A DNA stretch of 35,363 nt, taken from positions 1 through 35,363 of the forward strand of contig JAHJJU010000042.1 in the NCBI GenBank assembly GCA_018822805.1, written 5' to 3'. A model generated the notes under the pieces. It was given only the letters and a program-made list of their open reading frames with translations. It was not told the origin of the DNA and did no database searches. The position numbers and the translations under genes were made by a program. This DNA comes from a bacterium (lineage in GTDB: Bacteria; Campylobacterota; Campylobacteria; Campylobacterales; Sulfurovaceae). Of this stretch, positions 1 through 35,363 are shown piece by piece; positions within the stretch are counted from its first letter, which is position 1, and every line of letters starts with the position of its first letter.

Positions 1-32
1 AAAAATAGTATGATAATAAGTGTAAAAAATAA

Positions 33-59
33 TATAATATATAAACTCATAATAGGAGA
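33..59 (+). promoter_or_regulatory. Putative promoter and ribosome binding site of the PP2C response regulator gene
   Basis: A perfect TATAAT -10 hexamer lies at 33-38. An AGGAGA ribosome binding site at 54-59 sits 8 bases before the ATG at 68. No convincing -35 box is visible, which is common for the housekeeping sigma factor in Campylobacterota. The strong RBS decides the start at 68. Confidence 0.5.
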
Positions 60-67
60 ATAATGTT

Positions 68-1246
68 ATGCAAGAAGAATTTGTAGAAAAAAATAGGATC
101 CTAATAGTTGATGATGAACCCTTTAATTTAGATTTATTGGAAATTTCACTAGAAGATCTAGAAAACAGTGAAATCATACGTGCAATGGATGGTTTCAAAG
201 TACTTAAAACAGTGAGTGAAATACAAATTGACTTAATTATCCTTGATATCTCCATGCCGGAATTGGATGGAATTGAAGTATTAAAACAGCTGAAAAAAGA
301 CAATAACTACCGTTATATACCGGTCATTGTTGTAACATCAAAAACAGAAGATCGTTACAGAGCTTTAGAACATGGTGCTGAAGATTTTCTCTCTAAACCG
401 ATTGATATTGTGGAGCTTCGATTCCGTGTTAATAACTTATTAAAATTAAAAAAATTTAATGATCTACAACAATCGTTTAATCAACGTCTAGAAGAAGAGA
501 TAGAAAAAAAAGAGCATATGCTTCGTAACCTAGCCCATGTAGAACAAGAGTTAGAATTGGCTCGAGACATTCAACAAAGTTTGGTACCTAAAACTTATCC
601 CAACACTCCGGGTCTGGATGTATTTGGAAGTTGTACTCCTGCTTTTGAAGTAGGAGGAGATTACTTCGACGTCTTTAAAACAGAATGTGGTGAGCATACC
701 ATATTTATCATGTCAGATGTTTCAGGTCATGGATTTGCTTCTGCTCTGGTTTCTATGCAATTTAGAACTTTAGCTCGAGCTGCTTTAATAGACAGTACAA
801 AAAGCCTCTCAAGTATTGTAGAAGGTATTAATAATGTCTTTAGTAATGAAAATGAGAGTGGTTCCATGTTTATTACAGCACTCTTTTTACGTTATTGTCA
901 TAAAACACAAACAATGGAGTTTGTTAATGCAGGGCACCATGATCCTATTGGTCTTAAAGATATGACCTATGCAGCAGGTATTCCTTTGGGTATTCAAGCA
1001 CATATGCCTTTTCCTGTCACCTCGGTACCATTTTATCAAGATCAATCTTTACTGCTCTACACCGATGGAATTATTGAAGAAGAGAATGAAGAGGGAGAAA
1101 TGTATGGAGATCGAATCTATACTTTACACGACAACATTAAACTACTTGATGCAAAATCACAAACCAAATTAATTATAAAAACCTATAACGACTTCATTAA
1201 AAAACAAAATGATGATGTTACGGTCTTAATCATCAAAGCCATATAA
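68..1246 (+). CDS. Response regulator with PP2C-type (SpoIIE/RsbU) serine phosphatase output
   Basis: This cytoplasmic two-domain signalling protein has 392 residues. Residues about 10-125 are a receiver domain: the acidic pair D15-D16, phospho-acceptor D60 in LIILD, T90 and K110 are all present. A charged coiled-coil linker follows (about 130-170). Residues about 185-392 are a PP2C/SpoIIE phosphatase with metal-binding signatures VGGDYFD (D198), SDVSGHG (D217), LLYTDG and a terminal DDVTVLI. In RsbU/HsbR-type proteins, receiver phosphorylation controls dephosphorylation of an anti-sigma antagonist; no antagonist or anti-sigma gene is visible here, so the substrate is unknown. It converges on the FIST/hybrid-kinase operon, making that kinase a candidate partner, although the arrangement is not an operon. 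Confidence 0.93.
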   Translation: MQEEFVEKNRILIVDDEPFNLDLLEISLEDLENSEIIRAMDGFKVLKTVSEIQIDLIILDISMPELDGIEVLKQLKKDNNYRYIPVIVVTSKTEDRYRALEHGAEDFLSKPIDIVELRFRVNNLLKLKKFNDLQQSFNQRLEEEIEKKEHMLRNLAHVEQELELARDIQQSLVPKTYPNTPGLDVFGSCTPAFEVGGDYFDVFKTECGEHTIFIMSDVSGHGFASALVSMQFRTLARAALIDSTKSLSSIVEGINNVFSNENESGSMFITALFLRYCHKTQTMEFVNAGHHDPIGLKDMTYAAGIPLGIQAHMPFPVTSVPFYQDQSLLLYTDGIIEEENEEGEMYGDRIYTLHDNIKLLDAKSQTKLIIKTYNDFIKKQNDDVTVLIIKAI

Positions 1247-1257
1247 ATGGCTTTGAT
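1232..1257. terminator. Bidirectional hairpin terminator between convergent genes
   Basis: A perfect 11-base inverted repeat, ATCAAAGCCAT / ATGGCTTTGAT, is separated by a 4-base loop. It straddles the stop codon of the PP2C regulator (1244-1246) and lies 12 bases past the 3-prime end of the convergent hybrid kinase gene. Neither side has a long T-tract, so efficiency is uncertain, but the stem is strong for this AT-rich sequence. Confidence 0.7.
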
Positions 1258-1268
1258 TCTCTAAACAC

Positions 1269-4241
1269 TTAGGATTTTTCTAAACCTTCTATAATCTGAT
1301 CTTGCTGATCAAAGATAGATTGTAAGAGCTGATTTACTTTATATGCCAACTTTGCATAATCCTTATCTTCTAAGCCCTCTTGACCATATTCTAAGATATG
1401 ACAAATTTCTGAAATTTCATCCAACTGTAATGAAAGTGATGTCCCACGTAAGGCATGTGCTTTATCTTTTAACATCTGTCTGTCATTTTTTTTCACGGCA
1501 TCCATAAGTTGTTCTATGGTTGCATGACTGTTTGATGTAAACGATTCAAACAATCGTTTAATAATTGCCACAGGAAATCCCATTTTATCTTTGGCAAGCA
1601 GTAATGAAGCCACAACTTTTTCAACCGGATAAACTACTGTTTCTACATCTTTTGTGTTTGTTTCCATATTTGTTTTCATAGCAGAGAGCTCTGAAGAGAC
1701 TTCAGCCGGTTCTTCCAATTGTTTAACAGAAGTCTTATCAATATTGGTAGCCTTTTTCTGTGTAGAGACGTTTTTTGTAGTTTTAGAAAACTCTACAAGA
1801 ACCTCATAAAGTTTCTCCATATCAAGTGGTTTACTTAAATAACCATCCATTCCCTGACTTAAAAAATTTTCTCTGTCACCTTTTAAAGCATTGGCTGTCA
1901 AGGCTATAATTGGTGTTTTGATACCCTTCTCTTGCAATTGTTTTGTTGCATCCGTACCATTGAGGTTAGGCATATTAATGTCCATAAATATTAAATCATA
2001 CTCTGTAGATGATCCCATCTCAACAGCCTCTAAACCATCAACAGCAAAATCCGGTGTTATTCCATACTCTTTTAACATCTCTTCAATAAGAATTCTATTG
2101 ACTTCATAATCTTCGGCAACTAAAACTTTTAAATCAAAATGGGCATCATCATTGTCTCCACTAGAAGATAAGGGACTTATAAGATTAAGCTCTACAACTG
2201 CATTATAAAGATCAGAAGGAGACTCATGATACGAACCTAAATGATAAAGACCATCAATCTTCTTTGCCAAATTAAAAGCAGCTTTACGCTCATCAATCAA
2301 AATAACTTTATTCTCTTCTAAATCTAAAGAGAGATAAATCTGATAATCAAAGATGATAACAATATGCTCTTCAACATCCAACTTTCGCATCTCTTCATAA
2401 GCTAGAGTTATATACTTGACCCCAAAATGATCTAATTGATATAAAACATTATCATAAATACTATCTTCATACTTAACAATATAAAGAGGGGGATGGGCTA
2501 TATTTTGAGCCAAGCTTGTTGATTTTTGGCAAGTTTCAAAAGGAACTTGAAAGAAGAACGTACTCCCTTTACCCAATCTACTTCGTACTCTTAACTTACT
2601 TCCCATTAACTCACACAATGAAGCACTAATGGTTAATCCAAGTCCTGTTCCTCCAAATTCTCTTGTCGTACTGCTATCAGCTTGTATAAAGGATTGAAAA
2701 ATTTTATCTACTCTATCAGGAGCAATACCAATACCTGTATCGGTTACACCAAAGAATACATGCTCTTTATCATCATCTGAAGGTATACGTTGTATTTCTA
2801 TATGAATGGTACCGTTAAATGGTGTAAATTTAATTGCATTGTTAACCAAATTGGTCAATATTTGTGTAATTCTTAACTGATCCATCATTAAACATTCACT
2901 AATTGTTGGATCAATATCTACCAAATACGATATCTCTTTTTCATTGGCTTTTGATTTAAAAAGAGAGATAGAGTTACGTAAATCTATAAAAGGATTTACC
3001 TCAATTAAATCCAATTCTAAATGTCCACTCTCAATTTTTGAAAAATCAAGAATATCATTCACAATTTTTAATAAAGTAGAGGTTGAATGCTCAATCAATT
3101 GTGTAAACTGTTTCTGTTGCATTGAAAGATCACTCTTCATTAAAAGTTGTGTAAATCCAACAATACCATTCATTGGTGTTCGTATTTCGTGACTCATATT
3201 TGCCATAAATTCAGATTTTGCTTTCTCTGAAGCTTCAGCTTGTTCTCTTGCATACTCTAACTCTGTAATATCCGTAAAACTACTAATAATAAAGTGTTCA
3301 GCATCAAAATCAACGGCATTTAAGACAACAGAGAAAATACGTTCTTCTCCTGAAGAATCCTTCATTAATGCTTTATGCTGTTTTTGAGGGTCTGCAAAAA
3401 TCGGATCTGTCCAATGTGCCTCTTTGGTCGTAGGTTTTAAATACCCCTCTTTGATAATAAAAAGTTCACAAACACATTCATGTTTCTCTTTAAAATCTGC
3501 TAATGAATTAAAACCAAGCATTTCAAAAAACTTTCTATTGGCTTCTATAACACCCTTTTCTTTATTGGCTGTAAAGACAATATTTTCTTGATCATTAAAA
3601 AGTAGTTGACTGTATCGTCGTTGACGATCTAATTTCTGTTCTATCTCAACACGTTTGGTTAAATTGGTTCGTATCGCCATATATTCAATAACTTCTCCCT
3701 TGGTATTCACCAAAGGAAAAATAGTTGCAGCCACATAATAATCTGAACCATCTTTGGCTCTATTCTTTAACTCTCCATTCCAAACTTGTTTATTTTGAAT
3801 GGTATCCCACATCTCTCTAAAAAGTTCCGGAGAATTATCAGGATGTCGTACAATATTGTGTGGCTGCCCTAAGAGTTCCTCTTCACTGTAACCACTCAAA
3901 TCACAGAAAGCCTGATTCACATAAGTAATCTTTCCTTCCATATCTGTTTTAGAAACAATCTGTGTTGAATCAATTGCCTCTTTATATTGATCAAGCAACA
4001 CAGCTTTTTCACCCATCTCATACTTTAAAGAAGAGTTGTGCTTTTCTATTATTTTATACGCCTCTGTCAATTCCTCGGAGTTGACTTGGACAGCTTGTTC
4101 AAGTAAATGATTCTCTTTATCATAGTCTTCATAGGTCTCTTCGATACGAAATAGAAGTTTTTGTACCTCCTCTGTTAACGTTTCAACCTCAAAATTTTTA
4201 CCAAAAGTATGTCTAAGTTGCCGTTTAAGTAAACGATGCAT
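1269..4241 (-). CDS. Soluble PAS-containing hybrid sensor histidine kinase with receiver and HPt domains
   Basis: This 990-residue hybrid kinase has no signal peptide or membrane segment, so it senses in the cytoplasm. An N-terminal coiled coil (about 15-85) leads to a PAS domain (about 90-200; the [10 protein letters not shown] region is typical of aerotaxis-type PAS) and a second PAS-like domain (about 215-330). HisKA carries H351 in the [11 protein letters not shown] motif. The HATPase domain spans about 455-570 (N-box NLVNNAIKF, then DTGIGI and GGTGLGL). A receiver-like stretch (about 584-690) lacks the usual signature and looks degenerate. A canonical receiver has D754 in LIFMD, and a C-terminal HPt has H929 in the AHALRGTS motif. 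All phosphorelay stations are therefore in one chain, but the final regulator is not identified. The gene starts 2 bases after the FIST gene stop, so the two are co-expressed. Confidence 0.93.
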
Positions 4242-4243
4242 AA

Positions 4244-5389
4244 TTAATCCTTCTCTTCATAAATAACCGTTAAAGTCATGGTTTGATTGTGTAAACGACA
4301 CGAGACTAACTCATCTGAATAAGGAGCCACTTCTCCATATGAGTAAAACCCTGTCAACTGTACATTCTCACCTAGAGTATCACTAATGGCTTCAAGCTCA
4401 TCATCGGTCAATTGTTTAAGCACCAGTCGTCTGCCTAAACAGCTTACCACCAGACCCAAAGCATCATTATCATTAACTTGATTAATTTTAGAAGCAGCCT
4501 TTTGTGAACCCTCAATTAAACCATCAATATTGGTTTTCATTAATTTAACGTAAGAGCCTTGGGGGACATCTCCTGCAAAAATTACAGCATTACGCGCTTC
4601 ATCAACAGCTAAAACAGTACGTATTAATGAATTAGACTTAGAATCAACATCTTTAGTAATCTTAAAAGGAAATTGAAGTCCACTCTGAGGAAGTTCTCTC
4701 GCATACTCTCCTAAATATTTTTTATAAAGATCTAATGCCGGTTTATTATCAATTTCATAAACAGTATTTCCTTCTGATTTTGTAATACGACGCGTAATAC
4801 CAAACTCATCCCAACCAGCATAACATCCACTGCTTACAGCAAGTTTTTCTCCATAAAATCCGACAGCAACCAGACGATGTTGTTTAGCAAAATCATTAGC
4901 AATAATCAATGTCTCTTGAAAGTCTGTCCCATCTCCTGCTAAACCACCTGTAATGGGCAAGTCATGATTCATTGCTTCATTTGCTCCCTCTGCTAATGAA
5001 GAGCCATTCATGTTGAGTCCATCAGAGAGTAAGAAGACGTGTTTCAGTCCATCTTTGGGAAGTTCTGAAACAAGATCATAAGAAATTTTTTTCAAGTCAT
5101 CTTTTAAATCAAAATCTTTAGTAGTAATATTGACATACCCCTGTTCAAGCTGAACAGCTGTTGCCACAATTGCTGCATCATTTATTTGCCCATCTAAAAT
5201 ATTACCACTAGAACTACATCCTACTATATCAGCACCGGGATAAAGTCTTCGTATCTCTTCATAAGCATTAGGTTGTTTTAACGCTTCTCTCTCTCCAAAT
5301 ATAAAAACAATATTTGCTTTATCAAAAGGTATTTTTTGTTCATTTTTATATTTCCATTGCTTATCATAGGTAAGTGTTTCTGTAATCAT
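4244..5389 (-). CDS. FIST domain small-ligand sensor protein
   Basis: The protein has 381 residues, with FIST_N (about 25-215; [21 protein letters not shown] and GGLAGDG motifs) followed by FIST_C (about 220-365; [10 protein letters not shown] near the end is typical). FIST domains are predicted intracellular sensors of small molecules, possibly amino acids, and usually accompany histidine kinases or chemotaxis components. Here the gene is immediately upstream of a soluble hybrid kinase with a 2-base gap, implying translational coupling and a shared pathway. No signal peptide is present. A GGAG ribosome binding site precedes the ATG by about 10 bases. Family assignment is secure; ligand and kinase contact are inference. 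Confidence 0.92.
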
Positions 5390-5530
5390 AATATAGACTC
5401 CATATAATATAAAATAAGATAATTATCTATATCCTAACCAAAATATGGTAAAAATGATATTATTATTTTAACTTTAGAAACTATTTACTTAGTTTAATAT
5501 TTATTTAAAGTTAAATAACAATATTTTTTA

Positions 5531-5554
5531 TTATCCTTTGTATAAAAGGGATAA
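5531..5554 (-). terminator. Weak hairpin downstream of uvrA
   Basis: TTATCC and GGATAA arms extended by T-G and T-A pairs give a stem of about 9 base pairs with a short loop, starting 8 bases past the uvrA stop codon. No U-tract follows on the minus strand, so termination is only a possibility. The remaining sequence up to the FIST gene (5390-5530) is very AT-rich and should hold the FIST operon promoter. Confidence 0.3.
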
Positions 5555-5561
5555 AAAGCAA

Positions 5562-8384
5562 TTATTTTTTGTTTAATTCATTCAACAAATACTTCCCTGT
5601 ATAAGAGCCTGTCTCTTCATGATTAGCAGCAAGTTCTTCAGGTGTTCCTGTAGCAACAATTAAACCACCTTTATTACCACCTTCCGGTCCCATGTCTATG
5701 ATATAATCGGCATTTTTAATCAAATCTAAGTTGTGTTCTATGACGACTACCGAGTTCCCCAAATCAACCAAATGATGCAGTACACCGGTCAATCTGTCCA
5801 CATCTGCAAAGTGTAAACCAGTGGTTGGTTCATCTAAAATATAAAGTGTTTTACCGGTATCTTTACGACTCAACTCTTTACTCAGTTTAATACGTTGGGC
5901 TTCACCACCGGAAAGCGTTGTTGCATTTTGACCAAGGGTAATATAATCTAATCCCACATCCATCAATGTTTTAAGTTTAACGGCAATAGAGGGAACAGCT
6001 TTAAAGAACTCCATCGCTTCAGTCACGGACATTGCCAACACATCTGCAATAGATTTTCCTTTATACATCACCTCTAAGGTTTGAGCATTATAACGTGTAC
6101 CGTTACACCCATCACACGTTACCAATACATCCGGTAAAAAGTGCATTTCGATTTTTATCTGACCATCTCCCGTACATTTTTCACAACGACCACCTTTAAC
6201 ATTAAACGAAAAACGTCCTATTTTGTAACCACGAAGTTCTGCCTCTTTGGTTTGAGAAAAAAGTTTTCGTATCTCATCCATTACTCCCGTATACGTTGCA
6301 GGATTTGATCTTGGTGTTCGTCCTATTGGACTTTGGTCAAGAGAAATCACTTTATCAACCTGCTCTAAACCGATAATTTCTACACCATCTACTTTATTAA
6401 CTTTCCGAGCATGGTTTAAAACTTCTCTTGCCACAGGTAAAAGGGTTTGTAAAATCAATGAACTCTTACCACTACCACTCACCCCCGTAATACAAACAAA
6501 ATTTTTCAAAGGTATCTTGGCTGAAATATTGGATATATTGTTCAGTGTCACGTTATTAATTTCAATCCAATCCTCTTGTGGTTTATCATGGGGGTAGGAG
6601 ACATCTTTATCTCCAAAAAGATACTGTGCTGTTAGTGTTTTAGCTTTCTTCATTTTTTGACCTGTTCCGGCAAAAACAACATCTCCACCAAACTTACCGG
6701 CACCCGGTCCAATATCTATAATGTAATCGGCTGACATAATGGTCTCTTTATCATGCTCAACCACAATCACCGAGTTCCCTTTCTCTTGTAACGAACGCAA
6801 GGTACGAATAAGCTTCATCGTATCACGTTCATGCAGTCCAATACTTGGTTCATCCAAGACATACATCACGCCTGTAAGCCCTGAACCTATCTGTGATGCA
6901 ATACGAATACGCTGTGCTTCACCTCCTGAAATGGTTCGAGCATCACGACTGAGTGTTAAATACGTTAAGCCCACATCATAAAGAAAAAAGAGTCGTTCTT
7001 CTATCTCTTTAAGTACCGATTGGGCAATCAGTTTTTGTTGTTCAGAAAGATGAATAAAGTTTTCTTTATTGGCAAAATAATGATAAGTTTTTTCAATCGG
7101 CATATCAATAATGTCGGCAATATTTTTACCTTCAATCTTCACAGCCAATGAACGAGGTCGTAAGCGATGCCCCTCACATCTATCACAAACTTTTTCAGTC
7201 ATGTACTCAGACATATCTTTTTCATCAGAGAACATATCGTGAGCAAACTTTACCACTCCTGGCCACTCACGTTTGAGTTTGTGGCGTTTCCATGTAAACT
7301 CAACTTGGTTTCCACCTCCGTAAAGAATCGATTTTTTCTGATACTCTTCCAGTGAACCGTACTCTACATCAATCGGAATATCATTCTGCTCACAATAAGC
7401 TGTTAAAAACTTCGTATAATAACTTTTATTAAAACCATACATAATTTTTACAGCACCTTTATCTATACTGAGTGCAGAGTCAATCACCTTTTTAAGATCA
7501 ATGACATAGCGAATCCCCAAACCATCACACGTAGGACACGCCCCTTTAGGGGAATTAAAAGAGAATGAGACAGGTTCTAAAGGTTCAAAACTCAACTTAC
7601 AATCAAAACATGCCAAATGTTCAGAAAAATGTATGTGCTGTCTATCAAGCTCAAACTCTTCAAAATTTAAAACTTCTATCTCTACTTCACCATAGGACTC
7701 TTTCAGTGCTTTTTCAACATCTTGCCCTATTCTGTCACGACTCTCCTCTTTAATTACCACTCTATCAATAACCACTTTTATGGTATGTTTTTTGGTTTTA
7801 AGAAGTTCTATCTCTTCATCAAGACGTACCATTACTCCATCGATCATAGCACGGACATACCCTTTATGACGAAGCGACTCTATCATGTCAGCAAAACTAC
7901 CTTTTTTCTCTTTAACCAAAGGAGCCATAATCACCAGTTTTGCCCCATCAGGAAGTCGTAAAACCTCTTCAATAATATCTGCAGCCGACATAGAGGAAAT
8001 AGGCTTACCACACTCGTGACAGTGCTGTTTTCCTACCCGTGCAAACAGTAAACGCAAATAGTCATAAATTTCAGTAATCGTACCTACTGTAGAACGAGGA
8101 TTTTTAGAAGTGGTCTTTTGGTCAATAGCAATAGCAGGGGTTAAACCCTCAATTTTATCGACATCAGGTTTTCCCACACGACCTAAAAACTGCCGTGCAT
8201 ACGAAGAGAGTGACTCAATGTAACGTCGTTGTCCCTCTGCATAAAGCGTTGAAAAAGCTAGGGTTGATTTACCACTTCCTGAAATACCCGTAATAACAAC
8301 CAATTGATTTTTAGGGATGCTAACGTTTATATTTTGTAAATTATTTTCTTTAGCCCCGAAGACTTCTATTTTTCCATTTTTCAT
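5562..8384 (-). CDS. uvrA: UvrABC excinuclease subunit A
   Basis: UvrA is the damage-recognition ATPase of nucleotide excision repair; its dimer scans DNA with UvrB. At 940 residues it is full length for the family. Two ABC-type ATPase modules are visible: Walker A GISGSGKS at 33-40 and GVSGSGKSS in the second half, and signatures SGGEAQRI occurring twice, each followed by a LDEP Walker B. Cysteine-pair zinc modules are seen at CFDC...CPTC and CEKC...CDGC. The conserved NPRSTVGT and RTPRSNPATYTG stretches are present. It starts 9 bases after the TSUP permease stop codon, so both may share a transcript. Confidence 0.98.
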   Translation of the reverse strand: MKNGKIEVFGAKENNLQNINVSIPKNQLVVITGISGSGKSTLAFSTLYAEGQRRYIESLSSYARQFLGRVGKPDVDKIEGLTPAIAIDQKTTSKNPRSTVGTITEIYDYLRLLFARVGKQHCHECGKPISSMSAADIIEEVLRLPDGAKLVIMAPLVKEKKGSFADMIESLRHKGYVRAMIDGVMVRLDEEIELLKTKKHTIKVVIDRVVIKEESRDRIGQDVEKALKESYGEVEIEVLNFEEFELDRQHIHFSEHLACFDCKLSFEPLEPVSFSFNSPKGACPTCDGLGIRYVIDLKKVIDSALSIDKGAVKIMYGFNKSYYTKFLTAYCEQNDIPIDVEYGSLEEYQKKSILYGGGNQVEFTWKRHKLKREWPGVVKFAHDMFSDEKDMSEYMTEKVCDRCEGHRLRPRSLAVKIEGKNIADIIDMPIEKTYHYFANKENFIHLSEQQKLIAQSVLKEIEERLFFLYDVGLTYLTLSRDARTISGGEAQRIRIASQIGSGLTGVMYVLDEPSIGLHERDTMKLIRTLRSLQEKGNSVIVVEHDKETIMSADYIIDIGPGAGKFGGDVVFAGTGQKMKKAKTLTAQYLFGDKDVSYPHDKPQEDWIEINNVTLNNISNISAKIPLKNFVCITGVSGSGKSSLILQTLLPVAREVLNHARKVNKVDGVEIIGLEQVDKVISLDQSPIGRTPRSNPATYTGVMDEIRKLFSQTKEAELRGYKIGRFSFNVKGGRCEKCTGDGQIKIEMHFLPDVLVTCDGCNGTRYNAQTLEVMYKGKSIADVLAMSVTEAMEFFKAVPSIAVKLKTLMDVGLDYITLGQNATTLSGGEAQRIKLSKELSRKDTGKTLYILDEPTTGLHFADVDRLTGVLHHLVDLGNSVVVIEHNLDLIKNADYIIDMGPEGGNKGGLIVATGTPEELAANHEETGSYTGKYLLNELNKK

Positions 8385-8393
8385 TATAACTAT

Positions 8394-9134
8394 CTATCCT
8401 AAAAACATTTTTTTCATTAAAATTAACAGTGCTGCTATATACATTATAAGTAAGTAGAGTTTATGTTGAGATGAAGAGACATGATCTTTTAACCATATTC
8501 CTATAAAAACCCCAAAGAGTGAAGCCACAGCAACAAACAAACCTTTCTCTAAATCGACTGTACCTACCGATAAAAGACTCACCAAACCAGCTACCGAAGA
8601 GAATACCACAAAGAACAGTCCGGCACTTACAGCTTTTTTAATAGGGTAGTGTAAGAATCCTGCTAAAATAGGTGTTAAGAGAATCGAACCTCCTACACCT
8701 AGGGCAATGGCAAATACACCAATAATTCCCCCAACCGTAAAAAGCACCAGAGGGTCTAATGTTTTAACCGATTCATCATCTTTAGGTTTCGCAGAAAAAA
8801 GTCTATAAAGAGCAAAAAGGAGCAATCCTAAAAAAAGATACTCCAACATAGAACTTGATAAGAGTTGCGATAAATAAGCACCCATAAAACCACCTACAAA
8901 ACCACCAATACCAACCCAAATTCCTTCACCTACAATAAGTGAACCCTTTTTATGATTTAAATACGAACCATAAATAGAAGAAAATACCATCTGAACAATC
9001 GAGATCCCAATAGCTGTTTTAATATCGATTCCTAAAAACATCAATATCGGAACCAATATCATTCCTCCACCAATACCGAAGAAACCGGAAAGAGCACCAA
9101 CCAGAACACCTACTGCAATGAGCATTATTTCCAT
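8394..9134 (-). CDS. TSUP family (TauE/SafE) membrane permease
   Basis: This polytopic inner-membrane protein has about 246 residues and around eight hydrophobic segments. It belongs to the TSUP family of putative sulfite, sulfonate or organosulfur anion exporters. The GxxxGFFGIGGGMILVP motif near the N-terminus and a second glycine-rich GVGGSILLTP motif in the middle mark the internal duplication typical of TauE/SafE. The frame is open upstream to 9245, but an ATG at 9134 with a GGAGA ribosome binding site fits the family start, and the upstream extension runs through a REP-like palindrome, so I chose 9134. The substrate is unknown; sulfur anion export would suit a sulfur-oxidising relative. 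It is followed 9 bases later by uvrA. Confidence 0.88.
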   Translation of the reverse strand: MEIMLIAVGVLVGALSGFFGIGGGMILVPILMFLGIDIKTAIGISIVQMVFSSIYGSYLNHKKGSLIVGEGIWVGIGGFVGGFMGAYLSQLLSSSMLEYLFLGLLLFALYRLFSAKPKDDESVKTLDPLVLFTVGGIIGVFAIALGVGGSILLTPILAGFLHYPIKKAVSAGLFFVVFSSVAGLVSLLSVGTVDLEKGLFVAVASLFGVFIGIWLKDHVSSSQHKLYLLIMYIAALLILMKKMFLG

Positions 9135-9217
9135 ATTTACGTATCTCCATTTTTTAAAATAAAGAGGGATTATAACATTATATAGAGGGAAATAATAAGA
9201 ATTTGGAAGATTTTTTT

Positions 9218-9243
9218 GTAGGTCGGGGTGTCCCCACCCCGAC
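9218..9243 (+). repeat. REP-like palindrome with 5-prime GTAG
   Basis: A GTAG tetranucleotide at 9218-9221 runs into a perfect 9-base stem, GTCGGGGTG at 9222-9230 and CACCCCGAC at 9235-9243, with a 4-base loop. GTAG/GGAG next to a GC-rich palindrome is the hallmark of REP elements mobilised by RAYT (TnpA-REP) transposases. It lies between the porin gene end and the TSUP start. It is strikingly GC-rich against its surroundings and resembles elements at 24330, 24376 and 25438. Confidence 0.6.
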
Positions 9244-9266
9244 AATATAAATATTATGACTTAAAA

Positions 9267-10520
9267 TTAGTCAAATTTGTATTTTAAAGCACCTGAAATT
9301 GAGTTTTGCTCATTGGTAACTTGCATCGTACCAAGTGTTGCCGGACTGTTTACAGCTAAAGTTTCTTTCGGAGAATAAACATAAGCTAAATCAATACCAA
9401 CTTTATCAGTAAATTGGTATCCTAAACCAGCAGTAATATGTGTTTCAGAGATTGCAGGAAATCCCATCATGTTAAAAAATGCTATATTACCTGCTGCAAA
9501 AGGAGCATTCGCACTAGAAATATTTGCTGCTTCAAATTGATCATCTAATGGTGATTTTGCATAACTATATCCACCTCTTAACTCCATTGCAGAAGAAACT
9601 TTATATCCAAGACCTAAAGAATATACCATTTGGTCATCCCAACCAAACTGCTTATAACCATCAGCACTTGACCATGAAATTTGTTTTACATCAGCAGAAA
9701 CTCTTAAGCCATCTTGATGATATCCTATTCCCACACCATATTCAGCAGGTTGAGAAAGTTTTAAATCATCATAAGTACCATTTGTATTAAAATCAAATAC
9801 ATCTTTATATTCTGTAGCAACTTCTGTTTGATAATAAGCACCTAAATTAATATTTGATGTTGGAGTATAAGCCACACCAAATTGAGCTCCAAAACCAAAA
9901 TCATCACTCATTCCTCCACCTCGTTGTTTAGATGTTGATAAAATTGCTTGACCTGGAAGAGCTCCATCAGGCATAACTGCTGACATATCTAACGCACCAT
10001 AAGCCAATGTCAATCCTGCACCTAAACGTAAATTGTCTTGCTTATACGCAATTGATGGAACGAAACGCATATATTGAAAGTTTGTTCTCATGTTTCCCAA
10101 ACCTTTGTTTCCATCTTCATTTCTATAATCTGTACCCATTCCTGAAACACCAAACATTCCAACACCATAAGCCCAGTTTTCATTAATTCTATCTGCATGT
10201 GAAACAGCTGGAATCATTGACATATCTGCTTTACTTGTTGCTTCTACTCCATTAGAAGCATTTCCACTTCCATCTGGAAGAAAGCTTGAATTTTTAGCTT
10301 TAACATCCGGCATGAAAAGTGTTGCTCCAAACATCGCTTCTGCACCTTCAACGTCTGCCAACCAAGCAGGGTTCTTGAAAACTGAATCTGTTCCCATTGC
10401 CATGGCAATACCTGTACCACCCATTGCTCTAGATTCTGCACCTAGAGAGATTAAGTTGTCTCCATTTGTTGCCAATAACATTGACGAAGCCATTGCTGAA
10501 AGTAAAATAATTTTTTTCAT
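9267..10520 (-). CDS. OmpP1/FadL/TodX family outer membrane transporter
   Basis: A predicted outer-membrane beta-barrel of 417 residues with a cleavable signal peptide of about 17 residues ending SMLLA. The mature N-terminus NGDNLISLGAESRAMGGTG is the classic FadL hatch start (an early GxxxRAMGGTG stretch), followed by an NPAWLAD motif. The rest is alternating amphipathic strands ending ALKYKFD. Family members import hydrophobic compounds such as long-chain fatty acids or aromatics across the outer membrane; the substrate here is unknown. It is transcribed divergently from kdsB from a promoter around 10550. Confidence 0.92.
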   Translation of the reverse strand: MKKIILLSAMASSMLLATNGDNLISLGAESRAMGGTGIAMAMGTDSVFKNPAWLADVEGAEAMFGATLFMPDVKAKNSSFLPDGSGNASNGVEATSKADMSMIPAVSHADRINENWAYGVGMFGVSGMGTDYRNEDGNKGLGNMRTNFQYMRFVPSIAYKQDNLRLGAGLTLAYGALDMSAVMPDGALPGQAILSTSKQRGGGMSDDFGFGAQFGVAYTPTSNINLGAYYQTEVATEYKDVFDFNTNGTYDDLKLSQPAEYGVGIGYHQDGLRVSADVKQISWSSADGYKQFGWDDQMVYSLGLGYKVSSAMELRGGYSYAKSPLDDQFEAANISSANAPFAAGNIAFFNMMGFPAISETHITAGLGYQFTDKVGIDLAYVYSPKETLAVNSPATLGTMQVTNEQNSISGALKYKFD

Positions 10521-10549
10521 GTAATTCCTTTGAATTTGTAAGATAGATC

Positions 10550-10578
10550 ATTATATATAATTTTTATTAATAAGTAAA
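10550..10578 (-). promoter_or_regulatory. Putative promoter of the FadL-like porin gene
   Basis: On the minus strand TTTACT (10573-10578) and a perfect TATAAT (10550-10555) are spaced by 17 bases, 30 bases upstream of the porin start. The rest of the 234-base divergent region is AT-rich; another TATAAT at 10637-10642 on the plus strand could serve kdsB. Confidence 0.5.
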
Positions 10579-10754
10579 GATAAATTAGATTTTTTTTATC
10601 CTTTTATTTAAAATAGTAACACCTTTTTCAACATAATATAATATGAGAATATAATTCTTATTTCTAAAAGTAAACTTTCTATTTTGTTTTAAAGAAAACT
10701 AAAAATATGCTAGAATTTCTAACCAAATATCTAACTTACATTAAAAGGTTCATT

Positions 10755-11480
10755 ATGATCATTATTCCTGCACGTATAGGTTCTTCTCGTTTTCCAAATA
10801 AAGTTCTAGCTGATATTGGGGGACTACCTATGGTTATTCGTACAGCACAAGCCGTAGCCCACATCGATAAGGTTGCCATAGCCACCGACTCACAAGAAGT
10901 AATGGATATAGCAAAACATTATAATATAGAGGCCATTATGACCTCTACTGAGCACCATTCAGGTACCGATCGTATTTATGAAGCAGCCAAAAAATTAGAT
11001 CTTTCGGATAATGAAGTCATTATTAATGTACAAGGAGATGAACCATTTATAGAACAAGAGGTGGTTCAAGCTGTCTTTGATTTGACTGAAAAAAATAAAA
11101 ATAATCCAGAAATCATGATGAACTCATGTTATAAAATAATGAACAATCCTGAAGCTGATGATCCGAATATTGTAAAACTGGTGACGAGTGATGACGATAT
11201 TGCTCTCTATTTTTCACGTGCAAAAATTCCTTATCCTCGAGATCATCATTTTAATGACTATAAAGGACATCTTGGAATTTATGGATTTACTAAAAAATCC
11301 TTAGCAACATTTTGTCAACTCTCTGCTGCTCCTCTAGAAGATATCGAAAAACTTGAACAACTGCGTGCTCTCTATCATGGTTATAAAATCGCTATGGTTG
11401 AAGTAAAAACACAAAGCTTTGGAATCGATACTCCAGAAGATTTAGACAATGCATTAAAAATATATAAGTTAAAGAAATAA
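10755..11480 (+). CDS. kdsB: 3-deoxy-manno-octulosonate cytidylyltransferase (CMP-KDO synthetase)
   Basis: KdsB activates KDO with CTP to give CMP-KDO, the donor for the inner core of lipopolysaccharide or lipooligosaccharide. About 241 residues from the ATG at 10755 begin IIIPARIGSSRFPNKVLADI, the nucleotide-binding signature. VAIATDSQEV, NVQGDEPFIE and FSRAKIPYPR are further family motifs, and the C-terminal GIDTPEDLDNA is typical. The frame is open 16 codons further up, but the family starts at the conserved MIIIPAR and an AAAAGG ribosome binding site precedes this ATG, so I set the start at 10755. Confidence 0.96.
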   Translation: MIIIPARIGSSRFPNKVLADIGGLPMVIRTAQAVAHIDKVAIATDSQEVMDIAKHYNIEAIMTSTEHHSGTDRIYEAAKKLDLSDNEVIINVQGDEPFIEQEVVQAVFDLTEKNKNNPEIMMNSCYKIMNNPEADDPNIVKLVTSDDDIALYFSRAKIPYPRDHHFNDYKGHLGIYGFTKKSLATFCQLSAAPLEDIEKLEQLRALYHGYKIAMVEVKTQSFGIDTPEDLDNALKIYKLKK

Positions 11481-11524
11481 TGTTAATAAATTATATAACC
11501 ATTAACTAAAGATTAATTATTGAT

Positions 11525-11555
11525 TTGCCAATGGTTTACAAAAACATCCTATAAT
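11525..11555 (+). promoter_or_regulatory. Putative promoter of the htrA leader or small RNA
   Basis: TTGCCA at 11525-11530 and a perfect TATAAT at 11550-11555 are spaced by 19 bases. Transcription would begin near 11562, directly before the first hairpin of the htrA leader, leaving a leader of about 150 bases. Confidence 0.5.
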
Positions 11556-11561
11556 ACCAAT

Positions 11562-11714
11562 ATGAAAGATGTGCATTAAGGTTTTCCTCCTACAGCCTTA
11601 ATGTACTTAGTTGTCATAAAGTATGTATTTATATTTTAACTCCTCCTCCTACCTATTTCCTCAAATACTTTATGATGACACTTTCAAACCTAAAACTTTA
11701 AAAGGACTATAAAT
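11562..11714 (+). ncRNA. Structured leader or small RNA with two CUCCU-rich hairpin loops upstream of htrA
   Basis: Two stem-loops follow a good promoter. Hairpin 1 pairs GTGCATTAAGG (11571-11581) with CCTTAATGTAC (11596-11606), with one G-T pair. Its loop contains TTCCTCCT. Hairpin 2 pairs TGTCATAAAGTAT (11612-11624) with 11665-11680, leaving a 3-base bulge. Its 40-base loop carries TCCTCCTCCT at 11641-11650. Single-stranded CCUCCU resembles the anti-Shine-Dalgarno tail of 16S rRNA and is the seed type of several C/U-rich-loop small RNAs. There is no U-tract after hairpin 2 and htrA starts 34 bases later, so a cis-acting 5-prime UTR is at least as likely as a free small RNA. Confidence 0.45.
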
Positions 11715-13130
11715 ATGAAAAAAAGCATTTGGCTTTCTGCACTTTTAAGTGCTTCTTTATTAGCAGGTAATATAGAGTTTGAACATGCACCTGCACAACC
11801 TGAACACAAACTTCCCAACAGTAAAAATGAAATTTTATCATTTAACAGTATATTAAAAGAGTCCATGAATGCTGTCGTTAATATTTCAACCAAAACCATT
11901 ACCCAAAATCAACAAAGTCAACATCGTCTTTTTAATGACCCATTTTTTCAAGAGTTTTTTGGACACAGAGGTCAATTACAAAACCCTTCTCCTTTACAAA
12001 AAAAACAAGATCTATCATTAGGTTCAGGAGTCATCATCTCAAAAGACGGTTATATTGTCACCAATCATCATGTCATTGCCGATGCTGATGAAATTGTAGT
12101 TACCGTCAACAATTCCGATCAAGAGTATATTGCAAAACTCATAGGAACTGATCAAGGAAGTGATTTAGCTGTTATAAAAATTGAAGCTCAAGCGTTAAAT
12201 CCCATTGCTATTAGTAATGCTGACGATATAAAACTGGGTGATGTGGTCTTTGCCATTGGTAACCCTTTTGGAGTGGGACAAACCGTTACTCAAGGAATTA
12301 TCTCAGCACTCAACAAAAATCATGTGGGTATTAACCAGTATGAAAACTTTATTCAAACCGATGCTTCAATTAATCCCGGGAACTCCGGTGGTGCCTTAAT
12401 TGACTCTCGTGGAGCACTTATAGGAATCAACTCTGCCATACTTTCCAAAAGTGGAGGTAACCACGGTATTGGGTTCACCATTCCTATAGATATGGTACAA
12501 AATATTGTCTCAAAGCTGATAGAAAAAGGGAAAGTAAATCGTGGATTTATGGGGGTTAACATCTCAAAAGTCACCAAAGATCTCCAAAACTTATACAACC
12601 ATAAAAAAGGTGCCATTATTACTGACATTCAAAGTAACTCACCTGCCCAGACGGCACAACTACAACGTGGAGACTTAATCTATGAAGTGAATGGAAAAAA
12701 AGTTAATGGACCGTATGATCTACAGCGATTGGTCAGCTCTCATGATCCAAATGAGGTGATTACCCTCTCTTTAGAAAGAGATAAACAAAACATAAAAAAG
12801 AAACTTACACTGATGGGGAATGACCCATATAGTACCAACTCAAAAAGTAATATAGTTGTAGAAGGTCTGTACCTAAGTCAACTTACTGATAAACTTAAAG
12901 AAACTTATCAAATTCCTAGTAATGTCAAAGGAGTTCTCATCGAAGATGTCAAAGCTCAAAGCAGTGCACATCGGAATGGTTTTAGACCGGGAGACATACT
13001 CATACAAATCGAAAATATGAGTATAGAAACAATAGAACAAGCCAAAGAAGCATTTAGTATTTATAAAGGTAGAACAAAAAGAGTCTATATTAATAGAGGA
13101 GGATATATAATTCTACTGGTAACTCAATAA
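11715..13130 (+). CDS. htrA: HtrA/DegQ-family periplasmic serine protease/chaperone
   Basis: A periplasmic quality-control protease that degrades or refolds damaged envelope proteins. Its 471 residues comprise a signal peptide (about 1-17), a trypsin-like domain (about 40-260) with catalytic triad H119 (TNHHV), D150 (GSDLAV) and S224 (NPGNSGGAL), then PDZ1 (about 270-350) and PDZ2 (about 380-465). The start follows an AAAGGA ribosome binding site at 11702-11706. It converges on hspR with no spacing: the htrA stop ends at 13130 and the hspR stop begins at 13131. The neighbourhood of cbpA and hspR places it in a heat-stress locus, as I recall from Campylobacter. The structured leader suggests post-transcriptional control. 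Confidence 0.96.
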   Translation: MKKSIWLSALLSASLLAGNIEFEHAPAQPEHKLPNSKNEILSFNSILKESMNAVVNISTKTITQNQQSQHRLFNDPFFQEFFGHRGQLQNPSPLQKKQDLSLGSGVIISKDGYIVTNHHVIADADEIVVTVNNSDQEYIAKLIGTDQGSDLAVIKIEAQALNPIAISNADDIKLGDVVFAIGNPFGVGQTVTQGIISALNKNHVGINQYENFIQTDASINPGNSGGALIDSRGALIGINSAILSKSGGNHGIGFTIPIDMVQNIVSKLIEKGKVNRGFMGVNISKVTKDLQNLYNHKKGAIITDIQSNSPAQTAQLQRGDLIYEVNGKKVNGPYDLQRLVSSHDPNEVITLSLERDKQNIKKKLTLMGNDPYSTNSKSNIVVEGLYLSQLTDKLKETYQIPSNVKGVLIEDVKAQSSAHRNGFRPGDILIQIENMSIETIEQAKEAFSIYKGRTKRVYINRGGYIILLVTQ

Positions 13131-13502
13131 TCAGTCTTCAAAAATTATAATATCGTAATTGGTTGTGGTAACAACAGCTTTATGCGTTGGAACAGAACCA
13201 TTACGATTAACTTTACTTAACTCTTCTCTTAAACTTTGAATCTCTGTATTCATAGCATCCATTTGATTTTTTAACTTTAAAATAACATCAACACCAGCCA
13301 AATTAATACCCATTTTACGTGTTAATTGTAGTACAAATTTTATTTTATCAATGTCACGTTGAGAATAAAGTCGCATACGCCCTTGTGTACGAGAGGGCTC
13401 TATTAAACCCTCTTTTTCATACTGTCGTAATGTCTGTGGATGAATATCTAAGATGGACGCCACAACAGAGATAAGATAAACAGGTTCATCATAACTATGC
13501 AT
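13131..13502 (-). CDS. hspR: HspR-type MerR family heat-shock repressor
   Basis: A 123-residue DNA-binding repressor. The N-terminal winged helix-turn-helix (about 8-75; [31 protein letters not shown] in register, then GRMRLYS) is the HspR signature. A coiled-coil dimerisation helix follows (about 80-105). HspR proteins bind HAIR inverted repeats and repress chaperone operons including their own, releasing upon heat stress. The gene overlaps the 3-prime end of cbpA by 8 bases, so the two are translationally coupled. A HAIR-like site overlaps the cbpA promoter, supporting autoregulation. Confidence 0.94.
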
Positions 13503-14373
13503 TTGAATTCTCTGTTTTTTCAGTATCCGGTAATTTTTCCTCTAACATATTTTTTAATGCTTCATCCATCTCATCAACATTTGGTAAAATAATATTAGCA
13601 GTCAAATAGAGGTTACCGGTCAGTGCTGTTTTTCTATCGGTTACACCTTTTCCTCGTACTCTAAATTTTTGACCATTTTTTGTATTTTGAGGAACTTTTA
13701 ATGTAATGTTATCATGTATTGGGGTTTTAACACTTACTTTCCCACCAAATAAAGCTGCTTTTAGTGGTACATCCATGGTAAAATAAAGATCACTATCTTT
13801 ACGCACAAAAACAGGGGAAGAAGCCACATCTACTTTAATGAGTAAGTCGCCTCTTTGTCCCATTCCCGAGTTTCCTTTTCCTCGTACTCTTAGTGTCTCT
13901 CCATTTTTAATACCTGCAGGAATTTTAATATCAAAACTCTCATTATTTACAGTAATATTATGTTTTCCACCAAGAATTGAAACATCAAAAGGCACAGTAA
14001 TATTGGTACGTTGGTCTAAATCTTCAGCAGAGCTACGTCTTCCACCACCAAATCCACCACCACCAAATCCTCCTCCACCACCGAAGATATTTTTAAGCAG
14101 TTCATCAAGATCAACATTTCCTTGGTTTTGAGCAAAATCATGGAATTTTTGACCACCAAACATCTGATCACCATACATATCATACTCATCTTTTTTCTTA
14201 CTATCCGAGAGTACTTCATACGCTGCATTAATCTCTTTAAATTTCTCTATTGCTGCTTCATCTTTATTAACATCAGGGTGATACTTTCGTGCCAATTTTC
14301 GATATGCTTTTTTAATCTCATCTGCACTTGCTCTTTCACTTACACCTAAAGTTTCATATAAACTTTTTGCCAT
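13495..14373 (-). CDS. cbpA: CbpA/DnaJ-family co-chaperone lacking the zinc finger
   Basis: A 292-residue J-domain co-chaperone that stimulates Hsp70 (DnaK). The J domain is at 1-70 with H32-P33-D34 in KYHPDVN. A linker rich in Gly and Phe (about 90-112) follows, then the paired C-terminal substrate-binding domains with [17 protein letters not shown] and a second RVRGKG motif. The CxxCxGxG zinc module of DnaJ is absent, which identifies a CbpA-type protein. It is the first gene of an operon with hspR, driven by the HAIR-overlapped promoter upstream. Confidence 0.95.
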
Positions 14374-14407
14374 TATTTTACCTCATTAAATTATATATAT
14401 TAATACT

Positions 14408-14442
14408 ATTATATCAAAAACTCTTAGTCTAAGTCAATCAAG
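14408..14442 (-). promoter_or_regulatory. cbpA-hspR promoter with HAIR-like HspR operator
   Basis: On the minus strand a TTGACT -35 (14432-14437) and a TGATATAAT extended -10 (hexamer 14408-14413) are spaced by 18 bases. An imperfect inverted repeat, CTTGATT-N7-ACTAAGA (14422-14442), covers the -35. It resembles the known HAIR consensus CTTGAGT-N7-ACTCAAG, matching mostly in the first half. The position would let HspR block RNA polymerase. The match in the second half is poor, so the operator call is tentative while the promoter is good. Confidence 0.55.
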
Positions 14443-14448
14443 GTTATG

Positions 14449-14961
14449 TTATTTATTACGCATTAGCATAATAACTAGAATAACCGGAGGAATAATTAAA
14501 GAGAAGAGATACGACGGTATATCCAGTAACTGATTGCTGTTCAAATAGAAGAATCCCATAATTAATAGAGCATAAGCACCCAAACGATAAAAAGAAAGAG
14601 ATGCTTTTGAATCTTTTGTCGTCTGCCAAACACTTCTACGGTTTTTCTTTAAATTTTTACGCTCTTCCTTAACAAGCTCTTTTAATGTTTTATCTTCATC
14701 ATCCCTTTGCTGCTCTTCACTGTATAAATCATACGGATCTTCAAGCTTATCAATGGTATCACGATTATCATCCGGAATGGCTCCGGCATTTAAACGACCT
14801 TGTACCATTGAACGGTAACTGAGTATGGAACCAAACATGACCAATGTTGAAGTGATAAAACCTATTTGAGTATTAATCAGCCAAGTTTTCTGCCCACTTA
14901 ATAAACAAAAAATTACAATACCTATATCTACTATGAGCAGTGCATTAATTGCTTTTTTCAT
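14449..14961 (-). CDS. Conserved membrane protein of unknown function in the AtpZ operon
   Basis: A 170-residue protein with two hydrophobic helices near the N-terminus (about 5-22 and 30-48), a long charged cytoplasmic central region (about 58-115; rich in Asp, Glu and Lys), and two more hydrophobic helices (about 125-143 and 148-166). I recognise no named family. Its ATG overlaps the stop codon of the AtpZ-like gene (TAATG), so the two are translationally coupled, suggesting a related role at the membrane, perhaps with ATP synthase, though that is inference. Confidence 0.8.
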   Translation of the reverse strand: MKKAINALLIVDIGIVIFCLLSGQKTWLINTQIGFITSTLVMFGSILSYRSMVQGRLNAGAIPDDNRDTIDKLEDPYDLYSEEQQRDDEDKTLKELVKEERKNLKKNRRSVWQTTKDSKASLSFYRLGAYALLIMGFFYLNSNQLLDIPSYLFSLIIPPVILVIMLMRNK

Positions 14962-15260
14962 TAGTATTTATCGTCCTCATCAGAATCATCATACTTCTGA
15001 TGACGATAACGTGGGTCATTCGCCAATTCATCTAAAGATTTTTTCTGTTTTTCATAGGCTTTATACACATTTAACACAGCTGCAGCAATACCCCAAAAAA
15101 CACCCAACCACAATAACCACTGATAGCCAAATAAATTTTTCAGTAACAGCCCTAACCCTACTCCAATAAGTACAGCAACCACAATTGATATACCCAAACT
15201 AAGACCATCAGCAGCTGAGACTATTTTTTTTAATTTTGGTTCTTCTTGTTGACTTGACAT
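14961..15260 (-). CDS. AtpZ/AtpI family small membrane protein
   Basis: A 99-residue protein with two transmembrane helices (about 22-42 and 47-67) separated by a short turn, matching the AtpZ/AtpI (ATPase gene 1) family. Members assist assembly of the F-type ATP synthase c-ring or Mg2+ supply to it. The C-terminus is strongly acidic and cytoplasmic. The atp operon itself is not in this window, so this is an orphan copy, as I believe is common in Campylobacterota. Its start overlaps the previous stop and its stop overlaps the next start, both as TAATG, so the three genes form a tight operon. Confidence 0.82.
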   Translation of the reverse strand: MSSQQEEPKLKKIVSAADGLSLGISIVVAVLIGVGLGLLLKNLFGYQWLLWLGVFWGIAAAVLNVYKAYEKQKKSLDELANDPRYRHQKYDDSDEDDKY

Positions 15261-15592
15261 TATATTCCTTTCATTTCATCGGTATAAACAGCCACATTAT
15301 ATTTAGCCACTAAACCCTCTTTATCAACACAGTGTCGTTCAAAAAAAGTGCTTATCTCTTCTCGTTGACAATGCTCTTCAAACGCCTCAACACTCTCCCA
15401 AATTTCATTAAAAACAATAGGATAACTCTCCCCTTCGGCAAAAGGGTTTTGAATATGATGCGTCACAATATACTGCAAACAACCATCTTCTCTTAAAGAG
15501 TTTGGCTCTAATGCTCGAAGTGTTGTAAAAAGTGCTTCAAATTTTCCCTCTTTAGGTTCAAATGATGCAATACAATAGAGTTTTTTTGACAT
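15260..15592 (-). CDS. ABM-fold (antibiotic biosynthesis monooxygenase-like) small protein
   Basis: A 110-residue protein with the ferredoxin-like dimeric alpha/beta-barrel pattern of the ABM/YgiN superfamily: an N-terminal strand (KLYCIASFEPKEGKF), a helix (FEALFTTLRALEPNSLREDGC), then strands LQYIVTHH and IVFNEIWESVEAFEEHC. Some members, such as YgiN, are quinol monooxygenases; the reaction here is unknown. It is the first gene of the operon with AtpZ and the membrane protein, which is an unusual pairing. A promoter with an extended -10 lies 28 bases upstream. Confidence 0.8.
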   Translation of the reverse strand: MSKKLYCIASFEPKEGKFEALFTTLRALEPNSLREDGCLQYIVTHHIQNPFAEGESYPIVFNEIWESVEAFEEHCQREEISTFFERHCVDKEGLVAKYNVAVYTDEMKGI

Positions 15593-15619
15593 ATATTTCC
15601 TTTTATAACTTTATATCAC

Positions 15620-15628
15620 ATTATATCA
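15620..15628 (-). promoter_or_regulatory. Extended -10 promoter of the ABM-AtpZ operon
   Basis: TGATATAAT on the minus strand (hexamer 15620-15625, TG at 15627-15628) stands about 28 bases before the ABM gene start. The same extended -10 occurs in front of cbpA. Confidence 0.5.
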
Positions 15629-15668
15629 GAGGATAAATCTAACTCTACTTTAAATTATTAAAACATAA

Positions 15669-16946
15669 TTACCGTTTATATATTAAATCTATCAACTTAA
15701 TTTCATTAAACGTTTTAAATTTTAATTCACCATCTTTAGCTTGTAACGATTCGGCATGTGTTCCTGTTGAAAGCACCCCTAAATGGTGTTCATTTTGTAA
15801 AAAGTAGTTATATCCACCCATGTCATGTTTGGGGTCATCAAACAGATTCATCAGTGCCAATCCAAACATACCATTTTGTCGAAACAAATTATAGTCAAAC
15901 TTAGAATAGGTCTCATAAACTTCCCTATTCCAGCCATTTGTATTTATCTCATTTTCCTCTATTTCTTCATTACGATTGGTGTCACTCCATGTTCCTGTTG
16001 CCATTACCAAGTGCGATAAAAAAACAGGTTTATCTAACTGTGTATGAAGCTCGTTGCTTAAGTTGGCAATACGTTGTGGCAGATACCCAATACCCAACTT
16101 TTCATTCTTGTAACGGTGAGGCTTATTCGGGTTTTCTGCTCCCCTGCTGAATTGTGAAAGCATCAGACTAAACGATACAATATCCAAGTTATCCGATAGC
16201 TCTTTAAACACATTAATGCTTCTATTCCACGTATATTTATCACCTAAAGCACAATGCTCATAACCACAATCAAAAGCTTCATCTTTATACTTACTGCCAT
16301 TATCGTTCATCGATAATCCCAAATGAAGATTGATATTGTCTGAAACATTAAGCTCAAAATAGGTCAAAGCACAACGCATTATTTTTACAAAAACTTCTTT
16401 TGTCTCCTGTGATTCTAGAACATTCTGCTTATTAAACTCAGGTTCTAAAATCAAGATCACTTCGCCGTTTAATTGGTTCAAGAAATCAACGACTTTCTTA
16501 TTCATTTTAGCGTAACCTTTACGTTTCTGATCAACAACTTTTATAAAATCCCCTGTCGCAAAATCATCCCCAAAGTACCAGTATAAAAAGACGGGTATTT
16601 TCCCTCGATCCATCGCCCTTTGAATTAGTGCAGCATTAAAATAGTACTCTTTCCAATCTTTGGTAAACCACATTACCATAAATTTTGAGTCATCAAGGCT
16701 TTCTCGTAGCTCCTCAAATGCATCATAATCAACATTACGAATCTTTGGATTGACATAGTCATCCAACAGTAGACTGATTGAGCTTTGCCATATACTTTTA
16801 CCTTCGTTGTCTTGAAATTCCCACGCATATCCGGCATAACCCGTATTAAATTCATTTAAAAATTCACCCTTTACAGCCGGTTTTGGTGTTAAAGAAGAGG
16901 TACATCCTGTCAATAGCAGTATCATAAAGAAATATACAAATCTCAT
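15669..16946 (-). CDS. Large lipoprotein, possible TIM-barrel glycoside hydrolase-like
   Basis: A 425-residue exported protein. A short signal sequence ends in a lipobox, LLLTGC, so the mature protein starts at C15 and is lipid-anchored. The body has features reminiscent of a (beta/alpha)8 hydrolase: MVMWFTKDWKEYY, IPVFLYWYFGDDF, VILILEPEFNK with a glutamate at a strand end, HLGLSMND and VFLSHLVMATGTW. I do not recognise a specific family, and the hydrolase idea is pattern-based inference. It lies on the same strand 29 bases after ttcA, which may put it at the end of that operon. Aromatic richness would suit carbohydrate binding. Confidence 0.75.
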   Translation of the reverse strand: MRFVYFFMILLLTGCTSSLTPKPAVKGEFLNEFNTGYAGYAWEFQDNEGKSIWQSSISLLLDDYVNPKIRNVDYDAFEELRESLDDSKFMVMWFTKDWKEYYFNAALIQRAMDRGKIPVFLYWYFGDDFATGDFIKVVDQKRKGYAKMNKKVVDFLNQLNGEVILILEPEFNKQNVLESQETKEVFVKIMRCALTYFELNVSDNINLHLGLSMNDNGSKYKDEAFDCGYEHCALGDKYTWNRSINVFKELSDNLDIVSFSLMLSQFSRGAENPNKPHRYKNEKLGIGYLPQRIANLSNELHTQLDKPVFLSHLVMATGTWSDTNRNEEIEENEINTNGWNREVYETYSKFDYNLFRQNGMFGLALMNLFDDPKHDMGGYNYFLQNEHHLGVLSTGTHAESLQAKDGELKFKTFNEIKLIDLIYKR

Positions 16947-16975
16947 TTTCTATATTTCCTTTGTTTCATTTAAAT

Positions 16976-17764
16976 TTAAATATCGTCTCGAACCCAACGC
17001 TCCGGGTCTAAAAAAGTATCATCATGTATGTGTTTAAATGAAGCCTTTATCATCTTAAAGACTTTAGAGTTCTCTTTCTCCAACTCCTCTAACCACACTT
17101 TTGTATTGGCCCTTGCATGAGGCATCTTAACATCCTTAAGCATCGCAGGACAGGCTTCGTCACCAATGGGTTGCAGGTTGTTATCATCGGCAAAGGCTCG
17201 AAGCTGTTTTTCACGTGCTTCTATCAATGGGCGAATCAGATGAAACCCTCGATTTGTCTTATAAATCGGAGCCATTGCACGCATAGAGCCGTTGTAAAAC
17301 ATGTTCATGAAAAAGCTCTCGACGGTGTCATCAAAATGGTGACCTAAAGCAACTTTAGTAAAACCATGCTCTTGGGCATAGGTATACAATGCCCCTCTTC
17401 GCATACGTGAAAAGTAAGAACAAAACGACGAGTTCTCACGAATGGCATCGTTTGAAATCTCATAAATATTGGTCTCGTAAACTGTATGTTTAATCTCATA
17501 CTTTTTACAATGTTCAATCAAATCACGATAGTGTTCACCAGGCATCCCATAGTTAATGGTACAGGCTTCAAACTCAAACTTAAACGGTGCATGACGCTGT
17601 ATGTGTTTCATAATGTGAATGAGTGCCAAAGAATCTTTTCCTCCACTCAACCCTACCAAGACTCGGTCACCCTCACCTACCAGTTTAAACGTAGCATTCG
17701 TTTTTCCTGCCACACGTAAAAGCTTTTTGCTAATGTTCAGTTGTGGACCTGCTCGTCTACTCAA
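16976..17764 (-). CDS. ttcA: TtcA-like PP-loop tRNA 2-thiocytidine synthetase homologue
   Basis: A 262-residue ATP-pyrophosphatase of the TtcA/TilS superfamily. TtcA adenylates C32 of certain tRNAs and inserts sulfur using a [4Fe-4S] cluster. The PP-loop SGGKDS is at 40-45, and GHHFDDTVES matches the family GHHxDDxxET motif. In E. coli TtcA three cysteines hold the cluster (C-x-x-C near 122-125 and one near 222). Here C115 and C205 align with the first and third, but the second position is F118 in FCSYFSRMRRG. The codon is a clear TTT. Either the cluster is held differently or this clade does another reaction. It overlaps the mtn gene by 8 bases; fabD-mtn-this order is shared with C. jejuni as I recall. 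Confidence 0.85.
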   Translation of the reverse strand: MSRRAGPQLNISKKLLRVAGKTNATFKLVGEGDRVLVGLSGGKDSLALIHIMKHIQRHAPFKFEFEACTINYGMPGEHYRDLIEHCKKYEIKHTVYETNIYEISNDAIRENSSFCSYFSRMRRGALYTYAQEHGFTKVALGHHFDDTVESFFMNMFYNGSMRAMAPIYKTNRGFHLIRPLIEAREKQLRAFADDNNLQPIGDEACPAMLKDVKMPHARANTKVWLEELEKENSKVFKMIKASFKHIHDDTFLDPERWVRDDI

Positions 17765-18449
17765 TGTTCTCTACCATATCCAAAATAAAGTTTGCAGAGA
17801 TTTTTGCTGAGCCCACCATGAATTCGTCAAAATCCATACCTGCATCATCATTGGCAGTATCTGAAATGGCACGAAGCACAAAGAAAGGAACATTTAGAGC
17901 ATCACAAACCACAGCCACTGAAGCCCCCTCCATCTCTAACGCATCGGCTTCAAAAGTAGACGATATAAACGCTTTTCGATCATTAGAAGCCACAAACTGA
18001 TCACCCGTTGCAATGGTGCCCTCTATAACTTTCAACTCATTTTTAGATGCTACCGACTTTGCTACATCACGCAGAGCCGTATCGGTCTCTACAAAAACAG
18101 CCCCTTCAGGAACAAACCCATGTGCATGACCAAAAATCGTAATGTCCAAATCATGCTGACAGAGTTTGTCTGCAATAATCAAATCACCAATATGCAACTC
18201 AGGATTAATCGCCCCAGCCACTCCAGAAAAAAGCAGTTTAGTACATCCAAATTTCTCAATCAACATCGCAGCCGTTAACGTAGAAAAAACCTTACCTATC
18301 TTAGAATAAGCGATGACGAGCTCTTTCCCCTTGTAAGTCGCTTCATAATAACTGTTGTTGGCATAATCAACTTTTTTAACATTTTCTACTTTTTCTAAAA
18401 GTGGTGCAATCTCTTCAGGCATAGCCCCCATAATGGCGATTTTACTCAT
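17757..18449 (-). CDS. mtn: 5-methylthioadenosine/S-adenosylhomocysteine nucleosidase (also aminodeoxyfutalosine hydrolase)
   Basis: A 230-residue cytoplasmic nucleosidase (MTAN/Pfs) that cleaves adenine from methylthioadenosine and S-adenosylhomocysteine. In Campylobacterota the same enzyme also hydrolyses 6-amino-6-deoxyfutalosine for menaquinone synthesis. The N-terminus KIAIMGAMPEE and residues E12, E174 (LEMEGAS) and D197 (AISDTAND) match the catalytic positions of the E. coli enzyme, with the same numbering. Its stop overlaps the ttcA start by 8 bases, indicating coupling. Confidence 0.96.
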   Translation of the reverse strand: MSKIAIMGAMPEEIAPLLEKVENVKKVDYANNSYYEATYKGKELVIAYSKIGKVFSTLTAAMLIEKFGCTKLLFSGVAGAINPELHIGDLIIADKLCQHDLDITIFGHAHGFVPEGAVFVETDTALRDVAKSVASKNELKVIEGTIATGDQFVASNDRKAFISSTFEADALEMEGASVAVVCDALNVPFFVLRAISDTANDDAGMDFDEFMVGSAKISANFILDMVENIE

Positions 18450-18561
18450 ACAGTATCCTAATTTATTTTGTGAGATTATAGCTAATTATTTTTAGAGTTG
18501 AAGGTTCAATTTAAATGAGAAAGAGCCTTTCGGCGTAACCATTATTGTATGCAAATGTTAT

Positions 18562-18589
18562 TTAACCGTGGGATGAGACCCACCGTTAA
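18562..18589. repeat. Imperfect palindrome downstream of fabD, related to the REP-like set
   Basis: TTAACCGTGGG (18562-18572) pairs with CCCACCGTTAA (18579-18589) except for one central C-C mismatch, around a 6-base loop. It sits 5 bases past the fabD stop codon and could serve as a terminator. On the minus strand it reads ATTAACGGTGGGT, identical over 13 bases to 24123-24135. It lacks the GTAG end of the better REP-like copies. The rest of 18450-18594 shows nothing further. Confidence 0.5.
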
Positions 18590-18594
18590 TTCTA

Positions 18595-19533
18595 TTATAA
18601 TGCTTTAATCGCCTCAATAGTGGCTTCAAGTGAAGCCATATCGGAAACATTAAAATGTGGTTTTTTAGTTGCTTTTTTATTAAGACCTTTAAGTACAGCT
18701 CCGTGACCAAACTCGATATAACAATCAACCTTATCGTCGATGTTTGCCATAGAATGCTTGTACTTTACCGGTTTTACCAATTGCTTTGGTAACAACTCTA
18801 ACGCTTCTGCTTTGCTAGCGTATGGTGCAGCTGTTACGTTTGAGATAACAGGAGCGATGAACGCATCTTTTAACATCTCTTCTAGTTTTTTAGCTAGTGG
18901 TGCTGATGCACTCTCTAGTAATGGGCAGTGAGAGGCTACCGACATGTCTAATAACATCGCTCTTTTTGCTTTTGCCTCTTTTAAAATAGGAGCCAACACT
19001 TCTAAATCTTTTTTAATCCCTGCAATAACAATCTGTCCATCAGCATTGTAATTAACAGCCCAAACTTGTAAACCGGCTGCTCTTTGCTCTTCACAAATTT
19101 GCTCTACTACTTCATCTGAAAGACCTAAAGAGACCATCATTCCTACTTCTTGTTTTGAACAGGCTTCTGCCATCAGTTTACCACGAAGATTGACCAACTC
19201 TACTGCATCTATAGCATCTAATGCACCGGCTGCAACCAAGGCTGAAAATTCACCCAAAGAATGACCCATAGCCAGTGTTGGTTTAATATCGATAGCATCG
19301 GTAAAAAGTTTATGCGCAATCGCTCCCACTAAAAGAATCGCAGGTTGTGTAAACTCTGTTTGACCCAAATCGTCATTCTCTTCAAAAAGAAGTTTTTCAA
19401 AATCAATTCCTGTTCTTTGACCGGCATCAGCCACCATCTGTTGAGCTACTTCTGAATTTTCAAAAAAATCTTTCCCCATACCTATAGCTTGAGAACCTTG
19501 ACCTGCAAATAAAAATGCACATTTAACTGACAT
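18595..19533 (-). CDS. fabD: Malonyl-CoA:ACP transacylase
   Basis: FabD moves malonyl from CoA to acyl carrier protein to feed fatty-acid elongation. Its 312 residues are the usual length. The N-terminal FLFAGQGSQ oxyanion motif, nucleophile S92 in GHSLGEF, R117 in NLRGKLM, and the catalytic histidine H202 in SVASHCPLL are all present, as is the C-terminal EFGHGAVLKGL. It is on the same strand as mtn and ttcA but 145 bases upstream, separated by a palindrome, so co-transcription is uncertain. Confidence 0.97.
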   Translation of the reverse strand: MSVKCAFLFAGQGSQAIGMGKDFFENSEVAQQMVADAGQRTGIDFEKLLFEENDDLGQTEFTQPAILLVGAIAHKLFTDAIDIKPTLAMGHSLGEFSALVAAGALDAIDAVELVNLRGKLMAEACSKQEVGMMVSLGLSDEVVEQICEEQRAAGLQVWAVNYNADGQIVIAGIKKDLEVLAPILKEAKAKRAMLLDMSVASHCPLLESASAPLAKKLEEMLKDAFIAPVISNVTAAPYASKAEALELLPKQLVKPVKYKHSMANIDDKVDCYIEFGHGAVLKGLNKKATKKPHFNVSDMASLEATIEAIKAL

Positions 19534-19578
19534 ATGAAACCCTTAAATTAAAATTTTATTATTCTAGCAAAATGGTCA

Positions 19579-19944
19579 TTATGCCATAATGAATAGAGCG
19601 TATTTTGCATCGGCTGCGTTAAAACCGAAACCAACCAACTCTTGTGAAGCATGATTATCACTTACAGCCAACTTTACTTCGTACATCATCATCTCCATAT
19701 CCATAATTAGCAGATGCTTTACCAACTCCTCTACAGCCAGAGGCTCTTTGTCTTTTTCTACATTTTAAATAAGCTCTTTAGAAATTTTATCAACATAAAA
19801 TGAACCTACGGGTGCTTCACCTGCATAAATGAGGTTCTTTTTATTGTTTTCATCCTCTTTGAGTAGCATTCCAACTATGGTATAGCTTCCATTGTTGTTA
19901 ATACTTTCTCGTATGTCTTCTATTAAATCGATTATTACTTTCAC
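19579..19944 (-). pseudogene. Small hypothetical gene broken by an in-frame stop codon
   Basis: On the minus strand a GTG at 19944 opens a frame of 121 amino-acid codons that runs to a TAA at 19579, interrupted only by a TAA at 19765-19767 (codon 60). The two halves, KVIIDLIEDIRESI...VGMLLKED...GEAPVGSFYVDK and NVEKDKEPLAVEELVKHLLI, read as one continuous protein with no frameshift. The change is consistent with a single substitution. The family is unknown to me; it looks like a small cytoplasmic protein. The ribosome binding site is weak. This fills most of the otherwise gene-free 19534-20031 interval. If translated, only a 59-residue fragment would be made from the GTG. Confidence 0.65.
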
Positions 19945-20004
19945 ATCTTTCTTTTAATTATTCGTAACATTGTACCAAAATTCAATATTTTATTTATAAA
20001 AGGT

Positions 20005-20031
20005 TATAATAAAAGAATATTATTAAAAAAG
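20005..20031 (+). promoter_or_regulatory. Promoter and RBS for the DUF1566 protein
   Basis: TATAAT at 20005-20010 lies about 30 bases before the ATG at 20041, and an AAAAAAGG ribosome binding site ends at 20032. This spacing favours 20041 over the in-frame GTG at 20032, which overlaps the binding site itself. Confidence 0.45.
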
Positions 20032-20040
20032 GTGAAACTC

Positions 20041-20454
20041 ATGAAAAAAACGCTTATAGTACTCATTTCAACCCTCTCAATGCTCAGTGCAGAAGCAACC
20101 ATGGTAAAAGATGATAAACACAAACTACTTTGGGAAGATACCTTACATGTGGAAGATGTCAAAATAACCCACATTAATGCAAGATCCTATTGTGCGAATT
20201 TAGAGCTGGGTGAGTACAAAAACTGGCGTTTACCAACACTGACTGAACTCTTAACCATCGTAGACTATAAGCGTTATAAACCGGCTCTTTTAAAAGAGTT
20301 TAACAACGTCAATAAAGATACTCTCTACTGGACAAGTACCCCATATGCCCGTAGTTCAGATGAGTATTGGGGAGTAAACTTTAAAGATGGAGCCACCTCA
20401 AATGCAACTGAAACTTACGACCGTTACGTGCGTTGTGTTAAAGATGTTAAATAG
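20041..20454 (+). CDS. Exported DUF1566 (Lcl C-terminal-like) domain protein
   Basis: About 137 residues with a signal peptide (about 1-18, ending MLSAEA) and one DUF1566 domain. The motif SYCANLELGEYKNWRLPTLTEL is split by no gap and matches the family YCxxLxxGxxxWRLPTxxEL pattern; LYWTSTPYA and YVRCVKD near the end are also typical. The domain is common in exported or surface proteins of Campylobacterota, and its role is unknown. The pair of cysteines (in SYC and VRC) could form a disulfide. The gene has its own promoter and stands alone between a pseudogene and a DUF4258-like gene. Confidence 0.85.
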   Translation: MKKTLIVLISTLSMLSAEATMVKDDKHKLLWEDTLHVEDVKITHINARSYCANLELGEYKNWRLPTLTELLTIVDYKRYKPALLKEFNNVNKDTLYWTSTPYARSSDEYWGVNFKDGATSNATETYDRYVRCVKDVK

Positions 20455-20513
20455 TAAATGAATGATTAACCAATCATAAACCAAAACAACCTTATGCATA
20501 TACTTTTTTAAGC

Positions 20514-20519
20514 TATAAT
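20514..20519 (+). promoter_or_regulatory. -10 element for the DUF4258-like gene
   Basis: A perfect TATAAT lies 26 bases before the ATG at 20546, in a short AT-rich spacer after the DUF1566 gene. Confidence 0.4.
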
Positions 20520-20545
20520 CTCTTCTAAAAAGTGAGCATTTGGTC

Positions 20546-20896
20546 ATGATATTAACGCATCATATTAAAAGTAAAATGTCCCAACGAGGTATTAATAAAG
20601 ATATGATTGCACTTACGTCTCTTTATGGAAAAAGAAGGCGAGACCATGTCATTTTAAATCGTCAGCGAATCAAACTTTTGTTAAAAAAAGTTGACTACTT
20701 TAGGTCTCTTCAACGAACTGAAAAAAATACCAACAGACTACTTACTAAAAGATTGGACACATTACGAAAATACACACTAAAAATTCATGACAAAGGTGGA
20801 ATCACCCTTGTCATGGTTGATGGAGTATGTATTACTTCCTATAACAGTGACAGTAGAAAGTACCATAAAAAAGGTAAAAAAATTAAAAGAAAATAA
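20546..20896 (+). CDS. Small basic protein, DUF4258-like
   Basis: About 116 residues, very rich in Lys and Arg. The N-terminus ILTHHIKSKMSQRGINKDMIALTSLYG, in pattern, matches the DUF4258 start (H-x3-R/K-M-x-x-R-G-I-x3-I), and the later VMVDGVCITSY resembles the closing strand of that small RelE/BrnT-like fold. DUF4258 members are sometimes toxin-like, but no antitoxin gene is adjacent, so toxin function is speculative. The frame is open from a TTG at 20540; ATG at 20546 follows GTGAG at better spacing. It converges on the YkuD_2 gene with a 3-base gap. Confidence 0.65.
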   Translation: MILTHHIKSKMSQRGINKDMIALTSLYGKRRRDHVILNRQRIKLLLKKVDYFRSLQRTEKNTNRLLTKRLDTLRKYTLKIHDKGGITLVMVDGVCITSYNSDSRKYHKKGKKIKRK

Positions 20897-20899
20897 CTT

Positions 20900-21535
20900 C
20901 TATCTGCCTGTATAGCTGTACAGTAGTGCTGTTTTTAAACGTTTAAATACAGCCGGTCTATCTTGTGGACAAATTGCGAAACATCCATGACTACGCCCTC
21001 CGGAATTGACATATTTTGCAGGATGGACAATAACATCTCGTCCTCCCATTCGTGAAGGATACCCTACTTTTTTATTGCTCTGCTGTAATCCTTTGACTGA
21101 CAAATAACTGTATCGTTTCTTTTTTGTTTTCCCTACTTTTGCACCCACTTTAAAAAAACCATACGGTGTCATTTTCGAGTCACGTTTATTACTCGACTTA
21201 CAAACTTTTCCACCCACACAACCGGAACGTTTTCCATGTGCAATTTTATGACGATAAACTTGACCGTTTTTAAGATTGATAATATAGAGGCGTTTATGCC
21301 TAGCAGTTTTTGTGTAATCAGCGATAGCAAGATAATTCGAAGAAAGACCTTTTGATTTCTGATTTTTTTTATAGAATGCAAATGCTTTTTTAAGAGCTTT
21401 TTTACTAACATTTGTCTTTTTTGCAACTTTTTTATAAATTTTCTGAAGATGACTAGAGTTGTGTTGCCTTACACTCTTTGCCATTAATTCTCCGGAAAAG
21501 AAAATTAGAACCCATAATAACAGTACTTTTTTCAA
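20900..21535 (-). CDS. Exported murein L,D-transpeptidase catalytic domain family protein (YkuD_2)
   Basis: A 211-residue periplasmic protein with a signal peptide (about 1-19, ending ELMA). It is lysine-rich. The C-terminal half is the YkuD_2 catalytic domain: SKMTPYGFFKVG, then GRDVIVHPAKYV with H171, and GGRSHGCFAICP with S182, H183, G184 and nucleophile C185. Proteins of this family make or remodel 3-3 crosslinks in peptidoglycan; enzymatic activity in this subfamily is less well proven than in classic YkuD. It is divergent from the small membrane protein at 21711, with a long perfect palindrome between them. Confidence 0.88.
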   Translation of the reverse strand: MKKVLLLWVLIFFSGELMAKSVRQHNSSHLQKIYKKVAKKTNVSKKALKKAFAFYKKNQKSKGLSSNYLAIADYTKTARHKRLYIINLKNGQVYRHKIAHGKRSGCVGGKVCKSSNKRDSKMTPYGFFKVGAKVGKTKKKRYSYLSVKGLQQSNKKVGYPSRMGGRDVIVHPAKYVNSGGRSHGCFAICPQDRPAVFKRLKTALLYSYTGR

Positions 21536-21594
21536 AAATTCTTCCTTTTTAAGATAAAAATTGATATATCATAGTGAATTCTTATTTAATACAC

Positions 21595-21627
21595 CATTAA
21601 AAGTGATTTTTAATATCACTTTTAATG
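21595..21627. promoter_or_regulatory. Perfect 13-base inverted repeat in a divergent intergenic region
   Basis: CATTAAAAGTGAT (21595-21607) and ATCACTTTTAATG (21615-21627) are perfect complements around a 7-base loop. The element lies between two genes transcribed away from each other, so it is not downstream of either and is an unlikely terminator. It could be an operator or a 5-prime hairpin. A TATAAT at 21680-21685 serves the rightward gene. Confidence 0.5.
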
Positions 21628-21710
21628 CTTACTTTCATATTTAAATTTCCAAGAACTTATTAGTTTTTTTATGTTAAAATATAATTATTAAAATTAAAAA
21701 TGGATTATTT

Positions 21711-22019
21711 ATGAACTTTAGAACTTTCTTTTTTATACTTTTTGTCATCTCTATTGCACTTTGTATTGGTTCAACTTTTACACCTGATGCTCTTCAAGAC
21801 ATTATTTATAAAGTAATAGATACAAACTATACCATCAACACAACTTTTCTTGGTTTACTATCGCTTATAACAGCTATTTTATCCTACATTGGTTTGGTTA
21901 TCTCAACCTATTTTGGAAGAAAACGAGAAATAGCACAACGAGAAAAAGAAGAGAGAGATCGACTCAATATAGAAGCCATACACGCAGAAATTCAAGCTTT
22001 ACATAAAGAAGCACAATAA
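21711..22019 (+). CDS. Small two-helix membrane protein with coiled-coil tail (first of a tandem pair)
   Basis: A 102-residue protein of unknown family. Two hydrophobic helices (about 5-22 and 45-67) flank a short periplasmic loop, and a charged helical tail (about 70-102; EKEERDRLNIEAIHAEIQALHKE) probably forms a cytoplasmic coiled coil. It has the same layout as the next gene, suggesting a duplicated pair. No enzymatic motif is present; a scaffold or accessory role is inference. Confidence 0.75.
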   Translation: MNFRTFFFILFVISIALCIGSTFTPDALQDIIYKVIDTNYTINTTFLGLLSLITAILSYIGLVISTYFGRKREIAQREKEERDRLNIEAIHAEIQALHKEAQ

Positions 22020-22060
22020 CAATTAGCTATAATAGTACCAAATTTTTAAAAGGTACTCTT

Positions 22061-22426
22061 ATGTTCTCAAAGTTTTTTGCTTTTCTTTTTATTGCTTCAT
22101 TGGCATTATTTCTATTTTTTTGGCTCAATACAGCTGATGTAAACACACAATCAACTGTTAAACACGCTCCTTATAGCCAAAGTTATCAGAAACCTATGCC
22201 ATCGGTTACAGTTGAACCTGATCTCTTTACAAATATTTTTAACGATTCACAATTTCTGATGATTGCTTCTCTCATTACCTCTGTTTTCTCTTTTTTAGGT
22301 TTCCTTATCTCTCTAAAATCAAGTTATAAAGAGAATCAATTAATTGACCTACAAAAAGAACGAGAAGGACTAGAAATGGAGAAACTCAAAGCAGAGATTG
22401 ATCTGCTTAAAAATAGAAAAATCTAA
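22061..22426 (+). CDS. Small two-helix membrane protein with coiled-coil tail (second of a tandem pair)
   Basis: A 121-residue protein with helices at about 5-22 and 66-88, a longer proline-rich periplasmic loop (about 24-60), and a charged cytoplasmic tail (about 92-121). Topology and the ending ExEKLKAEIDLLK parallel the tail of the upstream gene. It has its own TATAAT at 22028-22033, and a short hairpin (AGTACC 22034-22039 with GGTACT 22052-22057) includes the ribosome binding site. Its 3-prime end overlaps that of the convergent esterase gene by 4 bases. Confidence 0.75.
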   Translation: MFSKFFAFLFIASLALFLFFWLNTADVNTQSTVKHAPYSQSYQKPMPSVTVEPDLFTNIFNDSQFLMIASLITSVFSFLGFLISLKSSYKENQLIDLQKEREGLEMEKLKAEIDLLKNRKI

Positions 22427-22998
22427 CATTGACAATTTTTATCAGCCAATAAAAATGTTTCTATCGTTTCAAAATGTCTCTCTATTTCCTCAAAAGGGTG
22501 TGTTCCACCCTCTTCTATAATGGTTATTGCCTGAGGTATTTTAGCCGTAGCTTCTCTATAATCTAAAACATCATCACCCGTTTGTAACAATAATAGATAA
22601 TCATCAGAAGTGACCTCATCCACAGCATATTTTTGTAACATCTCTAAATGAGACGCATTCCACCCAAAACTACTGCCATCATAAAAGTTGGGTGCATACC
22701 CCGTTAAATCAACAGCCCGTTTCAAAGTTTTAGCTGATTGCACAGCAGGATTAATAAGTACAGCTTTTAACTTATACTTTTCAGCCAAATAAATTGAATA
22801 ATACCCACCAAGAGAAGAGCCAATCAACGTCACATCATTATAAGAGTTGATTAACTCCTCTAATGTACTAATAGCCAACTCCGGTACATAAGAGAGCGAT
22901 GGTGCTATAAATGGGATACCTTTACTCTTAAAATACTCTCTCATCTGATTGGCTTTCCCACCCAACCCTGAACTTCCAAATCCGTGTATATAAATTAT
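22423..22998 (-). CDS. YqiA/YcfP-type alpha/beta-hydrolase (esterase) with non-canonical start
   Basis: A small alpha/beta-hydrolase of about 190 residues. The nucleophile motif GSSLGG, the aspartate region LLLLQTGDDVLDY and the histidine GGTHPFEE form the catalytic set. The family N-terminus IIYIHGFGSSG, carrying the oxyanion loop, is encoded in frame upstream of the first recognised start codon (TTG at 22965). Between the in-frame TAA at 23005-23007 and that TTG there is no ATG, GTG or TTG; only ATA (22999-23001, 22996-22998) and ATT (22993-22995) stand where the family Met is expected. An AAAGGA ribosome binding site lies just ahead. A rare ATA/ATT start, or a mutated start, are the alternatives. 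The boundary given assumes ATA at 22998. Confidence 0.7.
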   Translation of the reverse strand: MIYIHGFGSSGLGGKANQMREYFKSKGIPFIAPSLSYVPELAISTLEELINSYNDVTLIGSSLGGYYSIYLAEKYKLKAVLINPAVQSAKTLKRAVDLTGYAPNFYDGSSFGWNASHLEMLQKYAVDEVTSDDYLLLLQTGDDVLDYREATAKIPQAITIIEEGGTHPFEEIERHFETIETFLLADKNCQC

Positions 22999-23519
22999 TA
23001 TTTTTTATCCTTTATAAATCCCATTATTTTTTCATCTGTTTTTTGGGTTTCAGATACTATTTCATCTAATTGTTTAAAGACCTCTTTAAACTTTTTATCG
23101 TGTTTTCGTTCTAATTCCATGATTTGTCTTGCCAATGCATTGTAGTGCATTGAAAACTCTCTCATTTTAGTAAACGTTCGCATAATCTCAATGCTTACCT
23201 CAATGGCTACTGAACTTTTGAGTACAGCCGACAACATATACACCCCTTGTTCTGTAAAAACATAAGGTAAATATTTTCGATGTTGACCACGACCACTCTT
23301 TAAGGTCACAATTTGTGACCTTAAAGACTCATACTCTTTTTCGGTTAGTTGAAATCTAAAGTCATCAGGGAATCTTTCAATATTTCGTTTAACTGCTTGG
23401 TTAAAAACTTTTGTATCAACTTCATAAAGTTTTGCTAAATCTTCATCTAACATTACTTCTTTATTCCGAATGGTATAAATTCGATTTTTGATTTCACTTT
23501 ATATACTCAACTCATTCAT
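22998..23519 (-). pseudogene. ORF6N-domain protein gene with a nonsense codon near its start
   Basis: The frame from an ATG at 23519, with a GGAG ribosome binding site 7 bases before it, reads MNELSI, then TAA (23499-23501), then SEIKNRIYTIRNKEVMLDED and onward. RIYTIRNKEVMLDEDLAKLY is the start of the ORF6N domain (a phage- and island-associated DNA-binding-like domain), so the true start lies upstream of the stop. One C-to-T change (CAA to TAA) would explain it. A 151-residue product could still start at the internal ATG 23453 but would lose the first domain residues and has no clear ribosome binding site. The C-terminal part is a charged coiled coil. Function unknown; it overlaps the upstream edge of the esterase gene. 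Confidence 0.75.
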
Positions 23520-23660
23520 AAAATTTCTCCTTAATTATATAAGAACAATTATAAACAGTTAAATTTGATTTTTAAGGAAATATGTCAAATTGTCATTTTT
23601 TTACTATCTATAGGTTAAGAAAAAGTTAAAATACCTTCTGTTGCTTCTTATCGATTTCCA

Positions 23661-23846
23661 TTAACCCTGATTTTTATAAAGCATAAACTCTCTATACGCT
23701 TTTATAAATAAAAATATAGATAACAACATCACCACAGGAGTTGGTCCTGAATATATATACTGTGCAATCCATAGATTATAAGCACTCCAACAAAGGAGTA
23801 TCCCTCCTAAAATTACCAAAGCAATGGCAAGTAATAGATGTTTCAT
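23661..23846 (-). CDS. Small two-helix membrane protein
   Basis: A 61-residue hydrophobic protein with two membrane helices (about 5-24 and 33-52) and a short basic tail. An AAGGA ribosome binding site precedes the ATG by about 9 bases. No family recognised. It probably shares a transcript with the small exported protein just upstream on the same strand. Confidence 0.55.
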   Translation of the reverse strand: MKHLLLAIALVILGGILLCWSAYNLWIAQYIYSGPTPVVMLLSIFLFIKAYREFMLYKNQG

Positions 23847-23888
23847 TTTTAAAAATCCTTCATTTCACTAATATTAATCATGCTACAG

Positions 23889-24104
23889 TCACCACCCATC
23901 AATTTTATCAGCCGAACTCTTCGTTACATAACACTTTTTGGTATAACCCTCTGATGAGTAGACCAAATCCACGCATCGGTACTCTACTTTTTTCTCTTCT
24001 AATTTTAAAGGCAAATCCTCTTTACCATAAACTTCCAAATACTCTTTAGGCGTAGAACCATTAAATGCAATCCATATCATTAATGTTAAAACTATTCTTT
24101 TCAT
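23889..24104 (-). CDS. Small exported protein of unknown function
   Basis: About 71 residues from an ATG at 24104, preceded by a GGGG-containing ribosome binding site. The N-terminus KRIVLTLMIWIAFNG is a plausible signal sequence, and the mature part is charged with two cysteines (YRCVDLVY and KKCYVT) that could form a disulfide. The frame is open up to 24152, but that extension crosses a decayed palindrome, so I prefer the internal start. No family recognised. Confidence 0.5.
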   Translation of the reverse strand: MKRIVLTLMIWIAFNGSTPKEYLEVYGKEDLPLKLEEKKVEYRCVDLVYSSEGYTKKCYVTKSSADKIDGW

Positions 24105-24122
24105 TTTTCCCCTATTATCTTC

Positions 24123-24145
24123 ATTAACGGTGGGTATTGCGAACC
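24123..24145 (+). repeat. Decayed REP-like half element
   Basis: ATTAACGGTGGGT at 24123-24135 is identical to the arm beside fabD (18577-18589 on the minus strand) and close to the arm at 24325-24336. The second arm has degenerated to GAACC at 24141-24145, leaving little stem. Confidence 0.35.
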
Positions 24146-24329
24146 TCATCAAAAGAAAACTCTTTCAAAATTTTACCATTTTTAAATATAGGTTGTAATA
24201 AATCCTCACCGTCTCAAAACTACTACTCAAAGCCAATCGCCCCTTTCTAGAACGCTTTCCACTATCGGTTTGGAACACGTAGATTAAGCCTTTCGGCAGA
24301 TATTTTTTCATTTGCCAATTTTTATTAAT

Positions 24330-24350
24330 GGTGGGTATGACCCACCCTAC
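24330..24350 (-). repeat. REP-like palindrome with GTAG, minus orientation
   Basis: GGTGGGT (24330-24336) and ACCCACC (24340-24346) form a perfect 7-base stem with a 3-base loop, followed by CTAC (24347-24350), which is GTAG at the 5-prime end on the minus strand. It faces the copy at 24376-24395, with about 25 bases between, giving an inverted REPIN-like pair. The interval 24146-24329 holds only an unconvincing short frame. Confidence 0.55.
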
Positions 24351-24375
24351 GGAAATTTCCAAATTTTATAATTGT

Positions 24376-24395
24376 GTAGGGTCGGTTCACCGACC
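24376..24395 (+). repeat. REP-like palindrome with GTAG, plus orientation
   Basis: GTAG (24376-24379) precedes a GGTCGG/CCGACC stem (24380-24385 and 24390-24395) with a 4-base loop. It is the partner of the inverted copy at 24330 and ends 8 bases from the nadM stop codon, so it could also act at the 3-prime end of that transcript. Confidence 0.55.
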
Positions 24396-24403
24396 ATATA
24401 TTT

Positions 24404-25414
24404 CTACCCAACCATCGCCCCAATAATATGAAAATGATCTTCAAACATCATCTCAGGCTTGACATCGGCAAAAGGAACCCAAAAGGCTTTGGCTGCGTCA
24501 TCTCCACCTTTGACTTTTGGTAGTTTATCCCCGTGCAGTTCTATCAGATAGGCATGGGTCACCGTACGACCACGTGCAGATCTATACGGGTCATCAAAAA
24601 CCTGCTGTTTGGTAATGCTTCCAGCCAAAACAGGAGCAGGTACTTTGATGCGTGTCTCTTCTCGTAGTTCACGGATTACTGCTGTTTTTAATGTTTCATT
24701 GGCATCCAAAAACCCACCTGGTAGTGCCATAAGTCCTTTTCCAGGTTGGGCTTTTCGTTCTATTAGAAGTATGTGTCCTGATTGAATAACAACGGCATCA
24801 ACCGTGATGAACATGGGGGTATACGGGGCATTGTCCCAAGCCGATTTGTATTTTTTGACAAAGTGGTGCTCATTGGCTACTTGTTCATAGTCCGTTGTCT
24901 GTTTGAACTTTTCTAAAGCAATGGCAACATTGGTATTGAGACCATCATGCAATTCCCCTTCTGCAAAATAATCTTCGCGAATATCAGTTGAAGAGATCTT
25001 TTCATAATTCTCTACTTCCACCCGTTCCCATTGTGGAAACTGTGTTAAGTAGTCTGAAGTGCCATCTTTTTGATGACCGATCAAACCAATACGAGGTGTC
25101 GAAGCAATCTTAGAGTGTACAACCCCACTCACAATCTGCTGAACGGACTTAATCCATAACGCATCGTTATAGGTGTAGTCAAGTAAGGGAAAGGTTAAAA
25201 TCTTTCGGTTCTCTTGTGTTGAAAACGCTGAACGCATCAGTGCTTCTCGTTCATTGAAATCCCATGGATTACGAACTGTTCGTGGCTGATAGGCTGAACC
25301 GACTAAAACAATAACTTTGTCTGATAATTTTAAAGCCTGTCGTATGACCTGCTCATGTCCTGTGTGAAATGGCTGAAATCTGCCAATAAAAATAAGATAA
25401 TCGTATCTCATCAC
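24404..25414 (-). CDS. nadM: Bifunctional nicotinamide-nucleotide adenylyltransferase / Nudix hydrolase
   Basis: A 336-residue fusion enzyme of NAD metabolism. The N-terminal NadM-type nucleotidyltransferase (about 1-175) has GRFQPFHTGH (HxGH at 17-20) and ISSTDIR (140-146) and joins NMN to ATP to make NAD. The C-terminal Nudix domain (about 200-330) carries GGFLDANE-x7-REL-REETRI (about 233-256), with Arg replacing the usual Gly of the Nudix box. The Nudix part of related fusions, such as Synechocystis slr0787, hydrolyses ADP-ribose. The gene stands alone on its strand between REP-like elements. Confidence 0.95.
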   Translation of the reverse strand: MMRYDYLIFIGRFQPFHTGHEQVIRQALKLSDKVIVLVGSAYQPRTVRNPWDFNEREALMRSAFSTQENRKILTFPLLDYTYNDALWIKSVQQIVSGVVHSKIASTPRIGLIGHQKDGTSDYLTQFPQWERVEVENYEKISSTDIREDYFAEGELHDGLNTNVAIALEKFKQTTDYEQVANEHHFVKKYKSAWDNAPYTPMFITVDAVVIQSGHILLIERKAQPGKGLMALPGGFLDANETLKTAVIRELREETRIKVPAPVLAGSITKQQVFDDPYRSARGRTVTHAYLIELHGDKLPKVKGGDDAAKAFWVPFADVKPEMMFEDHFHIIGAMVG

Positions 25415-25437
25415 TAAACTCCTTAGTGTGAATGTTT

Positions 25438-25465
25438 GAGTAGGTATGGGTCTATCCCTCTACTC
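25438..25465. repeat. Palindrome with GTAG/CTAC ends upstream of nadM
   Basis: GAGTAG (25438-25443) and CTACTC (25460-25465) pair perfectly, with an inner GGG/CCC stem separated by small internal loops. The GTAG end and stem recall the REP-like set, but it differs in sequence. It lies 24 bases upstream of the nadM start, so it may also be a leader hairpin. Confidence 0.4.
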
Positions 25466-25518
25466 TTTAGCATTAAGAGATCCTCTTAAGCTGTTTGTAG
25501 TTTAACCTAACCTTTCTT

Positions 25519-25555
25519 AATCCTGAATAATATTAAAAAGCTATTATTCAGGATT
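25519..25555 (-). terminator. Perfect 13-base stem downstream of a tiny lipoprotein gene
   Basis: AATCCTGAATAAT (25519-25531) and ATTATTCAGGATT (25543-25555) are perfect complements around an 11-base loop. The element begins 8 bases past the stop codon of the lipoprotein gene on the minus strand, which fits a transcription end. No U-tract follows. Confidence 0.5.
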
Positions 25556-25562
25556 TAACTGC

Positions 25563-25721
25563 TTAATGAGGTACCACTTCAATGGTTGACTTACGAACAT
25601 GCTCCGGTACAAAATCTGTACGTTCAGAATCATTGCTAACCATTGGTTTAGGCTCACCCTCTTTACTACCACATCCATTTACAAAAATAAGTACTAAAAT
25701 AATCCACACATATTTGCCCAC
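25563..25721 (-). CDS. Tiny lipoprotein (52 residues, GTG start)
   Basis: A 52-residue frame from a GTG at 25721. A GGGAG ribosome binding site lies 6 bases ahead. The N-terminus MGKYVWIILVLIFVNGC is a hydrophobic signal ending in a plausible lipobox at C17, followed by a short polar tail with KEGEPKPMV and a final EVVPH. A TATAAT on the minus strand at 25760-25765 gives it its own promoter, and a strong hairpin follows the stop. No family recognised. The combination of promoter, RBS, lipobox and terminator supports a real gene. Confidence 0.6.
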   Translation of the reverse strand: MGKYVWIILVLIFVNGCGSKEGEPKPMVSNDSERTDFVPEHVRKSTIEVVPH

Positions 25722-25779
25722 TGTTTCTCCCTTCAACTCTATTTTTTATTTTAAACAATATTATAATATAAATCCTCTA

Positions 25780-26022
25780 TTAAGCCTCTTTCTCTTTAAC
25801 ATACTCCAAAATCTCTTCAAGATGCAGTTCTCTGTCTCCATCTTCATCGATCTCTTTACATTGACACAACTCACATGCTGACCCGGCATCGAGCTCTTCC
25901 ATTAGTGCTTCTATACTGTTATGTCCTGCTTTTACAGCTTCAAGTAATGACGCTAACGTGACATCATAACACTCACATACGGTATGGTCTAAATCAAATT
26001 TTTCAAACTCTTCTATTGTCAT
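25780..26022 (-). CDS. BFD-like [2Fe-2S]-binding protein
   Basis: An 80-residue protein of the BFD/NifU-middle-domain type. C16 and C18 in VCECYDVT and C50 and C53 in SACELC match the CxC...CxxC cluster ligands; an extra C55 follows. The helical VTLASLLEAVKAGHNSIEALMEEL core, in pattern, is typical. Such proteins act as bacterioferritin-associated ferredoxins or electron donors; the long acidic C-terminal tail is unusual. The partner is unknown, as no ferritin gene is adjacent. It is divergent from the DUF2059-like gene. Confidence 0.85.
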   Translation of the reverse strand: MTIEEFEKFDLDHTVCECYDVTLASLLEAVKAGHNSIEALMEELDAGSACELCQCKEIDEDGDRELHLEEILEYVKEKEA

Positions 26023-26083
26023 AACATTTCCTTATATTTTTTTATAACTGTAGTATACTATAATTTAGAACAAAATAATACTC

Positions 26084-26138
26084 TACCCATTGGGTATTGG
26101 TTAACCATTTTATGTTAAAATAACATATTAACATAAAA
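26084..26138. promoter_or_regulatory. Divergent control region with an operator-like palindrome and an RBS-side hairpin
   Basis: TACCCA-T-TGGGTA (26084-26096) is a perfect 6-base palindrome with a one-base centre, in the region between the BFD-like gene and the exported DUF2059-like gene. A second perfect 10-base inverted repeat, TTTTATGTTA (26108-26117) and TAACATAAAA (26129-26138), abuts the AAAAAGG ribosome binding site of the rightward gene and overlaps its likely TGTTAAAAT extended -10. The first could bind a regulator; the second could be promoter dyad or an mRNA hairpin. Confidence 0.45.
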
Positions 26139-26147
26139 AGGCTAATC

Positions 26148-26894
26148 ATGTTTAAATTATTTGCGTTAACAGTACTTTCTCTAAATTTACTTTTTGCTGC
26201 AACTTCTGAACAAGTAGATCAATATATGAGTCTTTCTCATTCAGATAGAGCACTTATCGAAGTAGAACAGATGTTCGAAAATTTGAGTCAATCCATGGAA
26301 ACTTTAGACAATAACCGATCAGATCAAATAACCCTTTCCTATGAAATGTATATTGGAAAACACATTAGTGAAGATGAAATGGAAGAGCTTTTAGCCATCT
26401 ATAGAAAGCCTGTGATGCAACGCTATGTCGTTGAAATGGATACTATAGAGATTCCAAAAGAAGAGATGGAAGAGTTTCTACGCACACTTAAAGAGAACCC
26501 TCTCTCTACTGAACGAATGGATATCATCAATAACATTGTTGAGAACATCATTAATGAAGAGACCATGCTTAGCTTTTATAAAAGTATGATGCAACGGTAT
26601 ATTCCCAAAGAAGATAACAGCAATAAAGAGACAAACTCTAGCACAACAAAAGAACTCGATCTCCAAGAAAAACAATTTATTGAGATGATGAAAGAAGCTA
26701 CTAAAAAAGAGCTCCTCTATGGAACCCAAGTTTTAAGTATGGAAGAGATGAGAGAAATCAACGATATTTCTAAATCAAGTCTTATGACTAAAGTTATGAA
26801 AGTAGAGAATGAAGCCGTCATAGAAATCGTGGACAACTTCATTAAACTCATTATCTCAGAACCTAAATCTTTAGAAATTCTCTCTAAGGATTAA
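26148..26894 (+). CDS. Exported helical protein, DUF2059-like
   Basis: A 248-residue periplasmic protein with a signal peptide (about 1-18, ending LLFAA). The mature chain is almost all alpha-helix and acidic. Two stretches resemble each other and the DUF2059 pattern of helix plus LSxEEMxEL: HISEDEMEELLAIYRKPVMQRYV (split here as ISEDEMEELL and RKPVMQRY, about 74-94) and VLSMEEMREIND with SLMTKVMKVE (about 199-222). A Ser/Thr/Asn-rich linker (about 155-168) separates them. Family assignment is tentative and function unknown. Its stop codon overlaps that of gdhA, convergent, by 3 bases. Confidence 0.7.
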   Translation: MFKLFALTVLSLNLLFAATSEQVDQYMSLSHSDRALIEVEQMFENLSQSMETLDNNRSDQITLSYEMYIGKHISEDEMEELLAIYRKPVMQRYVVEMDTIEIPKEEMEEFLRTLKENPLSTERMDIINNIVENIINEETMLSFYKSMMQRYIPKEDNSNKETNSSTTKELDLQEKQFIEMMKEATKKELLYGTQVLSMEEMREINDISKSSLMTKVMKVENEAVIEIVDNFIKLIISEPKSLEILSKD

Positions 26895-28252
26895 ACCGAT
26901 CCCTGATCAATCATGGAGTCAGCAACTTTTCGAAACCCTGCGATGTTGGCTCCTGTTACCAAATCTCCTTCACAGTCAAACTCTACTGAGGTATCGTACG
27001 CCGTATGAAAAATATTACGCATAATTTGACGTAACTTTATGTCCACCTCTTCAAAACTCCATTGTTCCATGCTGGCATTTTGACTCATCTCCAATTGTGA
27101 AGTTGCAACACCACCGGCATTGGCTGCTTTTCCCGGAGAAAATAAAATATCACTCTTACGTATAAACTCCAACGCCTCAGCAGTGGTTGGCATGTTTGCA
27201 CCTTCATTGATAAGTATACATCCATTCTCCATCAATTTCATTGCGTCGATAAGCGTCAATTCATTTTGTGTTGCTGAAGGAAAAGCAATATCACAAGGAA
27301 TGTGCCATACAGCATGACCATTTTCAGGGTAATGACTTACCGGAGTATAGACACAATCCCGATGTAAAGATGCATAAGACTCTAACGATTCATGATTGAT
27401 CTCCTTAACAGCTTTTAATGATGCCATGTCAATACCTTTTTCATGATAGATGGTTCCCTTACTATCACTACAAGTTACAGGTAAAGCTCCAAACTCATAG
27501 AGCTTCTCCATGGTATAAATAGCAACATTTCCTGAACCCGAAACCGTACAGATTTTCCCTTTTAAATCTTTGTTGTACACACTCAAAAAATTCTCAGCAA
27601 AATAGACTGAACCATAACCTGTTGCTTGTGGTCTAACACGTGAACCACCCCAATTTAACCCTTTTCCTGTTAAGACTCCATCAAATTCACCGGTTAATTT
27701 TTTATATTGTCCAAACAAATAGCCGATTTCTCGTGCACCTACCCCAATATCACCTGCTGGGACATCCTTGTTTTTACCGATATACTTGTTGAGTTCAGAC
27801 ATAAATGCTTGACAAAATCGCATAATTTCATTATCAGATTTTCCTTTGGGATCAAAATTAGACCCCCCTTTAGCTCCACCAATCTGAAGACCTGTTAATG
27901 CATTTTTAAAAATCTGCTCAAAACCTAAAAACTTAATAATTCCCAAATTGACCGAAGGGTGAAAACGTAACCCACCTTTATAAGGTCCAATAGCTGAATT
28001 AAACTGTACTCGATACCCGAAATTGGTCTGTATTTTACCGGTATCATCGACCCAATTTACTCGAAAGATAATGCTGCGTTCAGGAACAACAATACGTTCT
28101 AAAATATTATAATCAAAATATCGACTGTCTTCATTTAATAAAGGCAAAAGTGAATAGAGTACCTCATGACTTGCTTGATAAAATTCATCTTGTCCGGGGC
28201 TACACTGTTTTATAAAATTTAGTATCTCCTCTATTTTTTGACTTGCTGGCAT
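26891..28252 (-). CDS. gdhA: NADP-specific glutamate dehydrogenase
   Basis: GdhA reductively aminates 2-oxoglutarate with ammonium to glutamate. 453 residues is the standard hexameric bacterial length. GPYKGGLRFHPSVN and GGAKGGSNFDPKGKSD carry the conserved substrate and catalytic lysines; GSGNVAIYTMEKL is the Rossmann dinucleotide loop; NAGGVATSQLEMSQN is conserved. It follows the NIT hybrid kinase gene on the same strand after 51 bases, which contain a possible TGATAAAAT -10 and an AAGGA ribosome binding site, so it may have its own promoter and also receive read-through. The context links a putative nitrogen-oxyanion sensor to ammonium assimilation. Confidence 0.97.
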   Translation of the reverse strand: MPASQKIEEILNFIKQCSPGQDEFYQASHEVLYSLLPLLNEDSRYFDYNILERIVVPERSIIFRVNWVDDTGKIQTNFGYRVQFNSAIGPYKGGLRFHPSVNLGIIKFLGFEQIFKNALTGLQIGGAKGGSNFDPKGKSDNEIMRFCQAFMSELNKYIGKNKDVPAGDIGVGAREIGYLFGQYKKLTGEFDGVLTGKGLNWGGSRVRPQATGYGSVYFAENFLSVYNKDLKGKICTVSGSGNVAIYTMEKLYEFGALPVTCSDSKGTIYHEKGIDMASLKAVKEINHESLESYASLHRDCVYTPVSHYPENGHAVWHIPCDIAFPSATQNELTLIDAMKLMENGCILINEGANMPTTAEALEFIRKSDILFSPGKAANAGGVATSQLEMSQNASMEQWSFEEVDIKLRQIMRNIFHTAYDTSVEFDCEGDLVTGANIAGFRKVADSMIDQGSV

Positions 28253-28303
28253 ATTTTATTCCTTAAATTATTATTAAATCGTATTTTATCATAAAATTAC
28301 TAT

Positions 28304-31282
28304 TTAGGCTTGTTTTAATCGTGCTTCAAGTTCATCTACATCGGTAGATATTTTTAACGTATCACAATACTCTTTATATCGTTCTTCTTCAGTAAACGCT
28401 AAAGGTATTGCACCATTCTTTTTTATAAGATCCACAATAAAATCGTCACGATTAACAGTACTTAACGGTTTAGCATCAAAAAGTGCAAAAGTATACTTCT
28501 TATGATGAATCTGTTCTCTAAATTCACGTTCTGAATGATACATGTCCACTTTATAACCTAAGTTATTTAAAATTGCCAAATAGATTTTACCGGTTAAAAC
28601 TGTCTCTTTATAGAGCAATATACTTTGTTTCTCTTCCTCTTTTTTCATTGTTTTAACCACAAAATATTCACGTAGTATGTTTTTTAACTCTTCGGTTTGT
28701 ATTGGTTTCCCAAGATATCTGTCCATACCCACTTCCATATATTTATCTTTATCACTTTTATGTGTATTTGCCGTTAATGCAACAATAGGGGTATGTTTTA
28801 AGTTTCGACTCTTTTCATAAGCAATGATTTTTTGACTTGCTTCCATTCCCGACATTATAGGCATTTCAATATCCATAAAAATAATATCATATTGCTGTTC
28901 TTTAAAAAATTCAAAAGCCACTTTACCGTTGTTGGCAAAGGTAACTTCAACCTCTAAATTTTTCAAAATATTAAACATTAATTTTTGATTGATCACATTA
29001 TCTTCGGCAACCAAAACATTCATATTGGTGAAAATTGTGACATCACTCTCTTTTTCTCGAATCGTCTGTGTTGTAGTGGCAAGTTCGAGTGCTTTCATTG
29101 TTTTAGAAAAATTCAATGGCTTGTAGATAACTTTATCGATTCTATTTTTATTAAAACATGAACAATTTTGTATATCTGCTGTTGTAATCATGACTATTTT
29201 AGTGTTGAGTCTTAAAAAAATATCCAATAACTCTTCGTTTTTAATGTATCGATGATTTATAAATAAAATATCAGGAAGTAGTGCCTTTTCAACTTCAAAA
29301 ATTTCTGATTCGTTATAAATCTTTAAATTGGCTCCCGTATATGCCAAATAGGCTTTAAAATTTGCATCAATTTCTTTATATGTATGGCTCTTATCATTAA
29401 TAATGTACCCAATATTTAAACGATGATAATTTGGTTTAATACGTGGTAGAGCTTTAAGAGAACGTTTTAAATCAAGAGTAAAGAAAAAAGTACTCCCCTC
29501 TCCAATTTTACTCTTAACAGCCAACTTTCCCCCCATCAGTTCAACAAATTTACTTGAAATTGTTAACCCCAATCCTGTTCCACCAAACTTTCGGTTGGTA
29601 CTGGCATCTGCTTGAGAGAAGGCATCAAATACTTTATCAATTTTCTCTTCCGGAATACCAATACCGGAATCTTTTACAGAAAATTTAATACCAATCGTTT
29701 GAGAACCTTCATTCACTTTTTCTATTAAGACATTTACCTGTCCATTTTCATCAGTAAACTTAATGGCATTACTTAAAAGGTTCAAAATAACTTGTGCTAT
29801 TTTAGTTGGATCCCCCATAATTTCTGTCGGTAATTCAGGATCAATAAAAAGCCCCAATTCAATCTCTTTTTGAGCAGCTTTTGCCGTATAGGAGTCAATA
29901 CTTGCTTCAAATTTATCAAGAATATTAAATGAGATATTTTCAAATTCAATGTTGCCTGAAGCCACTTTAGAGAAATCTAAAATATCATTCACAATATTTA
30001 TAAGACTGTTTGAACTCTCTTCAATAATAGAGACAAATTCTAATTGGTCTTCTTCAAGATTGGTCTCTTTCAAAATCTTTGTAAAGCCAATAATACCATT
30101 TAGAGGGGTACGTATTTCATGAGACATGTTCGCTAGAAAATAATCTTTTGCCATACCGGGTTCTTTAATGGCATTTGCCAAAAACTTATAGATTTCGATC
30201 GTATCATTTTTTCTAAGCACTTCATGAATCTCTAATTTCTGTTTATCGTTCAGATCAGCTTCAATATCTTTAAGTGTCTCACTTAGAAATTGACTGTTTT
30301 TATTGATATTGTGCAGCATATAAAAAAGCATTCCAAAAAACAAAGCCAAAAGTACAACAACCGTACTGAATTTCGAAACTTCATCTTCTAAAAGAGTAAC
30401 CTCACTTGTTAATGAAGATTTAATATGTGTATAAAGAATGTTCTGTGCAACATTCACCTGATCAATCTTACTCGCTGAAATATTCAACCAACTCTCAATT
30501 GGAAGCGTATATGCCCCATCCAACGCATGGTTAAAAACCTCTGCCCGTTCATCATTTTTTATACTCGGAAAATGTAGAGGATTAATAGCGATATAAAGTT
30601 TAGCAAGCATTAACGTATTGTCCAGTTTGTCAAAACTTGGACTGATATCATTTTTAACAAAATTCTCCCATAACAATAACTCTACATATTGCATCTTTTT
30701 TGAACTGCTTAAGATAAAAGCGATAAAACTTGTCTCCATGTTAAGATTCTCTTTAATAGATATCAACTCTTTAAAAGAGGTCAATTCTCGTTTATAGGCT
30801 AACGGTACATCTTTACTAAGATGTTCAATATTTTTACTAAGAGGTTTAATAACTCGATTTTGATAATTTCCAAAAAGAATCTCAGTATAATTAATATTCC
30901 CTTTATCAACTTTTAACCGAATATCCTCTAACTTACTTAATATCTCTTCTAAATTTTTTTTCTCTATTAAAAAATTTGAATTCTCAACAAGCATTTGAAT
31001 GGTTGCATCTATCTCTTGATTAACTGTTTTTCGAGTTCTTTTCAGTTCATCAAGTATTTTTTCTTTATGATTCCCTAAATAGATAGCACTATGTATTTTT
31101 TCATCTTCAATTTTATTTAAAATAGCATCTATTTTTTCAATTAAAATAATTTGATTCAGTCTCTTTTCTTTCTCGTTAAATAAAGCATAAGAAAAGAAGA
31201 GTTGATAACTGAAAACCAGCATCATTAACAGTGTTGATATAAGAAAAAGAAGAGTAATTCTTTTATTATTTAATACTTTCAT
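28304..31282 (-). CDS. NIT-domain membrane hybrid sensor histidine kinase
   Basis: A 992-residue hybrid kinase. TM1 (about 10-33) and TM2 (about 305-325) bracket a helical periplasmic domain (about 35-300). That domain has the NIT pattern: KIEDEKIHSAIYLGNHKE with RTRKTVNQEID in its first half and KENLNMETSFIAFIL at the start of its second. NIT domains are known nitrate/nitrite sensors. No clear HAMP follows, only a helical linker. HisKA has H388 in [12 protein letters not shown]; the HATPase has NLLSNAIKF, DSGIGI and GGTGLGL. A receiver-like segment (about 620-735) lacks the phospho-acceptor Asp; a true receiver (about 753-870) has D804; a third receiver-like tail (about 885-990) keeps LFD but not the acidic pair. 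No HPt is present, so an external phosphotransfer protein is expected. Last sensor gene of a four-gene operon. Confidence 0.92.
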   Translation of the reverse strand: MKVLNNKRITLLFLISTLLMMLVFSYQLFFSYALFNEKEKRLNQIILIEKIDAILNKIEDEKIHSAIYLGNHKEKILDELKRTRKTVNQEIDATIQMLVENSNFLIEKKNLEEILSKLEDIRLKVDKGNINYTEILFGNYQNRVIKPLSKNIEHLSKDVPLAYKRELTSFKELISIKENLNMETSFIAFILSSSKKMQYVELLLWENFVKNDISPSFDKLDNTLMLAKLYIAINPLHFPSIKNDERAEVFNHALDGAYTLPIESWLNISASKIDQVNVAQNILYTHIKSSLTSEVTLLEDEVSKFSTVVVLLALFFGMLFYMLHNINKNSQFLSETLKDIEADLNDKQKLEIHEVLRKNDTIEIYKFLANAIKEPGMAKDYFLANMSHEIRTPLNGIIGFTKILKETNLEEDQLEFVSIIEESSNSLINIVNDILDFSKVASGNIEFENISFNILDKFEASIDSYTAKAAQKEIELGLFIDPELPTEIMGDPTKIAQVILNLLSNAIKFTDENGQVNVLIEKVNEGSQTIGIKFSVKDSGIGIPEEKIDKVFDAFSQADASTNRKFGGTGLGLTISSKFVELMGGKLAVKSKIGEGSTFFFTLDLKRSLKALPRIKPNYHRLNIGYIINDKSHTYKEIDANFKAYLAYTGANLKIYNESEIFEVEKALLPDILFINHRYIKNEELLDIFLRLNTKIVMITTADIQNCSCFNKNRIDKVIYKPLNFSKTMKALELATTTQTIREKESDVTIFTNMNVLVAEDNVINQKLMFNILKNLEVEVTFANNGKVAFEFFKEQQYDIIFMDIEMPIMSGMEASQKIIAYEKSRNLKHTPIVALTANTHKSDKDKYMEVGMDRYLGKPIQTEELKNILREYFVVKTMKKEEEKQSILLYKETVLTGKIYLAILNNLGYKVDMYHSEREFREQIHHKKYTFALFDAKPLSTVNRDDFIVDLIKKNGAIPLAFTEEERYKEYCDTLKISTDVDELEARLKQA

Positions 31283-31293
31283 TTTAATCCTCT

Positions 31294-32052
31294 TTATTGA
31301 TTCTTTTTATGATAAAGCTCTATATTGTCCATGCTATTCTTAAAGCTCTCTACAAAAACTTCTAAAAGGTTAGGCACAGAACAGTCATCCGATTGATAAA
31401 TAAACTCCTTATATGTTGTCCAGTACTCATTCATTTTTTCTCGTTCGTTTAACAATGGAGTAGGATACGCATAATTATTTATAGCATATAAAATATTCTC
31501 TATCTTGACAATAGAATTTTTGATCTGATTGGCATTACTCATTTTATTAAGGTTCATCGCTGAAGCAATATAATATTTTGTAATTCGCTCAAAAAGATAA
31601 TCCAACTCTTTCAAAGACATGAGCATCTTCTCTTCATTTGAAAAATTATATTGATGTAAATGTTCAATAGAATTTGCTGCTTCCACAAACGTTTCACTGT
31701 AGTCCAATATAAGTATGCTTTTATCTTTATTTACCTTTTCTTTCAGAAGTGCTTTAATCTCTTGATTGGTATAGCGAAGAAAATTCAAAAGATCTTTACT
31801 TTCTGTACTTTGTGTATTGATGGCTATAGTATTGATTTCTCTTTCTAACTGCTTTAAACTCTCTTCAAGTTGATTTCTCAGCGTTCTTTTTTCAGGGTTT
31901 TGATACAAAAAAAGATAATCTTTTGAAATTTTTTGACTTAGATATCGAATATTTTCTGAAGCCTCGATAATCTGAACATCGCTTCTTGTTGAGGCTTCAC
32001 TGCTCAAGACTAAAGCTAAGCTCATAGCGATTACAAATACTATTTTTTTCAT
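31294..32052 (-). CDS. Exported tandem P-box-like helical protein, degenerate third paralogue
   Basis: A 252-residue predicted periplasmic protein with a signal peptide (about 1-20, SSEA end). It parallels the two preceding genes in length, helical content and the position of two PilJ/NarX-like motifs, but the motifs have decayed: EASENIRYLSQKISKDYLFL at about 30-49 and KELDYLFERITKYYIASAMN at about 148-167. The GxQRM core is lost in both, while the flanking SQK/ISKDY and ITKYYIA are kept. It lies 11 bases before the NIT kinase gene. It may bind another ligand, or act as an adaptor without binding; both are inference. Confidence 0.82.
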   Translation of the reverse strand: MKKIVFVIAMSLALVLSSEASTRSDVQIIEASENIRYLSQKISKDYLFLYQNPEKRTLRNQLEESLKQLEREINTIAINTQSTESKDLLNFLRYTNQEIKALLKEKVNKDKSILILDYSETFVEAANSIEHLHQYNFSNEEKMLMSLKELDYLFERITKYYIASAMNLNKMSNANQIKNSIVKIENILYAINNYAYPTPLLNEREKMNEYWTTYKEFIYQSDDCSVPNLLEVFVESFKNSMDNIELYHKKNQ

Positions 32053-32061
32053 AATAAACTC

Positions 32062-32871
32062 TTATTTATAAATGGAAATATAAAGTGTGGTTACTTCATC
32101 CATCTTTTGTGTTATTTTATCGGTTGTATCAAATACTATAAGAGGTAAACCTCCTTTTTCAATATTGTTATAAAATTTATGAACAATTTTCCAAAGCTTA
32201 TTAATCTCATTCAATTTTTTTGTAATCACGGGTGTATTGATTTTATTTTTTAACAAAAAATTCAAATTTTCTTGAAAACTTTTAACCGTTTTCTTCATAC
32301 TGCTAATGGTATTTTGATCTTTAATTCCCGACTGATAGGCAATATAATATTTAGCAATTCTTTGAGAGAACATTCGTTGTATAGCTGCTCTTTCAATGGT
32401 CTTAGAGGAGTCAAATTTTAGAGATGCATTAAGAGAATCAACCACATATTGACTCCCCTCCAGCATCGATTCACTTAAATCCAAAATTAATTGAGCATTA
32501 TCAAGATTAAACGGCTTAGTTGAAGTCTCTTTAAACTCATTTGAACTCAATTCTACAAACTCTAAAAGATTTCGAATTTCAGGATCAGAAATGGATTTAA
32601 CCAGTATTTTATGTGATTTAAAAAACTTCTCCAAAGAGACTTTTAACTGTTGCTTCGTTTTTGTCAAGGCAATATTTTTACCTACATAAAGATAATCTTT
32701 TGCGATACGTTGTGACAACATACGTTGTTGTCCGGCAATGTTAATAAGTTTTATTTTTTCACTATCAACTTTACTGCCCTTCTCCTCCACTGTTTTGGCA
32801 CTTAAAGGATTTGAAAACAACACAACAGATGTGACTACGATACTTATATATTTAATTAATTTATACTTCAT
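32062..32871 (-). CDS. Exported PilJ/NarX-type sensor-domain protein with two P-box motifs (second paralogue)
   Basis: A 269-residue predicted periplasmic protein with a signal peptide (about 1-25, LSAKT region). Two helical PilJ-like modules: motif 1 INIAGQQRMLSQRIAKDYLY at about 43-62 and motif 2 RAAIQRMFSQRIAKYYIAYQ at about 161-180. Motif 1 closely resembles the NarX/NarQ P-box (INxAGxxRMxSxR), whose arginines contact nitrate. Motif 2 has lost the Gly. No transmembrane helix other than the signal, and no kinase, HAMP or methyl-accepting domain is attached. Gaps of 9 bases on either side show operon membership. Confidence 0.87.
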   Translation of the reverse strand: MKYKLIKYISIVVTSVVLFSNPLSAKTVEEKGSKVDSEKIKLINIAGQQRMLSQRIAKDYLYVGKNIALTKTKQQLKVSLEKFFKSHKILVKSISDPEIRNLLEFVELSSNEFKETSTKPFNLDNAQLILDLSESMLEGSQYVVDSLNASLKFDSSKTIERAAIQRMFSQRIAKYYIAYQSGIKDQNTISSMKKTVKSFQENLNFLLKNKINTPVITKKLNEINKLWKIVHKFYNNIEKGGLPLIVFDTTDKITQKMDEVTTLYISIYK

Positions 32872-32880
32872 CTTCTTCTC

Positions 32881-33639
32881 CTATTGATTTTTAATATTTA
32901 CATAATAATTGGTTGTTTTATTCATGTTTTCTAAAATATCATTCGATTTTTTATAAATTAAAGTGGGAATAAAACTGCTTGAAGATTTATTCATCATTTC
33001 AAAAAATGTAAAGGATTGCTCAACACTCAATAAAAGTGCCGTAATCTCTTTTGTATTTAATTTTGATGCTTTTAATGTCTCTAAGGAAGTTTTAAAAAGT
33101 GCCATACTTTGCTCCATCTTCTCTTCATTTTTAGGATTCTCAATTCCCCAAGCTTTCAACATGTATAAACTTGCCATACGTTGTGAAAGCATTCGTTGAC
33201 GCCCGGACATATCAATAATCTCTCCCGATACTTCTCCCGTCTCTTTAGCAAAAAGGTGTGTGGTATCGTCAGAAGCTTTAAGCAGTAACTCTAAATCATC
33301 TTGAAGTTTAGAAACATATTTTTTAGAAGGTTTCAATAGAAGGGTTTTTTTAATAGAGATCCAAAGTTTTTTAACTTTTGTTGTACTTTGTACAATTTCT
33401 TTATTTTTTGTAAAATGATGTAATGCATCCAGATGATCTTCAAATTCATGCATAATGCTTTCCAAGTCTTTATCGGGTTGAGCAAAACTGTTTCCCATAC
33501 CAATCATGACATAATCTTTTAACATACGTTGCGTATACATACGTTGTTTCCCGGCAACATCTACAGCATGCTTTAAACTTTGTATTTCAATTGAAAAAGA
33601 AAATGTATAAAATAAGAATAAAAGAAGCAGATATCTCAT
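32881..33639 (-). CDS. Exported PilJ/NarX-type sensor-domain protein with two intact P-box motifs (first paralogue)
   Basis: A 252-residue predicted periplasmic protein with a short signal sequence (about 1-16). Two complete motifs: DVAGKQRMYTQRMLKDYVMI at 27-46 and DMSGRQRMLSQRMASLYMLK at 143-162, each heading a helical module of about 110 residues. This is the pattern of PilJ-type and NarX-type ligand domains, which normally are fused to chemoreceptors or kinases. Here it is a free-standing secreted protein. R33 and R38, and R149 and R154, would be the oxyanion contacts by analogy. It is the first full gene of the operon leading to the NIT kinase. An AGAGG ribosome binding site precedes the ATG. 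Confidence 0.88.
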   Translation of the reverse strand: MRYLLLLFLFYTFSFSIEIQSLKHAVDVAGKQRMYTQRMLKDYVMIGMGNSFAQPDKDLESIMHEFEDHLDALHHFTKNKEIVQSTTKVKKLWISIKKTLLLKPSKKYVSKLQDDLELLLKASDDTTHLFAKETGEVSGEIIDMSGRQRMLSQRMASLYMLKAWGIENPKNEEKMEQSMALFKTSLETLKASKLNTKEITALLLSVEQSFTFFEMMNKSSSSFIPTLIYKKSNDILENMNKTTNYYVNIKNQ

Positions 33640-33641
33640 GA

Positions 33642-33716
33642 TTAACCTCTTCTATTCTTCATAGCTGTTAAGCTAATATAATTGTAAGATTGAACTAATA
33701 ATATTTGACCGTGCAT
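33642..33716 (-). CDS. Possible 24-residue leader peptide ahead of the P-box operon
   Basis: A short frame starts with an ATG at 33716 behind an AAGGA ribosome binding site and ends with TAA at 33642, two bases before the start of the first P-box gene. The peptide HGQILLVQSYNYISLTAMKN and four more residues has no family. It lies just downstream of the TATAAT at 33742-33747. It could be a translational coupler or chance. Confidence 0.25.
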   Translation of the reverse strand: MHGQILLVQSYNYISLTAMKNRRG

Positions 33717-34134
33717 AATATATCCTTATTTAAGTAAATATATTATAAAACATAAATCTGACTACTATAGGTATTTACAAAAAGTAAGAGATGAGAATTT
33801 TTGGGAGGATTGGGTGATCTTCATGATTAGAGGAGTTGAAGAAACTGCACGAGAAACGATTGAATTGATTGTCAGGATTAAAGAATTAATGCTTGACTAC
33901 AAACACCGACTTCGTGCCAATTACAAATTTTACAGTCAGGATTTACTTAATAACTTGTTTAAGCACCCTTACACAAAGATTGAATTTGTTGTAAATGATA
34001 TTGGCGTGTCAAGATTGACTGCAGCAAATTACTTAAATAAATTATCAGATGATAATATGCTGAGAAAAGATAAGTTGGGGACAGGAAATTATTACATAAA
34101 TGAAGCATTATTTGACTTATTGACAAAGAGATGA
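33709..34134 (+). pseudogene. 3-prime remnant of a Fic-family gene
   Basis: An open frame from about 33709 (after a TGA at 33706-33708) to the TGA at 34134. It reads YLSKYIIKHKSDYYRYLQ, then VRDENFWEDWVIFMIRGVEE, and ends with FKHPYTKIEFVVNDIGVSRL followed by TAANYLNKL and TGNYYINEALFDLL. This is the C-terminal third of Fic proteins of the class with a terminal winged-helix domain. The catalytic HPFxxGNGR core is absent, so no AMPylation activity can remain. A 106-residue frame from the GTG at 33814 could still yield a small DNA-binding-like protein. The 5-prime part was probably lost by deletion next to the sensor operon. Confidence 0.8.
33742..33747 (-). promoter_or_regulatory. -10 element for the P-box/NIT sensor operon
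   Basis: A perfect TATAAT on the minus strand about 100 bases before the first P-box gene. No good -35 at 17 bases is visible. It falls inside the antisense strand of the Fic remnant. Confidence 0.4.
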
Positions 34135-34384
34135 AAAAGCACAGGCGGTAATAAACGCTATGTCCAATAAGGGTTTGCCTTTGGTGAGCTTCCTTCGGTC
34201 GGTTCATCGGTAATTTAAGCATTCTGTGCCCACTCCAACATTTTAGCGGGTTGACAGTTGAAAACCACGCAATCCCTTACTGCACATAGCAATAACGTTA
34301 GGATTGGATGAACTGACGTTAGCGGTAATGCTTGGAAGCCCCTGCTAGTTCAAAAATTAAACGGACAAATAATAAGGAAATATT
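34135..34384 (+). other. Structured non-coding spacer before the nuclease-like gene
   Basis: About 250 bases without a credible gene, and visibly different in texture from the AT-rich spacers elsewhere. It contains CGGTAAT three times (34146, 34208, 34323), a distant GCACAG/CTGTGC pair (34139-34144 and 34224-34229), and two ACGTTAG repeats just before the left inverted repeat. It resembles the repeat-rich intercassette spacers I associate with Bacteroidota-type gene cassettes, but this is a resemblance only. An AAGGA ribosome binding site at its end serves the next gene. Confidence 0.5.
34319..34333 (+). repeat. Left arm of inverted repeat flanking the PD-(D/E)XK gene
   Basis: TTAGCGGTAATGCTT matches the reverse complement of 35168-35182 at 14 of 15 positions. 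The pair encloses only the nuclease-like gene, with the left arm 51 bases before its start. Confidence 0.6.
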
Positions 34385-35155
34385 ATGACAAAATATGACT
34401 ATTACAACCGAGAAGAAAGAGCAATTTGTGCTCACCTTTTCCGACTTCTCCACGAGAAACTTGACTACAAATCAGAAAGCCCATTAGGACATTTCATAGA
34501 AGTATTATCCAAAAGTAATTTGACTTTTAAAAACGGTAATAGCACCTTGACTAATTTACGCTTTGACAACATCTCTATTTTCAGTGAGGCATCAATTATT
34601 CGTGACGCTTATCAAAATGCAAAACCAGATACCTATCCATTTATGGACGACTTGACAAAAATAATTATGAAGCAAGAAAAGGTAAGCGATTGCAGACTTT
34701 ATTCCGAACTGCCAAAGCCTTTAAATAATGGAAAGCAAACACATCCTAAACAAATTAGACAAAAAGCGACTTCTGAAGGCATCCAGTTAAACGAGAGTGA
34801 AAGCAGGGTATATGGTGCCATGCAAGGAATGTTTAATGCTAAACCAGACTTGGTAATAACAATTGACAATATTTTACTTGTTTGCGAGGCGAAACATACC
34901 GAATCTTTTGACAAAGAACAATTAAAACGGACTTGGAATATTGCAGAAGTATGGGCAACTTTACTTTATAAGGACATTGGATTTTCAGAGCCTCCAATTT
35001 ATACTTTATTTAAACTTGGTGGCGCGACTTTTAAACCAGATATTAATTGGACTTCAATTTCACAGATTGCAGATAAGACATATAATGAAAATGACCGGAC
35101 AAGGATTGCTATAAAAGCCGGTGCTGAACTATTAAAACGACAAAGACTTGAATAA
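34385..35155 (+). CDS. Putative PD-(D/E)XK nuclease-superfamily protein in a cassette-like setting
   Basis: A 256-residue soluble protein of no family I can name. KPDLVITIDNILLVCEAKHT (about 153-172) fits the PD-(D/E)XK core: P154-D155, a 12-residue strand-turn-strand gap, then E168-x-K170. The helical N-terminus (REERAICAHLFRLLHEKL) and a C-terminal part with WNIAEVWATLLYKD complete it. Such folds occur in restriction, defence and mobile-element nucleases; the role here is inference. An AAGGA ribosome binding site precedes the ATG. Flanking inverted repeats, an adjacent Fic remnant and unusual spacers suggest transfer. Confidence 0.65.
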   Translation: MTKYDYYNREERAICAHLFRLLHEKLDYKSESPLGHFIEVLSKSNLTFKNGNSTLTNLRFDNISIFSEASIIRDAYQNAKPDTYPFMDDLTKIIMKQEKVSDCRLYSELPKPLNNGKQTHPKQIRQKATSEGIQLNESESRVYGAMQGMFNAKPDLVITIDNILLVCEAKHTESFDKEQLKRTWNIAEVWATLLYKDIGFSEPPIYTLFKLGGATFKPDINWTSISQIADKTYNENDRTRIAIKAGAELLKRQRLE

Positions 35156-35167
35156 CCTGAAACAAGA

Positions 35168-35182
35168 AAGCAATACCGCTAA
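35168..35182 (-). repeat. Right arm of inverted repeat flanking the PD-(D/E)XK gene
   Basis: AAGCAATACCGCTAA is the inverted counterpart of 34319-34333 with one mismatch. It begins 12 bases past the stop codon. A local ACCGCT/AGCGGT hairpin (35175-35180 with 35197-35202) overlaps it. Confidence 0.6.
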
Positions 35183-35281
35183 TACATAGGACTTTAAGCG
35201 GTCTGAAAGGCCAAATCCGGTCAACCGGTATATGCTTTATCAGGTTTTATTTGTTTGGGTTAGAACCTGAACATTACAAAA
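35183..35281 (+). other. Structured non-coding spacer after the nuclease-like gene
   Basis: Contains the second arm of the ACCGCT/AGCGGT hairpin, a CCGGT/ACCGG pair near 35220 and TCAGGTT/AACCTGA arms around a T-rich loop. No credible gene is seen. It looks similar in style to the spacer before the nuclease gene. Confidence 0.35.
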
Positions 35282-35363
35282 ATGAGCTGGAAAAGTATCA
35301 CGAAAAAACTGTTGTTTTTTCCCGGAAGAAATACAACACTTTATTTTTATCTCCCGGTAAATC
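35282..35363 (+). CDS. Possible start of a further gene, cut by the window edge
   Basis: An ATG at 35282 opens a frame that stays open to the end of the window: MSWKSITKKLLFFPGRNTTL and seven more complete codons. No strong ribosome binding site is seen, so it may be chance. Confidence 0.25.
   Translation, partial: MSWKSITKKLLFFPGRNTTLYFYLPVN

Follow-up and report, generated by a model that had tools for sequence, protein, structure and literature searches.

Why does a hybrid histidine kinase with a NIT-type periplasmic sensor of its own share an operon with three exported proteins of the P-box type? The question is raised by the window analysed here, a stretch of 35,363 nt from a Sulfurovum-type bacterium (contig JAHJJU010000042.1 of assembly GCA_018822805.1), in which the operon occupies positions 28304–33639 on the minus strand, the strand to which all features below belong. 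P1 (252 aa, 32881..33639) and P2 (269 aa, 32062..32871) are exported double P-box proteins and P3 (252 aa, 31294..32052) is a third exported protein, followed by the gene for a kinase of 992 aa (28304..31282) with NIT-type sensor, HisKA, HATPase_c and REC domains according to Pfam. P1 is below predicted to be a nitrate receptor with the NIT fold and P2 a second receptor, and P3 is proposed as an adaptor to the kinase sensor.

The operon and its P-boxes

An earlier note on this DNA had described three exported helical proteins of 252–269 residues, separated by gaps of 9, 9 and 11 bases (P1–P2, P2–P3 and P3–kinase), and both descriptions agree with the open reading frames. Each of P1, P2 and P3 has a single N-terminal hydrophobic segment and none elsewhere, no lipobox was found in any of the three, and, as the note had stated, no output domain was detected in them. 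The kinase has two hydrophobic segments (residues 11–29 and 305–323), and its periplasmic sensor spans approximately residues 31–304 (30371..31192). The intergenic region between P1 and a divergent gene (33640..33813) is, from its position upstream of P1, presumed to hold the operon promoter. Neither the promoter nor the terminator scan scored above shuffled sequences, and the same is true of the promoter-like matches in this region, so we claim no promoter. A tie to the flanking glutamate dehydrogenase gene (26891–28252) was considered and dropped; the flanks vary in every genus examined.

The PilJ profile (PF13675) matches two stretches each in P1 (3.3e-19) and P2 (2.3e-16), both proteins scoring above its curated cut-off, as the note had expected, whereas P3 stays below the cut-off (1.3e-4; 22.4 bits against 26.6), although it is clearly homologous to P2. 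The NIT profile (PF08376) is found in the kinase at 29.7 bits against a cut-off of 24.9 when the kinase is submitted to hmmscan; a search of the genome with the same profile missed the operon kinase, and several kinases of related operons score below the NIT cut-off. The kinase combines HisKA and REC with P-boxes placed on separate proteins, which sets it apart from NarX and NarQ, where the P-box is fused to HisKA_3.

The G-x-x-R motif of the P-box contacts nitrate in NarQ and McpN and in part also in NasR (PMC8199190, PMC6381276). From the sequence and the alignment of homologues, P1 has two intact boxes, AVDVAGKQRMYTQ (residues 25–37, 33529..33567) and IIDMSGRQRMLSQ (residues 141–153, 33181..33219), each one position off the McpN N-box pattern [IVL][ND]xAGxQRML[ST]Q (PMC6381276). 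The first box of P2, LINIAGQQRMLSQ (32710..32748), fits this pattern exactly, and in the second, TIERAAIQRMFSQ (32362..32400), the Gly is replaced by Ala in this genome while the Arg is kept. Box 1 of P3, IIEASENIRYLSQ (31933..31971; A1 invariants E30, A31, E33, I35 and Q40), has Glu for Gly with the Arg kept, and its other box is erased, so that P3 has neither a G-x-x-R nor an N-box. The two P-boxes or remnants per protein claimed in the note were thus located, with the reservation that P3 holds a remnant only in the sense of a nitrate motif; the P3 box EASENIRYLSQK is strongly conserved within the P3 family in the homologue alignment, though non-canonical.

The same gradation is seen among homologues. 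Both G-x-x-R boxes are kept in 44/50 P1 proteins, in 29/47 P2 proteins (box 1 in 36/47, box 2 in 31/47) and in no P3, and an exact N-box is present in 34/47 P2 proteins, only 13/54 P1 proteins and 0/47 P3 proteins. In box 1 of P1, Tyr or Phe takes the place of the N-box Leu.

Fold and arginine pair of the sensors

The AlphaFold models of P1 (pLDDT 92) and of the kinase sensor (pLDDT 90.7) both adopt the tandem four-helix-bundle NIT fold. The best fold match of either model is the NIT domain of NasR, with Z 19.0 over 233 residues for P1 (next match 11.8) and Z 23.4 over 268 residues for the kinase sensor (next match 14.1); Foldseek E-values alone are non-significant for both, and NasR is set clearly apart only by VIA re-alignment. 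A phmmer search of single P1 and P-less NIT sensors against PDB sequences returned no relative, so the NIT link rests on the fold search. McpN (6gcv), the best PDB profile match (6.7e-6), aligns with one half of P1 (Z 11.3), and the TorS sensor is also among the fold matches of both models. As NasR is the best match of both models, a protein with two P-boxes is probably a NIT-fold module standing on its own, a reading that is new here.

NasR holds an asymmetric two-arginine site within one chain (PMC8199190). The equivalent positions of the window kinase, equated with the NasR arginines by motif alignment and not by residue-level structural overlay, are occupied by K62 and T184. Both arginines are kept in 5/49 operon kinases compared with 13/14 NIT kinases that lack P neighbours, and since the arginine states cluster by clade, with three changes on the tree, the 5/49 does not amount to 49 independent cases. 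This arrangement, with sensor-like exported proteins beside a kinase of the same fold that lacks the binding arginines, suggests that the sensing function was transferred from the kinase to detached partners. Joint arginine loss in P2 and P3 was also considered as a sign of a shared site and was rejected; it is true of one clade (L072–L079), and three other loci (L020, L022 and L147) have lost those of P3 only.

Across 24 operons, mean identity is 0.58 for P1, 0.59 for P2, 0.45 for P3 and 0.65 for the kinase core, and the least conserved part is the NIT sensor of the kinase at 0.26, far below P1 and P2. The strongest co-variation is found between P1 and P2 and between P3 and the NIT sensor, the latter pair being top-ranked in 80% of subsamples, so that the ranking is not always stable.

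Coupling of the P proteins to the kinase

P3 matches occur in 8/68 Campylobacterota genera, and the conserved co-occurrence that the earlier note had proposed as a check is found throughout, as all 48/48 P3 places are directly followed, −29 to 55 bp away, by a gene for a NIT-type membrane protein. The flanking genes differ among these places, while the order P1–P2–P3–NIT is held across genera and each position holds its own box signature. The conserved part is furthermore the sensor and not the output: most loci end in a hybrid kinase, but one (L020) combines P1–P2–P3 with a NIT membrane protein without kinase, two (L022 and L147) have a NIT protein with an ATPase-like end only, and one (L148) has a NIT protein without recognised output domain. 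With flanks and output domains this different, the adjacency of P3 and NIT is not chance, and the coupling of the P proteins to the NIT kinase is well supported.

With moderate confidence, we read the operon as a detached-receptor nitrate phosphorelay in which P1 and P2 would act as receptors and P3, docking on the kinase sensor, as an adaptor. P1 and P2 would be soluble NIT-fold proteins of the periplasm, each chain comprising two P-box four-helix bundles, and nitrate or a closely related oxyanion would be bound between the G-x-x-R motifs. P3, related to them but without the nitrate motif, would dock on the NIT-fold sensor that the kinase holds at the membrane and that in most members lacks an arginine pair of its own. 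A ligand-driven change in the P1/P2/P3 assembly could then alter the kinase, whose receiver domain may relay phosphate to a partner not linked to the operon. Nitrate as the ligand, the physical docking, the direction of control and the output are here what we infer. The idea of detached receptors had been put forward in the note, and it is partly supported, by the fold common to P1 and the kinase sensor and by the arginines, retained in P1 and P2 but mostly lost in the kinase; P3 is no canonical nitrate receptor, and three equivalent receptors fit the data worse than a division of labor between P1/P2 and P3.

The same build with a ligand other than nitrate, such as nitrite, sulfite, another small anion or an unknown compound, is the strongest competitor, though we consider it unlikely. 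Nitrite and sulfite are further ligands of NarX and NarQ, and nitrate was bound neither by the NIT domain of PA4520 nor by the PilJ domains of PilJ itself (PMC6381276); the aromatic residue in P1 box 1 and the scarcity of exact N-boxes in P1 point the same way. In a three-gene form of the operon (L072–L079), P1 is absent and the arginines of P2 and P3 are lost, so this form must sense something else or nothing; three of its members (L072, L076 and L077) adjoin amtB and glnB-like genes, as judged by sequence start, and a P3–kinase pair elsewhere (L137) adjoins sox-like genes. Against a different ligand stand the strong conservation of the G-x-x-R contacts in P1 and P2 and the presence of NapA in the genome. 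The operon has no linked nitrate gene, which counts against the nitrate reading.

The P proteins could instead be repressors or chaperone-like modulators of a self-sensing kinase, as CpxP is for CpxA, with the boxes serving a structural role only. Accessory periplasmic proteins can indeed repress or activate kinases (PMC8534201, PMC12691602), and in two loci (L137 and L142) P1 or P2 is missing, so that P3 and a kinase of the same clade can stand alone. We find this improbable, as the supposedly self-sensing domain is the least conserved part of the operon and has mostly lost its arginines, whereas those of P1 and P2 are retained; were the boxes needed for structure alone, G and R would not persist in both boxes of P1.

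In the host genus, double or quadruple PilJ proteins also commonly stand free with no kinase gene beside them, so what distinguishes the operon is not detachment as such but the link to the NIT sensor. Together with NapA, such proteins would suit P proteins that capture periplasmic nitrate for a reductase or for transport and are merely co-expressed with the kinase; this is very improbable, as P3 was always found beside a NIT-type protein and co-varies with its sensor domain, and the neighbourhoods compared share no reductase or transporter gene. A local duplication of sensor domains that do not work together, suggested by the frequent tandem copies of P1 (L014, L018, L019 and L023), is hardly credible given the position-specific box signatures and a gene order that stays the same in genera whose flanks differ.

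Relation to known systems and significance

TorT and LuxP have a binding-protein-type fold, unlike the sensor of their own kinase, and act as one receptor each, whereas the operon encodes several paralogues predicted to share the fold of the kinase sensor. With TorT/TorS and LuxP/LuxQ the proposed detached-receptor phosphorelay has in common that an exported, soluble periplasmic receptor is encoded together with a hybrid kinase that has a separate sensor domain (PMC8534201). NarX/NarQ and McpN share the G-x-x-R P-box and the four-helix bundles, but there the domain lies inside a membrane receptor with the site at a homodimer interface, while in the operon a single soluble, exported chain without output contains two bundles. 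NasR, a NIT-ANTAR antiterminator, matches P1 and the kinase sensor over the whole chain; in NasR and in the P-less NIT kinases, however, the module is fused to an output, whereas the operon has three free-standing copies and a fused copy that mostly lacks the arginines. QseG, likewise exported and accessory, binds to the kinase QseE, which has a four-helix sensor, and activates it (PMC12691602), but QseG is an outer-membrane lipoprotein without P-box. Stand-alone sensor-type proteins also control a kinase in CvnF/CvnA of Streptomyces and in NreA/NreB of Staphylococcus, NreA being a soluble receptor for nitrate (PMC8199190). CvnF and NreA are GAF proteins, and although CvnA kinases often carry NIT domains (PMC13343842), CvnF acts on cytoplasmic domains and accompanies CvnA kinases that lack NIT; the operon proteins, in contrast, are exported and accompany a NIT sensor.

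A broader proposal, which we offer tentatively as possible rather than probable, sees in the NIT/P-box modules a general repertoire of interchangeable soluble receptors, plugged via dedicated adaptors into different membrane signalling proteins. P1/P2 hetero-assemblies would then bind nitrate, the fused copy of the kinase would be a blind docking platform, and in Gammaproteobacteria the modules might serve chemoreceptor–CheA clusters.

If the detached-receptor phosphorelay is correct, a nitrate sensor has been taken apart, with ligand binding shifted to soluble paralogues and the fused kinase copy turned into a docking platform, and the intact, half, altered and erased sites would provide a natural series for studying how a partner protein switches a helical-bundle kinase. 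NarX/NarL-type regulators have been reported not to be conserved in Campylobacterota (PMC6682613), and the operon would be a candidate nitrate input for this group. The many stand-alone 'PilJ domain' proteins, now annotated after a chemoreceptor, would gain a function as well.

The operon and the fold of its products

The minus strand of the window has four consecutive genes separated by 9, 9 and 11 bases; the first three encode P1 (32881-33639), P2 (32062-32871) and P3 (31294-32052), and the last encodes a hybrid histidine kinase (28304-31282). P1, P2 and P3 each have a single hydrophobic segment, located at the N-terminal start and nowhere else in the chain, and the kinase has two membrane segments bracketing a periplasmic region of ~275 residues, the kinase sensor. 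The earlier note had described three small exported P-box proteins preceding a NIT hybrid kinase, and open reading frames, Pfam matches and hydrophobic segments show this description to be correct. The profile check that it proposed was positive for PilJ in P1 and P2 (two matches each) and for NIT in the kinase (NIT, HisKA, HATPase_c and receiver), and negative for P3, where the one PilJ match is below the cut-off. Elsewhere in the window, a 106-aa ORF (33814-34134) matches SoFic-like Fic proteins in their C-terminal winged-helix part only and appears to be what is left of a Fic gene. An 80-aa BFD-like [2Fe-2S] protein (25780-26022), related to a NirB segment, has a close relative in L088, a stretch from another genome.

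The predicted model of P1, built from 22 sequences (mean pLDDT 92, pTM 0.88), has eight helices past the signal, forming two four-helix bundles. After re-alignment of the Foldseek candidates, its top match over the whole chain is the NasR NIT domain (Z 19.0, rmsd 3.4, 233 residues), versus Z 11.8 for the runner-up, and McpN matches one half of the model (Z 11.3). The kinase sensor model (pLDDT 90.7, pTM 0.80) also has NasR as its top match (Z 23.4 over 268 residues; runner-up 14.1). We use only the NasR matches, because for helical bundles Z values up to ~13 may be unspecific. Most simply, the double P-box protein would be a free-standing NIT-type module. Since both models match NasR, and P2 and P3 are homologous to P1 over their full length, the four gene products probably share one fold.

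Conservation and variation of the gene set

The window's genome has Sulfurovum assemblies as its closest matches and behaves as Sulfurovum. P1 relatives of ~60% identity are found in many Sulfurovum assemblies, each retaining the P1-P2-P3-kinase order. A P3 profile search of Campylobacterota gave matches, a few of them weak, in 19/397 genomes and 8/68 genera. Once gene surroundings had been retrieved, 48 P3 genes were found, not all from separate species because the two genome collections overlap. In 48 of 48 the gene directly after P3 encodes a membrane protein of NIT type (spacing -29 to 55 bp), and the pairing of P3 with NIT proteins thus goes beyond chance. The genes flanking the operon differ between genera, and the inherited unit is therefore the gene set itself. 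P1 varies from 0 to 3 copies, and locus L018 has the complete set twice. A degenerate P1-like gene without boxes lies right behind the kinase on the opposite strand in two loci (L070:4188-4997 and L071:11232-11627).

The output end is variable. In L020 the fourth protein consists of a NIT domain and membrane segments only, and a FIST-domain histidine kinase gene immediately precedes P1 (L020:312-2291), possibly making this a split kinase. In L022 and L147 the fourth protein terminates in a weak ATPase match, and no output domain was recognised in that of L148. These differences indicate that the P proteins travel with the NIT sensor and not with one particular output. In the operon kinases of L065, L066, L067 and L068 the NIT sensor is shorter by roughly one four-helix bundle, about half its size. 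Judged from sequence starts, L137:1-11594 has a P3-kinase pair without P1 and P2 beside a sox-like sulfur-oxidation cluster.

Pairwise identities averaged across 24 operons are 0.58 for P1, 0.59 for P2, 0.45 for P3, 0.65 for the kinase core and 0.26 for the kinase sensor; a sensor for a fixed ligand should not change fastest of all parts. Distances agree best between P1 and P2 and between P3 and the kinase sensor. Partial correlations that control for every other component are 0.66 for P1-P2 and 0.39 for P3-sensor, the latter about the same as P3-kinase core (0.38), and P3-sensor exceeds both P1-sensor and P2-sensor in 80% of subsamples. As support, this co-variation is suggestive only.

Nitrate-site motifs, proposed mechanism and likely ligand

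In NarQ, nitrate is held between two arginines and stacked on glycine, the motif being G-x-x-R; in NasR, the two arginines lie within one chain and one glycine is substituted (PMC8199190). Both G-x-x-R boxes are present in 44 of 50 P1 homologues and 29 of 47 P2 homologues (the second box of the window's P2 has Gly changed to Ala), and in no P3 homologue; the P3 family has a conserved box of its own, EASENIRYLSQK. In NIT kinases of the same genus without P genes alongside, the two NIT boxes read KERG and LERD and both arginines, by their motif the putative nitrate ligands, are kept in 13/14, whereas operon kinases keep both in 5/49, the window's kinase having K62 and T184 there. The contrast is strong but reflects few independent events, because the two kinds of kinase form separate clades and the arginine state requires 3 changes on the tree.

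We suggest that P1 and P2 would be periplasmic receptors and P3 an adaptor linking them to the kinase sensor, which would have turned into a docking platform, and that the REC domain of the hybrid kinase would hand the phosphate to an unlinked partner. A ligand other than nitrate has to be considered, since related PilJ and NIT domains that do not bind nitrate exist (PMC6381276), and since neither P2 nor P3 retains the arginines in the operons that comprise just three genes, P2-P3-kinase (L072-L079). Judged from gene starts, this form adjoins glnB-, amtB- and porin-like genes in L072, L076 and L077, and the amtB/glnB-like neighbours also count against nitrate. However, the P-boxes are conserved and NapA is present in the window's genome, and for these reasons we favor nitrate as the most likely ligand.

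Known systems and free-standing modules elsewhere

TorT/TorS and LuxP/LuxQ, hybrid kinases with soluble periplasmic receptors (PMC8534201), are a precedent for what we propose for P1 and P2, and QseG/QseE, in which QseG is exported and QseE has a four-helix sensor (PMC12691602), for an exported helper of such a sensor. Periplasmic receptors and helpers serving kinases are thus already known; for P-box or NIT modules used as such we found no paper in the open-access literature, in line with the earlier note, which knew of no described system of this build.

In the window's own genome (contigs C107, C40 and C78; L010, L011, L012), all frames with a PilJ match are 306 aa or shorter, and fusion of PilJ to a signalling output is therefore not apparent in any of them. 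Across 34 genomes of the genus, the frames of the PilJ matches listed do not exceed 626 aa, and the inspected frames have 2-4 PilJ repeats and no output domain. Exported proteins of ~557 aa with four PilJ repeats (L080:6787-8460; relatives in L082, L083, L085, L086, L088 and L098) lack an output domain and an adjoining NIT kinase, and many copies have near-perfect nitrate N-boxes in all four repeats. In two genomes outside Campylobacterota, PilJ is also found in frames of 520-715 aa, a length that would accommodate a fused receptor, and in one of 288 aa. In Gammaproteobacteria, free-standing, P1-like exported double P-box proteins are encoded immediately after or before Pil-Chp-like REC-CheW-MCP-CheA clusters (L026:1877-10702, L184:240-9638 and L180:8070-17983) and, in one case (L183), near a NarX-like kinase and response regulator. 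From this distribution, the free-standing module may serve receptors of more than one kind.
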